From Marinicella meishanensis (GTDB taxonomy: Bacteria > Pseudomonadota > Gammaproteobacteria > Xanthomonadales > Marinicellaceae), in contig NZ_JAIOUV010000004.1 of NCBI RefSeq assembly GCF_019931145.1, positions 1 through 64,000 of the forward strand: a stretch of DNA of 64,000 bases, given 5' to 3'. Each line of letters opens with the position of its first letter. Within the stretch, counting starts at the first letter, position 1. The notes beneath the pieces were generated by a model. That model searched no databases. It was not told where the DNA came from and was given only the letters and a program-made list of their open reading frames with translations. The position numbers and the translations under genes are program-made. Below are positions 1-64,000 of the stretch, piece after piece.

Positions 1-15
1 AAAAGAAATGATGTA

Positions 16-234
16 TTATGCATCAACTGGTGAGTCTGCCAATGCGGCATGACTCAAGTAAAAAACTCTCCGGTAAACCCGGGGCGATTCACCTTCTAAT
101 TTTCCATACTTAATTTTTGAAATAGTAAGAATTACTTGAGAAAGTGGTTTCCGGAGTAACAAAGTAGTTATTAATACAGTAGCAGGCCACGCCAAAGAAC
201 TAATTATTGATGCTGTCCACTCAAGGAGTGTCAT
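16..234 (-). CDS. Small hypothetical membrane protein
   Basis: This is a 72-residue frame starting at ATG 234 and stopping at TAA 18-16. Residues about 8-27 form one hydrophobic segment, followed by a basic RKPLSQ stretch and KIKYGKLEGE. That layout resembles the N-terminal part of longer one-helix proteins with a 'LLLRKPL...KYG-E' start, so it may be a truncated copy. The surrounding DNA is clearly more A+T-rich than the arginine genes next to it, which hints at an accessory or decaying locus. No function can be assigned. The start has no strong ribosome site. Confidence 0.45.
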   Translation of the reverse strand: MTLLEWTASIISSLAWPATVLITTLLLRKPLSQVILTISKIKYGKLEGESPRVYRRVFYLSHAALADSPVDA

Positions 235-342
235 TAAAATTCCCCAACTAAAAATATAATTTTTTCACACGTTTTTAAATGTACCATAAAAAATTAACAA
301 AAAAGACATCATTTCACAATATAACACTTAATGCACACAAAA

Positions 343-372
343 TGGATCCCCGGGTCAAGCCCGAGGATGACG
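343..372. repeat. Dispersed palindromic repeat, copy 1
   Basis: The unit TGGATCCCCGGGTCAAGCCC continues into GAGGATGACG. Its arms CCCCGGG and CCCGAGG can form a 7-bp hairpin with one G-U pair. A second copy in the opposite orientation lies at 23395-23424. This one sits just downstream of argH in the minus-strand direction, so it may act as the 3' end structure of the arginine operon. Confidence 0.6.
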
Positions 373-433
373 GTTTGATTGGTTTATCACAGCCACATGG
401 TTAATTCCCATTAATCACAGTGGTGATGACACC

Positions 434-1777
434 CTATTGAGTAAGCCCCTCCAATCGCTCCTCCAAAATCTCCAAGCCCAAATTTGCGGCGCCGCCGAGG
501 GACACGCGGGCTTGGATGGATTGTTCGGGGGTGATGGGGGTTTGGCCGTCTTTGGAGGCGAGGTAGGCGTCGCGGAAGCTTTGGCCTTGTTGGACTTGGG
601 CCAGGGCTTGGTCGGTGGCCATCATTGCGGGGGTGATGGCGGCTTGCATGATATCGGTATTGAACACCAGGGCTTCGAGCAGGCCAGGCAACAGGACGAA
701 GGTGTCGCGGGTGGCTTTGAGGCCTTTGATCAAGGGTTCTTTGGACAATTGCAGGTCGCGTTGGTAGCCGCTGGGCAGAGACAGCAGGGCATGCACCTGG
801 GCGGCGGCGCCGTCGACCACGGCTTGGCTGGCGCGCATGATTTCGACCACATCGGGGTTGTTCTTATTCGGCATGATGGAGGAGCCGGTGGTGTGGGTGT
901 TTTTCAGGCCGATGAAATTGAACTCCTGGGTCATGAACAGGCTCAGGTCCCAAGAAAAACGGCGCACATCAGACATCAAATAAGACAGCTGGTGCAGCAC
1001 CATCAGTTCGTACTTGCCACGCGAGTTTTGTGCGGCAACGGGATTGACCTGCACCCGCGACAGGCCCATGGCCGCGGCGGTCAATTCCCGGGCCAAGGGC
1101 AATGGCACACCAAAACCGGCGGCGGTGCCCAAGGGTGAGGCATCAAGCAGCTCGCCGAGTGCATTGAGCTGTTGCAGGTCATCGAGCAAGCCTTCGGCAA
1201 AGCCGAGCAACCACACCGCGACCGTGGTCGGCATCGCCCGTTGCAGATGGGTGTAACCTGGCATCAGGGTGTCCGTGTGGTCCTTGGCCAGGTTCAGCAA
1301 AGTGTCGATCACCGCCACCACTTCACCTTTCAGTCCGCCCATCTGGTCTTTCATGAACAACCGGAGACAGGTCAGCACCTGGTCGTTCCTTGAACGGCCG
1401 GTGTGGGCTTTCTTGCCCAGTTCGCCCAGTTGTTCGGTGAGGCAGAACTCGATGGCTGAATGGCCGTCTTCAAAGCGGCTGTCCAGCACAAACTCCTGCT
1501 TGATGAAAGCCTGTTGCAGTTGGGCCAAGGCGGCCTCGAATTGGCTCAAGTCAGCGGCGCTGATCAGCTCAATGGCGGCCAGGCCTTTGAGGTGGGCCAG
1601 CGTGCCCTGGATGTCATACAGGAATAAGGCTTGGTCCAGTTCGACGTCGGCCCCGGCCAGGTAAGCCATGACTTCCGGTGGCAGGGTGTTTTCTTGGGCT
1701 GACCACAGCACCGCATCGAGTGTTTGTGTGGTTTGGCTTGATTGGTTGGAGGTTTGAAGCGTTTTGGGGTTCATCAT
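434..1777 (-). CDS. argH: Argininosuccinate lyase
   Basis: This 447-residue enzyme catalyses the last step of arginine synthesis, splitting argininosuccinate into arginine and fumarate in the cytoplasm. The family motifs are present: GKKAHTGRSRNDQV near the N-terminus, MPGYTHLQRAMP, and the signature GSSIMPNKNNPD that carries the catalytic serine loop. The start is ATG 1777 (or 1774), because the argC stop overlaps it as ATGATGA; the frame upstream is just argC read in another phase. The sequence resembles the Xanthomonadales form rather than the E. coli form. It is the last gene of the arginine operon. Confidence 0.95.
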   Translation of the reverse strand: MMNPKTLQTSNQSSQTTQTLDAVLWSAQENTLPPEVMAYLAGADVELDQALFLYDIQGTLAHLKGLAAIELISAADLSQFEAALAQLQQAFIKQEFVLDSRFEDGHSAIEFCLTEQLGELGKKAHTGRSRNDQVLTCLRLFMKDQMGGLKGEVVAVIDTLLNLAKDHTDTLMPGYTHLQRAMPTTVAVWLLGFAEGLLDDLQQLNALGELLDASPLGTAAGFGVPLPLARELTAAAMGLSRVQVNPVAAQNSRGKYELMVLHQLSYLMSDVRRFSWDLSLFMTQEFNFIGLKNTHTTGSSIMPNKNNPDVVEIMRASQAVVDGAAAQVHALLSLPSGYQRDLQLSKEPLIKGLKATRDTFVLLPGLLEALVFNTDIMQAAITPAMMATDQALAQVQQGQSFRDAYLASKDGQTPITPEQSIQARVSLGGAANLGLEILEERLEGLTQ

Positions 1778-2751
1778 ATTATTCCGGTAAAGGCTTGGGT
1801 TTGGTGGCTGGCGGCCAAGGCCAGGTTCATGTTTTGCACGGCTTGGGTGGCCGCACCTTTGAGCAGGTTGTCCAGACAGACGTTCAACACCAGGTGGCCC
1901 GGCTCGGCCTGGGAGGCGGCAAAGCCACCGATGATCACACCGTGCTGTTGGGCGATTTGTTGGACCTCTGGGGCGGTGGTTTGCACCTGGATCAAGGGGC
2001 AATCGGCGTAGAACTGTTGGTAGATCTTGAACAGTTCTTCGGCGGTCAACGTCAAATTCAGTTTTCCAGACAAAGTCAGGTGGATGCCGCGAAAATGCGC
2101 CGCCACGTGGGGCATGAAACGGATCGGTCGCCCCAGCACCCGGGTCACTTCCCGCTCATGGGTGTGGTCGGTGGGCTTGTAGGCCAACAGGTTATCGGCC
2201 AAGCGCTTGGGGTTGTTTTTGTCCGAAGGCGTGGTGCCAGCCCCGCTGTAACCCGACACCCCAAAGGCGGTCGGCACATCGTGATCGTTGTCTTGCAGGT
2301 AGGGCAACAAGGGGTACCAACCCAATTGCAATCCGGTGGCATAACAACCGGGGTTGGCGATCAGGCGCGCGATGGCCAGGGACTGTTCACAGGTCTCGGG
2401 TTGACCATAGGTCCAATCATCATCAAAGCGGTGGTCGGCACTGAGGTCGATGATCAGGGTCCTCGGGGCCATTTGTTGCCACAGCGCCGTGTGCTGTTTG
2501 GCAAGGCCATCGGGCAAGGCCACAAACAACACGTCCAAGTCATGGTTTGGCAGGTCTGCAATTGGTCCATCGGCATACGCCAAATGCGGGTCGGAAAAGC
2601 CAGCCACCATCTGCTGCACCGGCTTACCGGCGTGTGAACGCGAGTAGGCGGCGACCAATTGCACCTGTGGGTGTGCATCCAGCAATTGAATCAACTCCAC
2701 CCCAACATGGCCGCGGGCGCCCAAGATGGCGGCTTTGATCGGCTCAGCCAT
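1774..2751 (-). CDS. argC: N-acetyl-gamma-glutamyl-phosphate reductase
   Basis: This 325-residue NADPH-dependent reductase converts N-acetylglutamyl phosphate to the semialdehyde, the third step of arginine synthesis. The nucleotide-binding glycine pattern GARGHVG is at residues 11-17. The active-site cysteine lies in NPGCYATG (Cys136). The ATG at 2751 overlaps the end of the upstream synthase/kinase gene by 8 bases, and its stop overlaps argH, so translation is probably coupled on both sides. Confidence 0.95.
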   Translation of the reverse strand: MAEPIKAAILGARGHVGVELIQLLDAHPQVQLVAAYSRSHAGKPVQQMVAGFSDPHLAYADGPIADLPNHDLDVLFVALPDGLAKQHTALWQQMAPRTLIIDLSADHRFDDDWTYGQPETCEQSLAIARLIANPGCYATGLQLGWYPLLPYLQDNDHDVPTAFGVSGYSGAGTTPSDKNNPKRLADNLLAYKPTDHTHEREVTRVLGRPIRFMPHVAAHFRGIHLTLSGKLNLTLTAEELFKIYQQFYADCPLIQVQTTAPEVQQIAQQHGVIIGGFAASQAEPGHLVLNVCLDNLLKGAATQAVQNMNLALAASHQTQAFTGII

Positions 2752-4159
2752 GACTTTGCTCCGGCAATGGGGTTGCTGCGCCTTCCCAGCCCGAATCTTC
2801 GGTGAAGGCCTGCTGCAAACAGTGTAAGGACTCCTGGGGGCTCAAACCACAGGCAAAGCCCACCCAATCGTTGTCTGTAGGCTTGGTTTTTACCTGTGCC
2901 GACTTCATGGACGCATCCGCTTGTTTGAAATACCAGGTGTTGATCTCGTTGTGGGCGCGGGAGCGCCAATACAGTTGTGGGTGGTTGTGCTTGATCTGCT
3001 GCCACAAGGTGGCGGCCAAGCCTTCACCGCGGGCTTCGCGGGTCACGGCAAATTTGTGCAGGTATGCATGGCCATGCTCGCCTGCGGTGATCAAAGCCGC
3101 GGCCCGGCCCGATTCGGCGATGTACACCTTCTTGATGGGCAGACCACCCAAGAATCCGGCTCGAAAGGTGCGGCCAAAGGCGTTTTGCAGAATGCCGACC
3201 AATTGCTGTTGCAAAAACGGTGTCAGGGTGTCGTGTTCGGTGATGCGTTCACCGAGGTTGATGAAGGTGCCAGCCCCTTGGTGGGTGAACAACTCACGGG
3301 CCAGGTTCTTACTCGACGTGATCGACACCGAATGGCCCGGGCCCATGGGCTCGAGCAATTCTTTGATCTGGGTCAGCTTCAGTTGCATGCCAGAGTGCAC
3401 CCAGTCTTGTTGCATCAACTGTTCGAAATCGTTGTGCAACTGAATCGCCGAAATGATCTGGTCATTGGCATCCAACACCCCACCGGTGGGGGTGACGAAG
3501 ATGATTTTGTGCGGATTGACCTGCCACACCAGTTCGCGGGTGGCGACATCGGCGTTGATGTTCAACACCTGGCCGCTGCTGGTTTCACCCAAACAACTGA
3601 GCACCGGAATGGCGCCGCTGTGCAAAGCCTGTTTGATCGGTGACAGGTGGATCTTCGATACCGAACCGACCAGGCCATACTCGGCCTCATCCAGGTATTC
3701 GCTTTCGAACACCCCGTGCACCACACCGCTGGCCCGCACGCCTTGTTGTTCCAAAGCCGCCACCAACTGTTGGTTGACCTGATACATGATCGGCCGAATC
3801 ACCGCCATGCTGGCCGCATCGGTGACGCGGATGCCGGCTTTTTTCTGACTGTCGATGCCGGCCGCCGCCAAACCCTGGTCCAGCTGCACCCCGGCACCGT
3901 GCACCACAATGGGGGCCAGGCCCAGATTGGCCAACAAGGCCAACGACTCGGCCAGCTGCTCCAATTCTTGGTCCAAAATGCCGCCGCCGACTTTGACCAC
4001 CGCAAAACGCATCTCGTCTTGACTGTGGTAGCGGTTCAAATAATGCCGCGCTTCCTGGCTGTTGGTCAGCTGCAACAGCGCGCTCTGTAAAATGGCCTGG
4101 TGGTTGGCCGCCTGACTCAGGTGTTTGGCCTGATTCAGTTGTTTAGAATTCGATTTCAT
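2744..4159 (-). CDS. argB: Bifunctional N-acetylglutamate kinase/synthase
   Basis: This is a 471-residue fusion. The N-terminal amino-acid-kinase domain (about 51-290, with VVKVGGG at 55-60) phosphorylates N-acetylglutamate. The C-terminal GNAT-type domain (about 295-440) makes N-acetylglutamate from acetyl-CoA and glutamate. Xanthomonadales carry this vertebrate-like NAGS-K arrangement in place of separate argA and argB. The start is ATG 4159: its ATGA overlaps the argE stop, and the longer open frame upstream lies inside argE. In the Xanthomonas homologue arginine feedback acts on this protein; that is family knowledge, not visible here. Confidence 0.9.
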   Translation of the reverse strand: MKSNSKQLNQAKHLSQAANHQAILQSALLQLTNSQEARHYLNRYHSQDEMRFAVVKVGGGILDQELEQLAESLALLANLGLAPIVVHGAGVQLDQGLAAAGIDSQKKAGIRVTDAASMAVIRPIMYQVNQQLVAALEQQGVRASGVVHGVFESEYLDEAEYGLVGSVSKIHLSPIKQALHSGAIPVLSCLGETSSGQVLNINADVATRELVWQVNPHKIIFVTPTGGVLDANDQIISAIQLHNDFEQLMQQDWVHSGMQLKLTQIKELLEPMGPGHSVSITSSKNLARELFTHQGAGTFINLGERITEHDTLTPFLQQQLVGILQNAFGRTFRAGFLGGLPIKKVYIAESGRAAALITAGEHGHAYLHKFAVTREARGEGLAATLWQQIKHNHPQLYWRSRAHNEINTWYFKQADASMKSAQVKTKPTDNDWVGFACGLSPQESLHCLQQAFTEDSGWEGAATPLPEQSHG

Positions 4160-5271
4160 GACAACAATCCTGCATACAATTGATAACATTGGTGTAACTG
4201 CGCCACAGCCACCCATTCGTCGGTGGTGTGCGCCTGGGCAATGTCGCCCGGTCCCAGCACCAGGGCCGGCACCCCGGCTTGGCTGAATAAGGCCGCCTCG
4301 GTCCAAAAATCCACCGGCGCACCGATGGGCAAGTCATGGGCCTGACAGTACTGCTGGGACTGCTCGGCCAAAGCCTGGTTTTCCGGCAAGGACGGCGCCA
4401 TCAGGGTGGTGTGCCATTGGGCTTCCAGGGCTTTTGCGATCAACTGCGCATAAACCTGTTCAGAGGACTGGCCGGCTGGCACCCGCACGCTGAAGCCCAA
4501 TTGGCATTGTTCGGCGATCATGTTGTTCTTCTCGCCGCCTTGGATGTAACCCAGGTTGAAACAAATACCGGCTGGGTTGTCTGCCGTTTGTTCGGTGGCC
4601 GCCATGGCAGTGGCTTGCTGCAGCCAAGCGCTGGCTTGGTGCACCGCATTGCCGGTCAAGGCCCCAACCGATGATGAATGACCACTGATGCCACTGAACT
4701 GACCATGGGCCGAGACGTATCCCCGGTGTTGCAACACCGCCTGACACCCGGTGGGCTCGGCCACCACCACCTGCTGAAACACCGACAGGTCGTGATCGAG
4801 GATGAACTGTTCCACACAGCAGGCGTTGGTGCCCTCCTCGTCGGTGGTGAACAACACCGCCATCGGCTGTTCAGCCGTCTCGGCCAAGGCCATCAAGCAG
4901 GCCGCTGCGCCCTTGATGTCGCACACACCGCGCCCGAAATAGCGACCATCGACTTGGGTCAAGGTGAATGGATCGTGGGTCCAACCACCGCTCACCGGCA
5001 CCGTGTCCAGGTGCACGTTGAACAGCACGTCTGGCTGACCGCGCAGCGCGTAAAACGCCACCCGACCCTGACCGAAATCGGCCATGGTCACGGTGAAGCC
5101 CTGGCCTTTGAAAAACGCTTCCAAGGCCACGAACAAGGGATCGGTGAAAGCGATTTCACGCGGTGGGTTGCAGGTGTCGTGACTGATCAGCATGGCCAGG
5201 TGTTGCTCAATTAAATGTTGAATCGGGTCCTGGGTCGATGTCAAATCGATGTTTTTGGCGGCTTGGTTCAT
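4156..5271 (-). CDS. argE: M20 deacetylase, probably N-acetyl-L-citrulline deacetylase
   Basis: This 371-residue zinc-dependent M20 peptidase-family deacylase has metal-ligand motifs HLDT (His87, Asp89), the CDIKGA motif (Asp118) and the TTDEEGT glutamates (145-146). Elsewhere ArgE removes acetate from N-acetylornithine. Because the operon encodes an N-acetylornithine carbamoyltransferase, the substrate here is most likely N-acetylcitrulline, as in Xanthomonas. That substrate choice is inferred from context. The gene overlaps argG (ATGA) upstream and argAB (ATGA) downstream. Confidence 0.88.
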   Translation of the reverse strand: MNQAAKNIDLTSTQDPIQHLIEQHLAMLISHDTCNPPREIAFTDPLFVALEAFFKGQGFTVTMADFGQGRVAFYALRGQPDVLFNVHLDTVPVSGGWTHDPFTLTQVDGRYFGRGVCDIKGAAACLMALAETAEQPMAVLFTTDEEGTNACCVEQFILDHDLSVFQQVVVAEPTGCQAVLQHRGYVSAHGQFSGISGHSSSVGALTGNAVHQASAWLQQATAMAATEQTADNPAGICFNLGYIQGGEKNNMIAEQCQLGFSVRVPAGQSSEQVYAQLIAKALEAQWHTTLMAPSLPENQALAEQSQQYCQAHDLPIGAPVDFWTEAALFSQAGVPALVLGPGDIAQAHTTDEWVAVAQLHQCYQLYAGLLS

Positions 5272-6470
5272 GAGGCCCTCCTGACTTGGTTGACCAGGGT
5301 CGCGCCCTGGCCGGTGAGTTTGATGAAGCCCAAGGCCTCTTCCGGGGTCCAGTCACAGGACTGCGCATAGACCGCTTGGGGCGCTTGGATGATGTACGGT
5401 GAATCCACCGCGGTGGCCAACAGGCTGCCACCGGCCGAAGACAGGGTAACGGTGCCAGTGACATGAGACTGGGAATGCTGCAAGTAGGCTTCCAGATCGA
5501 GCTTGTGCGGCTCATAGAAAAAGCCTTGATACACCAGCTCGCCCCAGCGTTCGGCCACTTGGGTGCGGAATTGGTTTTGGAATTTGGAGTTGACCAAGTC
5601 TTCCAAGGCCTTGTGCGCTTGCATCAGACCATCGATGCCGGGACACTCAAACACGATTCGCCCTTTCAAACCAACGCTGACATCACCGGTGTAAATGTGG
5701 CGGCCAATGCCACAAGCGGCCAACTGCTGGTTCAAGGTGTGCAACAACTCTGGACCGGCCATGGACTGGCCATTGAGCGCGGAGGCCACACCCTGTTCAA
5801 AGGTCAAGGTCCAGCTTTGGGGTTCGGCGGGCCAATCGGCTTTGGCTTTGACCCAGCAGGCACTTTCGGGTCCGGGTGGATCAAAGGTGTCAATCTCACT
5901 GCCCGAAATGGTCACGCCCAACATGTTTTCGTTGATCGAATACTTTTGGTGTTGCGCCGACATGGCAAAGCCAGCCTGCTGCAACACCGCCAATTCATGG
6001 TCCCGAACATTACCTTGGATCTCGGCTTGCAAATCCCGAATCGGGGCGATGATCTGGTAATCACCCAGCGAGTGCACGGTTTGATCAAAACGGAACTGAT
6101 CGTTGCCCATGGCGGTGCAACCGTGGGCAAAATACGGGGTGTTCAGCTGATCGCACAACTGTAAGCAAAGGCTGACAATCACATAGCGATCTGAACACAG
6201 CAAAGGGTATTCACCGCGCATGCGGGCTTTGGACCAGATCAGGGGTTTGACGAATTGGTCCCAGATGGCTTGTTGGGCATTGAGTGTGTGGTGCTCGGTT
6301 GCGCCCAAGGCCAGAGCCCGTTGTTCGATGGCATGCAGCTCGTCGGCGTCGATGCCGCCGGCGTCGACCAGCACGGTGTGCACTTGGCGGCCTTGTTGCA
6401 CCAAATGATGCAGGCAGTAAGAGGTGTCCAGTCCGCCGGAAAAGGCCAGTACAATGGTTTTGGATTTCAT
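5268..6470 (-). CDS. argG: Argininosuccinate synthase
   Basis: This 400-residue ATP-dependent ligase joins citrulline and aspartate. The N-terminal PP-loop AFSGGLDTS (residues 9-17) binds ATP, and the DRYV and HGCTAMGND stretches are also typical. The ATG at 6470 overlaps the argF' stop as ATGA, and the stop overlaps the argE start the same way. It sits second in the operon, between the carbamoyltransferase and the deacetylase that together supply citrulline. Confidence 0.94.
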   Translation of the reverse strand: MKSKTIVLAFSGGLDTSYCLHHLVQQGRQVHTVLVDAGGIDADELHAIEQRALALGATEHHTLNAQQAIWDQFVKPLIWSKARMRGEYPLLCSDRYVIVSLCLQLCDQLNTPYFAHGCTAMGNDQFRFDQTVHSLGDYQIIAPIRDLQAEIQGNVRDHELAVLQQAGFAMSAQHQKYSINENMLGVTISGSEIDTFDPPGPESACWVKAKADWPAEPQSWTLTFEQGVASALNGQSMAGPELLHTLNQQLAACGIGRHIYTGDVSVGLKGRIVFECPGIDGLMQAHKALEDLVNSKFQNQFRTQVAERWGELVYQGFFYEPHKLDLEAYLQHSQSHVTGTVTLSSAGGSLLATAVDSPYIIQAPQAVYAQSCDWTPEEALGFIKLTGQGATLVNQVRRAS

Positions 6471-7492
6471 GATGGTTCCTGTGTTTTGATTGATTGGTTC
6501 ATTAAATTCAGCATCAGCGCTTTTTGCACATGCAAGCGGTTTTCGGCCTCTTCCAGCGCCACGCAGTAGTCGGCATCCATCACCTCATCGGTGGCTTTGA
6601 CGTTGCGGCGCAAGGGCAAACAGTGGCTGAATTTGGCCTGGTTGGTCAGCGCCATCTTGGCGCCGTCAACGATGAAGTGTTTGAACGGTTCACGGTGTTT
6701 GAACTCGGTTTCCGGATCACCGTAAAACGGCAGTGCGCCCCAGCTCTTGGCATAAACAAAATCGGCGTCTTGGTAGGCCGCTTTGATGTCGTGGGTAACG
6801 GTGAAACTGGCGCCATGGGCAGCGCATTGGGCCTGGGCCGTGGCCAGGTAATGGTCATCCAGCAGGTAGTGTTCATTGGGACACAGCAAGGTCACATCCA
6901 TGCCAAACTTCGAGGTCATCAACAAAGCCGAGTTGGCCACCGCGGTGTTCAGGGGTTTGGGGTGGTAGGTCCAGGTCAGCAGGAATTTTTTCTGCTTGAC
7001 TTGTTTCAGGTGGTTTTTGATGGTCATCATCAGCGCCAACTCCTGGCAAGGGTGGACGATGGTTTCCATGTTGATCACCGGGACCGCAGCGTGGGCCGCC
7101 AGGGCTTTGATGGTGGCATCCTGGCGATCAATGGACCAATCCTGGAATTGGGGAAAGGCGCGAATGGCGATCATATCCACATAGGACGACAACACCCCGG
7201 CCACTTCGGCGATGTGTTCTTCCGCGGCGCCATCCATAACCACGCCTGGCTCGAACTCAATGCCCCAGGCGTCTTTACCGGGTTGTAACACGATGGCGGT
7301 GCCGCCCAGTTGTTGCATGCCCAACTCAAATGAAGTCCGCGTGCGCATCGAAGGGTTGAGGAACAGCAAGGCAATGGATTGGCCATGCAGGTGATTTTGG
7401 ATCGGCTGTTGTTTGAGGTAGCCGGCATCGGCCAACAAGCCCTCAAGGTCCGCTTGGGACCAGTCTTCGGTGCTGAGAAAGTGCTTTATCAT
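6467..7492 (-). CDS. argF': N-acetylornithine carbamoyltransferase
   Basis: This 341-residue transcarbamylase acts on N-acetylornithine and gives N-acetylcitrulline. The carbamoyl-phosphate motif SMRTRT is at residues 48-53. The acetyl-ornithine-type features are present: KDAWGIEF, the kink EEHIAEV with a glutamate at position 92 (Glu92 is the specificity residue in the X. campestris enzyme), WTYHPKPLNTAVANSAL, CLPLRRNVKATD and ENRLHVQKA. Ordinary ornithine carbamoyltransferases lack these. It is the first structural gene of the operon. An AGGAAA ribosome site precedes ATG 7492, and the attenuator ends about 40 bases upstream. Confidence 0.94.
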   Translation of the reverse strand: MIKHFLSTEDWSQADLEGLLADAGYLKQQPIQNHLHGQSIALLFLNPSMRTRTSFELGMQQLGGTAIVLQPGKDAWGIEFEPGVVMDGAAEEHIAEVAGVLSSYVDMIAIRAFPQFQDWSIDRQDATIKALAAHAAVPVINMETIVHPCQELALMMTIKNHLKQVKQKKFLLTWTYHPKPLNTAVANSALLMTSKFGMDVTLLCPNEHYLLDDHYLATAQAQCAAHGASFTVTHDIKAAYQDADFVYAKSWGALPFYGDPETEFKHREPFKHFIVDGAKMALTNQAKFSHCLPLRRNVKATDEVMDADYCVALEEAENRLHVQKALMLNLMNQSIKTQEPS

Positions 7493-7530
7493 CGTTTTTC
7501 CTGTCTTGATAAAGCCAAAAAGCGCGGGTA

Positions 7531-7562
7531 TTAAAAAACCCGGCTCTTTGGCCGGGTTTTTA
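7531..7562 (-). terminator. Intrinsic attenuator terminator before argF'
   Basis: Read on the minus strand, the arms CCCGGC and GCCGGG (7556-7551 and 7544-7539) enclose the loop CAAAGA. The stem is extended by an A-run paired with a U-run, and U-rich sequence follows directly. This is a canonical Rho-independent terminator. It lies between a short arginine-rich leader frame and argF', where it would stop transcription of the whole operon. Confidence 0.88.
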
Positions 7563-7602
7563 AAATTCTTGTTTTACTGAATCACACGCCTAACCAAAGA
7601 GC
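7543..7602 (-). promoter_or_regulatory. Antiterminator pairing of the arginine attenuator
   Basis: The leader segment GCUCUUUGG (7602-7594) is perfectly complementary over 9 bases to CCAAAGAGC (7551-7543), which forms the loop and part of both arms of the terminator. If these pair, the terminator cannot form. The first strand lies inside the last codons of the leader peptide, so a ribosome that reaches the leader stop codon would mask it and allow termination, while a ribosome stalled upstream on arginine codons would leave it free. Confidence 0.75.
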
Positions 7603-7703
7603 TCCATACGCTTTACCGGACGGCGACGACGAACAACCACAGCACTGTTCACAGTGTTGTTTTGAATGGATTTCAGGTTTTGTTCGAAGTTGTGTTTCAT
7701 CAT
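7590..7703 (-). CDS. Arginine leader peptide (attenuator)
   Basis: This 37-codon frame starts at ATG 7703 (a second ATG follows at 7700) and ends at TAG 7592-7590. It contains four consecutive arginine codons at 25-28 (CGT CGT CGC CGT) and another at 32, in the context AVVVRRRRPVKRMELFG. It lies about 100 bases upstream of argF', immediately before an intrinsic terminator. A CACTG-TGAA-CAGTG hairpin (7656-7643) lies just before the arginine run and could serve as a pause site. The ribosome site is weak. The composition and position match amino-acid operon leader peptides; the gene was read directly from the sequence because it is very short. Confidence 0.8.
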   Translation of the reverse strand: MMKHNFEQNLKSIQNNTVNSAVVVRRRRPVKRMELFG

Positions 7704-7725
7704 GTTTTTGTGTTCACTTGGGCGT

Positions 7726-7755
7726 AAAGTAACATGCTTTGAAAGTCAATGGCAA
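7726..7755 (-). promoter_or_regulatory. Candidate arginine operon promoter
   Basis: On the minus strand TTGCCA (7755-7750) is followed after 18 bases by TACTTT (7731-7726). An overlapping TTGACT also occurs (7749-7744). Transcription would begin about 15 bases before the leader ATG. The -10 match is poor. No sequence resembling a paired ARG box was seen near it. Confidence 0.3.
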
Positions 7756-7859
7756 ATGTTTTTTTGTTATGGGGGTGTTTTTTTCGTTGGGGTCTTACAT
7801 ATGAGATCAGCGTTAATGATCTTCATCCTTGCATCTGAGATGTTATCTGCGTGTCATGT

Positions 7860-8130
7860 TGTAGATTCCTGCTTGTGCAGGAATGACGTATGAGAAGGAA
7901 CTTGCCCTTGTGAACCCATAAAGAGAAAGAACCCGTCATTCCGACCGAGTGAAACGAGTGGAGAAATTTCATTAAGCATGCACCTTACTCAGACAGTTAT
8001 ACATATTATTGGTCATATCCCTCGCCTCCATGGACGGAGGTGTGCCGTGTGAGCAGGACGCTGAAACGGCCGCCACATGGATGTGGGTGTGTCGTGCAAA
8101 TTTGGAATGACAACGGCCGACTGCACCCGG
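7860..8130. repeat. Intergenic cluster of dispersed repeats
   Basis: The 450-base gap between the arginine leader and the GNAT gene holds no convincing gene. It contains a perfect hairpin ATTCCTGC-TTGT-GCAGGAAT (7865-7884), the element CGTCATTCCGACCGAGTGAA continuing to about 7970, and a weaker GGAATGACAACGGCC at about 8105. Elements beginning GTCATTCC are scattered in many bacterial genomes. These may be transcription-end structures. Confidence 0.5.
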
Positions 8131-8155
8131 GATGACTTCACTTTTTGTTCAATGT

Positions 8156-8662
8156 TTATTCCAGGTCAATCACATACCGTTGCACGCGGTGGCCGTCTTC
8201 GTCGGTGATGGTGGAATCCAGCAGGCCGCCATTGGCCTGGATCATGCCGGCCGAGGCGTGGTTGTGTTCGTAACAATGCACTTGCACCGGGTTGATGCCC
8301 CGCTTCCAGGCTTGCTCAAGGGTCAGGCGCAGCAATTCAGAACCCAGTCCTTGCCCCCGCCTCGAAGGGCGGATGCCGAGGCCAATGTGGCCACCGGAAT
8401 GCCGCAACACGTCGTTCAAGCGGTGGCGCAGGTTGGACATGCCAATGATTTCATCGCCTTCAATCAGCCAAAACGTGCTGCTGGGTTCAAACGATTCGGG
8501 CAAGTCCACACCGTCTTCATAGGCTTGGATTTTTTGCAACAAAGCAGCGAAATCACGGTGCGCAAAATCCAAAGGGAACGGGTGGCGGTTTTCATCACCC
8601 AACTCAGCGATGTAGCTGAGGTAACTGCTTTGATAGGCCATTGATGGTTTGATCAGTTTCAT
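8156..8662 (-). CDS. GNAT-family N-acetyltransferase
   Basis: A 168-residue acetyltransferase-like protein from ATG 8662. The acetyl-CoA binding signature is IRPSRRGQGLGSELLRL, with the preceding HIGLGIR strand and the AxGMIQANGG helix typical of RimJ/RimL-like GNAT members. It starts 5 bases after the ABC ATPase stop, so it is probably the last gene of that operon. The substrate is unknown. Confidence 0.8.
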   Translation of the reverse strand: MKLIKPSMAYQSSYLSYIAELGDENRHPFPLDFAHRDFAALLQKIQAYEDGVDLPESFEPSSTFWLIEGDEIIGMSNLRHRLNDVLRHSGGHIGLGIRPSRRGQGLGSELLRLTLEQAWKRGINPVQVHCYEHNHASAGMIQANGGLLDSTITDEDGHRVQRYVIDLE

Positions 8663-8666
8663 GGTC

Positions 8667-10409
8667 TCAGGTGATAATCCCAGTGGTTTGGCCTTTGGGT
8701 CGTATTTTGGGTTCCCCTTTGGGGATCGCGTCCAGCAGTTTTTGGGTGTAGGCATTTTGCGGGTTGTGATAGATCGCTTTGGCGGTGTTCAATTCGACGA
8801 TTCGACCCTGGTTCATCACCCCCACCCGATCGGCGATGAAGTTCACCACCGACAAATCATGCGAAATGAAAATGTAGGTCAGTTGTCGCTGTTCTTGCAG
8901 GTCCAACAACAGGTTCAACACCTGTGCCTGGACCGACACATCCAGGGCCGAGACGGATTCATCGCAGACGATGAATTCAGGATCCACCGCCAGCGCGCGG
9001 GCAATGGAGATGCGTTGGCGTTGGCCGCCGGAAAACTCATGCGGAAAGCGGCTCAAATGATCTGGGTTCAACTCGACCTGCTCCAACAACGACACCGCCC
9101 GCTCCTGCCGCAGTGCCTGGCAGTCATCGGGGCGATGGATGCGCAACGGCTCCATCAAGGCCTGGCCGATGGTCATGCGCGGGTTGAGTGAGGCGTAGGG
9201 GTCCTGGAAAATGATTTGCATCCGCGAGCGCAGTTGGCGCATTTGTTTGGGGTTTTGGGCAAACACGTCGATGCCATCAAAGTGCACCTGACCGGCGGTG
9301 GGTGCCTGCAGATTCAAAATGGTTCGGCCCAGGGTGGTCTTGCCACAACCCGACTCGCCGACCAAGCCCAATGTTTCACCTTTGTGCACCTGAAAACTGA
9401 CCCCATCGACCGCTTTGACGTGGTCATTGACCCGACCAAACAGGCCCGATTTCAAGGGGAAGTGGGTTTTCAGGTCGCGCACCTCCAACAACACGCCTTG
9501 CTGGGTTTTGTCGGGCTTGGGCGCGGCGGCTTCGATCACCGGTTGTTTGGCTTGGCCATCAGGGCCAAGGAAATCGGCCACCGTCAACAGGCGTTTGGGG
9601 TTGTCGTGTAATTTGGGCCGACAAGCCAACAAACCTTGGCTGTATGGGTGCTGGGCTTGGCGAAAGATGTCAGCAGTGGCGGCCTGCTCCACTTTTTCAC
9701 TGCGGTACATCACCACCACTTCATCGGCCAAATCAGCGATCACCGCCAAATCATGGGTGATGAACAGCATGCTCATGGCCAATTCGCGTTGCAGGTTTTG
9801 CAACAACTCCAACACCTGCTGTTGGATGGTCACGTCCAAAGCGGTGGTGGGTTCGTCACAAATCAACAATTGCGGCTCACAAGCAATGGCCATGGCAATC
9901 ATCACCCGTTGTTTCTGCCCACCGGACAATTCATGGGGATAAGCGCGGGCGCGGCGCTGGGGCTCTGGAATGCCGACCCAATCGAGCAGTTCAAGGGTTC
10001 GTTGCCAGGCTTGTTTTTTGTTCAACTTCAAGTGCAGCCGCAACACTTCGGCAATTTGGTAGCCGACCCGAAACACCGGATTCAAAGAGGTCATCGGTTC
10101 CTGGAACACCATGGCGATGTCGTTGCCCCGAATGCGACGCAAGGCTTTTTCCGGCAGGGCCAACAAATCCTGATCCTGAAACCAGATTTGGCCACCGGCA
10201 ATGTGACCGGGGGGTTGTGGAATCAAGCCCAAAATCGACAAAGCGGTGACTGATTTACCGGAACCACTCTCGCCGACCAATCCCACGGTTTGGCCTTTGG
10301 GGATGTCAAAACTCAGTTGACTCACCGCCGTCATGTCGGCATGGCCACTGCGAAACCGCACCGTCAGGTCGGCAATGCGCAACAATGAATTGGAATCGGT
10401 TTGGCTCAT
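8667..10409 (-). CDS. Peptide ABC transporter, fused double ATPase
   Basis: A 580-residue protein with two complete ABC ATPase domains, like a DppD-DppF fusion (YejF/GsiA type). Domain 1 has GESGSGKS, the signature LSGGQKQR and [12 protein letters not shown]. Domain 2 has [16 protein letters not shown] and [12 protein letters not shown], and each ends with the C-terminal oligopeptide-transporter extension. It powers import through the two permeases encoded immediately upstream. Peptide-like cargo is inferred from the family; the cargo itself cannot be read from the sequence. Confidence 0.9.
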
Positions 10410-10446
10410 GGTGGCTGGTTGTTAGTGTGCTCGGTGTTGTTGATGA

Positions 10447-11259
10447 TCATGAGTCGCTCGCGCGCTGTTGGCTGGTTGGATCCCAGCGATCCCGCAGACC
10501 ATCCCCCAGCAGATTGAATCCTACCAGTGTCATGGACAAAAATAAAGCCGGAAACCACAATGACCACGGCGCCAATTCCATGTGACTGGCCCCTTCATTG
10601 ACCAAAGCCCCCCAGGACGTCATCGGGTCTTGCAGGCCCAGACCGAGGAAACTCAAAAACGATTCAATCATGATCACCTGCGGAATGGTCAAGGTGGCAT
10701 AGACCACCACCACGCCCTTGAGGTTGGGCAGGATCTGTCGCCGCAGGATGGTCATGGGTGATTGGCCCATGGCCCCAGCGGCTTCGACGAAGGGCTGGGC
10801 TTTCAAAGCCAAGGTTTGGCCGCGCACGATGCGGGCCATGTCCAGCCACAAATAACAACCTATGGCGATGAACAACAGCCACAGGTGTTGGCCAAAGAAC
10901 ACCATCAATAAAATCACCAAAAACAAAAACGGCAAGGCATACAGCACGTCCACCAGACGCATCATCAATGCATCGGTTTTGCCACCGATGAAGCCGGCCA
11001 CCATGCCATAGCAGACACCAATCGCGACACTGACCAACGAGGCCAACAATCCAACCAACAGCGACACCTGGCCGCCCAGCAAGGTGCGCATATAAACATC
11101 CCGGCCCATGACATCGGTGCCCAACCAAAAGGTGGCATCGGGCGCCGCTGCCATGTGGTCCCAGTGGATGGTTTCCGGGTCTTGGGTTCCGAACCACGGC
11201 CCCACCCCAATCATCAGCAACACCAGCACCAACAAAGCCAATCCGAGTTTCAGCTTCAT
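10447..11259 (-). CDS. Peptide ABC transporter permease, OppC/DppC type
   Basis: A 270-residue inner-membrane permease with an N-terminal anchor helix, FWLGTDVMGRDVYMRTLLGG (the OppC-type entry motif) and the ATPase-coupling loop EAAGAMGQSPMTILRRQILPN. About six membrane segments are visible. The start is ATG 11259, overlapping the stop of the OppB-type gene as ATGA; the longer open frame upstream lies inside that gene. Confidence 0.9.
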   Translation of the reverse strand: MKLKLGLALLVLVLLMIGVGPWFGTQDPETIHWDHMAAAPDATFWLGTDVMGRDVYMRTLLGGQVSLLVGLLASLVSVAIGVCYGMVAGFIGGKTDALMMRLVDVLYALPFLFLVILLMVFFGQHLWLLFIAIGCYLWLDMARIVRGQTLALKAQPFVEAAGAMGQSPMTILRRQILPNLKGVVVVYATLTIPQVIMIESFLSFLGLGLQDPMTSWGALVNEGASHMELAPWSLWFPALFLSMTLVGFNLLGDGLRDRWDPTSQQRASDS

Positions 11260-12200
11260 CCTCGGGCTCCAGCGGCATCGGTAGGCACCGTGCGGGGGTC
11301 CACCCAGCGGTACAACACATCGACCAACAGATTGAACAACAACATCATCACCCCGACCACCAGCACCACACCCAACACCAGGGTGTAATCGCGGTTCAGC
11401 GCCCCTTGCACAAAAAATCGACCCATGCCAGGGATGCCAAAAATTTGTTCGATCACCACCGACCCGGTCATCAGCCCGACGGCCGCCGGGCCCAAATAAC
11501 TGATCACTGGCAACAACGCCGGACGCAGTGCATGGTACAACAACACCCGGCTGGGTGCCACGCCTTTGGCTTGGGCGGTGCGAATGAATGGTTGGCTGAG
11601 GATTTCCAACAAAGAACCGCGCACCAAACGGGCGATGGCGGCAATGTAAGGCAGGCTCAAGGTCACCACCGGCAGCACCAGATGCCGCCATTCGCCACCA
11701 GACCAACCGCCCACCGGCAACCATTGCCAATGCACCGCCAGCCACAAAATCAACAAAGGGGCAATGACGAAATTGGGGGTGCTGATGCCAATCACTGCGG
11801 TCAACATGGCCACGGTGTCTGGCCAGCGGTTGGCGTACAATGCCGCCACCGCACCCAAAGCCACACCCAACAACAAGGCCAGCAGCAATGCCCAAAAGCC
11901 AATTTGTAAGGACACCGGTAAGCCCAGGCCAATCAATTGATTGACGGTCAAATCGGCGTATTGAAAAGACGGGCCCAAATCACCGCTGACCACCCGTTTG
12001 AGGTATTGGGCGTATTGCACCGGCAAGGATTGATCCAGTTGGTATTTTTCGGCGATCAATTGTTCGACCGCCGGACTGAGTTCGCGGTCTTGATCAAACG
12101 GCCCGCCTGGGGCCAGGCGCAACAAGAAAAAAGTCAGGGTCAAAATCAACCACAGGACCGGAATGCCCCACAGCAGTCTTTTGACCACCAGCTCAACCAT
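11256..12200 (-). CDS. Peptide ABC transporter permease, OppB/DppB type
   Basis: A 314-residue permease with the OppB N-terminal signature (VVKRLLWGIPVLWLI, then FFLLRLAPGGPF), a periplasmic loop and the coupling loop RTAQAKGVAPSRVLLYHALRPALLP. It pairs with the OppC-type protein encoded next. Its start overlaps the end of the GMC oxidoreductase gene by 8 bases. No periplasmic binding protein gene is in this operon or window. Confidence 0.9.
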   Translation of the reverse strand: MVELVVKRLLWGIPVLWLILTLTFFLLRLAPGGPFDQDRELSPAVEQLIAEKYQLDQSLPVQYAQYLKRVVSGDLGPSFQYADLTVNQLIGLGLPVSLQIGFWALLLALLLGVALGAVAALYANRWPDTVAMLTAVIGISTPNFVIAPLLILWLAVHWQWLPVGGWSGGEWRHLVLPVVTLSLPYIAAIARLVRGSLLEILSQPFIRTAQAKGVAPSRVLLYHALRPALLPVISYLGPAAVGLMTGSVVIEQIFGIPGMGRFFVQGALNRDYTLVLGVVLVVGVMMLLFNLLVDVLYRWVDPRTVPTDAAGARG

Positions 12201-13770
12201 TCATGATGTGATCACTGACTTTTTCGGCCATCATGATGGTGGGGGCGTTGGTGTTGCCGGAGACCAGGGTTGGCATGGCCGACGCATCCACCACCCGCAA
12301 GCCCTCGACGCCGTGTACTTTGAGGTGGTGGTCAACCACCGCCAGCGCATCCGAACCCATCTTACAGGTGCCGATGGGGTGATAAATTGATTCGGCTTTG
12401 TTGCGAATGAATTCAATCACCTGTGCTTCCGACTGGACCTCACTGCCAGGGAACAATTCATCGTCGCGGTAGGCGTCGAAGGCCGAGGCGGCAAAAATTT
12501 TGCGTTGAATTTTGAAGCCTTCCAGCATCAGTTTCAGGTCATGTTCGACCTGCAGGTAATTGGCCTGGATGTGCGGGTGGTCTTCCGGGTTGGCCGACGA
12601 CAAGCGGATTTCACCGCGGCTTTCCGGCCGCAGCACGCACATGTGCAAGGTGTAACCATTGCCCTTGATGCGGTTGCGGCCATGGTCATCGAGGATGGCC
12701 GGGACAAAGTGAAACTGCAAATCCGGGCGGTCGTCCTCGGCCAACGGGGTTTTCCAAAAACCGCCGGCTTCGGCCACGTTGGAGGTGCCTGGGCCTTCCT
12801 TGAACAAGTAGTATTTCAAACCGGAGAGGATTTCGCTGACCGTGTCGTAGGTGATTTTTTGGCTGCAGCGTTGCACCAAGCACACGTCCAGGTGGTCCTG
12901 TAAGTTTTTCCCCACACCAGGCAAGTCATGCACACAGTCGATGCCATGTTCAGCCAATTCCTCGGCCACGCCGATGCCAGACAGCATCAACAGCTGCGGC
13001 GAGTTGATCGCCCCACCGGATAAAATCACTTCTTGCTTGGCGGCCAGTTCAATGACATGGCGACCCTTTTTGACCAGCAATCCTGTGGCCCGCTTGCCGG
13101 TGAGTAACACCTTCAAAGCCATGGTTTTGGTCCACACCGTCAGATTCGGCCGCGAGCGGGCTGGCTTCAAAAAAGCCTGGGCGGTGGAGTGACGCGAACC
13201 GTCCTTCTGGGTCACCTGGTAATAACCAAAACCCCGTTGGCGGAGGCCGTTGAAATCATCGGTGCGGTCATAGCCCACCTCGGCTGCGGCATCCAGGAAC
13301 ACATCACTGAGGGGATTGGTGTATTTGTGGTCCATCACCGACAACAAACCGTCGTCGCTGTGAAATTCGTTCTTCAGGCGCTGGTTGTTCTCACTTTTCA
13401 TGAAATAAGGCAACACATCGGCACTGCCCCAACCGGGGTTCCCCAAGGCCTCCCAGTGGTCATAATCTTTGCGGTGGCCGCGGCAATAGCACATGGCATT
13501 GATGGAGGAAGAGCCACCCAAGACCTTACCACGCGGCCAATACAGGCGGCGGTTGTTCAGTTCGGGTTCGGGGGCCGTTTCATAGCCCCAGTTGATCGAC
13601 TTGACGCCAACCAATTTGGCCAGCCCAGCGGGCATGTGGATCAAAGGATTCCAATCGCTGCTGCCGGCTTCGATCAACAAAACCTGGTGTTTCCCATCAG
13701 CGGATAAGCGGTTGGCCAACACACAACCGGCCGAGCCGGCACCAACCACGATGTAGTCAAATGTATTCAA
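12193..13770 (-). CDS. GMC-family FAD oxidoreductase, choline dehydrogenase-like
   Basis: A 525-residue flavoprotein alcohol dehydrogenase. The N-terminal FAD fold is DYIVVGAGSAGCVLANRL, GMC signature 1 is RGKVLGGSSSINAM, and the active-site histidine region is SIYHPIGTCKMGSD. The C-terminal FAD motif is VVDASAMPTLVSGNTNAPT. The start is TTG 13770, because an in-frame TAA lies a few codons upstream and no ATG fits the conserved N-terminus. A TATAAT-like -10 lies at 13805-13800. BetA activity is not proven: the neighbours are importer genes rather than betaine genes, so other alcohols are equally possible. Confidence 0.87.
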   Translation of the reverse strand: MNTFDYIVVGAGSAGCVLANRLSADGKHQVLLIEAGSSDWNPLIHMPAGLAKLVGVKSINWGYETAPEPELNNRRLYWPRGKVLGGSSSINAMCYCRGHRKDYDHWEALGNPGWGSADVLPYFMKSENNQRLKNEFHSDDGLLSVMDHKYTNPLSDVFLDAAAEVGYDRTDDFNGLRQRGFGYYQVTQKDGSRHSTAQAFLKPARSRPNLTVWTKTMALKVLLTGKRATGLLVKKGRHVIELAAKQEVILSGGAINSPQLLMLSGIGVAEELAEHGIDCVHDLPGVGKNLQDHLDVCLVQRCSQKITYDTVSEILSGLKYYLFKEGPGTSNVAEAGGFWKTPLAEDDRPDLQFHFVPAILDDHGRNRIKGNGYTLHMCVLRPESRGEIRLSSANPEDHPHIQANYLQVEHDLKLMLEGFKIQRKIFAASAFDAYRDDELFPGSEVQSEAQVIEFIRNKAESIYHPIGTCKMGSDALAVVDHHLKVHGVEGLRVVDASAMPTLVSGNTNAPTIMMAEKVSDHIMNG

Positions 13771-13921
13771 TGTAGAGGGTATTTATTCAAACGTTCGTTA
13801 TTATACCGCAACCCGACCAAATAACCCACGTTTGCACCACGCAAACCCACCATTTGGGCCTGAAATGAGCCCATGTTTGACCCAGGTCAATTCAAGGCCG
13901 GCGAACAACAATGTTTGTCAC

Positions 13922-16009
13922 TCAGTTGGCATCCGCACAACCGCTGGGATCAGGAATCGAGCGGACCATGTCATAGGAGCCGGTCAATTCACCTTCGCCG
14001 ATGTCGTATTCCACCCGCGCTTGGGCACAATCCACAAACTCAACCCGCAACACGCCGTAACTGCCCGGATCAATCACCGTCACTTCGGTGGCATCCAAAA
14101 AGCGCCCACCGTAGGTGTAATACAGCTCATAGTTGAGCACATTCGAGTCCTCCGGATCGACGGTGCCAGTGCCCACCAGCCACCGCTGCCCCAAAGCCCC
14201 GATGTCACTGCTGGTATTGGCGGCGGCCAACTCGGTGTCGAAGGTGAACCAACCCATGAACGCCGTGTCGATGCCTTTGAATTTGTCAATGAACAGGCCT
14301 TGCCCACCGGTTGCCAGGTTAAACCAACCGCCATTGAGGGCGTAATTGAAGTCATCATCGGCGGCTGTGGGGGCAGCGGTATCTAGCTCGGTGCACAAGG
14401 TGCCACTGCCGGCGGCTGGTCGGGTCACCACAAACGAGCCCGACAGGTTGGGTTCGGTGATGTGATAGGTCACTTCGGCTTCCAGGCAGCTTTTGAAGCG
14501 CATGCTCAACCAACCGTAAGCCACCGTGTCAGAAACCTGCACCTCACGGGCATCATCAAACAATCCGTCATAGGCGTAATACAAATCAAAGTGGATCGAC
14601 TCCTGGTGCTGATCGATACCGGCTGCGCCGACCAACCATCGCTGCCCAGGGGCGCCGATCAGGCCAGCCAACTCATTATCGGCCGCTGTGGTGTCGTAGG
14701 TGAACAGTCCCATGAAGGCAAAATCTGCGGCGGCATTGACGTCCAGAAAAATACCCTGACCCGGGATCATTGGATCGAACCAAGCACCATTCAAACCCGC
14801 ATTCAATGGCAGGCTTGATGCCGCAGGTTCAACCGTGCCCATATAGGCCGCGCCGCGTTGGGTGCCCAAATATTCAGCCCCGATCAGCACTTGAGCGCCA
14901 TCGGCGCTGAGGGCATTGCCAAAATCGTTGTGGTTGTCATTGTCTCCAGCTTCCAGCCGTTCTTGCAATTCCCAGTTGCCGTCCTGCAAACGATAAACAT
15001 AAACCGCACCTTCGAACTCTTCATCATGGATGGAACCCACAAACAACTGTTGCTTCTGCATTTCCACATCATATCCAAACAGCTGGTTGGTCTGCCCGGT
15101 GGGCATGGCCAAAGTCTGGTGGTAAGTCCAAGTGCCTGCCACCTTGCGATAGGTGTGCACCGCTCCTGCATCGTCATTGGTGGACGGCGCTCCAATGGCC
15201 AAATGGTCTTGCCACACCGTCACGGCATAGCCATAAAAATCATGGCTGTCAAATGGTGACAACATCAATTCATTGACTTGAACCCATTGCAGGCCTTGGC
15301 GTTGATACTCCAAAACCTTGCCAGACCGAGCCACGTCATCATTGATCTGTTGACTGAGGAACAAACGGTTGCCATCCAGCACCATTTCCCAGGCACCCAA
15401 GAATTCATTGGCCGCGGTGTCTGGCACCCGAATGGTGTCCACCAACTCCCAGGTACCGCCTTGTTGCCGATAAACATGGATCACATCTGGACTGGTGTCA
15501 TCTGGTCCATTCACTTCGTCTGCTTGCACCATCAAGGTGTTGTCTTGCAGCGCCACTTGATAACCAAAATACAGTTCTGAGGCAAGCACCGGTGGCAGCA
15601 GTTTTTGTTGCTGCTCCCACTGACCGTCTTCATTCAGTTCAAATACATACACCGAGCCGTGTTGTTCATGAAAGGTTTGGTCAACCAAGGTATTATCGCG
15701 AGGCGCACCCACCACCACCCGCGACCCATCTTGGACCAAATGGAAACCAAAACCATCACCGTCGTTACCATCGGCGGCAGACAAATTGTCTTGTCGTTGC
15801 CAGGAACCGTCTACCAGTCGATAGTCAACGACCATCCCAGGACCACCCGTTTGTGGGCCATAAGGTGTGCCAACCAATGCCCGTCCCTGGTGCAATGACA
15901 CCGCTTTGCCCATATTAGAAAAAGCCTGAACCGATCCCGGTAAGCGTTCGGTTTCGGCCAACGCTTTCAATGACACTGTCAGCAGTGCGATTAATATCAA
16001 TTGTTTCAT
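13922..16009 (-). CDS. Secreted FG-GAP protein with two C-terminal GxWFxP domains
   Basis: A 695-residue protein with an 18-residue signal peptide (KQLILIALLTVSLKALA). Residues about 25-390 hold repeated beta-propeller units of the FG-GAP/integrin-alpha kind, recurring as G(F/Y)..., VVVGAP, LAIGAPSTNDDAGAV and VYVYRL. Two related domains of about 130 residues follow, each opening with LNGxWF and a GQGxFxD motif, then FMGxFTYD and GxxGQRWLVG. The product is probably exported and binds or scaffolds at the surface; no catalytic motif is seen. A good promoter lies upstream at 16129-16101. Confidence 0.7.
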   Translation of the reverse strand: MKQLILIALLTVSLKALAETERLPGSVQAFSNMGKAVSLHQGRALVGTPYGPQTGGPGMVVDYRLVDGSWQRQDNLSAADGNDGDGFGFHLVQDGSRVVVGAPRDNTLVDQTFHEQHGSVYVFELNEDGQWEQQQKLLPPVLASELYFGYQVALQDNTLMVQADEVNGPDDTSPDVIHVYRQQGGTWELVDTIRVPDTAANEFLGAWEMVLDGNRLFLSQQINDDVARSGKVLEYQRQGLQWVQVNELMLSPFDSHDFYGYAVTVWQDHLAIGAPSTNDDAGAVHTYRKVAGTWTYHQTLAMPTGQTNQLFGYDVEMQKQQLFVGSIHDEEFEGAVYVYRLQDGNWELQERLEAGDNDNHNDFGNALSADGAQVLIGAEYLGTQRGAAYMGTVEPAASSLPLNAGLNGAWFDPMIPGQGIFLDVNAAADFAFMGLFTYDTTAADNELAGLIGAPGQRWLVGAAGIDQHQESIHFDLYYAYDGLFDDAREVQVSDTVAYGWLSMRFKSCLEAEVTYHITEPNLSGSFVVTRPAAGSGTLCTELDTAAPTAADDDFNYALNGGWFNLATGGQGLFIDKFKGIDTAFMGWFTFDTELAAANTSSDIGALGQRWLVGTGTVDPEDSNVLNYELYYTYGGRFLDATEVTVIDPGSYGVLRVEFVDCAQARVEYDIGEGELTGSYDMVRSIPDPSGCADAN

Positions 16010-16100
16010 GTCATGCTCCTTTGCTCAGCGATAAAACCCAATCTGTGGTGAGGCATCGAACAGCCGCAAAACCTGGATTGACAGGGCCTCAGGTCGGTTC

Positions 16101-16129
16101 ATTGTATGCCAGTCATCGTAGGTTGCCAA
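16101..16129 (-). promoter_or_regulatory. Sigma-70 type promoter for the FG-GAP gene
   Basis: On the minus strand TTGGCA (16129-16124) and TACAAT (16106-16101) are separated by 17 bases. Both are close matches to the consensus. The start codon at 16009 lies about 85 bases downstream of the predicted initiation point. Confidence 0.6.
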
Positions 16130-16480
16130 GCCAGTTGCACATAAATGGCCAAGTCATGACAGATGTCTGGTTCGAGCTCGATGCCACCTCACCCCATCAA
16201 TTAACTCGGAATTCAGCCGAAAAACTGGTCACAAAAGTCAAAATCAACGGCCATTCAATGGGTCATGACCAGCGACCTACTGGCTTAACCGCTGCGCCCA
16301 TTGTAAACAGGTCTGGTGTTCATTTTTCTCACAAACAGGACAGCCTGTTGAAAATTCTGGCCAACAACCCGTACCACCAGACCGGCCCTGGCAAGTCGCT
16401 GCCCCGTTCGGCCAATGCAGCCAAAGGATCACACCTGAGTCGATTCAAATCACTGCCTTTTGGCATGGTGAGGGCATCTG
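16130..16480. other. Intergenic region without a recognised gene
   Basis: Between the two divergent promoters I see no recognisable gene, repeat or structured element. One plus-strand frame is open through most of this stretch, but its translation shows no motif, no hydrophobic segment and no ribosome site, so it is not called. Confidence 0.5.
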
Positions 16481-16489
16481 TTCAAGTGG

Positions 16490-16495
16490 TATACT
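16490..16495 (+). promoter_or_regulatory. -10 element upstream of iorA-like gene
   Basis: TATACT at 16490-16495 is a good -10 hexamer, 40 bases before the start codon of the 2Fe-2S subunit. The matching -35 (TGGTGA at 18-base spacing) is weak. Confidence 0.35.
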
Positions 16496-16534
16496 GATTG
16501 ACGCATAAATCAACCGAACAACAGGGGTACTGAT

Positions 16535-17005
16535 ATGATTGAATTGAAAATCAATGGCCAGCTGACCAAGCTCGACGTCAGTGAAGACATGCCATTACTG
16601 TGGGCATTGCGCGATGTGGCGAAACTCACCGGCAGCAAATATGGCTGTGGCAAAGGCATATGTGGCGCTTGTACCGTGCACATCGATGGCCAAGCCATGC
16701 GCTCTTGCATCACCCCAATGTCCTATGCCCAAGGCAAAAGCATCACCACCATTGAAGGCTTGGCAGAGCAAGGCGATCACCCGGTGCAACAAGCTTGGCA
16801 AGACTTGAAAGTGGCCCAATGTGGCTATTGCCAAACCGGTCAAATCATGTCGGCCGCGGCCTTGCTGGCCAACAACCCCAACCCCAGTGATGCCGACATC
16901 AACGGCGCCATGGCTGGTAACATCTGCCGCTGCGGCACCTACCCCCGAATCCGTGCGGCCATCAAACAGGCGGCCAAAGCCAACAAAGCAGGAGCGCAGT
17001 CATGA
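16535..17005 (+). CDS. (2Fe-2S) subunit of molybdenum hydroxylase, IorA-like
   Basis: A 156-residue iron-sulfur subunit of the xanthine dehydrogenase/isoquinoline 1-oxidoreductase family. The N-terminal ferredoxin-type cluster motif is [16 protein letters not shown]. The C-terminal helical domain has [12 protein letters not shown] and [12 protein letters not shown] for the second cluster. It passes electrons from the molybdopterin subunit encoded next, which it overlaps by ATGA. An AGGGG-like ribosome site precedes the ATG. No FAD-subunit gene is present, as is usual for the two-subunit IorAB type. Confidence 0.92.
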
Positions 17006-19230
17006 TCCAGAAAATTTCTCGCCGAAAATTCCTGCAAAGCACCGGCTTGGCTTCCGGCACCTTGATGTTGGGGGTGCAGTTTTCGCCCCTCATGGCTAAA
17101 ACAACTACCCCAAACAGCTTCCAACCCGATGTGTTTGTGTCAATGGATGAGACCGGCCAAGTGACCATCATCTCGCACCGCAGCGAAATGGGCCAAGGCA
17201 TCCGCAGCACCTTACCACTGTTGGTGGCCGACGAGTTGGAAGCCGATTGGAACCGCGTGACCGTGAAACAAGCACTGGGCGATGCCAAATATGGCTCACA
17301 AAACACCGATGGCTCACGCAGTGTGCGCAAGAACTATCAAAAACTCAAAGAAGCCGGCGCCATCATGCGCACCCTATTGCAACAAGCCGCGGCCAAAGTG
17401 TGGTCGGTGCCCGTGGACCAAGTGCGCATTGAAAATCACCAAGCCATCCACCAAGACCAACGCCTGGATTTCAAGGAACTGGTGAAAATCGCCAGCACCC
17501 TGGAAGTGCCGGCTCGCGATGCTTTGACCCTGAAAACGGCCGATCAGTACCGCTATGTGGCCCAACCCAACATGGCCAATATTGATGGCCACGAAATCAT
17601 CACTGGCAGCGCTGTTTATGGTTATGACGTTGAATTGGACGGCATGAAATATGCAGTGATTGCCCGACCTCCGGTGGTCTTCGGCACCGTCAAGTCAGTG
17701 GACTCGACCGAAACCATGAAAGTCCCTGGGGTGATCAAAGTGGTGCAGCTGCCCGCCTTGACCCCGCCAGCCATGTTCAAAATGTTGGGCGGGGTGGCGG
17801 TGATCGCTGAGAACACCTGGGCCGCGATCCAAGGCCGGGACAAACTGAAAATTGAATGGGACCACGGCGCCAATGCCAGTTACAGCACCCAAGACCACGA
17901 AGCGGTGTTCATAAAAGCCCTGGAAGATCCCCAAGAAGTGGTGCGCTCCCGCGGTGACATGGCACAGGCGCAAAGCGCAGCGGCCAAAACCATCACCGCC
18001 GACTACCACGTTGCTGGCTTGGCCCACGCCACCATGGAGCCACCAGCCGCCACCGCGCGAATCAACGGTGATCGGGTTGAAGTTTGGGCCTGTACCCAAA
18101 CCCCACAGGCATCCCAGCGCAACGTCATGGGCACATTGCAAATACCGCAAGAGAACGCCGCCAATGTCGAGATCAATGTCACCTTGTTGGGCGGCGGCTT
18201 TGGCCGCAAATCCAAACCCGACTTTGTCGCCGAAGCGGCTTTTCTGGCCAATGAAACCAAGCTGCCGGTTAAAGTGTTGTGGACCCGAGAAGATGAAATC
18301 AAACACGGTTATTACCATTCACCCAGCTACCAAAAATTGGCCGCTACCTTGGATGCCAAAAATCGGGTGACCAGTTGGTATCATGCCATGGTCAACCACC
18401 CCATCAGCGCCACCTTTGATCCCTCGGCCAGGACCGCTGGCAGCACCGATTTGGGTCAGGGTGATATGATGTTTGAGGTGCCCAACATCAAAATCGCCTT
18501 GGGCGAAACCGACACCTTCATGCGCATCGGCTGGGTGCGCTCGGTGACCAACATCAACAACGTGTTCGCCGCCTCCTCCTTCGTGGATGAACTGGCGCAT
18601 GCGGCGGGCCAGGATCCGAAGGATTTTCTGCTGCAACTGATTGGCTCGGACCGCACCGAAGATTTCGAAGCCGATGGCTTCAAATACAGCAATTACGGTG
18701 AGCCAGCCGCACAATACCCGGCTGAAACCAGCCGCCTCAAACACGTCATTGAGCTGGCGGCAGCCAAAGCCAAATGGGGGCAGGAGCTGCCTGATGGCAC
18801 CGGCATGGGCATCGCCGCCTGGCGTTCGTTTTTGACCTACATCGCGGTGGTGGTCAAAGTCTCCACCCAAGGCAACCGGGTCAAACTGGAAGACGTGCAC
18901 ATGGCCGTGGATGCCGGACAAATCCTCAATCCAGACCGGGTCATTTCACAAATGGAGGGCTCACTGATATTTGGTGCATCATTGGCTTTTTACGGAGAAA
19001 TCACGGCCAAGAATGGCGTCATTGAGCAAGGCAATTTTGATGATTATCAAATGAGCCGGATCAATCAAATCCCCGACGTTCACGTCCATTTGGTGGACAG
19101 CGACGCCATACCAACAGGGGTCGGCGAACCCGGATTGCCACCGGTGGCACCGGCCATCTGCAATGCCATCTTTGCCGCCAATGGGCAACGCCATCGCCGC
19201 TTACCGATGAAGGATTTGCAGTTGGTGTGA
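17002..19230 (+). CDS. Molybdopterin-binding subunit, IorB-like, Tat-exported
   Basis: A 742-residue molybdenum hydroxylase large subunit. The N-terminus [15 protein letters not shown] followed by a hydrophobic stretch is a twin-arginine export signal, so the folded cofactor-loaded enzyme should work in the periplasm. Family motifs include [29 protein letters not shown] and the C-terminal [17 protein letters not shown] containing the catalytic glutamate. The small subunit has no signal and would travel as a partner. The substrate (aldehyde or N-heterocycle) cannot be told from sequence. Confidence 0.9.
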
Positions 19231-19243
19231 TCGCATTGGGTCA

Positions 19244-19275
19244 ATCAACCAGGCCGGAACAGTGGCCTGGTTGAT
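19244..19275. terminator. Bidirectional hairpin between convergent genes
   Basis: ATCAACCAGGCC and GGCCTGGTTGAT form a perfect 12-bp stem with an 8-base loop. It lies between the iorB-like gene (plus) and the cytochrome gene (minus). There is no long T-run, so termination strength is uncertain. Confidence 0.5.
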
Positions 19276-19314
19276 GCCCGACAGTGCAACCCAGACCCAA
19301 AACCAACACCAGAG

Positions 19315-20028
19315 TCACAACTGTTCTTTGACCGCCTTTATTTTTTGCTCAAGCCAAGGTTGGTCATCCACCTTGCTGGCTTTCTTGTAATATTTCAGGG
19401 CTTTTTTCGGTTCTTTGTTCAACACATAGGCATCACCCAAGTTGACCAAACTGATCAGGTGTTTGGGGTGCATGGTCAGGTTTTTCTGTAATATGGGGAT
19501 CACCGCTTGTGGGTGATCTCGGCTCACCATGGCGGCCAAGTCATTGAGCATCTGCGGGGTGAAATCATGGGTGTGTGAACCATAATATTCGGCTTTCAGC
19601 TCATCGTGATGGGACAACGCCGCTGCCACCCCCTCTTGGATTAATTTTTGTTTGAGGACATCCACCGTTTGCCATGGTTTGACACTGCCTCGATGGCAGG
19701 TGATGCATTGAATTTCAACTTCGCGGTCTTTGATACCTGTGACCATGTGCTGGTTGAGGTCCATCATCATTTTCAACATAAAACGCGCTTTTTCTTTGTT
19801 GTTTTTGTCGTCACTGGCAAAGTCAAACTCCCGCAAGGACTGACCTTCCTCTCCCACATGGCAATGTTGGCATCGAACACCCAAACCTTTGGCCATCATG
19901 CGCATGGTACGGCGCAAATCAACCGGGCTGATGTCTTCTGACAGCACTTTCAGGTTTTTGGGATCATCAAAAATGTCTGCGCCAACCACCCATGGGCAAG
20001 TCAACAACAAGATCATCAGGTATTTCAT
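19315..20028 (-). CDS. Two-haem c-type cytochrome with TPR-like tail
   Basis: A 237-residue secreted protein with a short signal peptide (LMILLLTCPWVVG) and two covalent haem sites, CQHCH and CITCH. The spacing and the GLGVRCQHCHVGE context match the photosynthetic-reaction-centre-like cytochrome c domain found in many non-phototrophs. Residues about 170-230 (AVIPILQKNL...LVNLGDAYVLNKEPKKALKYYKKA) look like a tetratricopeptide pair. It could accept electrons from the periplasmic IorAB-like enzyme across the terminator, but the genes are convergent and that link is conjecture. Confidence 0.85.
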   Translation of the reverse strand: MKYLMILLLTCPWVVGADIFDDPKNLKVLSEDISPVDLRRTMRMMAKGLGVRCQHCHVGEEGQSLREFDFASDDKNNKEKARFMLKMMMDLNQHMVTGIKDREVEIQCITCHRGSVKPWQTVDVLKQKLIQEGVAAALSHHDELKAEYYGSHTHDFTPQMLNDLAAMVSRDHPQAVIPILQKNLTMHPKHLISLVNLGDAYVLNKEPKKALKYYKKASKVDDQPWLEQKIKAVKEQL

Positions 20029-20135
20029 GGCAGTTCCTTCAATTGAGTGTCTTTGATGGTAGCCAACGGCTGCTGATTTTTGGTTGGGTTTTTGTCAGGA
20101 AATGGTCAGAATTCTGTTTTTCAGGTCCCAAGCTT

Positions 20136-20164
20136 TTGCACAGACATCCACCTGTCGTTACAAT
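20136..20164 (+). promoter_or_regulatory. Promoter of the two-component operon
   Basis: TTGCAC (20136-20141) and TACAAT (20159-20164) have exactly 17 bases between them. This is a strong sigma-70 type promoter, with transcription starting about 45 bases before the kinase start codon. Confidence 0.65.
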
Positions 20165-20214
20165 GAAATGACCCCTATATCACGCATGTCTATGACACCA
20201 ACCAATCCCCATCA

Positions 20215-21825
20215 GTGATCAGCACGACTTCCACAAAATCCTGGCAGCAACACCTCCTGATTGGCATGATGGTGTTGATCGCCTGGGTGCTGATCACTTT
20301 GATCTGGCGTCTGCAACAAAGTTGGCAAACCCAACAACAAACTGTGCAGCAGGTGTTGACCGACTATGCCGCCATGGCTGGGGAACAATTCAATCGCAGC
20401 ATCAAAGGCCAGCTGGGCTACCTGGCCATGTATGACTTGAGTCAACAGTGGGTCACCCCCAATGAACCCAGTGAACTCATCGCCCAATACCTCGATCAAC
20501 CCCAGGATGCCATGACCGAGGCCCGCTGGCGGGTGCGCTCTGGCATCCAAGCCATCGCGATTCATGACCAACAGCTGGACACCACCACACCAATAAGCCA
20601 CCCATCATTGGGTGCCATGAAATGTGCCCCAGCTTGGGATCAGCTCAACCTGGAATCAGGCTTTGGTGCGCATCACCTCAGCCAACCCCAGTTGTCTTTT
20701 TGTGCCTGGATCAAAGCCAATGATCGCCACATCGCACTGGTTCAATTCAGCCCAGACTTCGTCACCGAAGCCTTGCACTTCCTGGTCGAACAGCGTCCTT
20801 TACTGCCTGCGGTGTTGTCCAACAACCAAGCACTGCCGGGGTTGCAGTTAGCCTTGCGACACCCGAGTGGCAGCACCTTGTGGCAATCAGCTGGCACTGA
20901 CCAGGCAGCAGCCGCTGCCACCACAGTGATCGGCGACGACTACGGTGGTCTGTTCGCCGAATACACCACCCACACCGCGATCACCGAACCATTGGCCGAG
21001 CAGCTACTGGATGATGGGTTGCCGCAAACCGAGCTGACTCCTTTGCTGATCCTGATCATGGTGGCAGTGGGGGCCATGGTGTGGATGTATTGGTTGTACC
21101 GCAGTGCGGTGCAATTGAACACCGAGAAAGTGTTGTTCATTGCCCGCGCCTCACATGAATTAAAAACGCCCCTGACTCAAATACGCCTGTACACCGAATC
21201 CTTGCTGCTGGCGCGTTTACCGGCGCCAGAACAACAGCAACACGCCTTGCAGGTGATCAACCAGGAAAGCATTCGTCTGGGTCAATTGGTGGACAACATT
21301 TTGCAACTGAATCAACTCCACCGGGGCACCACCAAGCCACAAGTTCAGACCATTCATTTGGCGGCATTCATCCAACAGCTGCTCGAACTACAACGCATCT
21401 TGTGGCAAGACCGGGCGATCCTAACCGAGCTGGACATCCCCACCGACTTGGTTTTGATCAGCGACCCTGACCAGCTCAAACAGGTGTTGTTGAACCTGTT
21501 GGACAATGCAGTGAAATTTGGCCCGCCAGCCCAAACCTTGCGGCTGGAAGCCGCTCAGACCGAGCTGCTGACCACCCTGAAATTAACCGATCAAGGGCCT
21601 GGCATTCCGCCCCAACAAGTTAAATTGGTCTTGCAAAATCACCAACGCTTGGACCGCGATGAACGGCGCGGCATCAATGGCAATGGTTTGGGCTTGGGCA
21701 TTGCCCAACAACTGTTGAAACGCTTGGGCGGGCAACTGTCATTTGCGCACCCGGCAACCGGTCTGACGGTGATCATGCAGTTGCCGAATAAGCCCCCAAG
21801 GCAGGAGGATAAAGAAGTCTCATGA
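20215..21825 (+). CDS. Sensor histidine kinase
   Basis: A 536-residue membrane kinase. A first membrane helix is at about residues 14-33 (LLIGMMVLIAWVLITLIW), then a periplasmic sensor region of about 240 residues with no recognised domain, and a second helix at about 278-299. The dimerisation box ARASHELKTPLTQIRLY carries the phospho-accepting histidine. The ATPase domain has NLLDNAVKFG, DQGPGIPPQQ and GNGLGLGIAQQLLKRLGG. The start is GTG 20215, because no in-frame ATG precedes the first helix. It overlaps the regulator gene as ATGA. The signal sensed is unknown. Confidence 0.88.
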   Translation: MISTTSTKSWQQHLLIGMMVLIAWVLITLIWRLQQSWQTQQQTVQQVLTDYAAMAGEQFNRSIKGQLGYLAMYDLSQQWVTPNEPSELIAQYLDQPQDAMTEARWRVRSGIQAIAIHDQQLDTTTPISHPSLGAMKCAPAWDQLNLESGFGAHHLSQPQLSFCAWIKANDRHIALVQFSPDFVTEALHFLVEQRPLLPAVLSNNQALPGLQLALRHPSGSTLWQSAGTDQAAAAATTVIGDDYGGLFAEYTTHTAITEPLAEQLLDDGLPQTELTPLLILIMVAVGAMVWMYWLYRSAVQLNTEKVLFIARASHELKTPLTQIRLYTESLLLARLPAPEQQQHALQVINQESIRLGQLVDNILQLNQLHRGTTKPQVQTIHLAAFIQQLLELQRILWQDRAILTELDIPTDLVLISDPDQLKQVLLNLLDNAVKFGPPAQTLRLEAAQTELLTTLKLTDQGPGIPPQQVKLVLQNHQRLDRDERRGINGNGLGLGIAQQLLKRLGGQLSFAHPATGLTVIMQLPNKPPRQEDKEVS

Positions 21826-22511
21826 CCACCGTCACCGTGATCGAAGACAACCGCGAGTTGGCCCTGGGCTTGGCTGCCAACTTGCGCCTGGAGGGCTACC
21901 ACGTGACTTGCTGCCATGACGGGGCCCAGGCGCTGCAACACATCGACGATGAACAGCCGGATCTGTTGATCCTGGACATGATGTTGCCGCACGTTGATGG
22001 TTTCACTTTGATCAAACAACTGCACCAAGCGGGGTACCAAATTCCCACCCTGTGTTTGACCGCCCGGTCCACCGAAATGGACAAGGTGCGGGCCCTGCGT
22101 TCCGGGGCCGATGATTACCTGACCAAGCCGTTTGGCTTGATGGAATTGTTGGCGCGGGTTGAAGCCCTGCTGCGCCGCGGCACCGCCAGCGAACCCAAGT
22201 CAGCCCCGACACCCAGCTTGACTGTGGGCCACCTCACCATCAACACCACCCAACAGCAGGTGTTGGTGTTGAATGAACCGGTGACCTTGCCGCCCAAAGA
22301 ATACCAACTGCTGCTGTACCTGCTGCACCACCCCACTCGCGCCATCTCCCGCCAAGAGTTGATGCAACAGGTGTGGGGTCACCAAGCCGCGATCAACAGC
22401 CGCACGGTGGACACCCACATCGCAGAATTGCGAAAAAAATGCCAGTTGGACGGACGCCACAACACCCAGATCGGTACCGTTTCCAAAACCGGCTACCAAC
22501 TGTTATCATAA
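21822..22511 (+). CDS. OmpR-family response regulator
   Basis: A 229-residue regulator. The receiver domain (1-118) has the acidic pair VIEDN, the phospho-acceptor in LLILDMMLPHVDG, CLTARS and the lysine in DDYLTKPFG. The C-terminal winged helix (about 130-228) has LPPKEYQLLLYLLHHP, ISRQELMQQVWG and the recognition helix SRTVDTHIAELRKKC. It pairs with the overlapping kinase. Target genes are not known; the hydrolase immediately downstream is a candidate. Confidence 0.92.
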   Translation: MTTVTVIEDNRELALGLAANLRLEGYHVTCCHDGAQALQHIDDEQPDLLILDMMLPHVDGFTLIKQLHQAGYQIPTLCLTARSTEMDKVRALRSGADDYLTKPFGLMELLARVEALLRRGTASEPKSAPTPSLTVGHLTINTTQQQVLVLNEPVTLPPKEYQLLLYLLHHPTRAISRQELMQQVWGHQAAINSRTVDTHIAELRKKCQLDGRHNTQIGTVSKTGYQLLS

Positions 22512-22554
22512 TAAAACCGCAAACCATGCCGGATCACGGCGGTCAACAACAACC

Positions 22555-23322
22555 ATGAATCTCATCGGCCTACTTAAATCGATCTTGATCATTTACCTTT
22601 TACTGGGCTTGTTGTTGTACCTGTTCCAACGGCACATGATTTATCTGCCCACCGCCGCCACGGCTCACAATTTCACTGCCCTGGAAATCAATCAGGGCCA
22701 CCCCATCCAAGCCCTGGTCACCCATGACCGGGCCCAACAAGCGATCTTGTATTTTGGTGGCAATGCGGAGAATGTGGCCTACACGGCCGGTGACTTTTTT
22801 CAAGAATTTCCCCAACACAGTACTTATTTAATGCAATACCGCGGCTATGCCGGGACGGCAGGGTCGCCCAGTGAGCCGGCCTTGTTTGCCGATGCGCTGG
22901 CGTTGTACGATGCGGTTAAACAAAAACACCCATGCATCAAAGTGATCGGGCGTTCTTTGGGTTCAGGCGTGGCCACTTACCTCGCCAGCCAACGCCCAGT
23001 CGACCAGCTGGTGTTGGTCACCCCATTTGACAGCATCCGCAACGTGGCCCAGGCCATGCTGCCCATTTACCCCATGGATTGGCTGCTCAAAGACCATTAT
23101 GATTCTTTGACTCACATCCAACAAGTCCAAGCCGACACCCTGGTCATTGCCGCCACCCAAGACCGGGTGATCCCACCGGCCCGCACCCAAAACCTGATCC
23201 AATCAATTCCCGACCATCGCTTGAGCACCATTGAAATCCCTGCCGGTCACAACGACCTGGACTTGAACCCCGCCTACTTCCAATCGATCAAAAACTTCTT
23301 CAATTGCCAACAGCGGTGTTGA
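22555..23322 (+). CDS. Membrane-anchored alpha/beta hydrolase
   Basis: A 255-residue serine hydrolase of the BEM46/YfhR-like group. An N-terminal hydrophobic helix (SILIIYLLLGLLLYLF) anchors it, with the fold probably facing the periplasm. The nucleophile elbow is GRSLGSG, the acid lies in AATQDRVIPP and the histidine in PAGHNDLDL. It follows the response regulator by 43 bases on the same strand and may be co-transcribed. The substrate is unknown. Confidence 0.78.
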   Translation: MNLIGLLKSILIIYLLLGLLLYLFQRHMIYLPTAATAHNFTALEINQGHPIQALVTHDRAQQAILYFGGNAENVAYTAGDFFQEFPQHSTYLMQYRGYAGTAGSPSEPALFADALALYDAVKQKHPCIKVIGRSLGSGVATYLASQRPVDQLVLVTPFDSIRNVAQAMLPIYPMDWLLKDHYDSLTHIQQVQADTLVIAATQDRVIPPARTQNLIQSIPDHRLSTIEIPAGHNDLDLNPAYFQSIKNFFNCQQRC

Positions 23323-23394
23323 TTTGAGTCAATTAATCCGCATTGAAAAGCGTTTTCGAGGAACTCTCTTGAAGTGAGCATATTTGCTGTTTGC

Positions 23395-23424
23395 CGTCGT
23401 CCTCGGACTTGATCCGGGGACCCA
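23395..23424. repeat. Dispersed palindromic repeat, copy 2
   Basis: The segment GTCGTCCTCGGACTTGATCC followed by GGGGACCCA is the reverse-complement version of the element at 343-372, with a few substitutions. It lies between convergent genes and could form a terminating hairpin. Confidence 0.55.
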
Positions 23425-23473
23425 TTTTCATTTGGTTTCTGTAACTTGGGAGAACCGTCCATTGCATAAAATA

Positions 23474-24364
23474 TCAGTACTTATAATGCACCTGGAATTC
23501 ACTGTGATCAGCGTGCTCAATCACCCGGTAGCGGATGTCAAAAGGTTTCAGGTTCAAGCGGGAGGCTTTCAGTTCCTGTTGAAACAGCGTTTTGGCTTGA
23601 TCAGCAAGCCCTTTGGAGACTCCATAACTCAGCAAGATATAATGTTTTGAAAAGTCACAATCGGGGTTTTTATCGTGTTTATCGAAATCCACATCATAAC
23701 AAGCTTCTTCTTGGTCCTCGGTATCCAATGCTTTTCTACCATCACTGTAATAGGAATCATCAAAAGATTGTAAAAGTTCTTGTTGATTTAACTGCCTTTC
23801 AACCCGATCGATGACCTCATTAAACAATTGAAATCTCAATCTTTCAGCAATGAGGTTGCCTTTGGCCTTTAACAATGAGGTACCCACACAATGCTCTTTC
23901 TCATCAAGGTAACTCATGTATTTATTGGTGGGATATTCCAAGCAATGTTCAGCTGACAATTGAGAAAAATCCACCAACTCATAAGGCGTGCCTAAAAATC
24001 GCTCCCAGCTTGGGTTTTTAACTGGTGCAATGACAAACAATGCCGATTGACTGCTCCTGAATAGATACTTGGCATGCTGAAATCTGGCCACTTGGGTTCT
24101 TCGTTTCAACGGTTCGCCAACCACCACGTCCTCAACTTTGATGTGATATAGGTAAAAGCTGCTCATGCACACTTTTTCAAAGCATTCTGTTGGCATGACA
24201 CCATCAACATAGGTCTGCTTTTGCAACTTACCAACAAACACCGTGTAATCTGGTGGCACTTCATCACGCTGTTTTAATTCTGGGTCACCACCTGATTGTT
24301 TTTCAGTTTCAGCCAAACCGGTCGCACACCAAACCCACATCAGCCACATCATCAGAATTTTCAT
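23474..24364 (-). CDS. Secreted protein of unknown function
   Basis: A 296-residue protein beginning with a signal peptide (ILMMWLMWVWCATGLA). The mature part has several cysteines (TECFEKVC, EHCLEY, KEHCVG, EACYDVD, PDCDF), suggesting periplasmic disulphides, and a long acidic or charged middle without repeats. No family was recognised. Its DNA is somewhat richer in A+T than the neighbours. It is divergent from clpB. Confidence 0.7.
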   Translation of the reverse strand: MKILMMWLMWVWCATGLAETEKQSGGDPELKQRDEVPPDYTVFVGKLQKQTYVDGVMPTECFEKVCMSSFYLYHIKVEDVVVGEPLKRRTQVARFQHAKYLFRSSQSALFVIAPVKNPSWERFLGTPYELVDFSQLSAEHCLEYPTNKYMSYLDEKEHCVGTSLLKAKGNLIAERLRFQLFNEVIDRVERQLNQQELLQSFDDSYYSDGRKALDTEDQEEACYDVDFDKHDKNPDCDFSKHYILLSYGVSKGLADQAKTLFQQELKASRLNLKPFDIRYRVIEHADHSEFQVHYKY

Positions 24365-24447
24365 GCTTGGTCTTGCTCCTTGATCATGGATGCATCATAG
24401 CGCTGTTTGACCCAAGTCAAACAATGCACAGGTGGTAGTGGGGTCTA

Positions 24448-24477
24448 TTTGAAAAACCCAGCGCCCACCCCCATTAT
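24448..24477 (+). promoter_or_regulatory. Heat-shock (sigma-32) promoter of clpB
   Basis: TTTGAAA (24448-24454) and CCCCATTAT (24469-24477) are separated by 14 bases. This matches the sigma-32 consensus CTTGAAA with CCCCATnT, with the -10 element intact. It lies 30 bases before the clpB start codon. Confidence 0.8.
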
Positions 24478-24506
24478 GCTGCCAATGACATATTTAATTG
24501 GAAATC

Positions 24507-27089
24507 ATGAACTTTAATAAATTAACCACCAATTTCCAACAAGCCATCAACGAAGCCCAATCGATTGCGGTCGGCAAAGACCACAACATGATTGAATCGG
24601 CCCACGTCCTGGCGGCCTTGTTGGATCAGGAGCATTCTTCCATCAAACACGTGTTGATGAAATCTGGGGTCAACGTCAATCTGTTGCGCCAAAGCGTGCA
24701 TGAAACCATTGAAATGATGCCGGTGATCGCCAACAACACCGGCCAAGTGAACCTGTCCAACAACCTGATCAAAGTGTTGAACCTGGCTGATAAGCTGGCG
24801 CAAAAACGCAATGACCAATACATCGCCAGCGAACTGTTTGCCTTGGCTTTGTTGGATTCCAGTGACACCACGGCCCAATTGTTGAAAAAGGCCGGGGCCC
24901 AACGCGATTCATTGGAACAGACCATCGATGAGGTGCGCGGCGACGGCAACGTCAATGACCCGGGCGCCGAAGAAAACCGCCAGGCCCTGGAAAAATACAC
25001 CGTCGACTTGACCGCCCGCGCGGCACAATCGAAAATGGATCCGATCATCGGTCGCGACGCCGAAATCCGCCGCACCATTCAGATCCTGCAACGCCGCACC
25101 AAAAACAACCCGGTGATCATCGGTGAACCGGGCGTGGGTAAAACCGCGATTGTTGAAGGTTTGGCCCAACGCATCGTCAACAACGAAGTCCCCGAAGGGG
25201 TGAAAGGCAAAAAACTGTTGTCCTTGGACCTGGGTGCTTTGATCGCCGGGGCCAAATACCGCGGTGAATTCGAAGAGCGCCTGAAGTCGGTGCTCAATGA
25301 CTTGAGCAAACAAGAAGGCCAAGTGATCCTGTTCATCGATGAATTGCACACCATGGTCGGCGCCGGTGCCGCCGAAGGCGCGATGGATGCGGGTAACATG
25401 CTGAAACCGGCCCTGGCCCGCGGCGAGTTGCACTGCATCGGCGCCACCACCTTGGATGAATACCGCCAGCACATCGAAAAAGACAAGGCCTTGGAGCGTC
25501 GGTTTCAAAAAGTCTTGGTCGAAGAACCGTCAGTGGAGGACACCATTGCCATCTTGCGCGGTTTGAATGAACGCTACGAGGTGCACCACGCGGTGGAAAT
25601 CACCGATCCGGCGATCATTGCGGCCGCCACTTTGTCGCACCGCTACATCACCGACCGCAACTTGCCAGACAAAGCCATCGACTTGATGGACGAAGCGGCC
25701 AGTCGCATCCGCATGGAAATCGATTCCAAACCCGACAAGCTGGACAAGTTGGACCGCAAATTGATCCAATTAAAAATGGAGCGTGAATCGCTGTTGCGGG
25801 AAAAAGACAAGGCTTCGAAAAAACGCCAGGCCGAACTGGAAGAAAACATCGCCACCTTAGAGCGGGAATACTCTGATCTGGAAGAAATCTGGAACAGCGA
25901 AAAAGCCGCGGTGCAAGGCACCACCCATTTGAAAGAAGAGCTGGAAGCAGCCAAAGCCGCGTTTGAAGTGGCCCAGCGCGCCGGTGATTTGGCCAAGATG
26001 TCGGAACTGCAGTACGGCAAAATACCGGAACTGGAGAAACAAATCAACCAGGCCACCGAAGTGGACATGAGCCAGTTTCAATTGTTGCGCAACAAGGTAA
26101 CCGAAGCCGAGATTGCTGAAATCGTCTCCATGTGGACCGGCATTCCGGTGAACAAAATGATGGAAGGCGAGAAAGAGAAATTATTGCAAATGGAAGCGGC
26201 CATCCATAAACGCTTGATCGGTCAGGAAGAAGCGGTCACCGCCGTGGCCGACGCCATCCGCCGCTCGCGTTCAGGTCTGGCCGATCCCAACCGGCCAATC
26301 GGCTCATTCATGTTCCTTGGACCCACCGGGGTGGGCAAAACCGAACTGTGTAAAGCCTTGGCCGAATTCATGTTCGACACCGAAGATTCCATCATCCGTT
26401 TGGACATGTCTGAATTCATGGAAAAACATTCGGTGGCCCGCCTGATCGGGGCGCCTCCGGGTTATGTGGGCTATGACGAAGGTGGCTACCTCACCGAAGC
26501 GGTGCGCCGCAAGCCTTACTCATTGATTCTGTTGGATGAGGTGGAAAAAGCCCACCCCGACGTGTTCAATGTGTTGTTGCAGGTGTTGGACGACGGTCGT
26601 TTGACCGACGGTCAAGGCCGCACGGTGGATTTCAAAAACACCGTGATCATCATGACCTCGAACCTGGGTTCTGATTTGATTCAAGAAAAAATCAATGAAC
26701 CCTACAAAGCCATCAAAGATGCGGTGATGGGTGTGGTCGGTGGTCATTTCCGCCCGGAATTCATCAACCGGGTTGATGACATTGTGGTGTTCCACCCCTT
26801 GAAACAAGAGCACATCCGCTTGATCGCCAAGATCCAAATCAACAAGGTCACCAAACGCCTGGCCAGCCGTGATTTGCACCTGAGCATCAGCGATGAAGCC
26901 CTGGACTTCCTGGGTAATGTCGGCTTTGATCCGGTGTACGGCGCCAGACCCTTGAAGCGGGCGATCCAGGATGAGTTGGAAAACCCACTGGCTTCCAAAC
27001 TGTTGGCCGGTGATTTCCCACCAGGCAGCGTGATTGCGGTGAATTTGGTTGATCAAGCGCTTGAATTTTCTGCGCAGCAACCCCACTAA
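24507..27089 (+). CDS. clpB: ClpB disaggregase
   Basis: An 860-residue AAA+ chaperone that pulls polypeptides out of aggregates together with DnaK. The N-domain (1-145) has [14 protein letters not shown]. The first ATPase domain has GEPGVGKT and [16 protein letters not shown] coiled-coil middle domain (about 405-525) is rich in E and K. The second ATPase domain has [21 protein letters not shown] and [14 protein letters not shown]. The length is typical. The start is ATG 24507; a TTG three codons upstream is less likely. Confidence 0.97.
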
Positions 27090-27103
27090 GGAGCGCAACT
27101 GAG

Positions 27104-27126
27104 CACGGGGCAGTTCATGCCCCGTG
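27104..27126 (+). terminator. Hairpin between clpB and the zinc-ribbon gene
   Basis: CACGGGGCA and TGCCCCGTG form a perfect 9-bp stem with the loop GTTCA, 15 bases after the clpB stop. Without a T-run it may be a processing or attenuating structure rather than a full terminator. Confidence 0.45.
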
Positions 27127-27155
27127 TGTGTTGGCCGCAAAGAGAGGACATCAAC

Positions 27156-27413
27156 ATGCCCATTTATGAATACCATTGCCGCGATTGCGGCCATGAACTG
27201 GAAAAACTGCAAAAAATGTCGGATGCACCGTTGACCGACTGCCCCAGCTGTGACACCCCCAACCTGGTGAAAAAAGTCTCGGCTGCCGGCTTTCAATTGA
27301 AAGGCACCGGTTGGTACGCCACCGATTTCAAACACAAAGGCAAACCGCAAACCGCCGACAACAAAAAGACGGCCAGCAAGTCAGACAACAAGACCAAACA
27401 AGCCGAGGCTTGA
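27156..27413 (+). CDS. FmdB-family zinc-ribbon protein
   Basis: An 85-residue protein that starts PIYEYHCRDCGHELEKLQKM and carries a second cysteine pair, CPSCD, together making the zinc ribbon of the FmdB/CxxC_CXXC_SSSS regulatory family. The tail is lysine-rich and low in complexity. ATG 27156 has a good AGAGAGGA ribosome site. Its role is not established in any well-studied member. Confidence 0.85.
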   Translation: MPIYEYHCRDCGHELEKLQKMSDAPLTDCPSCDTPNLVKKVSAAGFQLKGTGWYATDFKHKGKPQTADNKKTASKSDNKTKQAEA

Positions 27414-27445
27414 AGGCCTTGTTTTCAGAAGGCAGCGGCTTGACG

Positions 27446-27840
27446 CCTCGCCATGCCGTCGACTGCAGTCGACGCGCCAAATATTGACTCACTTACCTGC
27501 TGCGCCGACCCCCTTTCCCGGACCGCCGACTTCTGTCGGCGTAGGTTTTTGGTTGATGCCCAACAGAATGGTGCCATTCGGTGACCAGATTCAAAAGCTC
27601 GGCATCATACCGCCCAATGAAAACCCGGCTCGCCGCCTCGTCCTGTCGTCGACTGCAGTCGACGCTCGACAACATTAACCACCTTCCCTGGAGCGCCGAC
27701 TTCAGTCGGCGATGAGTTGGGTTGATGCCCAGCAGAACAGATTCAATCGGTGACCAGATTCAAATCCCCGGCATCATACCGCCCAATGAAGACCCGGCTC
27801 GCCGCCTCGTCCTGTCGTCGACTGCAGTCGACGCGCCAAG
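27446..27840. repeat. Tandem REP-like repeat cluster A
   Basis: Degenerate units of about 169-190 bases alternate two palindromes: GTCGACTGCAGTCGAC (27458, 27648 and 27817) and GCCGACTTCAGTCGGC or a variant (27525 and 27695). The spacers share phrases such as CCCAATGAAGACCCGGCTC, ACCAGATTCAAA and GGCATCATACCGC. The palindromes resemble REP elements. The stretch after the zinc-ribbon gene is otherwise empty of genes. Confidence 0.85.
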
Positions 27841-27975
27841 TTGATGGTTGTTACCAACATGCCGTTGTGCCATTCGCCAACGCCACCTGCCACCTCAAAT
27901 GGGCGATTGTCTATTTTTTCCTACAAGCGCATCAGAATCCATGGACAGACAAGGCCCATTCAAGCCCCGCATAAT

Positions 27976-28187
27976 ACCTCCCAAGGATCGGGTAACCCAT
28001 TGAGCCAACAGGTTGCCAACCAATGAAGCACAGTCAGGGAGAACCGGGAAGCCGGTTCAGTTTGATCATCAACACGGAGTGGTGGTCAGGTACAAGAAGT
28101 ACCAAACTCGGGAATAAGGGATAGGGGATTTTGTGTTTGGAGTCCCCGGAAATTAACCGCCGTTCGATCAGGATGGCGGTTTTTTTT
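27976..28187 (+). ncRNA. Candidate structured RNA upstream of the acyltransferase gene
   Basis: A run of hairpins ends in an intrinsic terminator. H1 is GAACCGG-GAAG-CCGGTTC (28041-28058). H2 is TGATCATCA with TGGTGGTCA (28063-28088; nine pairs including G-U). H3 is GGTAC-AAGAA-GTACC (28089-28103). H4 is GGGGA...TCCCC (28124-28147). The terminator follows at 28155-28187. A CATAAT-like -10 at 27970 with CAGACA 18 bases before it could start the transcript. No known RNA family was recognised. It may be a small RNA or a leader element; the limits are approximate. Confidence 0.35.
28155..28187 (+). terminator. Intrinsic terminator
   Basis: AACCGCC and GGCGGTT pair around a 13-base loop and run straight into eight Ts. 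It lies 56 bases before the acyltransferase gene, so it ends whatever is transcribed from the region upstream. Confidence 0.75.
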
Positions 28188-28230
28188 GCCTGCGATTTAC
28201 CCAAAGGACTGATTCCACCGACAGATCCAT

Positions 28231-28236
28231 TACAAT
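28231..28236 (+). promoter_or_regulatory. -10 element directly before the acyltransferase start
   Basis: TACAAT lies only 6 bases before the ATG at 28243, so the transcript would begin at or next to the start codon. The -35 is poor. Confidence 0.4.
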
Positions 28237-28242
28237 ACCCCC

Positions 28243-29127
28243 ATGCGTGCATTCCTGTTCCAGTTCATCATCCGCCTGTCCAGCTGGCTGTCGCTCAAAA
28301 CCGCCCACCGCTGGGCGGAGTTTCTGGCCCGGATGGTGTGGCGCTGGTCGGAGAAACAACGGCGCATCACCACCACCAACATGCGCTTGTGTTATCCCCA
28401 ACTGAGCCCCGAGGACCGAACCCAATTGGCCCGCGACAGTTTGGACGAGACCATCAAATCAATGCTGGAGTTGGGCTTGATCTGGAATAAGTACAGCGAC
28501 AACATCGATGCCATCATCGGCGAGATCCATGGGTTGGGGGTGTTGGAACAGGCCTTGGCCCAGGACCAAGGGCTGTTGTTGGCCGCGCCGCATTTTGGCA
28601 ATTGGGAGGTGTTGAACCTGTGGTTGTCGCGGTATCCAGGCTTCTCTTTTCTGTACAAGCCACCGGGTGACCCCAAAATCGAGCGCTTGTTGCTCAAACA
28701 CCGGGGGGCAGGTGGGGCCAACCAAATCACCGCCGATGCCAAAGGGGTGCGACAGATTTTTGCCGTTTTGAAACAACGGCACATCCTGGCCATCTTGCCC
28801 GACCAACAACCGAAAAGCGGCCAAGGAGTGTATGCCCCGTTCATGGGCCAAAGCGCCCACACCATGACCTTATTCAGCAAAGTGGCGAGCAAAACCCGGG
28901 TGCCGGTGGTCTTTGCCGTCGCTGAGCGTCTGCCGGATGGCCAGGGCTTTGATTTGCATTTCAAAGCCGGTCCAGCAGCCATCTATGCCGACACCGAAAC
29001 CTCGGTGGCGGCTTTGAATCAAACCATCGAGGAACTGGTCGCCATCAATCCCAGCCAATACCAATGGACCTACAAACGCTTCAGCATCCAAGCCGATGGT
29101 TCGAAGCCTTATCAGAAAGCAACTTGA
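28243..29127 (+). CDS. LpxL/HtrB-family lipid acyltransferase
   Basis: A 294-residue membrane-associated acyltransferase of the lysophospholipid/lipid A group. The catalytic HxxxxE motif is HFGNWE, followed by FLYKPPGDPKIERLL and LPDQQPKSGQGV, conserved in this family. The N-terminal helix precedes the core. It probably adds a secondary acyl chain to lipid A in the inner membrane, but LpxL, LpxM and ornithine-lipid relatives cannot be told apart here. It stands alone between two repeat clusters. Confidence 0.85.
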   Translation: MRAFLFQFIIRLSSWLSLKTAHRWAEFLARMVWRWSEKQRRITTTNMRLCYPQLSPEDRTQLARDSLDETIKSMLELGLIWNKYSDNIDAIIGEIHGLGVLEQALAQDQGLLLAAPHFGNWEVLNLWLSRYPGFSFLYKPPGDPKIERLLLKHRGAGGANQITADAKGVRQIFAVLKQRHILAILPDQQPKSGQGVYAPFMGQSAHTMTLFSKVASKTRVPVVFAVAERLPDGQGFDLHFKAGPAAIYADTETSVAALNQTIEELVAINPSQYQWTYKRFSIQADGSKPYQKAT

Positions 29128-29149
29128 AGCCCGCTGAATTTAAAGGGCA

Positions 29150-29260
29150 CTTCGACAGGCTCAGTGGGCTTGAAACGTTGGATTCAAAAAGTGGCTGAGC
29201 CATGCGAAAGATCCGTGGCCTTGAAGAATTTCAAATTTAAGGTGGCTGAGCCCGTCGAAG
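29150..29260. repeat. Inverted repeat CTTCGACAGGCTCAG
   Basis: CTTCGACAGGCTCAG (29150-29164) and CTGAGCCCGTCGAAG (29246-29260) are reverse complements at 14 of 15 positions. The pair encloses about 80 bases just after the acyltransferase gene. This type of element is dispersed in many bacterial genomes. Confidence 0.6.
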
Positions 29261-29371
29261 CCCTCACTGCGAACAGAAGCGCTCGTTAAGCGAATTCGGC
29301 GTTTGATGTTTCTTCAGGCACAGAGCAAAAGACAGATTGGCCCAAATCCAGCATTCGGCAACGGCACCAGC

Positions 29372-29830
29372 CATTGAAGACTCGGCTCTCCGCCTCGTCT
29401 TGTCGTCGACTGTAGTCGACGCTCCTAAAGATTGGAACCTGCCCTGGTTCTCTGACTTCAGTCGGCGTGGATGTTGGTTGAATGCCAAGCAGAACAATTT
29501 GATGGGTGACTCAATTCCAAAGTTTGGTTACGTTCCAGCCAATGAAGACTCGGCTCACCACCTCGCCTTGTCGTCGAATGCAGTCGACGCTCCTAAAGAT
29601 TGGAACCTGCCCTGGTTCGCCGACTTCAGTCGGCGTGGATGTTGGTTGAATGCCAAGCAGAACAATTTGATGGGTGACTCAATTCCAAAGTTTGGTTACG
29701 TTCCAGCCAATGAAGACTCGGCTCTCCGCCTCGCCTTGTCGTCGACTGCAGTCGACGCTCCAAAGGTTTGGAACCCACCCTGGACCACCCTGGAGCGCCG
29801 ACTTCAGTCGGCGGCAGGTGGGCGCGTCGC
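29372..29830. repeat. Tandem 168-bp REP-like repeat cluster B
   Basis: Two full units and a partial third recur with a period of exactly 168 bases: GTCGACTGTAGTCGAC at 29405, GTCGAATGCAGTCGAC at 29573 and GTCGACTGCAGTCGAC at 29741. Between them lie the GCCGACTTCAGTCGGC-type palindromes (about 29451, 29619, 29797). The spacers are almost identical, including GATTGGAACCTGCCCTGGTT and AATTTGATGGGTGACTCAAT. Because 168 is a multiple of three, one plus-strand frame stays open with a 56-residue period, but it shows no sign of being a gene. Confidence 0.9.
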
Positions 29831-29850
29831 CCACCTCGCTGGTCTTTGAA

Positions 29851-32800
29851 TCAGTCGTCTTCAGGCGGAATCAAGTTGATCAACGGCAGGTTGCTGCGGC
29901 TCCAATTGACGCCCTCGTCGGTGACGTTGTATTGGTTGAGGGTGCCGTCCACTTGGCCGTTCAGGCTCAGGCTGATGTCGCCGACAATGCGGCCGGGGGC
30001 ACCCACCGCCGGACAACTCGGACAGAAGGTGTTGAAGTAGTAGGCGTCCATGGGGCTGCTGTCATTGGGGCCACTGGCGATGGTCCAATACGGCTGACCG
30101 GCATCGGTGTACAGGTAGTTGATCACCACCCGGGCATCACCCAAGGTACCGACCGATTGTCCCCAACCACCCTCATCGGGGGTGAAAAACAGACCGGTGT
30201 GTAAATTCGGTGTGTCATCAGGTCCGTACTGGAAAAATTCCAATTTTTCAGCACTCAAGCGGCCATTGATTTCCCGCACCTGAATGGCGTTCGTGGCATC
30301 AATAAAGCTGGTGTTGGACCAACCCACGGTGTCGAAGGTCAATTGGCCCTGGCCAAAGCCACCGGGCACTTGATAGCGGGTGATGTTATTGAAATATTGG
30401 TTGTGTTTGGCATCGGCGTCATTGGCCAAATACCACACCGGTTCGCCATCGGCTTCGCCAGTGTAGAACAGGTAGACCAGCGAACTTTGATCCAAGGTGT
30501 ACCAATCGAAGCCGTTGCCGCCGCGATCCGGGTTCCACCACAAGCCACGCCGTGGTCTGAGGTCGTTGCTGGCCACGCTGTCGCTGTTGCCCACGCCACA
30601 ACTGGTGACCACGCTGCATTGGCCGTTGTTGCCAATGGTTTGGCTGAAGATGTTGCTGGTCCCGGCATTGAAACCTTCGTCATACACCGCCGCCTGCAGA
30701 TCAATGCCAATTTGGCTGCCGCATTGGGCGTCTTCGGTGACCGCAAAATGCAAGCTGCGGTTTTGGGTTTGGGTCACCGGCATGTTGCCCAATCCAATCA
30801 CCGGGTTTTCGATGACCATGAAAACACTGCCGCTGGGCGCCGGTTGGAAATCGCGGTTGTATACACAATAAGCCACCGTGGCATTGACCGCCGCGCCGTC
30901 ATCACAGGCGGCACTGATGCCGTCCGATCCGGTGGTGTTTTGGATACCAACTGTGGCGCCTCCACCATTGATGTTGTTGCCGGCATATTGAAACACCCAC
31001 TGGGAAGTTTCGGGGTACAAAATGGCCTGCACGTCGATGTCTTCAACGATTGCGGAATTGAACAAATCCGCGCCTTGCCACAAAAACACCTCACACGGCT
31101 GATCCACCCCGGTGTCCGCGGGGCGCGGGCAGTTGTCAAAGTACTGGTGGTAAAACACCGAATCTTTCAGGTCATCATGCAAAGGATAAATCCGCGCACC
31201 TTCATCATCCTGGTTGGGTGCATCCGGTAACGGACAATCGTTGTCCCAATCACCGCCATTGGCATTGATTGAGGTGCTGAGATAACCGTTGCTGGACGCC
31301 CGCAATTGGCTGATGCTTTGGCCGTAGTGATCAAAGCTTTGGGTCAATTGGATCAAAGTCGAACCATCGTCATCAGCCGGAAAATCATCATTGGCCGGCT
31401 CCCATTGCAACACGGTGCCGGTGCTGGTGATGTCTATGAAGGTGCGGGCACAATTATCCACCGTGTTGCCATAGGCATCGCTGGGCAGGGCTTCATCTTC
31501 AAAGCGCTGTTTGCCCAAGGCCAGGTAGGCATCGGTGGCACTGCGGGCACCCACATTTTGCGCCAGCAGCACGGTCGACCACCGTTCACCCGGGTCAATC
31601 ACGCTGTTGTTGTTGCCACAAACCTGATCCAAATTTTCACGGATGTTGACCACGTTTTGCAGCTGGATGTCTGGGGCAGCCACCACCAAGGCCTGGTTGG
31701 TGCTGCGGCCACAGCCCGATGAGTCACGCACCAAAAGTTTGATGTCGCCCACAAACTCCTGGTTGAAGCGCACCTCAAAATCGGTACCGGTGCCATCGAT
31801 GATGCCATCCGCTCCCAAATCCCATTGGTAGATATAACCTCCGGTGCCACCGGAAACCTGTGAACTGAAGTTGATCAACTCTCCCACTTCACCACCACTG
31901 ACTTGACTGATGGCCACCGACGGCGCCAAACAACCTTCGTATCCAGCCAGGGTTTCTGCACCGGTGTTGTCCGGGTCCAACCAATCGGACAAGCGGGACT
32001 GGGCGTCACTGCCAAAATCCCAGGCAAAGAACAGGCGCCCATAGCTGTCGGTCACCGGCACATCACAAGTTTCTGCCACGGTGCCAAAATGTAAAGTGCC
32101 AATCAGCAAGCCTTCGTCGGTCCACAGTCCACTGCCCGAAGACCCAATCTCGGTGGTCCCCTCGTCCCACTCATCAATGGTGATGTGCGAATCCGTCACA
32201 CCACCATTGGGCGGCGTGGTGATGAACAACTGGTTGTTTTCAATGGCAATGCGTTTGGCATGGCTTAAAGGATGGTGGACGGAAAAAGCAAAATCCGGGG
32301 CGATGTCGCGGCGGTCCCAGCCGGTGTAATGGGTGCCATAAGCGGCATCGGGGATTTCGTTCAGACGCACCAAAGCAAAATCACTGGCGGCGTCGTTGGC
32401 TACGTGGGCCGCACCCGACTGGGTGTCGTTGAAGCCTTCCAACGAGATGACGGTGCCACTCAAGGCAGAACCAGGCGTTCGGCAGGTGGCCGATTGGTAA
32501 TTCCACCAAATGTTCATCGAAGCGGCGATGGCATCCAATTGTGCTTGGTTATTGGCCCTTTCAAAACCACAGTGGTTACCGGTCAAAAAATACGGGGTGG
32601 CATCCTCGGCAGTGTTGTTGATCAGTTGACCTGTACAGAAGCTCATTCCTTGTATTGGATCTAAAAAACTGTATCGGGCCACTGAGTTGATCTGTGTGCG
32701 CCATGGATTGCCTTCATCACAATTGACGTCGATGTTGCATTCCAAGCTTTTGTTGCCGATGCCGTTGACCGGCTGTTCCCAGAATTTGTAAAAGCCGCGG

Positions 32801-33318
32801 GGCACATTGAACAGGTTGGCACTCAAGTACATTTTATACCGATTGTCGACTTTGATGGTGATGGATGCCGAGTCGCCAGGCACCGTTCCCGGCCAGAAGT
32901 GACCATGCGGTTGATGCACGGCACTGGTGTAGGGGCCTTTGATGATTTTGTGCTGATGACCGACCACCGTCAGCTCCGCGGTGGGCGGTAAGTACAGGTC
33001 CTTGAAACCGAAATCCAAACTGGTGGCATGGTCCGCTTGCAGGCGAATGGTCCATTCACTGAAGCCATCTCCCAAATCGGTCCACTGGCCATTGGTGGCG
33101 ATGCCGTTGGTGATTTTGATGTCGTCGATCAGGGTGTTGATGCCATACTGCACCGGACCTTTGACCAGCGGTGCTTGGGCTTTGTTGGCCACCAGATCGA
33201 CCGGCGGCAGATGGTAGGTGGCGGTTTGGGCCCAAGCCATGTTGGTGGCGGTGGTCAATGCGGTGGACATGGCGGTGGCCAGCACCCAAGTCCAAAGCGT
33301 CGGTTTCTGTCTGTTCAT
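29851..33318 (-). CDS. Secreted trypsin-like endoprotease with PKD and C-terminal GxWW domains
   Basis: An 1155-residue secreted protein. The signal peptide ends near AWAQ (residue 31). A propeptide-like region is followed by a chymotrypsin-fold protease resembling lysyl endopeptidase: His249 in TGNHCGF, Asp313 in ASDFALVRL and Ser394 in GSSGSG, with many cysteines around it. A PKD-like domain lies at about 470-560 (VSGGTGGYIYQWDLGADG). The middle region has no clear match. The C-terminus (from about 930) has GLWWNPDRGGNGFDWY and VWYLAND, a domain also seen in the 13922-16009 protein. It is probably an extracellular protein-degrading enzyme. Confidence 0.82.
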   Translation of the reverse strand: MNRQKPTLWTWVLATAMSTALTTATNMAWAQTATYHLPPVDLVANKAQAPLVKGPVQYGINTLIDDIKITNGIATNGQWTDLGDGFSEWTIRLQADHATSLDFGFKDLYLPPTAELTVVGHQHKIIKGPYTSAVHQPHGHFWPGTVPGDSASITIKVDNRYKMYLSANLFNVPRGFYKFWEQPVNGIGNKSLECNIDVNCDEGNPWRTQINSVARYSFLDPIQGMSFCTGQLINNTAEDATPYFLTGNHCGFERANNQAQLDAIAASMNIWWNYQSATCRTPGSALSGTVISLEGFNDTQSGAAHVANDAASDFALVRLNEIPDAAYGTHYTGWDRRDIAPDFAFSVHHPLSHAKRIAIENNQLFITTPPNGGVTDSHITIDEWDEGTTEIGSSGSGLWTDEGLLIGTLHFGTVAETCDVPVTDSYGRLFFAWDFGSDAQSRLSDWLDPDNTGAETLAGYEGCLAPSVAISQVSGGEVGELINFSSQVSGGTGGYIYQWDLGADGIIDGTGTDFEVRFNQEFVGDIKLLVRDSSGCGRSTNQALVVAAPDIQLQNVVNIRENLDQVCGNNNSVIDPGERWSTVLLAQNVGARSATDAYLALGKQRFEDEALPSDAYGNTVDNCARTFIDITSTGTVLQWEPANDDFPADDDGSTLIQLTQSFDHYGQSISQLRASSNGYLSTSINANGGDWDNDCPLPDAPNQDDEGARIYPLHDDLKDSVFYHQYFDNCPRPADTGVDQPCEVFLWQGADLFNSAIVEDIDVQAILYPETSQWVFQYAGNNINGGGATVGIQNTTGSDGISAACDDGAAVNATVAYCVYNRDFQPAPSGSVFMVIENPVIGLGNMPVTQTQNRSLHFAVTEDAQCGSQIGIDLQAAVYDEGFNAGTSNIFSQTIGNNGQCSVVTSCGVGNSDSVASNDLRPRRGLWWNPDRGGNGFDWYTLDQSSLVYLFYTGEADGEPVWYLANDADAKHNQYFNNITRYQVPGGFGQGQLTFDTVGWSNTSFIDATNAIQVREINGRLSAEKLEFFQYGPDDTPNLHTGLFFTPDEGGWGQSVGTLGDARVVINYLYTDAGQPYWTIASGPNDSSPMDAYYFNTFCPSCPAVGAPGRIVGDISLSLNGQVDGTLNQYNVTDEGVNWSRSNLPLINLIPPEDD

Positions 33319-33357
33319 GTGTTCACCTCATGACTGCCTGGCAGTCTGCTTGTGTGG

Positions 33358-33936
33358 TTATGATTTGGTTTCTTTCAGCACCAAAGCCTTGTGCCCTCCT
33401 GCTTCCAGTTGTCGTTTTTGTTTGTCCGCTTCGCGGCTGGAGTCAAACGGTCCAACCCGCACCCGGTGCCATTCGGTGCCGTTGACATCGATCGATTGAA
33501 TGAAGGCAATTTGACCGGTGAAGGCAATGCGGGCTTTCAATTCCTCGGCATCGGGCCGGTTCTTGAACGAAGCCACCTGTAATATGTAGGTGTATTCTTT
33601 GCTGTCACGCGCCACCTGTTGTTCCAGCTCTTCTTTCGGGATCACCACCTCCATTTCTGGCAACACCGAATAAAAATCATAATCCGGTTTGGACTTGCTC
33701 AAATCTTTGCTGACGTCTTCAATGGGCTGTTCGACTTCCTTGGCCACCCCCGGCACCGGCTGGTTGGGCTGAATCGGTTCGGGCACCCAACCTTTGATGT
33801 AGATGAAAATGGCCAACAACAAGCCCGACAGCACCCCACTGAGCAGGATGATCCAACCGGGCACCGGTCGTTTCTGCCCGGCTTTGCGGGTGGTCTTGCG
33901 TTTGGTGGTCTTGCGCACGGCTTTTTTCTTGGTCAT
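33358..33936 (-). CDS. SPOR-domain cell-division-type protein
   Basis: A 192-residue bitopic protein. It has a very basic cytoplasmic start (TKKKAVRKTTKRKTTRK), one membrane helix at about 27-47 (WIILLSGVLSGLLLAIFIYI), a proline- and charge-rich periplasmic linker, and a C-terminal SPOR domain (about 115-190, YTYILQVASFKNRPDAEELKARI) that binds denuded septal glycan. The architecture matches FtsN. It follows argS by 3 bases, the arrangement seen in many gammaproteobacteria, so it is probably the FtsN-like divisome protein. Confidence 0.82.
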   Translation of the reverse strand: MTKKKAVRKTTKRKTTRKAGQKRPVPGWIILLSGVLSGLLLAIFIYIKGWVPEPIQPNQPVPGVAKEVEQPIEDVSKDLSKSKPDYDFYSVLPEMEVVIPKEELEQQVARDSKEYTYILQVASFKNRPDAEELKARIAFTGQIAFIQSIDVNGTEWHRVRVGPFDSSREADKQKRQLEAGGHKALVLKETKS

Positions 33937-33939
33937 GAT

Positions 33940-35712
33940 TTATTGGTCTTCTGACAGCATTTCTTGTGGCGCGGATGAACCCAACAATGACAGGCCATCG
34001 GCCAACACATACCGCGTGGCCAAACACAAGTTTAGACGCGCGTTGCGTAAATTTTCGTTATCAATCCGCACTTGGTGGGCATTGTAGTAACTGTGGAACA
34101 ATTGTGCCAGATCCCGCAGGTAGTTGGCCACCGTGTGCACCGAATAATTGGTCGCCGCTTTGGCCACCGCTTCTGGATACTGCGACAGGGCCTTGATCAA
34201 GTCTTGCTCCTGTTCTTCGACCAACAATTCCACCGCCGCATGGCCAATTTCGACATTGTGGGTCATGTTTTGTTCTTCCAATTTGCGCATGATGCTGCAA
34301 ATTCGGGCATGGGCATATTGGATGTAATACACCGGGTTTTCATTGGATTGGGATTTGGCCAGATCCATGTCGAAGTCCAAATGCTGGTCATGCGAGCGCA
34401 TCACATAGAAAAACCGCGCGGCATCACAACCCACTTCTGAAACCAACTCACTCAAGGTCACAAACTGCCCAGAACGGGTGGACATTGGCAATTTTTCACC
34501 CTGTTTATACAGGTGGGCGAACTGCACCAACAAAATTTCCAAGGCCGCGGGATCAAAGCCCAAAGCCTTGGTGGCGGCCTCCAGCCGCTTGATGTAGCCG
34601 TGGTGATCGGCCCCGAACACATACACCAACTTGGTGAAACCGCGTTCGAATTTGTTCAACAAATAGGCCACGTCCGAGGCAAAATAGGTTTTCAGTCCAT
34701 TGTCGCGCATCACCACCCGGTCTTTTTCATCACCAAAGTGGGTGGCATTGAACCACAGGGCGCCGTCTTTTTTGTATAGGTGGCCGCCATCCTCGAGGAT
34801 CTTCAAGGCCCGATCAATGGTGTCACCATCGTGCAAGGACTTCTCAGAAAACCACTCGTCGTAAAACACATTGAACTCTTCCAGGTCATCTTCGATGCCA
34901 CTGAGGATCGATTTCAGCGCAATGCGAAAAATCTTTTCATAACCGGCGCCCAAAATGTCTTTGGCATTGACCACCAGGTCATCGATGTGCTGTTCCTTGT
35001 CCCCACCATCAGGCTCATCGGGACTGACTTGGGCGAACACCTCCATCTGCTCGTGGCGGTACTCGTCACCCTTGATCTGGCGCACTTTGCGGGCAATGTC
35101 AAAAATGTAGTCGCCTTTGTAACCATTGGCGGGAAACACAATGCGTTCGCCACACAGTTCCAGATACCGCAACCACACCGAGGTGGCCAGGATGTCCATT
35201 TGGCGGCCGTGGTCATTGACGTAGTATTCGGCGTGCACCTGGTAGCCCACTTTTTTCAGCACATTGGACAAGCTGGAACCAAAAGCAGCCCCCCGGCCAT
35301 GTCCCACATGCAAAGGACCGGTGGGGTTGGCCGAGACAAACTCAACGGTGATCTTGGCATCCTCGCCTATCTGGCTGGCACCGAATTCATGTTTCAACTT
35401 GAGGATGCGTTTCAGCACCAACAAGCGGCAGGCATCGGTCAAGTAAAAGTTGATGAAGCCTGGGCCAGCAATCTCCACTTTGCTGACGTGGGTGGAATCG
35501 GCCATTTCGGCGATGATTTTTTCGGCGATGTCGCGGGGTTTGGCGCGCAAGGGTTTGGCCAGGGTCATGGCCACATTGGAGGCGTAATCACCGTGTTCTT
35601 TGCTGCGGGTGCGTTCGATGTTGATTGTTGGGTTTTGTTCCAGTTCAAATTCGCCTTTGGCCTGCAAATGCTCCAGGGCGTTTTCGATCAATTCCTGAAT
35701 GTGTCCAATCAT
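33940..35712 (-). CDS. argS: Arginyl-tRNA synthetase
   Basis: A 590-residue class I synthetase charging tRNA-Arg. The HIGH-type signature is SANPTGPLHVGHGRGA. The N-terminal additional domain (MIGHIQELIENAL) and the C-terminal anticodon-binding helices (YCATRYVLADGL-type ending) are present. The KMSKS lysine is replaced by a MSTRSG loop, as in many ArgRS. The start is ATG 35712; the codon before it is TTG. It is possibly co-transcribed with the SPOR gene. Confidence 0.96.
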   Translation of the reverse strand: MIGHIQELIENALEHLQAKGEFELEQNPTINIERTRSKEHGDYASNVAMTLAKPLRAKPRDIAEKIIAEMADSTHVSKVEIAGPGFINFYLTDACRLLVLKRILKLKHEFGASQIGEDAKITVEFVSANPTGPLHVGHGRGAAFGSSLSNVLKKVGYQVHAEYYVNDHGRQMDILATSVWLRYLELCGERIVFPANGYKGDYIFDIARKVRQIKGDEYRHEQMEVFAQVSPDEPDGGDKEQHIDDLVVNAKDILGAGYEKIFRIALKSILSGIEDDLEEFNVFYDEWFSEKSLHDGDTIDRALKILEDGGHLYKKDGALWFNATHFGDEKDRVVMRDNGLKTYFASDVAYLLNKFERGFTKLVYVFGADHHGYIKRLEAATKALGFDPAALEILLVQFAHLYKQGEKLPMSTRSGQFVTLSELVSEVGCDAARFFYVMRSHDQHLDFDMDLAKSQSNENPVYYIQYAHARICSIMRKLEEQNMTHNVEIGHAAVELLVEEQEQDLIKALSQYPEAVAKAATNYSVHTVANYLRDLAQLFHSYYNAHQVRIDNENLRNARLNLCLATRYVLADGLSLLGSSAPQEMLSEDQ

Positions 35713-35942
35713 CAATGATTCCAGTCAAAAATAAACGCTCGATTTTAACAAACTGCTGGGCACTAAACCATGCAAATCGACGCTTTGTCACCCAAGTTCA
35801 CGTTTTTTTTCCAAGCACTTGCAGTGCCGGGACTGGCCACCCATGGCGGCGCTTCAGTGATGCCCCGAGCAGGGGGTTTGATTTGGGTCAAACAAAAGTC
35901 ACTTATTGTGGATCGGTGCTTGATTAATGGCCCAAATTACCC

Positions 35943-35961
35943 AATAATGAGAACCATTATT
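35943..35961 (+). promoter_or_regulatory. Fur box upstream of feoAB
   Basis: AATAATGAGAACCATTATT matches 15 of 19 positions of the Fur consensus GATAATGATAATCATTATC. It lies 22 bases before the feoA start codon, where iron-loaded Fur would block transcription. A partial second copy (TATTATTTTCATT) overlaps its right end. Confidence 0.8.
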
Positions 35962-35982
35962 ATTTTCATTCAGTGATTGATC

Positions 35983-36225
35983 ATGAACCACCCCAACCCC
36001 ACTGCAGTGCAGTTGTCACAAGCCACCGCAGGCAACACCTACCAAGTGTGTCACAACAACTGTTCTGACAGTTTGGGACAAAAATTGACTTTGATGGGTT
36101 TGGGTCTGGGCATGGTGATTGAGTTGCTGGCCTTGTACAAGCACGGCGCGGTGGTCAAAACCCCATTTGGCCACATCGCGGTGGGGACCGACTTGGTCAA
36201 CGCCATTTCCGTTTCGCTGGTTTAA
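35983..36225 (+). CDS. feoA: Ferrous iron transport protein A
   Basis: An 80-residue SH3-like cytosolic protein that works with FeoB. Visible family features are LTLMGLGLGMVIELL and PFGHIAVGTDLVNAI. ATG 35983 is chosen over the TTG two codons upstream. It is preceded by a Fur box and followed 9 bases later by feoB. Confidence 0.88.
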   Translation: MNHPNPTAVQLSQATAGNTYQVCHNNCSDSLGQKLTLMGLGLGMVIELLALYKHGAVVKTPFGHIAVGTDLVNAISVSLV

Positions 36226-36234
36226 GCCACCGCC

Positions 36235-38463
36235 ATGAATGAGCGCCAGAGAACCTTGCCACGGGTCGCCCTGATCGGCAACCCCAATTGTGGCAAAACC
36301 ACCCTGTTCAATGCGCTGGCAGGGCAAAACAAAAAAACCGGCAACTGGGCCGGGGTCACCGTCAACCAAACCCAAGCCCGCCTGGTGCGCCACAACACCC
36401 AGTTCACCTTGGTCGATTTACCCGGGATTTATGGCTTGTCGCTGGCTGATTTGAGCCAAGATGAACGGGTGGTCAAACAGGCCATTGAACGTGGCGACAT
36501 CGACCTGTATGTCAATGTACTGAATGCCAACAACCTGGAACGCGGCTTGTTCCTGACCAGCGAAGTATTGGATTTGGACAAACCCACCGTGCTGGTACTC
36601 AACATGGATGACGAGCGGGCCGCCAGTGGCAAAACCATCGACACGCAAAAATTGGCCGCCATGACCGGCTGCCCAGTGATCAGCACCACCGCCATCAAGC
36701 GCATCGGTCTGGTGGCATTGTTTGATGCCATCGCGGCCCACCTGGCCAGCCCCGATCATGTGCCCCATGAGCACACCGAACTGCCGGCCGACATCGAATT
36801 GCCCGCGGCCGATAGCCCTGCGGCCGCCATCAAGGCCCACTTGCAACGCTCAGAAGATGTGCTGGCCGACAGCAAACGCATCTTCGAGGCCCGCTTTGAA
36901 CAGTCTTTACAACTGGCCCAAGCGGTCACCCACACAGCGGAGACCAACACCGAAGCCAACGCCCAAGCCAGCAGCCATACGGCCTTCAACCAGGTGGACC
37001 AGTGGTTGACCCGGCCACTGACCGGCACCTTGGCCTTTTTGTTGGCGATGTACTTGATGTTTTTCTTTGCCATCAATGTGGCCGACGTCTTCATCGACTT
37101 TTTCGACATCGCTGCCGGCGCCCTGTTCATCGACGGCACCAAACAACTGTTGGCTGCCATCCATGCCCCTGACTGGTTGGCAGTGGTGCTGGCCGATGGC
37201 ATCGGTGCCGGCATCCAAACCGTCGCCACCTTCATTCCGGTGATTGGTTTTCTGTTCTTGTTTTTGACCCTGCTGGAAGAGTCCGGTTATATGGTGCGGG
37301 CGGCCTTTGTGATGAACAATTGGTTGCACCGCATCGGCCTGTCAGGCAAAGCCTTTGTGCCCTTGATTGTGAGTTTCGGCTGCAATGTGCCGGCGGTGAT
37401 GGCCACGCGCCAATTGGCCCGTCAAGACGAGCGCATCATCACCACCTTGATGGCCCCGTTCATGTCTTGTGGCGCCCGTTTGTCGGTTTACGCCTTGTTT
37501 GTGGCGGCCTTTTTCACCGAACACGCGGCCTTGATCGTGTTGTCACTGTACCTGATTGGGGTGCTGGTGGCGATTGCCACCGGCTTGTTGATGCGCCGCA
37601 CCATTTTGCCTGGCAAACCCGATCCGTTTGTGATCGAACTGCCCCAATGGCGCTTCCCAGGGGTTCGCCACATCCTCAAATCAACCTGGCACAAGCTGCG
37701 GGGTTTCATCGTCGATGCCGGAAAAATCATCATCGTCATCGTGCTGATTTTGCAACTGATAGCTTCGATTGGTCGGGATTTCAGCTGGGGCAACGAAGAC
37801 ATCGACGAGTCCTTACTGGCGGCCGGGTCGCAAATCGCCACCCCGCTGTTTGCGCCGATGGGCATTGATGAGGACAATTGGCCGGCGGTGTTGGGCTTGT
37901 TCACGGGCTTGTTGGCCAAAGAAGTGATGGTCGGGTCGCTGGACGCCATCTACACCAAATCCATCGAGGAGACCGACGCCAGCATCGGCGAACAACTGTT
38001 GGCCGCGGTACAAACCATTCCTGACAAAGCCGTCGGTCTGGCCGATGCCCTGGTCGATCCGCTGGGTATGTCATTAACCGAAATTGATGCGGTGGAAACC
38101 ATGGCTGAAAACCAAGGGGTTTCAAGTCAACTGTTTGGCATTTTACAGGACAAATTCAGCAGCACTTGGGCTGCCTATGCCTACCTGCTGTTCGTGTTGT
38201 TGTATTTCCCCTGTGTGACGGTGATCGCCACCATTGCCAAGGAATCGGGCAAAAAATGGGCGGTGTTTTCCGCCACCTATTCAACCGCGGTGGCCTACCT
38301 GATCGCCAGTGGCTTTTATCAGGTGGTGATGTTCAAGAACCAACCCGTGTTTGCCTCCTTGTGGTTATTGGGTTCGGTGCTGGCCATGGGGGTATTTTAC
38401 GGGGTCTTGAAAAGGCATGCCAAGCAAACCCGACAGCAGACCATTCCGCTGCACATCACATAA
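36235..38463 (+). CDS. feoB: Ferrous iron transporter FeoB
   Basis: A 742-residue inner-membrane Fe(II) transporter. The N-terminal G domain has GNPNCGKTTLFNALAG (G1), DLPGIYGL (G3) and the NMDD (G4-like) stretch. A helical spacer follows, then a membrane part with two Gate regions (for example VSFGCNVPAVMATRQL and YFPCVTVIATIAKESG). The length is close to that of E. coli FeoB. No feoC follows; mutL starts after about 55 bases. Confidence 0.95.
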   Translation: MNERQRTLPRVALIGNPNCGKTTLFNALAGQNKKTGNWAGVTVNQTQARLVRHNTQFTLVDLPGIYGLSLADLSQDERVVKQAIERGDIDLYVNVLNANNLERGLFLTSEVLDLDKPTVLVLNMDDERAASGKTIDTQKLAAMTGCPVISTTAIKRIGLVALFDAIAAHLASPDHVPHEHTELPADIELPAADSPAAAIKAHLQRSEDVLADSKRIFEARFEQSLQLAQAVTHTAETNTEANAQASSHTAFNQVDQWLTRPLTGTLAFLLAMYLMFFFAINVADVFIDFFDIAAGALFIDGTKQLLAAIHAPDWLAVVLADGIGAGIQTVATFIPVIGFLFLFLTLLEESGYMVRAAFVMNNWLHRIGLSGKAFVPLIVSFGCNVPAVMATRQLARQDERIITTLMAPFMSCGARLSVYALFVAAFFTEHAALIVLSLYLIGVLVAIATGLLMRRTILPGKPDPFVIELPQWRFPGVRHILKSTWHKLRGFIVDAGKIIIVIVLILQLIASIGRDFSWGNEDIDESLLAAGSQIATPLFAPMGIDEDNWPAVLGLFTGLLAKEVMVGSLDAIYTKSIEETDASIGEQLLAAVQTIPDKAVGLADALVDPLGMSLTEIDAVETMAENQGVSSQLFGILQDKFSSTWAAYAYLLFVLLYFPCVTVIATIAKESGKKWAVFSATYSTAVAYLIASGFYQVVMFKNQPVFASLWLLGSVLAMGVFYGVLKRHAKQTRQQTIPLHIT

Positions 38464-38504
38464 TCGCAGACAGGAAACGCTGCAGAGATCGGCCCCACAC
38501 GTGT

Positions 38505-38510
38505 TAAAAT
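38505..38510 (+). promoter_or_regulatory. -10 element directly before mutL
   Basis: TAAAAT ends 7 bases before the mutL ATG, which would give a leaderless or nearly leaderless transcript. The -35 (TGCAGA) is weak. Confidence 0.35.
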
Positions 38511-38517
38511 AAGTGCC

Positions 38518-40347
38518 ATGCCTATCAGACAATTACCCAATCAATTGATCGACCAAATCGCCGCTGGCGAAGTGGTTGAACGACCGGCTTCGGTGGTCAA
38601 AGAACTGGTCGAAAATGCCTTGGACGCCGGTGCCACCGTGATCGACATCGACGTGCAGACCGGCGGCAAGAAGCGCATCAAAATCACCGACAACGGCCAA
38701 GGCATTCCTGAGGCCGATTTGGCCATGGCTTTACAGCGCCACGCCACCAGTAAAATCCACTCCTTGGACGACCTGGAATCGTTGTTGACCATGGGTTTTC
38801 GTGGCGAAGCTTTGCCCAGCATCGCTTCGGTCAGTCGTTTTGAATTGATTTCCCGCCACCAAGGTGCCGAGATGGCCTACCAGATCAGCGCCCACGGCGG
38901 CGAGATTGACGGTCCCAAACCGGCGGCCCATCCGGTGGGCACCACAGTGATTGTGGCCGATTTGTTTTTCAACACCCCAGCCCGACGGCGGTTTTTGAAA
39001 ACCGACAAAACCGAATACCTGCGCATTGATGAGCTGATCAAGCGCGTGTCCTTGTCACGCTTTGATGTCACCTTCCGCCTCAGCCACAACGGCAAAATGA
39101 TCCGCAATGCCCAAGGTGGCGACACCGAAATCTTGCGCCACCAACGCATCAACCAACTGTGTGGCAAAGACTTCATCGACAACGCCATTTTCATCACACA
39201 ACAACGCGGCAACTTGCGCCTGTCGGGATGGGTGGCCAAACCGTCGTGGAATCGGGCGCAACCGGACCGGCAATTTTTCTACATCAACCAACGCATGATC
39301 AAAGACAAGCTGGTGGGTCATGCCATCCGCCAAGCCTATCAAGACGTGCTGTTCCATGGTCGCTTTCCGGCTTTTGTGCTGTACCTGGAAATCGATCCTG
39401 AATTGGTCGATGTCAACGTCCACCCGACCAAACACGAAGTGCGCTTTCGCGATTCCAAGCTGGTGCATGACTTCATTTTTGGCTCCATCCATCAGTCGCT
39501 GGCCGCCACCCGTGTCGGTGCCATGCAAGAGTCCAAAGCCGAGCCCTTGCCGGATTACTCACAAATGCAACACCGCATGAACCTGTCTGGCGGGGGTGGT
39601 TACGGTGGTTTGGGTGCCAGCACCCCAGCAGCAGGTGTGCGCGAGGCCAGTTTTGACTATTTACAACAATCGGCCCAAGCAAGCAGCCAATTGCACACTT
39701 ATCCGGTGGGTGATGCCATCAGCAGCCCCAGCTTACCTGAGGCCGATGGTCAACACCAAGACATCCCGCCTTTGGGTTATGCCAAAGCGCAGATCCACGG
39801 GGTGTTCATCATCGCCGAAAACCAGCATGGCCTGATCATCGTCGACATGCACGCGGCCCATGAGCGCATCACCTATGAGCGCATGAAAGAAAAATTCCAT
39901 GCCGATGCCTTGAAAAACCAAAAACTGTTGGTGCCGATTCAGGTCAATGTGTCGGCCCGCGAAGTGGGTGCGGTGGAATCCCACCGAGAGTGGTTTGAAC
40001 AATTGGGCTTTGAGTTGGGGGTCATGGGTGAAGAAAGCCTGGTGATCCGCAAGATTCCCGCCATGTTGGCCAATGCCGATGTGGAAAACCTGATCAAAGA
40101 CGTGTTGTCTGAAATTGTGGCCTTGGGCTCCAGCCAAAAAATCGAAGCCCAGATTAATGAGATCATGTCGACCATGGCCTGTCATGGCTCGGTGCGGGCC
40201 AATCGCCAACTGTCGATCATGGAAATGAACGCCTTGTTGCGTGACATGGAACACACCTTGCGTTCGGATCAGTGCAACCACGGCCGCCCCACCTGGGCTC
40301 AATTGGACATGAAACAACTGGACAAATTATTCCTTCGTGGTCAATAA
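38518..40347 (+). CDS. mutL: DNA mismatch repair protein MutL, endonuclease type
   Basis: A 609-residue mismatch-repair ATPase. The GHKL ATPase domain has VVKELVENALDAG, DNGQGIPE and GFRGEALPSIASVS. A glycine- and serine-rich linker (about 350-420) follows. The C-terminal domain carries the metal-binding nicking motif DMHAAHERITYE plus ACHGSVRANR and CNHGRPT. The MutL of bacteria that lack MutH has this motif, so here MutL itself probably nicks the strand. miaA follows after 9 bases. Confidence 0.96.
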   Translation: MPIRQLPNQLIDQIAAGEVVERPASVVKELVENALDAGATVIDIDVQTGGKKRIKITDNGQGIPEADLAMALQRHATSKIHSLDDLESLLTMGFRGEALPSIASVSRFELISRHQGAEMAYQISAHGGEIDGPKPAAHPVGTTVIVADLFFNTPARRRFLKTDKTEYLRIDELIKRVSLSRFDVTFRLSHNGKMIRNAQGGDTEILRHQRINQLCGKDFIDNAIFITQQRGNLRLSGWVAKPSWNRAQPDRQFFYINQRMIKDKLVGHAIRQAYQDVLFHGRFPAFVLYLEIDPELVDVNVHPTKHEVRFRDSKLVHDFIFGSIHQSLAATRVGAMQESKAEPLPDYSQMQHRMNLSGGGGYGGLGASTPAAGVREASFDYLQQSAQASSQLHTYPVGDAISSPSLPEADGQHQDIPPLGYAKAQIHGVFIIAENQHGLIIVDMHAAHERITYERMKEKFHADALKNQKLLVPIQVNVSAREVGAVESHREWFEQLGFELGVMGEESLVIRKIPAMLANADVENLIKDVLSEIVALGSSQKIEAQINEIMSTMACHGSVRANRQLSIMEMNALLRDMEHTLRSDQCNHGRPTWAQLDMKQLDKLFLRGQ

Positions 40348-40356
40348 TCATCCGCC

Positions 40357-41301
40357 ATGGTGGATCAAACTGCAGCAGCCAAAGCCATCTTGCTGATGGG
40401 ACCAACGGCAGCGGGTAAAACCGATGCCGCCATCTTGCTGCACGAACAATTCAACGCCAACATCATCTCCGTGGATTCCGCCTTGGTTTACAAGGGCATG
40501 GACATCGGCACCGCCAAACCCGACGCCGCCACCCTGGCCCGCGCGCCTCATGCCTTGGTCGATGTCTGTGAGCCGTGGGAACCTTATTCGGCTTCGAACT
40601 TTTGTCACGACGCCAAAAACCTGATGCAAGCCAGCAGCGAAAGTGGCCGCATGCCGTTGTTGGCCGGCGGCACCATGTTGTATTACCACGCCCTACAGCA
40701 CGGTTTGTCGCAACTGCCAGCAGCCGACCCAGCCGTGCGGGCCAAAATCCAAGCCATGGCAGACGAGTTTGGTTGGGAACACGTGCACGAACAATTGGCC
40801 GAAGTCGATCCAGACAGCGCCACCCGCATCCACCCCAATGACCCGCAGCGCATCAACCGGGCCTATGAAGTGTATTTATTGACCGGGCAAACCATGACCA
40901 CCTTGTATGCCATGGACCAGGGTCAAAAGCTGCCTTTCCAAACCTTGAAAATCATCATTGCACCGGCCGACCGCAGCCTCCTGCACCAGCGCATCGCCAT
41001 GCGCTTTGAACAGATGCTGGCGCAAGGTTTTTTGGATGAAATGCGCAGCTTGATGGCCGATTCCCGCAACCACGATGAATTGCCATCGATGCGATCGGTG
41101 GGTTACCGCCAGGCTTGGGAACACCTCGAGCACAACACCAGTCGCGAGGATTTCATCTTCAAAGGCATCGCTGCCACCCGCCAACTGGCCAAGCGGCAAT
41201 TGACCTGGTTGCGCAAAGAACCGGACGCCATTTGGCTGGATCCCACCCAACCCGATTACTTGGCGCAGTTACAAGATCAGGTGCATGCCTTCATCGACTG
41301 A
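40357..41301 (+). CDS. miaA: tRNA dimethylallyltransferase
   Basis: A 314-residue enzyme that adds an isopentenyl group to A37 of tRNAs reading UNN codons. The P-loop is MGPTAAGKTDAA. Conserved blocks are SVDSALVYKGMDIGTAKP, LLAGGTMLYYHAL and RSVGYRQAWEHL. It is in the usual mutL-miaA order and probably in one operon with mutL. hfq, the common next gene, is absent; dtd follows instead. Confidence 0.95.
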   Translation: MVDQTAAAKAILLMGPTAAGKTDAAILLHEQFNANIISVDSALVYKGMDIGTAKPDAATLARAPHALVDVCEPWEPYSASNFCHDAKNLMQASSESGRMPLLAGGTMLYYHALQHGLSQLPAADPAVRAKIQAMADEFGWEHVHEQLAEVDPDSATRIHPNDPQRINRAYEVYLLTGQTMTTLYAMDQGQKLPFQTLKIIIAPADRSLLHQRIAMRFEQMLAQGFLDEMRSLMADSRNHDELPSMRSVGYRQAWEHLEHNTSREDFIFKGIAATRQLAKRQLTWLRKEPDAIWLDPTQPDYLAQLQDQVHAFID

Positions 41302-41349
41302 ATTCACGCTAAATACAGCCCCAGGCCTAAATTTTTCCCTGTTTTCTGC

Positions 41350-41355
41350 TAATAT
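41350..41355 (+). promoter_or_regulatory. -10 element directly before dtd
   Basis: TAATAT ends 8 bases before the dtd ATG, so a transcript from here would start at or near the start codon. No clear -35 is seen. Confidence 0.35.
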
Positions 41356-41363
41356 CCCAGTTC

Positions 41364-41801
41364 ATGAAAGCCCTGATCCAACGCGTTAAACAAGCCCAGG
41401 TCGCAGTCGGCGGTCAAACCGTGGGCCAGATCCAACAAGGCATTTTGGCTTTGATCGGGGTGGAGCGCGAGGACACCGTGCAAGACGCCGAAAAAATCCT
41501 GGGTAAAATCGCTCGTTACCGCCTCTTTGCCGATGACGCGGGCAAAATGAATTTATCCCTGAATGACATCCAAGGTCAGCTGTTGTTGGTGTCGCAATTC
41601 ACGCTGGTGGCCGACACCAAAAAAGGCAACCGACCTGGCTTCTCCCGCGGCGCCACCCCAGCGCATGGACAACACATCTTCAATCAAATGGTGGCGCTAG
41701 CGAAACAAACCGGCTTGCACACCGAAACCGGCCAGTTCGGTGCCGACATGCAAGTCAGTCTGGTCAATGACGGACCCGTGACCTTTTGGTTGGAAAGCTG
41801 A
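41364..41801 (+). CDS. dtd: D-aminoacyl-tRNA deacylase
   Basis: A 145-residue cytosolic enzyme that removes D-amino acids wrongly attached to tRNA. The family start MKALIQRVKQAQVAVGGQ, the SQFTLVADTKKGNRPGFS block (containing the catalytic SQFTL region) and the NDGPVTFWLES end (Gly-cisPro-type NDGPVT) are all intact. The length is normal. Confidence 0.95.
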   Translation: MKALIQRVKQAQVAVGGQTVGQIQQGILALIGVEREDTVQDAEKILGKIARYRLFADDAGKMNLSLNDIQGQLLLVSQFTLVADTKKGNRPGFSRGATPAHGQHIFNQMVALAKQTGLHTETGQFGADMQVSLVNDGPVTFWLES

Positions 41802-41851
41802 CTGCGGTCATTTCTTCTCATCGAGCACGAATGATGACAATTGTCACAATT

Positions 41852-44638
41852 TCAACTTTCAGGATTCACTGAAGCAGACAGGGACAAGCGCTGTATCCAT
41901 TGGTTGATCAGGGCCAACTGTGCGGCTGGCACAACAACCTGATGGGTCGAATTGTTGGACGCTGCGGCCAACTCACAATGCCGATGCCACACGGCCAAAT
42001 ACACCGGGTTGATCAATGCTGCTGGTTGGCGGTCAAGTTGGCAATGGTCTGGGTCATCACTGGCTAAGGTCAACTGTTGCCACAATGACATGGCATCGGC
42101 TGGCGAACGGTCAGCCGCCACCGCCACGTCTTGTCCAGGCTGTAACAATTCACCCAGGGCCGCCACCACCGCCAGGTCATCAGCCAAGTTTTGGGCTTGT
42201 TGCCAAAATTGGGCGGCTGCCAGCTGATCACCGGCCAACCAAGCGCCCAAACCCATTTCAGCGACATTGATGGCCTGATCGCTGATATCGGTCTCGGTGC
42301 GCCCTTGGCCTTTTGCGGTCACATGATCGACATTGACTTGCCAAGCTTGTTGCGCCAATTCGTGGTGACCCAAACTGGCCAGCAATTGCGCCAATAGCTG
42401 CAGATACAAAGCCACCCGTGGATGGTCTCGACCATACATCTGATGGGCCAAACTCAAACCATTCAATGCAGCGTCAAAGGCCACTTCGTGCTGGCCTGCT
42501 TTGAGGTTGAATTCATGGCGCAAGTCCTGAATGATCATGGAGGTGAACTGGTGATTGCGCTTGGCGGCAATGGCAGCCGCTTGTTCCAACTGCTGCAAGG
42601 CAGCCAGCGGCTGGCCGGTGTTGAACAGGTATTTGGCGTGATAACTCATGTTGCGCGCCAACACATGACTGTCGGGATCAAACGCCTGGACCCGCGCCAC
42701 CGATTCCTCCAAATAGGGTCGAGCCAGTGCGTATTGATCTTGCAGCATATACATGCGGCCAAAACCATTCAAGATGGTGGCATAAGCTGTGTTGTCACGA
42801 CCCAATGAAGCGGCAATGTGAGACAAACTCTTGGTATAAAAATCAGCGGACAGCTCATAGGCCCCTTGTCGCCGAGTGATCACGGCAAATGAATTGTAAG
42901 TTCGGCCCAGTGCTTCGCGGTCTTTGATGCGCCCAGATTCCATCAACTCATGAGCCACTCGCATGTACTGGTAGGCGGTTTCATTTTCAAAGCGCTCCAC
43001 ATGGCACTTGATGATGGCATTCAAGGCGTTCAATCGCACCGATGGAAAATCTTCGGGCGCTGCATCCAGTTGTGCAATCACCGAATGACCAACCTGCAAA
43101 CAGCGTTCGAAGGCACCATCGGCATGGTGGTGGCCGGCGGCTTCATACAACCAATACAAAGCGGGGCGTGACAGGGCCCCTTCGGTTTTCACATAAATCT
43201 GATGAATCTGTTCTGCGGTGGTGGCGGCCTCGTCATACAAGGCCAATTGGGTGTAAATTTCAGTCACCTTGGTGAGGATTTCTATTTGACTCTCTGGATC
43301 TTCGGCCAAAGCATCCTGATTCTGTGACAAGGTGAGCTTGACCGCTTCTCGAATGGTGGTGGCGCCCTGATTGGGATGAGCCGGATCAGCTTGGCTGAGG
43401 ACCCGGGTCATGAAATCCAAGGTGGTTTGAGCCCGATTCGCTTCCTGCCTGGCTTCCATGGCATAGTACTGCACCACCACCATGGCCACCAACAAAACCA
43501 GAGACAAAGACAACAAACCCACAGTCAACCATCGATTCCTCTGCACAAACTTCTGCAAGTGATAAGCCCGCCCACCTTGCATGGCTGCCACCGGCTCATT
43601 GGCCAGCCAATGGGCCAAATCGGCTGCCAAATCATGCATCGTCACGTACCTTTTGAGGGGGTCTTGGTGCATGGCGCGCAAAATGATTTGGCCCAGTTCG
43701 GGGTTCACTGAGTGGAAGTGTAACAGCTGTTTGATGTGGGCAGTGATGGCTTCAGGGTCATGATCTTGTGCCGTGAATGCTGGCTGCGGTGACCGCCCGG
43801 TGAGCAACTGCAACAGCGTGGCACCCAATGAATAGATGTCGGTTTTGATGGTGATGTGCTCACCCCGCACCTGTTCTGGAGACGCGATGTTGGGGGTGTA
43901 AATGGGATGGGATTGGCGTTGTTGCTGATAAGTGAACGCCGCGATACCGAAATCCACAATTTTCAGTTGGTCATTGGCATCCATCAAGATGTTGTCGGCT
44001 TTCAAATCGCCATGAATGATCAAATGATCGTGGGCATTGACCATGGCGGCTGCGGCTTGATGAATCAACTGCACCGTGCGCCGCTCATCGGCCCCTTGCC
44101 GGGCCACGTATTCCCGCAAGGTGATGGCGTCGGCCAACAGCTCCATCACCAAATAATAAATGCCCTCACTGGATTCACCGCCATGATAAAAAGCCACGAT
44201 GTGTTGGTGGTTCAATTTTGACAGCGCTTTCAACTCACGCTGAAATAAGGTGACCAATTCATCCGAATCAGACTGCACCGACAAGACTTTGATGGCCACC
44301 GGCTTTTGCACCGAAGAATCAACCCGTTTGGCCCGGTAAATGGATGACATGCCTCCCACTGCCAACAAATCAGTCAACTCATAATGATCAATGCGTGCAC
44401 CTGTCAGGTCAGTCAGCTGTTGCATGCGTCGGAACAATTGGCTGGCGTCTACATCATCCAGCAAGGTTTTCGATTTGTTCATGGCAGCCAACAACCGTTG
44501 TACGTGTTGTTTCACCGCTGGTGACAATGTGTCATCCGCTGCCAACTTGGCCTGGGCTTGGGCCTCAGTCAGATCTACATAAGCTTCGAATGCGGCTTTG
44601 GCCTGTTGCCACAGGTGCTGTGTATCAGAGGGTTTCAT
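41852..44638 (-). CDS. Membrane Ser/Thr protein kinase with TPR-like sensor region
   Basis: A 928-residue protein. After about 75 residues comes a protein kinase domain (about 75-350): glycine loop LLAVGGMSSIYRA, lysine in PVAIKVL, catalytic loop HGDLKADNILM and DFG in KIVDFGIAAF. The loop reads HGD instead of HRD, so the usual activation-loop arginine contact is missing. A membrane helix (LTVGLLSLSLVLLVAMVVVQYY) is at about 390-412. The remaining 500 residues are tetratricopeptide-like helical repeats, probably periplasmic. ATG 44638 overlaps the sigma-factor stop as ATGA, so kinase and sigma factor are made together. Confidence 0.88.
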   Translation of the reverse strand: MKPSDTQHLWQQAKAAFEAYVDLTEAQAQAKLAADDTLSPAVKQHVQRLLAAMNKSKTLLDDVDASQLFRRMQQLTDLTGARIDHYELTDLLAVGGMSSIYRAKRVDSSVQKPVAIKVLSVQSDSDELVTLFQRELKALSKLNHQHIVAFYHGGESSEGIYYLVMELLADAITLREYVARQGADERRTVQLIHQAAAAMVNAHDHLIIHGDLKADNILMDANDQLKIVDFGIAAFTYQQQRQSHPIYTPNIASPEQVRGEHITIKTDIYSLGATLLQLLTGRSPQPAFTAQDHDPEAITAHIKQLLHFHSVNPELGQIILRAMHQDPLKRYVTMHDLAADLAHWLANEPVAAMQGGRAYHLQKFVQRNRWLTVGLLSLSLVLLVAMVVVQYYAMEARQEANRAQTTLDFMTRVLSQADPAHPNQGATTIREAVKLTLSQNQDALAEDPESQIEILTKVTEIYTQLALYDEAATTAEQIHQIYVKTEGALSRPALYWLYEAAGHHHADGAFERCLQVGHSVIAQLDAAPEDFPSVRLNALNAIIKCHVERFENETAYQYMRVAHELMESGRIKDREALGRTYNSFAVITRRQGAYELSADFYTKSLSHIAASLGRDNTAYATILNGFGRMYMLQDQYALARPYLEESVARVQAFDPDSHVLARNMSYHAKYLFNTGQPLAALQQLEQAAAIAAKRNHQFTSMIIQDLRHEFNLKAGQHEVAFDAALNGLSLAHQMYGRDHPRVALYLQLLAQLLASLGHHELAQQAWQVNVDHVTAKGQGRTETDISDQAINVAEMGLGAWLAGDQLAAAQFWQQAQNLADDLAVVAALGELLQPGQDVAVAADRSPADAMSLWQQLTLASDDPDHCQLDRQPAALINPVYLAVWHRHCELAAASNNSTHQVVVPAAQLALINQWIQRLSLSASVNPES

Positions 44639-45207
44639 GAGGCAGTGCTGTCTTCTATGAGGTTCATCAACAAGGCGCGGGCAATTTGCCATCGCTTGTG
44701 CACTTGTGAAATGCTGCAAGCGTATATTTCGGCCATTTCAGCAAAAGTCATGCCCGAAAAAAACTTCAGGGAGGTCAATTCAGCCAGCGCTGGGTCAATG
44801 ACTTGCAGTTGTTGCAAGGCATCATCCAACAACATCATGTCCAAAGCGATGTCCTTATCTCCCTGCACTTGACTGTGTTGAAAAGCGGTCTCTTGACCTT
44901 GACGTTTCAACCGCTGGTGATGCCGCAGGTTATCGATCAGATAGAAGCGCATGCAACGGGCCGCTGTGTGATAAAAATGCTGCTGATTCTCAAAACTGTA
45001 GTGGCCTTGTAGCTTGAACTTCAAATAGCACTCATTCACCAATACGGTGGGACTCATGTGCTGACCTGGGTTCAGTTTCAACAGTTCCTTGCGGGCCAAT
45101 GCTTTGATCGCTGGGTACAAACGATCAAACAATTCATCACAGGCGCCTGCCGACAAGTGTTGGTCGAACAACGAGGTGATGGCATGCATGTCATTGCGGG
45201 TGTTCAT
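44635..45207 (-). CDS. ECF-type RNA polymerase sigma factor, TIGR02999-like
   Basis: A 190-residue sigma factor. Region 2 is in LARKELLKLNPGQHMSPTVLVNECYLKF and FYHTAARCMRFYLIDNLRHHQR. Region 4 is in LTSLKFFSGMTFAEMAEIYACSISQVHKRWQIARALL. This form is commonly encoded beside Ser/Thr kinases with TPRs, as here. No anti-sigma gene is present, so the kinase may control its activity. ATG 45207 is preferred to the upstream TTG. Confidence 0.88.
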   Translation of the reverse strand: MNTRNDMHAITSLFDQHLSAGACDELFDRLYPAIKALARKELLKLNPGQHMSPTVLVNECYLKFKLQGHYSFENQQHFYHTAARCMRFYLIDNLRHHQRLKRQGQETAFQHSQVQGDKDIALDMMLLDDALQQLQVIDPALAELTSLKFFSGMTFAEMAEIYACSISQVHKRWQIARALLMNLIEDSTAS

Positions 45208-45400
45208 GACCAATCATCATAGCCTTTGCCACGCACCGTCACAAGATCACCAGGATCAGAAGGCTTAAATTGTGAAAGACTTGGCAGTTTATGACCCTCA
45301 AAGGTTTTTTTTCGGCATGGATGAAAAATTTACCTGAATACAGCGAACTCACCAATAAGGGCTGCAAATGCCCCAATTTTTCAACAGTTAGGAGTATGAC

Positions 45401-47044
45401 ATGAAACGATACGACACAATCATGATCTTGGGTTTGCTGCTGGGCAGTTACTCAAGTCAAGCACAACAAGAGCCTGACAGCCCATTTGCATGGCTCTTCA
45501 ACGTCATTGATGAGCGGCTGTGGAACCAAGACACCGTTGGCATCAGTGGCAGCACTGTGGCCATCGATCGCTTTGGTGAGGCGGTGGCTGATGGGGATTT
45601 CAACAACGACGGTTGGCAAGACCTGGCCATTGGCATCCCCAACCATGACTTTTTCTTTGGTGCCATCCTCAACACCGGCACCGTGCTGGTGATCTATGGC
45701 ACACCCAATGGTTTGGATCCAGACAACCACCAATACCTGTATCAAACTTTCGACAACAGCGGCAGCAATCTGGAAACCCTCAATGGCATTGAGGCCAATG
45801 ACCAATTCGGTCAAAGCATCGCCAGTGGTGATTTCAACTGTGATGGGTTTGATGACTTGGCCGTTGGCACCCCCAATGAGTCCGTCATTCTCAGCGGCAG
45901 CACCCGCAGTAATGTGGGGGCCATCAACATCTTTTATGCTTCGGCCTCAGGTTTTGCTGACAATGGACAAGGCTCAACCTTCATTTGGCAAGGCAGCGGC
46001 TTGGGCACTTCATTCAACGGTTCAATTTCAGCCGGTGATCGATTTGGTTGGGCCATGGTGACTGGCAACTTCGATGGCGACACCCACAACGGCAACCGCT
46101 GTGTTGATCTGGCGGTTTCCACACCGTTTGAAGATTTTGGTAATGCCGACCAAATTCAGAATGCCGGCCAGGTCGATGTGTTTTATGGGGACCCAGCTGG
46201 ATTGGACGGTGCCAACCGCGATTCACTGAGCCAAAACACATTTGGCATTGATGATTCGGCCGAAAGCAATGACCAATTTGGTCGCAGCCTGGCTGCCAGC
46301 CGCTTCCGATCAGATGTGGTTTTTTCTGACTTGGCAGTGGGTGTGCCTGGTGAAATGGTAGACGGTGAGGCCAACGCGGGTATTGTCCAAGTGTTTTATG
46401 GTGCGGCATCCGGTTTGCAGGCCAATGCCGATGATGAGATATGGCACCAAGGCGATGGCATCATTGGGGTGCCAGAAAACAATGACCGCTTCGGACAAAC
46501 CTTAACCACAGGTAACTTCAATGGCGACCAGGCCTTTGATCTGGCTGTCGGCGTCACTGGCGAGGACTTGAATGGCGATGGTGTGTTTGCCGCTGGTGCG
46601 GTCAACATCATTTATGGTGGTGTGGCGGGATTGAGCACCACTGGCAACCAAATCTTTCATCAAAACACCGACGGCATCAATGGCGTGGCTGAAAACAGTG
46701 ATCAATTTGGCGACGCCCTCACCGCCGGTGATCTGAATTATGATTTGTACACTGATTTGGTGGTGGGGGTGCCCAGAGAAGATGGCTTGGCTGGTGCTTT
46801 TCACATCATTTATGGCGGCAATTCCGGATTAACGATCGAAGACAACATCTATCAAAACTCGGGTTCATTGAGCGGCGATGAAATGGCTTATGTCATGACA
46901 GTGGGCGATTTCGGAGCCGGTCCCGAACTGGTGGTGGGGTTGCCTGGCGATGACTCGATTGATGGCGAAAATGACTCGGGCTCGGTGCGGGTTTACAGCT
47001 TTGAAAACCCCGATGTGATCTTTGCCGATGATTTTGATGGCTGA
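45401..47044 (+). CDS. Secreted FG-GAP repeat protein
   Basis: A 547-residue exported protein with a signal peptide (IMILGLLLGSYSSQAQ). About seven FG-GAP/integrin-alpha units follow, each with a calcium-loop-like D.N.DG.DDLAVG phrase and a VFYG or IIYG strand, which predicts a seven-bladed propeller. The C-terminus VIFADDFDG resembles a short ending shared by exported proteins of related marine bacteria. A strong AGGAG site precedes the ATG. It is divergent from the sigma-kinase pair, which might control it. Confidence 0.8.
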   Translation: MKRYDTIMILGLLLGSYSSQAQQEPDSPFAWLFNVIDERLWNQDTVGISGSTVAIDRFGEAVADGDFNNDGWQDLAIGIPNHDFFFGAILNTGTVLVIYGTPNGLDPDNHQYLYQTFDNSGSNLETLNGIEANDQFGQSIASGDFNCDGFDDLAVGTPNESVILSGSTRSNVGAINIFYASASGFADNGQGSTFIWQGSGLGTSFNGSISAGDRFGWAMVTGNFDGDTHNGNRCVDLAVSTPFEDFGNADQIQNAGQVDVFYGDPAGLDGANRDSLSQNTFGIDDSAESNDQFGRSLAASRFRSDVVFSDLAVGVPGEMVDGEANAGIVQVFYGAASGLQANADDEIWHQGDGIIGVPENNDRFGQTLTTGNFNGDQAFDLAVGVTGEDLNGDGVFAAGAVNIIYGGVAGLSTTGNQIFHQNTDGINGVAENSDQFGDALTAGDLNYDLYTDLVVGVPREDGLAGAFHIIYGGNSGLTIEDNIYQNSGSLSGDEMAYVMTVGDFGAGPELVVGLPGDDSIDGENDSGSVRVYSFENPDVIFADDFDG

Positions 47045-47053
47045 TCACTGTTT

Positions 47054-47098
47054 CACCCCCACCGTTGCAGATATGCAGCCGGTTGGGGGTGTTTTTTT
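47054..47098 (+). terminator. Intrinsic terminator after the FG-GAP gene
   Basis: CACCCCCA and TTGGGGGTG are paired arms separated by a GC-rich inner stretch (CCG...CGG) and followed by a run of Ts. It lies just after the stop codon of the FG-GAP gene. Confidence 0.8.
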
Positions 47099-47339
47099 GT
47101 GACCAAACACCGGTTTTGCCTCAGACTGCCCTGTTTATAATCAAACAGCACCGGATTGTGCGACACCCAAAAGACGCCCATTGAAGGGTGCGAGCGGTGT
47201 CACAGGATGTGATGTGGTGGGCTGTTCACAGAACCGTCACCCCAGCGTCATCCCGGGTTCACATGCCCTTGATAAGTTGCGGGTCACAGGTTCAGCGCAA
47301 CGCTCACCTGACGACAACAAACACAAGTGGGAGTGAATC

Positions 47340-49178
47340 ATGAACCGACACCGATCTCTGGTCAGGCTGTGCATCAACACCAGCCTGTTGCTTTTTTCTT
47401 CTTGGGTTTGGGCCCAAGCCGACCCCAACTACTATGCCAGTGTCGATGAGTCAACGCCGACGGCCTTGCGCAACTCACTGCACGCCATCATCGATGACCA
47501 CACCCGACTGCCCTACACTTCATCGGCCACCGATACCTGGGACGTGTTGGAATTGGCCGGGGAAAATGTCGATGACAGCAATGAAGTCATCGCCATTTAC
47601 AAAAACGCGGCTTACCAAAAAGTTGGCGGCGGCAACAATGATTACAACCGGGAGCACTCCTGGCCAAAATCTTATGGTTTCCCTGACGACGGCAGTGGCA
47701 ATTACCCCTACACCGACATGCACCACCTGTTCATCGCCAACGGCTCTTACAACTCTTCCCGCAGCAACAAGCCGTTTGACATTTGTACCGGTGGTTGTGA
47801 TGAGCGCAGCACCGAAGTGAACAATGGCCGTGGGGGTGCCGGGCAGTCCAATCACACCAAAAGCGGGGTGTGGGATGTGTGGTCAGCCCGCCAGGGCGAC
47901 ATCGCCCGTGCCCTGTTTTACATGGATGTGCGTTATGCCGGCGGCACCCATGGCATCACTGGTCACTGGGAACCGGATTTACGCCTGACCGATGATTTGG
48001 CTTTGATCCAAGCCTCACAGACGGGCAACAACGAAAGTGTGGCTTACATGGGTTTGTTGTCGGTGCTGTTGCTTTGGCACCAAAATGACCCGGTTGATAT
48101 ATATGAACACCAACACAATGAAGCGGTGGCCGCGGCCCAAGGCAACCGCAACCCATTCATCGACAACCCCCAATGGGTGCGCTGTGTGTTCGAGTTGGTT
48201 TGTGATGGCGGTGGCGGCGCCGATACCACCCCACCAGCCCAGGTCAGCAACCTCAGTGCCACCCCCAACAACCAACACATCTATGTCGATTGGTACAACA
48301 ACGACGAAACCGATCTGGCCGGATACACCGTTTATCGATCGGTCAACAACGGCCCGTTTAATCCACTGAATGCAAATTTACGGGTCTATTCAAATTACAC
48401 CGACAGCGCCGTTGCTGCCGGCAACCACTACCGCTATTACGTCACCGCGGAAGATCAGGCCGCCAATGAGTCGATGCCCAGCGCCACCGTGTCAGTCAAC
48501 TTCGGTGACAACGCGGGCTCGGCACTGAGCAATGGCGTGCCCAAATCCGGCTTGTCAGGTAACAGCGGCAGTCAGCAGTTCTACACCTTCGAAGTGCCAG
48601 CCGCTGCCAGCGCTTTGAGTTTCAGCCTCAGTGGCGGCAGTGGCGATGCCGACCTGTACATCAGGCATGGCAGCCAACCGACCACCGGCACTTTTGATTG
48701 CCGTTCTTGGACTGGCAGTAACCATGAAAATTGCACCATCAATAACATCCAAGCCGGCACCTACCACGTGTTGATCCATGCCTATGAGGACTTCAGTGGC
48801 GCCAGCTTGTTGGCCCAATACACAGACTCAGCCCCGCTGGTTTATACCAACAACAGCAACGTCAACATCCCCGACAACAACCCGGTTGGTGCCACCAGCT
48901 CAATCACCGTGGGCTTAACCGGCGCCGCCGGTGACATGCGCATCAGCTACAACATCGTGCACACCTACCGGGGTGATTTGCGGGTGGAGTTGGTGGCGCC
49001 CAATGGCCAAGTGACCACCTTGCGCAACCCCAGTGGGGGCAGCACCAACAACCTGGATGAAGTGGTCACCACCGACCAAGGCACAGCACCTGCGGGCGGC
49101 ACCTGGCAATTGCGGGTCACCGATGTGTACAGCCAAGACACCGGCTACATCAACTCCTGGCAAATTGAATTTTTGTGA
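47340..49178 (+). CDS. Secreted endonuclease I with FN3, PPC and P domains
   Basis: A 612-residue exported nuclease. A signal peptide (about 1-26) leads into an endonuclease I domain (about 27-280) with the catalytic DYNREHSWPKS box and a second conserved patch, DMHHLFIANGSYNSSRSN. A fibronectin type III domain (about 300-385) follows, then a PPC-type domain (about 395-490, FEVPAAASALSFSLSGGSGD) and a proprotein-convertase P domain (about 505-612, VHTYRGDLRVELVAPNG). P and PPC modules are common on secreted proteases, so this nuclease has borrowed an extracellular export or binding tail. A GGGAG site precedes the ATG. Confidence 0.87.
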   Translation: MNRHRSLVRLCINTSLLLFSSWVWAQADPNYYASVDESTPTALRNSLHAIIDDHTRLPYTSSATDTWDVLELAGENVDDSNEVIAIYKNAAYQKVGGGNNDYNREHSWPKSYGFPDDGSGNYPYTDMHHLFIANGSYNSSRSNKPFDICTGGCDERSTEVNNGRGGAGQSNHTKSGVWDVWSARQGDIARALFYMDVRYAGGTHGITGHWEPDLRLTDDLALIQASQTGNNESVAYMGLLSVLLLWHQNDPVDIYEHQHNEAVAAAQGNRNPFIDNPQWVRCVFELVCDGGGGADTTPPAQVSNLSATPNNQHIYVDWYNNDETDLAGYTVYRSVNNGPFNPLNANLRVYSNYTDSAVAAGNHYRYYVTAEDQAANESMPSATVSVNFGDNAGSALSNGVPKSGLSGNSGSQQFYTFEVPAAASALSFSLSGGSGDADLYIRHGSQPTTGTFDCRSWTGSNHENCTINNIQAGTYHVLIHAYEDFSGASLLAQYTDSAPLVYTNNSNVNIPDNNPVGATSSITVGLTGAAGDMRISYNIVHTYRGDLRVELVAPNGQVTTLRNPSGGSTNNLDEVVTTDQGTAPAGGTWQLRVTDVYSQDTGYINSWQIEFL

Positions 49179-49192
49179 TTGACGCCGTGATG

Positions 49193-49226
49193 GCAGACCT
49201 CAAAGTACTTGGGCTTTGAGGTCTGC
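49193..49226. terminator. Bidirectional hairpin between convergent genes
   Basis: GCAGACCTCAAAG and CTTTGAGGTCTGC form a perfect 13-bp stem with an 8-base loop, between the endonuclease gene and the convergent S9 peptidase gene. No T-run follows. Confidence 0.55.
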
Positions 49227-49231
49227 ACAGT

Positions 49232-51898
49232 TCATTGATCGGCGTTGATGTAATCGGTCACCGTGGTGGCCGGAGGCAAGTCCTTGGTGTCCTGACCAAT
49301 GTCCAACGGCAAATCCAGGTGTTGATCCAAAAATTTCAGACTTTCGGCGACGTAGTGGATGTTGGAGTTGAGGTGTTTCATGGAATGGCCTTCATCCATT
49401 AAAATGGTCAGATCGGCATCCATTTTCAGAATGGTGAACATCTGTTGCATGCGCAAAGCGTGTTCCAAAGTCACCCGCTCATCAGTCAAACCATGAAACA
49501 GCTTGATCGGTCGATTGATCTTTTCCACCAAATAAAACGGGGACTTATTCAACAAGCGATTGAGGTCTTTTTGAGGATCGCCGACAATTTGCGCCAATTC
49601 AGTAAAAAACCCATCGTCTTTGATCAGGGATTCGTTACCAAACAACAACGGCAAATCCATCACGCCATGCAGCGAAATCGCACAACGGTATACTTCCGGG
49701 TACAACACCGTCAGCATCACCGCCGAATAACCGCCATAGCTGCTGCCCATGGCGCACACTTTATGCAAATCCAAATCGTGTTTCTCGGCCGCATGCAGCA
49801 CCATGGCGTGAATGTCGGCTTCAATTTTTTCGCCCCACTGTTGTTTACCCAATTCCTTGAAAGCTTTGCCATAGCCACTGGATCCGCGGTAATTGACCTT
49901 CAAAGTCGCGATGCCTTTGGCGGCAAAAAAATGCTGCATTTCGTCGTTGTTGGCAGTGTCCCTCACCCCAATGGGTCCGCCATGCGGGATCACCACCAAT
50001 GGTGGCTTGTTATCACCCCGCAGTGAGGGCACCACCAAAAACCCTTCCACCGTAACCCCATCTTCGGCGGTGATGGTCAAACTGTGGTTGTCACCCTTGG
50101 GCAGTTGCTCATAAACCGGACTCTCATCCAACAACTTGGTGATGCTGCCAGCCTGTTGTTGATACAAGTACCAAGACCCCTTGGAAAACTGGGTGGTGGC
50201 ATACAGCAACATCAATCCATGCTCAGGCAAGTGTTGCTGGACATACAATTGCAACTGCGGATTTTGTTCCCGCAATGACTTGATGCGATCACTTTCTTCA
50301 TCCAAAAAGAGGCGTTGTGACAAGCCACCTTCCATGTGGGTGTAACCAATGATTTGGCGCGTGCTTGGATCCTGAATCAACGTTTCAATGTCAACCTCTG
50401 GATTTTCAATGAAAGGTCCCAGGTGGGCATAATCAGTGACCGAATATTTGTGCACCGACTGCTTGTCTCCATAGGCATCTGTGAACGCATAAAAGAATGT
50501 TTCATCGGCAGATAATTTAACCGGCAAAGGCACATCATCGTCATCATAACTGGTTTTGATTTTGACCCAATCATCAGAATCTTTATTGGGCAAAAACCAA
50601 TGGTGATACAGCACTTGTTCATTTTTCTTGTCGTATTCAACTTCAATGGCCGAACGCACCGCGCCACTGTGATCGGTCAACCAGTCAATGACTTTGTCAA
50701 ACTTTTTGGTCTTTTTGAATTTCTTTTTGAATGATTTCTTGACGGTCTTTTCGGTACTGGTATCCACCAAATAGACACCATTGATGTTTTTGTTGTTGAC
50801 ATCTTGTAAGCGGTGGTTGGTGAAGAGCATCCGATTTTCCTGATCAATCAATGGATCCAAGACAGAACCCGCCAAGGGCATTTCAACCACCTGGGCCCCA
50901 GTCAATTCAGTGTCCCCATGCCATTGCAAATGTACCACTTGGCTGAACGAATATTTTTCATAGTCCAAATCATATAAAAAAGAATTTTGGTCAATCCATC
51001 GCAGGTTTCTGACACGAGCGCGGTTGGGCAAAAACTCTTTGAACACCACATAGGATTTGAAGGTTTTGATGTTGACCACCTCAATCAAAGTTTGCTTGTT
51101 TTGCTTGGAGCTCATCAACACCCACTCACCTGATGGGTTGATCTCTCCAGAGACTTGGGCATCGTGATCCAAATAGTCGTTTAACATCGGAAATTGTTGA
51201 ATTTGTTGGTCAACTCCGTCATCGATGTCAAATAACTTAATGGGGGTGCTCGACTGTTCAATTTCTCGATAGTCCAGTTGTTGCCTGGCTTTGAAATCAT
51301 ATTTTTTCAGCATGGCCGGGAAAAATCGATGATATTCATCGGCGGAGTAACCGCTAAAAACCATGGGTGTGTCACCAGTGAACTGTCGGTAATTTTCCTG
51401 AAAATGAGGCCACTCAATGGCAGCCTTGTTGAAGGATTTCAAAGAAAAATAACCACGGAATAAGCCGGTGTATTTGAATTCAGTGCGCCAAGTTCCTGGG
51501 TAGTTCACCACCCCGGGTTTCACTTCAAAAGTGTGCTCATCGGCTTCAAACTTGAACCAACTCAAGCCGAACAACAAATAGCCTCTGATCGATTTCCAAT
51601 AATATTTGCCCGCTTTCAATTTGATCAGTGCATGGTTTTCACCCGCGGTCAAATCAGTGAACCTGAGTTTTTTACCAGAATCGACCGGATCGATGATTAA
51701 GGTGGTGAAGTGGTGATTGCTTTCTACAGACAAATAAAGATAACCCTCATCGGCGGCCAATTCTGGGTCTGAGCCTTTGAGGATTTGCAGTTCATTCTCA
51801 TTGAATTTGAGGCCCCATGCTGTGCCACATATCAGCATCAGCAACAAGCCGAGTGTGGGCGTGAGAATGGTCCTTTGCAGTTGTGAATGGTTTGGCAT
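49232..51898 (-). CDS. Secreted S9 family prolyl-oligopeptidase-like peptidase
   Basis: An 888-residue exported peptidase. The signal peptide ends near CGTAWG. The middle is a divergent beta-propeller. The C-terminal alpha/beta hydrolase domain (about 610-870) has the oxyanion region PHGGPIGVRD, the nucleophile in GSSYGGYSAVM, the aspartate in HGLTDERVTLEHA and the histidine in MDEGHSM. Such enzymes cleave short peptides, often at proline, and acylaminoacyl-peptidase relatives are common. The N-terminal 200 residues have no clear match. Confidence 0.85.
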   Translation of the reverse strand: MPNHSQLQRTILTPTLGLLLMLICGTAWGLKFNENELQILKGSDPELAADEGYLYLSVESNHHFTTLIIDPVDSGKKLRFTDLTAGENHALIKLKAGKYYWKSIRGYLLFGLSWFKFEADEHTFEVKPGVVNYPGTWRTEFKYTGLFRGYFSLKSFNKAAIEWPHFQENYRQFTGDTPMVFSGYSADEYHRFFPAMLKKYDFKARQQLDYREIEQSSTPIKLFDIDDGVDQQIQQFPMLNDYLDHDAQVSGEINPSGEWVLMSSKQNKQTLIEVVNIKTFKSYVVFKEFLPNRARVRNLRWIDQNSFLYDLDYEKYSFSQVVHLQWHGDTELTGAQVVEMPLAGSVLDPLIDQENRMLFTNHRLQDVNNKNINGVYLVDTSTEKTVKKSFKKKFKKTKKFDKVIDWLTDHSGAVRSAIEVEYDKKNEQVLYHHWFLPNKDSDDWVKIKTSYDDDDVPLPVKLSADETFFYAFTDAYGDKQSVHKYSVTDYAHLGPFIENPEVDIETLIQDPSTRQIIGYTHMEGGLSQRLFLDEESDRIKSLREQNPQLQLYVQQHLPEHGLMLLYATTQFSKGSWYLYQQQAGSITKLLDESPVYEQLPKGDNHSLTITAEDGVTVEGFLVVPSLRGDNKPPLVVIPHGGPIGVRDTANNDEMQHFFAAKGIATLKVNYRGSSGYGKAFKELGKQQWGEKIEADIHAMVLHAAEKHDLDLHKVCAMGSSYGGYSAVMLTVLYPEVYRCAISLHGVMDLPLLFGNESLIKDDGFFTELAQIVGDPQKDLNRLLNKSPFYLVEKINRPIKLFHGLTDERVTLEHALRMQQMFTILKMDADLTILMDEGHSMKHLNSNIHYVAESLKFLDQHLDLPLDIGQDTKDLPPATTVTDYINADQ

Positions 51899-52156
51899 GT
51901 CGTCCCTGTGTCTGTTGGTTGATTTCGATTGCAGATTTTAACAAAATTTTCAGTCCGTGTTGGGTGGCAGCGCCATAGACCTTGCTGGCTGTTCAAAATA
52001 AGCCATGAAATCGATGCAGCAGGAGGTCCAAGCGCTCCTGTGAAGGTCTGTGTGACTGGCGCTGACCCATGAGGGCAGATATTTTCAGATTTATTCACTA
52101 CCGCACAGCCGCATTCCTGCGGCACATTGGGGTTTTTTATTCCATGAGGAAAGCAC

Positions 52157-52906
52157 ATGAAAAAATCACTTATTTGGGGCTTGATGGCTGGACTTGGCTT
52201 GTGGTTGGGCCCAGCCAAGGCCGGTGGTCTGCCAGAAGATTTTACCAACATCAACAACCTGCCCAATGACGGCTGGACCTTTGAGAATCGCTCAGACCTC
52301 ATCGGTGATGCATTTTGGTCACAGGGTTTTGCCAATTTGTTTCCGGCCCATGATGGCGCCAGTGACTCCTATTTATTGGGTGGTGTGGGCCAAACCGCAG
52401 GCAATGTGCTGTGTGATTGGGTGATTCTGCCTGATCTGGGGTTCGTCGAACAATTGAACTTTTTCACCCGCACGCAAAGCAATTCCATCTCCGCTGATCG
52501 CTTGATGATCGTACACAGTCCTTCAGGTGGCATCAACACCGGTCCTTGCGTGGCTGGTGACCCCGTGCGTGGTGGCCAGGATTTTGGTGATTTTGTGGTG
52601 ATCGGTGCGGTCAACCCCAACCTCCAAGCCGGTGGCTACCCGGAACAATGGGCTGAAGTCAATGTGCCGGTGAATGCCAGCGGTCGCTTGGCCTTGGTGT
52701 ATTTCGTGGAAGACGTGGGACAACCCCCCTTCAATGGCAACCTGATTGCGCTGGACTCTCTGGGCATTGGACCAGGGGCTCCGGCCGGCACCCCCACGGC
52801 GGTGCCGGGGCTCACGGGCATCGGTTTGGTGGTGATGAGCGGCTTGATGTTGCTGCTGCTGTGGTGGCACCGCCGCACCATGGAACCGCGTGAACCTGAG
52901 GCATGA
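52157..52906 (+). CDS. Exported protein with CTERM-like sorting tail
   Basis: A 249-residue protein with a signal peptide (LIWGLMAGLGLWLGPAKAG), a beta-rich body (FTNINNLPNDGWTFENRSD...) like choice-of-anchor domains, and a C-terminal tripartite tail: AVPGLTGIG, then a hydrophobic helix (LVVMSGLMLLLLWW), then HRR. That tail recalls IPTL/PEP-CTERM sorting signals, in which a dedicated protease processes the protein. No sorting enzyme gene is in the window. The stop region contains a 13-base duplication, GAACCTGAGGCAT twice. Confidence 0.65.
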   Translation: MKKSLIWGLMAGLGLWLGPAKAGGLPEDFTNINNLPNDGWTFENRSDLIGDAFWSQGFANLFPAHDGASDSYLLGGVGQTAGNVLCDWVILPDLGFVEQLNFFTRTQSNSISADRLMIVHSPSGGINTGPCVAGDPVRGGQDFGDFVVIGAVNPNLQAGGYPEQWAEVNVPVNASGRLALVYFVEDVGQPPFNGNLIALDSLGIGPGAPAGTPTAVPGLTGIGLVVMSGLMLLLLWWHRRTMEPREPEA

Positions 52907-52966
52907 ACCTGAGGCATGAATAATCGGGTTGGTGTTGGGTCCATGCCCACACCGACCCCGCTTAAG

Positions 52967-53842
52967 TCACTGTTTGGCGGTGATCCAATCGGCCAATTGT
53001 TGATCAAAACCAGCAGGAAAAGCCGCCCCATCTTCCACCCCCACATACAACAAACACATCTTTTCTGAATCCCGAAACACCCGTTCATACTTGTTCAACC
53101 AAATGGTCAAATGGGTGATCAATTCGGGTGCCAGGGGCAGTTCCTGGACCATCGCTGGGTGCTGTTGTAACAGGGCCAAAGCCGCGGCATTGTTTTCATA
53201 CAATGGGCCTTCGGTGTAAGCCCGGGTTTGCTGACACAAGAACCGCTCTTGTTCATTCATTTGGTCGTGCAGTTGATAAAAACGTTTTTCCCAGGAATCG
53301 GCTTGTTGCAAGGTAAACCGTTGTGACAGCAGTTCACCCAGTTCATTGCGGCGGTTGATTTGTGAAATGAAGGCTTGGCGGGTGACGGCCATGATTTGTT
53401 GCAATTGGACCATGTGTTGCATCAACTGTTGCTGCTGGCGGTGCTGCCAGCCCAACCAGATCAAACCGGCGGTGAACACCAGAGCCAAGGTCAGACCCAA
53501 CCAGGGCCATGACCGCGCAGCCGGTTTTGGCTTGGCGGTATCCGCTGCCCCGGGCTGTTCGATCAAGCGATAACCTTCTCCAAACACCGATTCGATCTCC
53601 AGACCGTCTTCTTGCAACACTGGCCGCAGCTTGCTGATCACCTTGTACAAGGAATTTTCGGTGACCACCCGTCCTTTCCAGACGTGATCAAAAATGGTTT
53701 CTTTACTGATGGTCTTGGGGGCTTGGCTCAACAACAGGATGAACAAAGAATGGGCTTTTTCACCCCACTTGACGGGTTGACCCAGGCGACTGATTTTGTT
53801 GTGATCGGGATCGACCTCATAGGGGCCTATTTGCAATGACAT
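52967..53842 (-). CDS. CadC-like membrane-spanning transcription regulator
   Basis: A 291-residue protein with an N-terminal OmpR-type winged helix (about 1-95: GEKAHSLFILLLSQAP, TENSLYKVISKLRPVL, VFGEGYRLI), a membrane helix (about 113-132, LGLTLALVFTAGLIWLGW) and a glutamine-rich, probably coiled-coil periplasmic sensor domain. There is no receiver domain, so the signal would act directly across the membrane, as in CadC or ToxR. The signal and targets are unknown; the convergent CTERM-like gene is only a neighbour. Confidence 0.78.
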   Translation of the reverse strand: MSLQIGPYEVDPDHNKISRLGQPVKWGEKAHSLFILLLSQAPKTISKETIFDHVWKGRVVTENSLYKVISKLRPVLQEDGLEIESVFGEGYRLIEQPGAADTAKPKPAARSWPWLGLTLALVFTAGLIWLGWQHRQQQQLMQHMVQLQQIMAVTRQAFISQINRRNELGELLSQRFTLQQADSWEKRFYQLHDQMNEQERFLCQQTRAYTEGPLYENNAAALALLQQHPAMVQELPLAPELITHLTIWLNKYERVFRDSEKMCLLYVGVEDGAAFPAGFDQQLADWITAKQ

Positions 53843-53917
53843 TCAGCAAGCCATGTTTGACAAAAGCAATGATTATAGCCAGCCCAGCGGCCGGCAACAA
53901 GGGGGGATCGTTTGCCT

Positions 53918-54361
53918 TCAGAACAGCATCGACAGCAAGATGATCAGCACAATCACGGCCAGCATGTATTTGACCACCGTCAAGCGATCGGGAATGCTGT
54001 GGCTGTGTTGCTTTTCCTGCATGATCAACTGCTGCATCAAATCCTCGGGGGATTGACGACTGGCATCGACTCCAAGATCCGATGGCTTGGTCGGTGTTGG
54101 CTTTAACTGGGTGGCTGCTGGCTGGCGTTGTTTCGGCGCAGTCTTGGACACCACTGGCTGCTGGCTGGGTTGCGGCGACACCGGTTCCGCAGCAGCTTGG
54201 CTTTGGGCGGCCGCCACAAACTCAGCTTGCCGGATCGATTCGAGCAAGTCGATCAGTTTTTTGCGCTGTGGCCAGGGCATGTTCTGCATGGCTTCGGCAT
54301 CACCGCTTTTGAAGCGGTGGGTTTCGCCATTGATGGTGATGGTGATGTCGTCTTCGGTCAT
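53918..54361 (-). CDS. Small tail-anchored protein of unknown function
   Basis: A 147-residue protein with a compact N-terminal part (DDITITINGETHRFKSGDAEAM), a proline/glutamine-rich linker (about 60-95) and a C-terminal membrane helix (YMLAVIVLIILLSMLF) ending the protein. That is tail-anchor topology. No family was recognised. It lies 40 bases downstream of the DUF4442 gene on the same strand and could be read through from it. Confidence 0.65.
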   Translation of the reverse strand: MTEDDITITINGETHRFKSGDAEAMQNMPWPQRKKLIDLLESIRQAEFVAAAQSQAAAEPVSPQPSQQPVVSKTAPKQRQPAATQLKPTPTKPSDLGVDASRQSPEDLMQQLIMQEKQHSHSIPDRLTVVKYMLAVIVLIILLSMLF

Positions 54362-54401
54362 GGCTTCACATTGTAACGATCAAGTCGCAGGCTGAAAAGG
54401 C

Positions 54402-54884
54402 TTATCCGGTTTTGGATTTTTTCCGCACATACAGGGTTTTGTGGGCTTTGGCCACCACCTCGCCAGCTTCGTTTTTGATGGCCACCGAAAATTCAGGCAG
54501 GTACTTGTCGCCATTGTGGGTGTGCAAATAAATGTCATTCAGCTGTTGCTCGGTCACCTGCATGGTGGCGCGCACGGTGCCGGTACCGGGTTTGATGAAA
54601 TCAATGGTGGCCGATTGGTCCCACACCACATACTCCCGGCCCAACAGCTTCATCAACATCAACATGTAATGTGGATCGATCATGGCGTACAAGGAGCCGC
54701 CAAAATGGGTGCCCACGGCATTGCGGTTGTACCAGCGCATGTGCATGGCCACCCGCACTTCCCGCCAATCATCAGCGATGTGCTCGAGTTTCACACCGGC
54801 GCCCAAATAGGGTCCGTACCAATTCAAAATGCGTTTGAGTTTTTTGGCCTGATTGACTTGGCCAACGCCTTGCAAAATGCCCAT
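54402..54884 (-). CDS. DUF4442 hotdog-fold thioesterase-like protein
   Basis: A 160-residue hotdog-fold protein with the DUF4442 pattern: RWYNRNAVGTHFGGSLYAMIDPHYMLMLM and the later strand ATIDFIKPGTGTVRA. Members are probably acyl-CoA or acyl-carrier thioesterases. ATG 54884 has a strong AAGGAGA site. It lies 10 bases after the TetR-type gene, so the regulator and this enzyme form one operon. Confidence 0.8.
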   Translation of the reverse strand: MGILQGVGQVNQAKKLKRILNWYGPYLGAGVKLEHIADDWREVRVAMHMRWYNRNAVGTHFGGSLYAMIDPHYMLMLMKLLGREYVVWDQSATIDFIKPGTGTVRATMQVTEQQLNDIYLHTHNGDKYLPEFSVAIKNEAGEVVAKAHKTLYVRKKSKTG

Positions 54885-54894
54885 GGGATCTCCT

Positions 54895-55503
54895 TCAGTG
54901 TGGCTTGGGTTCAATGACCTTGAGTGCCAGATCGATCGTCGCCTCCAATTCCGTCAAACATTTGTCGGCCCGGGCCATGGCGGCGGTGCCATGCAGCCAA
55001 GTGACAAAGTATTGCGCCAACACGACCGGATCATGTGTCTCAGACAGTTGTTGCTCAGCTTGGGCTTGTTGAAAAAATTGGGTCAGGGTTTGTTCGGCCA
55101 GGCCTTTGGCTTGGTGGATGGTTTGTTGGGCAGCGGCTGGCATGTCCTCGGCGGCGGCTTCGGTCACACAGACCGACAAATAACACCCCTTGGGACCGTC
55201 TTTGCCACATTGTGAAGCCACCGCCGACATCAAATAGTTTTTCAACCGGGTGATCAGGGGGGTATCGGGCTGGTGTAAAAACACCGCATGATCAGCGGCA
55301 TAATTTTGCAGGTAGTTTTGGGTGGCCAGGATGAACAGTTGTTCTTTGTTGCCAAAGGCGGCATACATGCTGGGCTTGTTGATGCCCATGCTGGTGGTCA
55401 AATCCATCAATGATGCACCAACATATCCTTTCTGCCAAAACACCCGCATGGCCTGCTCCAAAGCCTGCTGTTTGTCAAAGCTGCGTTGTCGGCCACCGGC
55501 CAT
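54895..55503 (-). CDS. TetR-family repressor
   Basis: A 202-residue regulator. The N-terminal HTH is ALEQAMRVFWQKGYVGASLMDLTTSMGINKPSMYAAFGNKEQLF. The ligand domain contains the CYLSVCVTEAAAED motif. ATG 55503 has an AAAGGTGG site; upstream frame is shared with the divergent promoter and is not coding. Twin operators lie at 55547-55586 between it and the divergent SDR gene, so it probably represses both directions. Confidence 0.88.
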   Translation of the reverse strand: MAGGRQRSFDKQQALEQAMRVFWQKGYVGASLMDLTTSMGINKPSMYAAFGNKEQLFILATQNYLQNYAADHAVFLHQPDTPLITRLKNYLMSAVASQCGKDGPKGCYLSVCVTEAAAEDMPAAAQQTIHQAKGLAEQTLTQFFQQAQAEQQLSETHDPVVLAQYFVTWLHGTAAMARADKCLTELEATIDLALKVIEPKPH

Positions 55504-55535
55504 ATTGCCACCTTTCAGATAATTTAAAAAAACTG

Positions 55536-55563
55536 TTGACCATTTTATACCGTTCGGTATAGA
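55536..55563 (+). promoter_or_regulatory. Promoter of the SDR gene
   Basis: TTGACC (55536-55541) and TATAGA (55558-55563) have a 16-base spacer. The -10 element lies inside the first TetR half-operator, so bound repressor would block polymerase. Confidence 0.65.
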
Positions 55564-55586
55564 ATTGCAAACATACCGAACGGTAC
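55547..55586. promoter_or_regulatory. Twin TetR operator
   Basis: ATACCGTTCGGTAT (55547-55560) and ATACCGAACGGTAC (55573-55586) are near-palindromes in mutually inverted form with centres 26 bases apart. They sit between the TetR gene and the divergent SDR gene. The repeated ATACCG/CGGTAT core is the likely recognition site. Confidence 0.82.
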
Positions 55587-55627
55587 AGAATACATATTTC
55601 ATCATCAACAACTCACAGGAAACCCAT

Positions 55628-56386
55628 ATGAACACCAAACAACAACCTTTAACCATTGACATCCAAGACAAAGTCGCCGTGGTGACTGGCGCCAACCGCG
55701 GCATTGGTCGCTCGATTGCCGAGACCTTTTTGCAAGCCGGCGCCAAGAAAGTCTATCTGGCGGTGCGCCAGCTGGAATCTGCCCAACCCCTGGTAGCACA
55801 ATACGGTGACCGCGTGCAAGCCGTGCAAGTCGATGTGGCCGACCATGCCGCCATCCAACGCCTGGCCCAACAAACCCCCGACGCCCAAGTGGTGGTCAAC
55901 AATGCCGGGGTATTGAAAACCGCCGATCCCACCAGCCCTGATGCCGAAGCCGCTTTGGCCTTTGAGTTCAACATCAACACCGTTGGTTTGTTGCGCATGG
56001 CCCAAGCCTATCAACCCATCTTGGCCGCCCAGGATGAGGCGGCGTTCGTGCAACTGAACTCGGTGGCATCGATCAAAAACTTCGCTCCGTTCAGCACCTA
56101 CTCAGCCTCCAAAGCCGCCGCTTATTCATTGACCCAAGGTTTGAAAGACAGTTGGGCCGAACAAGGCATACAGGTGTTGTCGGTGCACCCCGGACCCATT
56201 GCCACCGACATGGCCAAGCAAGCCGGATTCGATGACGGGGACCCCGTTGATGTGGTGGCCACCGGCATTGTCCAAGCCTTGAAAACCGGTCAGTTTCACC
56301 TGTTCCCCGACTCCATGGCCAAGCAAATTGAAGCCGCCTACCACGATTACGCAGAAAATGTGATTGAAGCGCCGGTGGTCGAATAA
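55628..56386 (+). CDS. Short-chain dehydrogenase/reductase
   Basis: A 252-residue NAD(P)-dependent oxidoreductase of the classical SDR family. The Rossmann motif is TGANRGIG, followed by NNAG, the catalytic serine in VASI, and the YSASK active-site motif. ATG 55628 is preceded by an AGGA site. It is transcribed from the TetR-controlled promoter. The substrate is unknown, but induction by the TetR ligand would make it a detoxifying or lipid-modifying step. Confidence 0.88.
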   Translation: MNTKQQPLTIDIQDKVAVVTGANRGIGRSIAETFLQAGAKKVYLAVRQLESAQPLVAQYGDRVQAVQVDVADHAAIQRLAQQTPDAQVVVNNAGVLKTADPTSPDAEAALAFEFNINTVGLLRMAQAYQPILAAQDEAAFVQLNSVASIKNFAPFSTYSASKAAAYSLTQGLKDSWAEQGIQVLSVHPGPIATDMAKQAGFDDGDPVDVVATGIVQALKTGQFHLFPDSMAKQIEAAYHDYAENVIEAPVVE

Positions 56387-56409
56387 ACCGACCAACAGTC
56401 AATCATTGA

Positions 56410-56429
56410 GGGGCCATTGGCCCCTTTTT
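56410..56429 (+). terminator. Intrinsic terminator after the SDR gene
   Basis: GGGGCC-ATT-GGCCCC, a perfect 6-bp GC stem with a 3-base loop, is followed by five Ts, 24 bases after the SDR stop. Confidence 0.85.
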
Positions 56430-56509
56430 GTTGGCTTCCTGAAAGGGTGATCGACAAATCTGGCTGCCATGGCTTAAGATGTGACTTTGAACCATTTTTC
56501 AAGTCAGCC

Positions 56510-56983
56510 GTGAACATCAGAACTGCCAAACCAGCGGACCTACCCACCCTGCTGGATTTTGAACAAAAAATCATCGCCACTGAGCGGCCCATGGACCCCA
56601 CCTTGATTCAAAATGAGCCGATCAGTTATTACCCGATTGCTGAATACCTGGAGGCGGATCACACCGAAGTGTTGGTGGCCGAGGTGGACGGTGCTGTGGT
56701 TGGCAGTGTGTATGGACAGATCAGAGAGCGCAAACCGTTTTTTCAAACCAGTCATTTGGGCTACATAGGCTTCATGTATGTGCGTCAAGCACAGCGGGGA
56801 CAAGGCGTCAGCCAAGCCCTGATTGATGCCATCACCGCGTGGTTTCATACACAGGGCATCAGTGAAATCATCCTGCATGTCTATGCCCAAAATCCGCGGG
56901 CGATTCGGGCCTATGAAAAAGCCGGTTTTGAACAACACCTGATCGAGATGCGCCTCAATCCAACAGCAGGAGATGCCTCATGA
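56510..56983 (+). CDS. GNAT-family N-acetyltransferase
   Basis: A 157-residue acetyltransferase. The acetyl-CoA loop is VRQAQRGQGVSQALIDAI, and the late motif NPRAIRAYEKAGFEQH is typical of the family. The start is GTG 56510: it directly precedes the conserved NIRTAKPADLPTLLDFE beginning, and the frame upstream overlaps the SDR terminator. It overlaps the DUF1329 gene as ATGA. The substrate is unknown. Confidence 0.78.
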   Translation: MNIRTAKPADLPTLLDFEQKIIATERPMDPTLIQNEPISYYPIAEYLEADHTEVLVAEVDGAVVGSVYGQIRERKPFFQTSHLGYIGFMYVRQAQRGQGVSQALIDAITAWFHTQGISEIILHVYAQNPRAIRAYEKAGFEQHLIEMRLNPTAGDAS

Positions 56984-58284
56984 GGCGCGTGCGTCTGTGC
57001 TTGTGCTTGTGCTTGAGCTGGCTGCCGCTGACCACCTGGGCCCAAGTCGACGCCGAACAGGTCCAACGATTGGGCACCGAATTGACGCCCATGGGCGCGC
57101 CCATGAGCGGCGATGACGCGGGCATCCCCCGATGGCAAGATGTGCCGGCTGTTGATCCGGCGGAAAAACCCTTGTTCACCATCACCCAGGCCAATTACCA
57201 GCAACACCTGGCCCACCTGACGGCAGGGCAAGTGGCGCTGTTCAAAGCCTACCCAAACACTTTTCAGATGCCGGTCTATCCTTCTCACCGGACTTTTGCC
57301 GCGCCCGATTGGGTGTATGCCAACACCCGCAACAACGCCACCAGCGCCCGGCTCAATGCCGACCAAACCGGGGTGCTCGACAGCCAAGGTGGGATCCCGT
57401 TCCCGCTTCCACAATCTGCCGCTGAAGTGTATTTCAATCACGTGCTGCGTTGGCGCGGGCAACAATTGAAAACCACCAGCAGCCACGCCACCGTCAACGA
57501 ACAAGGCCGGGTGCAACTGAGCACCCACGAGACAGTGGTGCGGTTTGATCATTACCTCAACGACAACCCCCATCCGAACCGCTTGTTCTCAGCCATCGCC
57601 AAGACCACCGCACCGGCCACCCAATCCGGCTCTGGTGGGTTGGTGTTGGAACCTTTGGATCAATGGCAAGAGCCCCGTTCTGCCTGGTTGTGGGACAAAG
57701 GCCGGCGGCGGGTGATCCGGGCGCCGATTTTGGCGTATGACCAACCGATCAACAACGCCAATGGACTGCGCACCGCCGATGACACCGACATGATCAACGG
57801 TGCCCCGGACCGGTTTAATTGGCAATTGCTGCCACAACGCACCGTGTACATCCCTTACAACAACGACCGCCTGAATGACAAAAGCCTCACATACGACGAC
57901 TTGCTGCAACCGGGTCATTTGAACCCACAACACACCCGCTATGAATTGCAGCGGGTGTGGGTGATCCGGGCCACCTTGAAACCCGAATGGCGGCACCTGT
58001 ACAGCCAACGGGATTTTTATGTGGACGCCGACTCCTGGTCGGTGGCGGTGGCCGACCAGTATGACCAGCGCGGTGAGTTGTTTCGGGTTTCCCTGTCCTA
58101 CCTACACCAAGACCCGAACATGCCCGGCACCTTTCCGGTGGTCAATGTCTACCATGATTTACCCAGTGGCAAATACCACGTCATGGGCCTACAGAATGAA
58201 TTAAAAAGCCACAATGACTACCAAGCCCCCTTAGTCAATTCCAGCCTGTTCAGCACCAATGGATTGAAACGGTTTGTGAAGTGA
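56980..58284 (+). CDS. DUF1329 family exported protein
   Basis: A 434-residue exported protein with a short signal peptide (LCLCLCLSWLPLTTWAQ). Family features include GTELTPMGAP near the mature N-terminus, DDLLQPGHLNPQHTRYELQRVWV and YVDADSWSVAVADQYDQRG near the end. DUF1329 proteins have a LolA-like lipid-binding fold and usually sit beside DUF1302 and RND-type genes; none is here. The outer-membrane lipid role is inferred. Confidence 0.82.
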   Translation: MRRVRLCLCLCLSWLPLTTWAQVDAEQVQRLGTELTPMGAPMSGDDAGIPRWQDVPAVDPAEKPLFTITQANYQQHLAHLTAGQVALFKAYPNTFQMPVYPSHRTFAAPDWVYANTRNNATSARLNADQTGVLDSQGGIPFPLPQSAAEVYFNHVLRWRGQQLKTTSSHATVNEQGRVQLSTHETVVRFDHYLNDNPHPNRLFSAIAKTTAPATQSGSGGLVLEPLDQWQEPRSAWLWDKGRRRVIRAPILAYDQPINNANGLRTADDTDMINGAPDRFNWQLLPQRTVYIPYNNDRLNDKSLTYDDLLQPGHLNPQHTRYELQRVWVIRATLKPEWRHLYSQRDFYVDADSWSVAVADQYDQRGELFRVSLSYLHQDPNMPGTFPVVNVYHDLPSGKYHVMGLQNELKSHNDYQAPLVNSSLFSTNGLKRFVK

Positions 58285-58310
58285 TGAATGACTCTTCTCG
58301 GTAATGATGT

Positions 58311-58712
58311 TCAGTAATTATCCCGACTGATGCGCCACAGCAAAACACCGGTTACCAACAAATAGGCCGCTGTCAGCAAGTGTTTGATGATTACCCCACT
58401 GGCCGCTTGACTGGCATAAGCCAACCAGGCATCAGTCAAGGGCATCACCAATCCGAACAAAGCGGCAAACATCAACAACCGGTAATGCTTGAGCAGCAGC
58501 ATCAACAGAATGATGAGACCAATGAATGCCGTTCTTGAGGCATAAATTTGCACCCAATCTGCATCGTTCTCTGCCCACAAATCGGTCCCCCTAAGCACAG
58601 CAAATGCGGCCGGATCCAAGTAGGCAAAAATGGCATAGAACAGCTGGATGGCAGCCATTATAAATACCAACAGTTGAACCGTCATTTCAAGTTTATTTCG
58701 TGGTGATGTCAT
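58311..58712 (-). CDS. Small membrane protein of unknown function
   Basis: A 133-residue protein with four predicted membrane helices (TVQLLVFIMAAIQLFYAIF, FIGLIILLMLLL, LMFAALFGLVMPLTDAWL, HLLTAAYLLVTGVLLW). No motif points to an activity. ATG 58712 is chosen over a GTG one codon upstream; the two cannot be told apart. It converges with the DUF1329 gene. Confidence 0.65.
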   Translation of the reverse strand: MTSPRNKLEMTVQLLVFIMAAIQLFYAIFAYLDPAAFAVLRGTDLWAENDADWVQIYASRTAFIGLIILLMLLLKHYRLLMFAALFGLVMPLTDAWLAYASQAASGVIIKHLLTAAYLLVTGVLLWRISRDNY

Positions 58713-58851
58713 CACAACCCCTGGGTGGAAACAGACTCAGATGATAGTCAGGCGCCGCCATGTGGTCAAGCACTGCACGCCAATGCACGGGTTTCAAGAC
58801 CAGATCTTTGATTGGCTGAACAAAACAGACAATTTATTGATCTGGATCCAA

Positions 58852-59694
58852 TCAACCAAACACCCCCACGGTTTGTCGGCTCAAAGCCAACAGCTCACCT
58901 TGTTGGTTCCAAATCTCGGCATCGCCGAACACATAGCCATGGGCGGCGTGGGCGGTGGTGGCTTGGTATGACAACCAATCGGTGGCTTCTGGCTGGCTGG
59001 CGGTTTGGGTGAATTCCAGATTCCAGTTCATGGTGCTGGCGGCCACCGGCTTTTTGAATTGTTGCAGCACGGTGCAAGGCCAGGCATCGATCAAAGCGAT
59101 CAAGTGGCTGTCATTGAAAGCTGGGGGCGGCTGCTTGAAGCGCATCCAGCCCTGCAGCTCATCCAAATCACCGCGCATGAAGGGCCAGCGACCCCGCTGT
59201 AAATTCAAGTCCACGTGCCGCAAAAACTTGGGCACCACTTTGGGCACCATCGGAATGAAATCGCCTTTCTTCGGCAGTGGCATGGCATGTGACTGGCGTT
59301 CAGTCAGGTGGATGGCCGATTCGCGTGCCACCCCAAAACAAGCTTGGGCCAACACACAAACCCGGTCTTGCTGGGTCACCCGCGCCGCCAGTTGCGTGGC
59401 ACTGCGGCCTTGGCGCAACAGCTCCACTTCGATGGTCAGTGCTTGCTCGGTTTGCAAGGGACCGATGAAGCTCAAATTCAAATACCGCACGGGACGGGAT
59501 TCGTCCGGATGGGCTTGCTGCACCAGGTCTTGCATGCGGTGGTGAATCAAAGCCGCAGATAAACCACCATACACCGTGCGGCCCTGGGCCCAGCTGGTCG
59601 GCACGATCAGTTGGTGATTGGGGTCTTGATCCAAATCGTCGACCAAGTCATCCAACTGCGCTTGGTGCATGAATTTTTGCCACAAAGCCTTCAA
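58852..59694 (-). CDS. Acyl-CoA thioesterase, double hotdog type
   Basis: A 280-residue protein with two hotdog halves like TesB-type or 4HBT_3 thioesterases: QGRTVYGGLSAALIHHRM with YLNLSFIGPLQ in the first half and STMNWNLEFT with HGYVFGDAEIWNQQGELLA in the second. The ATG overlaps the hydrolase stop as ATGA. It probably releases fatty acids from acyl-CoA in the cytosol. Confidence 0.78.
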   Translation of the reverse strand: MKALWQKFMHQAQLDDLVDDLDQDPNHQLIVPTSWAQGRTVYGGLSAALIHHRMQDLVQQAHPDESRPVRYLNLSFIGPLQTEQALTIEVELLRQGRSATQLAARVTQQDRVCVLAQACFGVARESAIHLTERQSHAMPLPKKGDFIPMVPKVVPKFLRHVDLNLQRGRWPFMRGDLDELQGWMRFKQPPPAFNDSHLIALIDAWPCTVLQQFKKPVAASTMNWNLEFTQTASQPEATDWLSYQATTAHAAHGYVFGDAEIWNQQGELLALSRQTVGVFG

Positions 59695-60473
59695 GCGGTT
59701 ACACCTGCGGTCTCGTTAACTGCTTGATCGGGGCGTTTGGTGGCCAAGCTTTCGGCGATGATTTGCCACACCTGGGCATGCACCCCCATGCCCAGGTGGG
59801 AACAGCTCACTTCGATGTTTTTGGCCTGTTCGTTGTAGGTGTCGACACTGGCGCGCCAACCCACCACCCCATCGGATTTGCTGTAAATCACCGTCAGTGG
59901 TTGGCTGATGCCTTGGCTGTTGATGGCGTGGATTTCGGCTTCATACGCATCCAGATCCATGTCCATGGAACGGGCGTATTTGTGGGCCACCACGGTGTAC
60001 TTGGGGCCGCCCAACAAGGGGGTACCCATGGTGATGATTTGATCCACCCAAGTCGGGTGTAAGCGGGCCACTTCCCGGGCCAACACCCCGCCCAAACTCC
60101 AACCGATCAAAGTCACCGCCTGGCCGCTGTGTTGTGCCACCAGGCGAGACACGGTGTCGGCCAACAATCCGGTGTCTTGGCTGACGTGACCGCGGTTGCG
60201 GCCATGCCCCCAATCAAAGACCCGATATTTCAAACCTTGGAGGAATTTTTTCAGCGGCCGCATGGACCATTCATCGGCACCATAACCGGGCACCAACACC
60301 ACCATGCGGCCATCGCCTGGCGGCACTTGTTGTAACTTTCTGCGGTTGCCCCAAGCCAACAACCATTCCAGCGGCGCCCTGGCTTCTTTCAAAGTGCTGA
60401 ATTTACTGGGTGGCTTCAAGGGGCCAGTGGCGGTGGGGTATTCAATGCGGTTCATGGGTGTTTTACTTTTCAT
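59691..60473 (-). CDS. Alpha/beta hydrolase
   Basis: A 260-residue serine hydrolase-like protein. The nucleophile elbow is IGWSLGGVLAREVAR, the acid region YSKSDGVVGW and the histidine in SCSHLGMGVHAQVW. It resembles esterase/lipase relatives. The start is ATG 60473: an upstream in-frame ATG lies inside the TATAAT of the promoter, so the transcript would begin at or just before 60473. It is the first gene of a two-gene operon with the thioesterase. Confidence 0.78.
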   Translation of the reverse strand: MKSKTPMNRIEYPTATGPLKPPSKFSTLKEARAPLEWLLAWGNRRKLQQVPPGDGRMVVLVPGYGADEWSMRPLKKFLQGLKYRVFDWGHGRNRGHVSQDTGLLADTVSRLVAQHSGQAVTLIGWSLGGVLAREVARLHPTWVDQIITMGTPLLGGPKYTVVAHKYARSMDMDLDAYEAEIHAINSQGISQPLTVIYSKSDGVVGWRASVDTYNEQAKNIEVSCSHLGMGVHAQVWQIIAESLATKRPDQAVNETAGVTA

Positions 60474-60480
60474 GGGAATC

Positions 60481-60486
60481 ATTATA
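60481..60486 (-). promoter_or_regulatory. -10 element of the hydrolase-thioesterase operon
   Basis: On the minus strand this is a perfect TATAAT (60486-60481), 7 bases before ATG 60473, which predicts a leaderless message. The weak -35 (GTTCAC) overlaps the palindrome at 60496-60509. Confidence 0.55.
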
Positions 60487-60495
60487 CACTGTATG

Positions 60496-60509
60496 GTTCA
60501 CTTGTGAAC
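60496..60509. promoter_or_regulatory. Palindromic operator, probably MarR-bound
   Basis: GTTCAC-TT-GTGAAC is a perfect inverted repeat between the divergent hydrolase and MarR-type genes. It overlaps the hydrolase -35 position and lies 11 bases before the MarR start codon, so one protein could silence both. Confidence 0.65.
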
Positions 60510-60520
60510 TAAATGTGAAA

Positions 60521-60988
60521 ATGAAACCACCATCGACCATCCGACCCAACGACATCCAAGGCCACACCTCTTGGTTGTCGGTGGTTCGTTGTTACCTCAA
60601 ATGCCAAAAAGTGATGAACCACAAACTGGCTGCCTTGGACTTGACCGCAGCCCAACACGACATTTTGATGAACATCAACCACAAACCCGGCAGCTCACAA
60701 CAACAACTCAGTGATCATTTGTTGGTGGTCAAAAGCAACACCTCGGCGTTGTTAAAGAAAATGCAGGCCAAAGGCTTGATTGACCGGCGACCTTGCCAAG
60801 CCGATGGCCGGGTGCACCGTTTGTACCTGACCCCAGCGGGTCAACACAAACTGCAACATTCGATGGCGGTGCAGATCGAAATGGTGCAAACCATGACCGG
60901 GGTGCTCAGTGAAGCCGAAATCCAAACCAATTTGGACATCATGACCCGGGTGCATGACGCCTTGGACCAACTGGACCGCAGCGGCTGA
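60521..60988 (+). CDS. MarR-family regulator
   Basis: A 155-residue regulator with the winged helix LTAAQHDILMNINHKPGSSQQQLSDHLLVVKSNTSALLKKMQAKGLIDR and the wing LYLTPAGQHKL. The start is ATG 60521, with GTG 60515 as the alternative. It is probably self-regulated through the GTTCAC-TT-GTGAAC site and controls the divergent hydrolase-thioesterase operon. Confidence 0.85.
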   Translation: MKPPSTIRPNDIQGHTSWLSVVRCYLKCQKVMNHKLAALDLTAAQHDILMNINHKPGSSQQQLSDHLLVVKSNTSALLKKMQAKGLIDRRPCQADGRVHRLYLTPAGQHKLQHSMAVQIEMVQTMTGVLSEAEIQTNLDIMTRVHDALDQLDRSG

Positions 60989-61005
60989 GCGGCCAAGGAG
61001 ACCGC

Positions 61006-61947
61006 CTAAGCCAGGTCCAACACCAACTTACCCACCACGCGACCAGCCTGGCTCAAGTCATGGGCGGCCGCCACGGCAGCCATGGGGAACACCTCAGCGA
61101 TCACCGGTTTGAGTTGCCCGGCTTCCACCCAAGTGCGCAATTGTTCCAAATCGGCATGCCGCGGTTTGACCATGATGTGATCGGGCACTTTGCTGATCAA
61201 GGGCCGCAACACTTGTCCCAAAAGACTCATCAAATCCGGGGTGGTTTTGACGTGCACCCCACCATTTTTCAGGGTTTTTCTGACTTTGAAATACGCTTGG
61301 TTGGCCACACAATCGAAAAACACGTCATAGGCGTTGTGCTGGGCCAAGATGTCTTCGATCTGGTAATCCAGCACCCCATCGGCCCCCATGGAGTGCACCA
61401 AAGCTTGGTTTTTTTGACTGCACACCGCGGTGACGTGACAGTCCAAGGCCTTGGCAATTTGCACCGCCATCAGACCAACCCCACCCGAGGCCCCATTGAC
61501 CAACACCGCTTGGCCAGCCTGTAAGTGGCCTTTGTGGATCATGGCCTGCAAGGCGGTCAAAGCCACATTGGGCATCGAAGCGGCTTGTTGAAAATCCAAG
61601 TTGCTTGGTTTGGGCCCGATGTTCTCCGCCCGGGCCACCACTTCTTGGGCATAAGAGCCCCCTTTGAAAGAATCAAACTTACCCCAGACAGCATCTCCTA
61701 CCCGGTAATCGTTCACCTGTGAACCAACGGCCGTGATTTCGCCAGCAAAATCCGAACCCAGGATGCGCGGCGGCTGCAAACCGGTTTTGATGATCAGCGA
61801 GCCGCTTCTGATTTTCCAGTCCACCGGATTCACCGAGGCGGCCTTGACCCGGACCAACACCTGATCGGGCTTGGGAACAGGCGGTGCCAATTCTTCGACC
61901 TGCAGCACCGCAGCACCCCCGTATTTTTTACAAACAATGGCTTTCAT
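61006..61947 (-). CDS. NAD(P)H quinone oxidoreductase-like MDR protein
   Basis: A 313-residue medium-chain dehydrogenase of the zinc-free quinone reductase type. The N-terminal GroES-like part has VRVKAASVNPVDWKIRSG and GSDFAGEITAVG. The NADPH-binding motif is VNGASGGVGLMAVQIAKA. It lacks the zinc ligands of alcohol dehydrogenases. ATG 61947 overlaps the XRE stop as ATGA. It is the last of three coupled genes. Confidence 0.85.
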   Translation of the reverse strand: MKAIVCKKYGGAAVLQVEELAPPVPKPDQVLVRVKAASVNPVDWKIRSGSLIIKTGLQPPRILGSDFAGEITAVGSQVNDYRVGDAVWGKFDSFKGGSYAQEVVARAENIGPKPSNLDFQQAASMPNVALTALQAMIHKGHLQAGQAVLVNGASGGVGLMAVQIAKALDCHVTAVCSQKNQALVHSMGADGVLDYQIEDILAQHNAYDVFFDCVANQAYFKVRKTLKNGGVHVKTTPDLMSLLGQVLRPLISKVPDHIMVKPRHADLEQLRTWVEAGQLKPVIAEVFPMAAVAAAHDLSQAGRVVGKLVLDLA

Positions 61948-62171
61948 GACAAGGGCTCCTGGTTGGTCTCAGGCAATTGAAACAAGGCCTCAACCGTGGT
62001 GTTGAAATGGGCTGCCAGTTTCAAGGCGATCACAGTGGATGGCACAAACCGGCCCACCTCGATGGTGCTGATGGTTTTTCTCGACACGCCAATGGCGGCC
62101 GCCAACTCACTTTGGCTGATGCGATGTTCGGCCCGAAACACCCGGATCCGATTGTGTAAAGTGGCCGACAT
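61944..62171 (-). CDS. XRE-family small HTH regulator
   Basis: A 75-residue Cro/CI-type HTH: RIRVFRAEHRISQSELAAAIGVSRKTISTIEVGRFVPSTVIALKLAAHF. Small regulators of this kind are often encoded next to a membrane protein of the type found here. ATG 62171 shares its A with the upstream stop codon (TGATG), and its own stop overlaps the oxidoreductase start. Confidence 0.85.
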   Translation of the reverse strand: MSATLHNRIRVFRAEHRISQSELAAAIGVSRKTISTIEVGRFVPSTVIALKLAAHFNTTVEALFQLPETNQEPLS

Positions 62172-62647
62172 CAGTCCCAATCCTCGGTCTCAGGCTGGAC
62201 CAAACCATCATGCACCAAGTACAGGAAAGTGATGCTGGCCGAAACCGTCATCAAAGCAAACATGACATTGAAATAGGTGGTGCCACTGATGACGGCTGCA
62301 AACAACACCTTGCTGACTGTCTGGAACAACACCATCCCCGCGATGGTGATGCCCCAAGAGATCGACAAGGCTTGTTGTAATGCGTGGGCGGCAAACCCCT
62401 CAGTATCTTGGTCAACGGCTTGTTGGTTTTTGATTTTCTGCAGCAAGTTCGGACCCAAAGCCCACACAATCATGAGACCGATCAATGAACCCAACCAGGG
62501 TATGGCTGTTTGGATGTAGGCTTGCCAGCCGACAGGTAAGAGCGGGGCCAACAATTTGATCAGATACAAGCCACCCGTCATTAACATGATCCAGGCCAAG
62601 CGGCTGTAAATGCGGTCAATTTTTTCTGCACAGTGATTGTTTTCCAT
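62171..62647 (-). CDS. Four-helix membrane protein
   Basis: A 158-residue protein with four predicted membrane helices (IMLMTGGLYLIKLLAPLL, AIPWLGSLIGLMIVWALG, SWGITIAGMVLFQTVSKVLF, VMFALMTVSASITFLYLV), like the DUF2178-type partners of small XRE regulators. No enzymatic motif is seen. ATG 62647 has a clear AAGGAGA ribosome site, so this is the first gene of the three-gene operon. Function is unknown. Confidence 0.75.
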   Translation of the reverse strand: MENNHCAEKIDRIYSRLAWIMLMTGGLYLIKLLAPLLPVGWQAYIQTAIPWLGSLIGLMIVWALGPNLLQKIKNQQAVDQDTEGFAAHALQQALSISWGITIAGMVLFQTVSKVLFAAVISGTTYFNVMFALMTVSASITFLYLVHDGLVQPETEDWD

Positions 62648-62843
62648 ATTTTCTCCTTGTTATTGATACTTACACATCACATAATGATACCTTTGGGTTA
62701 CATTATGCAACCCAAACAACCCTTTTGTCAATTTTTTTCAATGACCTGTCGAATTGTTCTCACCTCACTCGTTTCAACACGGCAAGCAGGTGTAATTATG
62801 TCACCTTTGATTTAAACTGATTCATACCTTACAGGAGATAGCC

Positions 62844-63197
62844 ATGCAATATTTATTGATGATTTACAGCGCGGAAGATGCCGGCCCACAACCCGGTGAT
62901 GACGATTTCATGCAAATGCTGGGTGAATACCAAAAATTCACCGACGAAGTGGAACAAGCGGGTGCGATGCTCGGCGGCGAAGCCTTGGAGGCGACCACCA
63001 CCGCCACCACCGTGCGGGTCCGGAACGGCCAAAGCCACATCACCGATGGCCCCTTTGCCGAGACCAAAGAAGCCCTGGGCGGGTATTATTTGTTGGATTG
63101 CAAAGACCTGGACGAAGCCATTCGATATGCCGCCAAGATTCCCTCAGCGGCTTATGGTTGCGTGGAGATCAGACCCATCATGGTCTTGCCCAGCTAA
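62844..63197 (+). CDS. YciI/DGPF-domain protein
   Basis: A 117-residue ferredoxin-like-fold protein starting MQYLLMIYSAEDAG and carrying the signature ITDGPFAETKEALGGYYLLDC. The DGPF group is regularly encoded beside ECF42 sigma factors, as here, where the sigma gene starts 11 bases downstream. Its biochemical role is not known. A good AGGAGA site precedes the ATG. Confidence 0.9.
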   Translation: MQYLLMIYSAEDAGPQPGDDDFMQMLGEYQKFTDEVEQAGAMLGGEALEATTTATTVRVRNGQSHITDGPFAETKEALGGYYLLDCKDLDEAIRYAAKIPSAAYGCVEIRPIMVLPS

Positions 63198-63208
63198 CCG
63201 CTGCTGCC

Positions 63209-64000
63209 ATGTCCAATCAGCCCGACTCATTGCGCGATCAATTGAACCAATTGATGCGCCATGAGCGGGCGCAACTGTTGGCCATTTTGATCCAAAAAGT
63301 CAATGACTTCGAATTGGCCGAGGACGCGTTGCAAGAGGCTTTTGTCAAAGCCTGGAGTCACTGGCCTGATGCCGCCATTCCTGACAACCCCAAAAGCTGG
63401 TTGTTGAAAACCGCCTACCACCATGCCATCGATGGCTTGCGGCGGCAAAGCAACTTTCATCGCAAGCAACCACTGATCAGTCAATTACAAGAACTGCAAC
63501 ATGAATTGTCTGGCGCACACACCGACCATGACATCGCCGATGAACGCTTGCGGTTGATCTTCAGTTGTTGTCACCCGGCACTGGATGAAACCACGCAAGT
63601 GGCCCTGACCTTGAACACCGTGTGTGGCTTCACCGCCGAACAGGTGGCGGCCTCATTCATGCTCAAAACCACCACCCAGGCGCAACGCCTGGTGCGCGCC
63701 AAACGCAAGATCAAATTGTCGGGCATCCCCTATCAAGTGCCGGATTCGGCGCAATTGCCCACGCGTTTGAATCAGGTGTTGTCGGTGATCTACCTGATTT
63801 ACAATGCCGGTTATTATGCCCATGAACAACTGGGGCTGATCAATCCGGTGCACACCGATGAAGCCATGTATTTGGCCAACACCTTGAATCAACTGCTGCC
63901 CGATCAAGCCGAAGTGTTGGGCTTATTGGCCTTGATGCAATTTCACCAATCGCGCATGCCAGCCCGCCATGCGCACCCTGACCGCTTCATCAGTTTGGAA
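63209..64000 (+). CDS. ECF42-like sigma factor, partial at right edge
   Basis: The frame from ATG 63209 stays open to the last base of the window (264 codons seen); the C-terminus is outside. Region 2 is in VNDFELAEDALQEAFVKAWSHW and NPKSWLLKTAYHHAIDGLRR. Region 4 is in ADERLRLIFSCCHPALDETTQVAL and MLKTTTQAQRLVRAKRKIKLSG. The stretch after it (VLSVIYLIYNAGYYAHE) begins the long C-terminal extension typical of ECF42 sigma factors, which modulates their activity. The paired DGPF gene upstream supports this assignment. Confidence 0.88.
   Translation, partial: MSNQPDSLRDQLNQLMRHERAQLLAILIQKVNDFELAEDALQEAFVKAWSHWPDAAIPDNPKSWLLKTAYHHAIDGLRRQSNFHRKQPLISQLQELQHELSGAHTDHDIADERLRLIFSCCHPALDETTQVALTLNTVCGFTAEQVAASFMLKTTTQAQRLVRAKRKIKLSGIPYQVPDSAQLPTRLNQVLSVIYLIYNAGYYAHEQLGLINPVHTDEAMYLANTLNQLLPDQAEVLGLLALMQFHQSRMPARHAHPDRFISLE

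What the first reader, a model, noticed from the sequence alone, without database searches (positions are those of the whole stretch)
7531..7703. Arginine-specific leader-peptide attenuator in front of the arg operon
Four features line up on the minus strand directly before argF'. (1) A 37-codon frame holds four consecutive Arg codons and a fifth four codons later. (2) Its last codons contain GCUCUUUGG. (3) That segment is perfectly complementary over 9 bases to the loop and arms of the next hairpin. (4) That hairpin is a strong intrinsic terminator with a U-run. The geometry fits: a ribosome stalled on Arg25-28 leaves GCUCUUUGG free to pair and break the terminator, while a ribosome at the UAG covers it. 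Attenuators of this kind are established for his, trp, leu, ilv, thr and phe operons in proteobacteria. I do not know of one for arginine, which is usually controlled by ArgR.
Basis: partly seen in the sequence, partly recalled or inferred. Interest (0 to 1): 0.88.

Follow-up and report, generated by a model that had tools for sequence, protein, structure and literature searches.

The report
Arginine attenuator before arginine biosynthesis operon
In front of the arginine-making genes of a marine bacterium and many of its relatives sits a tiny arginine-rich gene followed by a transcription stop signal, which looks like a switch that turns the genes on when arginine-loaded tRNA runs short, in bacteria where the usual arginine repressor was not found.

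Summary
The window (Marinicella) carries an arginine operon, argF'-G-E'-B-C-H, behind a leader ORF with Arg codons 25-28 and a terminator. In the same order 144 of 168 argF' regions read (family f11 apart) have an Arg-cluster ORF before a strong terminator. The ORF end pairs with the terminator arm or loop in 124 of 144, against 26-41% in controls; the last Arg codon lies a median 17 nt before it (n=125). Three Kangiella (another order) and a Woeseiaceae MAG have it too. ArgR was found in 8 of 250 genomes, all f11; the 6 f11 regions read lack the attenuator. New: 483 of 490 cluster Arg codons are CGU/CGC/CGA; four families conserve a peptide core, AxGMTSRARR, at protein level; and Rfam 'sRNA Xoo5' of Xanthomonas, seen by 5' RACE and Northern blot, is this leader. 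The pairing target is the 5' arm in most lineages, the loop in Marinicella. Stalling and response to arginine are inferred. Ten full-text searches of an open-access library showed no arginine-operon attenuator in bacteria.

The parts
7726..7755 (-). putative sigma-70 promoter: -35 TTGCCA 7755-7750, TG at 7734-7733, -10 TACTTT 7731-7726; start guessed near 7719
   Evidence: read by eye and the Marinicella regions; the scan found no promoter under its rule; not tested
7590..7703 (-). leader peptide ORF, 37 codons plus TAG
   Evidence: a comparable ORF in 8 of 8 same-genus regions read
7620..7631 (-). control codons Arg25-Arg28 (CGT CGT CGC CGT), followed by Pro; further Arg32 at 7610-7608
   Evidence: only CGT/CGC in 32 of 32 cluster codons of the 8 same-genus regions
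7587..7625 (-). 1:2 protector hairpin: CGCC and CCGG in and after the Arg codons pair with GGCG and UUGG; masks S2 in the untranslated full-length leader
   Evidence: computed
7594..7602 (-). S2, antiterminator strand GCUCUUUGG at the end of the leader ORF
7543..7551 (-). S3, CCAAAGAGC, complement of S2: terminator loop and the arm bases next to it
7533..7560 (-). intrinsic terminator hairpin (7560-7535) and T tract
6467..7492 (-). argF', N-acetylornithine carbamoyltransferase, first gene of the operon
   Evidence: NCBIfam NF003384, 528.8 bits against a cut-off of 288
5268..6470 (-). argG, argininosuccinate synthase
   Evidence: best NCBIfam hit NF003385, 535.9 bits, below its cut-off of 603
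4156..5271 (-). argE', acetylornithine deacetylase
   Evidence: NF006439, 365.6 bits against 345
2744..4306 (-). argB-type acetylglutamate kinase (long form; a fused synthase part is recalled, not tested; true start not settled)
   Evidence: NF003387, 505.9 bits against 426
1774..2751 (-). argC, N-acetyl-gamma-glutamyl-phosphate reductase
   Evidence: TIGR01850, 265.1 bits against 233.6
434..1777 (-). argH, argininosuccinate lyase (the ORF listed runs on upstream to 2002; true start not settled)
   Evidence: TIGR00838, 303.2 bits against 279.5

Best explanation
This is a ribosome-mediated transcription attenuator that senses charged tRNA-Arg and controls the argF'-G-E'-B-C-H operon in bacteria without ArgR. 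With enough charged tRNA the ribosome runs to the stop codon, covers S2, and the terminator forms. With too little, it stalls on the Arg cluster about 17 nt before S2. Then S2 is free while the RNA that would mask it is covered, so S2 pairs with S3 before the terminator 3' arm is made, and polymerase reads into argF'. With no translation the 1:2 hairpin is expected to mask S2 and transcription to end. Shown here: the anatomy, its conservation, the complementarity, protein-level conservation of the leader core in four families, and computed folding. Shown by others: a short transcript of this leader in Xanthomonas oryzae. Inferred: stalling, order of folding, response to arginine or tRNA charging, and the idea that mainly one isoacceptor, tRNA-Arg(ACG), is read.
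For: Conservation: 144 of 168 non-f11 argF' regions of the order; 69 of 80 named loci, an overlapping sample; 28 of 30 further regions by my reading. Complementarity weight >=15 in 124 of 144, against 40.5% of 2914 swaps with other families, 26% of 720 shuffles and 29% of 144 upstream segments; 11-family matrix mean 18.8 on the diagonal against 14.9, 0 of 20000 permutations as good. Last Arg codon to S2: median 17 nt, 10-90% 12-18, n=125. Codon-position entropy of the core 0.12/0.02/0.93 bits over 75 distinct leaders, so that ORF is translated. 483 of 490 cluster codons are CGU/CGC/CGA. Folding of the full leader: terminator P 1.0 without ribosome or at stop, 0.54 and 0.45 when stalled on Arg25 and Arg28. 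ArgR in 8 of 250 genomes, all f11, whose 6 regions read lack the attenuator. A His leader of the same layout precedes hisG in this genome. Xoo5 transcript. Pausing at Arg codons of a leader ORF under low arginine is reported for Salmonella speF (PMC6386406, passages).
Against: No expression data with and without arginine. With RNA only up to 7543 (3' arm not yet made) S2:S3 has P about 1 without any ribosome too, so the off state of untranslated RNA depends on 1:2 forming first or on refolding. At equilibrium the terminator mostly still wins when the ribosome is stalled (mean P 0.87 over 144; 0.44 in the Marinicella genus), so kinetic capture is assumed. Shuffled leaders also occupy the free arm often (0.69 against 0.97). 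The tree test of the single A-U/G-C switch is weak: 2 same-branch co-changes of 5 and 6, P 0.078. 24 of 168 regions lack the feature under my rule, 21 of them in f9. The cloned Xoo5 3' end lies a few bases before the terminator, and its Northern bands (about 130 and 100 nt) are shorter than a full terminated leader.
Confidence: 0.92

Rival explanations
1. The short transcript is an independent trans-acting sRNA (as Xoo5 is filed), and the terminator simply ends it; argF' has its own control.
For: Rfam files it as sRNA; 5' RACE and Northern show a short RNA whose forms change with growth phase. That 5' UTR-derived RNAs may act in trans is discussed for carA of Pseudomonas syringae (PMC4997734, passages).
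Against: The family consensus holds the leader ORF from its third base (alignment; L387 ORF translated). The ORF keeps codon periodicity and an Arg cluster, and its end pairs with the terminator before argF'. The Marinicella, Kangiella and Woeseiaceae loci scanned have the design without reaching the Xoo5 cut-off.
Confidence: 0.05
2. Nascent-peptide arrest instead of codon starvation: the conserved core AxGMTSRARRP stalls the ribosome by its sequence, with arginine or another ligand as effector.
For: Non-Arg core residues conserved at protein level across four families (entropy 0.17/0.03/1.04 at codon positions 1/2/3); Pro follows the cluster in 94 of 144.
Against: Leaders of Marinicella, f8, f9 and Kangiella keep an Arg cluster without that core. 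A stall caused by high arginine would switch the operon on, the wrong direction for a biosynthetic operon.
Confidence: 0.1
3. Ordinary terminator of the upstream gene plus a chance Arg-rich ORF.
For: Arg clusters occur by chance: >=4 Arg in 8 codons in 10% of 2960 shuffles; 2 other window terminators have such an ORF.
Against: The comparative results above; 0 of 25 OTC-like genes from other Gammaproteobacteria have a strong terminator there.
Confidence: 0.01

Closest known systems
his, thr, leu, ilv, trp and phe operon attenuators of proteobacteria (recalled; Vitreschak 2004 seen only as a cited reference)
   Same: Leader ORF with a run of the cognate codon, alternative antiterminator and terminator, control of the operon that makes that amino acid. 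The hisG leader of this genome (MNNMTQANNHHHHPTDTSGRRC) has the same layout.
   Different: Amino acid is arginine; conserved non-control peptide core in four families; near-restriction to CGU/CGC/CGA; in Marinicella the antiterminator takes the terminator loop rather than the 5' arm.
Rfam RF02242, sRNA Xoo5 of Xanthomonadaceae (PMC3039613, passages read)
   Same: It is the argF' leader of Xanthomonadaceae: it lies between PXO_00354 and PXO_00353, the latter named N-acetylornithine carbamoyltransferase in the same paper, and the model covers the leader ORF of L259 and L387.
   Different: Described as a small non-coding RNA; the passages I read name no leader ORF, terminator or arginine link for it. 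The window itself does not match the model.
orf34 (speFL) leader of Salmonella speF (PMC6386406, abstract and passages)
   Same: A leader ORF whose two consecutive Arg codons make the ribosome pause when arginine is low and so change mRNA structure; Lys codons abolish the response.
   Different: Controls polyamine synthesis by Rho termination, RBS masking and RNase G decay, not an intrinsic terminator before arginine genes; there, rare and frequent Arg codons worked alike.
carA leader peptide of Pseudomonas aeruginosa (PMC4997734, passages)
   Same: Leader peptide and proposed attenuation before a gene that also serves arginine synthesis.
   Different: The paper describes the attenuation as pyrimidine control; arginine acts there at the transcriptional level.
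ArgR/ARG-box repression and Arg T-boxes (recalled; T-box control of arginine genes mentioned in PMC1262725)
   Same: Same physiological task; T-boxes also read tRNA charging.
   Different: No ArgR match in this genome; no T-box match in the scans.

Membership tests
ribosome-mediated leader-peptide transcription attenuator | short ORF with a cluster of the cognate amino acid's codons ahead of the operon | tested here: met
   144 of 168 regions; window RRRR
ribosome-mediated leader-peptide transcription attenuator | intrinsic terminator between leader ORF and first structural gene | tested here: met
   148 of 168 regions; window 7560-7533
ribosome-mediated leader-peptide transcription attenuator | mutually exclusive antiterminator formed with the leader ORF end | tested here: met
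   the single-switch tree test alone was weak
ribosome-mediated leader-peptide transcription attenuator | protector (1:2) hairpin used when the leader is not translated | tested here: inconclusive
   computed in Marinicella full-length leader, but not dominant with RNA only up to 7543; none resolved in the f8 or f9 alignments
ribosome-mediated leader-peptide transcription attenuator | leader ORF is translated | tested here: met
   indirect: codon-position entropy 0.12/0.02/0.93 in f2/f3/f4/f12; in Marinicella 8 regions only, 0.18/0.18/0.41 over the cluster codons
ribosome-mediated leader-peptide transcription attenuator | read-through rises when the cognate tRNA is uncharged | not testable with these tools
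   needs expression data
Rfam RF02242 Xoo5 | covariance-model score at or above gathering (50 bits) | tested here: not met
   window: no Xoo5 hit up to E 5. Relatives: 2 of 8 loci met it (L259 109.8, L387 103.7 bits); L237 scored 35.2
ArgR regulon | ArgR encoded in the genome | tested here: not met
   PF02863: 0 in own genome, 8 of 250 in the order, all f11; only the C-terminal domain model was used; own genome 98% complete
T-box (Arg) | T-box model match in the leader | tested here: not met
   no T-box match for the window region (up to E 5) or for eight relatives (gathering)

The most novel reading that the evidence does not exclude
In Xanthomonadaceae, Rhodanobacteraceae and two related families the leader is not only a codon counter. 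Its peptide core AxGMTSRARRP is itself a sensor or effector: a nascent chain that helps the ribosome pause at Arg-Arg-Pro, or a peptide that acts in trans. In addition the control codons are chosen to read one isoacceptor, tRNA-Arg(ACG, read as ICG), with the poorly used codon CGA favoured where that tRNA must read it. The 'sRNA' Xoo5 would then be the released product of a dual RNA and peptide regulator of arginine synthesis.
Probability: 0.3. Interest if true: 0.78.

Novelty: new member of a known kind. Interest (0 to 1): 0.64.

Why it matters
It gives an answer, testable at once, to how Lysobacterales without ArgR could control arginine synthesis, and adds arginine to the amino acids with a leader-peptide attenuator on their biosynthetic operon. 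It re-reads an Rfam 'sRNA' as a translated attenuator leader. The codon choice offers a clean test of single-isoacceptor sensing.

Tried and rejected
Rejected: chance ORF before an ordinary terminator (comparative evidence); T-box or riboswitch (no Rfam match); ArgR control. The weak Trp_leader and Phe_leader hits (20.7 and 18.9 bits against cut-offs of 41 and 55) are far below threshold.

Not discriminating: occupancy of the terminator arm before the 3' arm is made, since shuffled leaders often do it too, and in the window the untranslated RNA does it as well. Tree test of the A-U/G-C switch: P 0.078. Consensus folding of f12, f2, f8 and f9 gave no protector hairpin that I could recognise as shared. 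No second copy of the leader was seen in its own genome: the only other hit below E 0.1 is 29 bases of a plain terminator (read); the weaker ones were not read. A thr leader was looked for with a simple pattern in loci that probably do not reach the gene start, so its absence means nothing. One search covered a 33-residue query in a frame I chose wrongly, so it says nothing about the leader peptide elsewhere. In one search, which used a wider search stretch, one region (L373) was mis-cut by my script and one 'hit' (G249) is a coding ORF. In some searches a few automatic picks are poor (for example G025 takes a wrong ORF, G082 an unlikely hairpin); they were left in the counts. Rows dropped before counting: G152 (too short), and G055, G177 and G026 (fragmentary matches).

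Literature: ten full-text searches showed no arginine-operon attenuator in bacteria; I opened only some of the listed papers, and the library misses most subscription papers. Read: PMC7247131 (abstract; about ribosomal-protein leaders); PMC1262725, PMC7815308, PMC2965389, PMC3039613, PMC4997734, PMC6386406 (passages); PMC3711424 (start of abstract in a listing). Two Xanthomonas papers asked for by DOI were not held.

Full report
WHAT IS IN THE WINDOW. The window lies in a Marinicella-type genome: G057 is listed as same genus, and its contig C12 agrees in length and range with L187, Marinicella marina. On the minus strand an arginine operon starts at 7492. Its first gene is N-acetylornithine carbamoyltransferase (NF003384, 528.8 bits, cut-off 288), followed by argG, argE', an argB-type kinase, argC and argH (argG is below its family cut-off). 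In front lie a 37-codon ORF at 7703-7590 and a terminator at 7560-7533.

HOW IT FOLDS. With ViennaRNA the full leader without a ribosome forms a hairpin between the Arg-codon region and S2, and the terminator with probability 1.0. With a ribosome on the stop codon, or on Arg32, the terminator again has probability 1.0. With a ribosome stalled on Arg25 or Arg28 (front edge taken as A-site first base +12) it falls to 0.54 and 0.45 at equilibrium. With RNA only up to 7543, before the 3' arm is made, S2:S3 pairing has probability about 1 when the ribosome is stalled, but also with no ribosome at all. So the untranslated off state needs 1:2 to form first or the RNA to refold. Across 144 relatives the terminator still dominates at equilibrium when the ribosome is stalled (mean 0.87; 0.44 in the Marinicella genus), so the switch must rely on the order of folding. 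Occupancy of the free arm does not separate real leaders (0.97) sharply from shuffled ones (0.69).

CONSERVATION IN THE ORDER. Of 250 genomes drawn from the order, 235 had an argF' match, a few of them weak. I read upstream regions of 175 (30 loci, 120, 25 of 28 genomes; the other three had fragmentary matches). One was too short and was dropped, leaving 174: 168 outside family f11 and 6 in f11. A strong terminator within 190 nt of the start was found in 148 of the 168, and an ORF with at least 3 Arg in 5 codons before it in 144. By family: Marinicella genus 8 of 8, sister genus 10 of 10, f12 (Rhodanobacteraceae, by contigs shared with named loci) 47 of 47, f2 20 of 21, f3 3 of 3, f4 7 of 7, f5 3 of 3, f7 2 of 2, f8 29 of 30, f9 (Wenzhouxiangella-type) 14 of 35, f10 1 of 1, f6 0 of 1. 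One f8 miss, G127, does have an Arg leader before a terminator further upstream. Among 80 named loci, an overlapping sample, 69 have it (65 with pairing weight >=15), 2 have a terminator only and 9 have no terminator. Positive are Dyella, Rhodanobacter, Frateuria, Luteibacter, Dokdonella, Pseudoxanthomonas, three Kangiella (another order) and a Woeseiaceae MAG; Lysobacter defluvii (L263) has the leader and terminator but poor pairing. A further 30 f2/f12 regions gave 27 clear cases and two weak ones, one false and one real; one was mis-cut. As a control, 0 of 25 OTC-like genes of other Gammaproteobacteria had a strong terminator in that place.

COMPLEMENTARITY. Pairing weight between leader end and terminator 5' arm plus loop is at least 15 in 124 of 144. 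Controls: 40.5% of 2914 swaps with other families, 26% of 720 shuffled leader ends, 29% of 144 segments further upstream. Swaps within a family score like the real pairs, 86.9% of 666, so the evidence lies between families. In an 11-family matrix (up to 12 genomes each) the diagonal mean is 18.8 against 14.9 for permutations, with 0 of 20000 as high. Sequence solutions differ: GGCCGGGU/ACCCGGCC in f12, GCUGGGU/ACCCAGC in most of f2 and f8 and in f5 and f7, CCAGG/CCUGG or GCCGGG/CCCGGC in the sister genus, and UCUUUGG/CCAAAGA in Marinicella. At the one A/G position, 107 of 119 regions with both motifs match by Watson-Crick pairing, 6 are G-U and 6 mismatch; 25 regions lacked one of the motifs. 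On a tree of 80 tips only 2 co-changes fall on the same branch (P 0.078), so this single site is not strong evidence by itself.

GEOMETRY. From the end of the last Arg codon of the cluster to S2 the distance is 17 nt (median; 10-90% 12-18; n=125 with weight >=15), and S2 ends near the stop codon. A ribosome waiting on the Arg cluster leaves S2 free; one at the stop covers it.

TRANSLATION AND PEPTIDE. Of 77 Arg leaders in f2, f3, f4 and f12, 76 hold MTSRARR; the exception (G025) is a wrong ORF pick of my script, and the right frame, read by eye, has the motif. Around it the Ala three residues before Met is present in 76 of 76 and the Gly one before in 75 of 76. Over 75 distinct sequences the core has entropies 0.12/0.02/0.93 bits at codon positions 1/2/3. 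Without the Arg codons they are 0.17/0.03/1.04, while upstream and downstream codons show 1.5/1.4/1.3 and 1.7/1.6/1.4. Choosing leaders by the motif fixes its residues, but it removed only one of 77. This is selection on protein sequence, so the ORF is translated there, and residues not needed for counting arginine are kept. Two codons are nearly fixed, Ser TCG and the last Arg CGA, 73 of 76 each. They could pair with each other (72, 75 and 72 of 75 for the three pairs, never by compensation), so an RNA reason for them is not excluded; a longer local hairpin fails in 21 or more of 75 at three of its five pairs. Pro follows the Arg cluster in 94 of 144.

CODON CHOICE. Of 490 Arg codons in the clusters, 180 are CGC, 163 CGA, 140 CGU and 7 other. 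From argF' usage in the families with a background, CGA would be about 4% and CGG/AGA/AGG together about 24%. These are raw counts without phylogenetic correction. In most bacteria one tRNA, ICG, reads CGU, CGC and CGA (PMC3711424, abstract). In the Rhodanobacteraceae genome G184 the Arg anticodons seen are ACG, TCT, CCG and CCT (20 of 30 fetched tRNA loci scanned, 46 places in all). In the window's genome ACG, TCG, TCT and CCT were seen (30 loci scanned, 43 places in all), so CGA probably has its own tRNA there, and its genus uses no CGA in 32 cluster codons; the sister genus, tRNA set not checked, uses 9 of 40. This fits sensing of one isoacceptor, tRNA-Arg(ACG). It is inference.

REGULATOR CONTEXT. 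ArgR (PF02863) was found in 8 of 250 genomes of the order, all in f11, 8 of its 9 genomes in the sample. There argF is a distant relative (35-41% identity in the 6 genomes), follows a coding end that reads to me as argD (not tested), and has no strong terminator in 6 of 6 regions. So attenuator and ArgR exclude each other in this sample. The f9 genomes without an attenuator have no ArgR match either.

KNOWN TRANSCRIPT. Rfam RF02242 'Xoo5' matches the leader in Pseudoxanthomonas taiwanensis (L259, 109.8 bits) and in an unnamed f2 genome (L387, 103.7 bits), 2 of 8 loci scanned, and weakly in Frateuria terrea (L237, 35.2 bits, below the cut-off of 50). The window does not match it. The source paper (PMC3039613, passages read) lists sRNA-Xoo5 between PXO_00354 and PXO_00353, with a 5' end by RACE, 124 nt, two cDNA clones, Northern bands of about 130 and 100 nt, two forms early in growth and only the short one later. 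Its Table 4 names PXO_00353 N-acetylornithine carbamoyltransferase and PXO_00352 argininosuccinate synthase. The 124-position model consensus has AUG at its third base and, read by eye, holds the leader ORF; the L387 ORF is translated. If the model's first base is the RACE end, transcription starts 2 nt before the leader AUG. The cloned 3' end lies just before the terminator, which remains unexplained.

VERDICT. A real arginine-specific attenuator by comparative and structural evidence, a new member of the known class of leader-peptide attenuators, conserved through most of an order and found beyond it. The direct response to arginine is not shown.

Noticed in passing
L294 1189-1257 (own genome, before hisG): A His leader ORF MNNMTQANNHHHHPTDTSGRRC followed by a terminator directly before hisG: a second attenuator of the same layout in this genome.
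   Followed up: partly
L255 upstream of 1501 (SAR86): argF' leader region with a terminator and a matching upstream segment, but the short ORF MSSQNNKNLRGQLI holds a single Arg codon: perhaps a reduced attenuator.
   Followed up: no
f9 genomes, for example L037, L048, L056, L217: 21 of 35 Wenzhouxiangella-type regions lack the Arg leader; four of these keep a strong terminator near argF', the others have neither, and no f9 genome in the sample has an ArgR match.
   Followed up: partly
same-genus genomes G036, G043, G071, G098, G133, G157: Six of 18 same-genus genomes gave no argF' match and three more (G050, G093, G113) only weak ones: the gene seems lost in part of the genus.
   Followed up: no
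window 7850-7980, minus strand: Palindromic pieces such as GGAATGACG and CGTCATTCCTGCACAAGCAGGAATC upstream of the promoter resemble REP-type repeats (recalled).
   Followed up: no
L225: A contig labelled Gemmatimonadetes MAG carries argF' with the same kind of Arg leader and terminator: possible transfer or a mis-binned contig.
   Followed up: no
window 31856 and 41731, minus strand: Two other strong terminators have an Arg-cluster ORF in front; conservation not tested.
   Followed up: no
PMC3039613, Table 4: In X. oryzae, deletion of another RNA, sRNA-Xoo1 beside thiC, is reported to lower argininosuccinate synthase and N-acetylornithine carbamoyltransferase protein, the first two genes behind the Xoo5 leader.
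   Followed up: no
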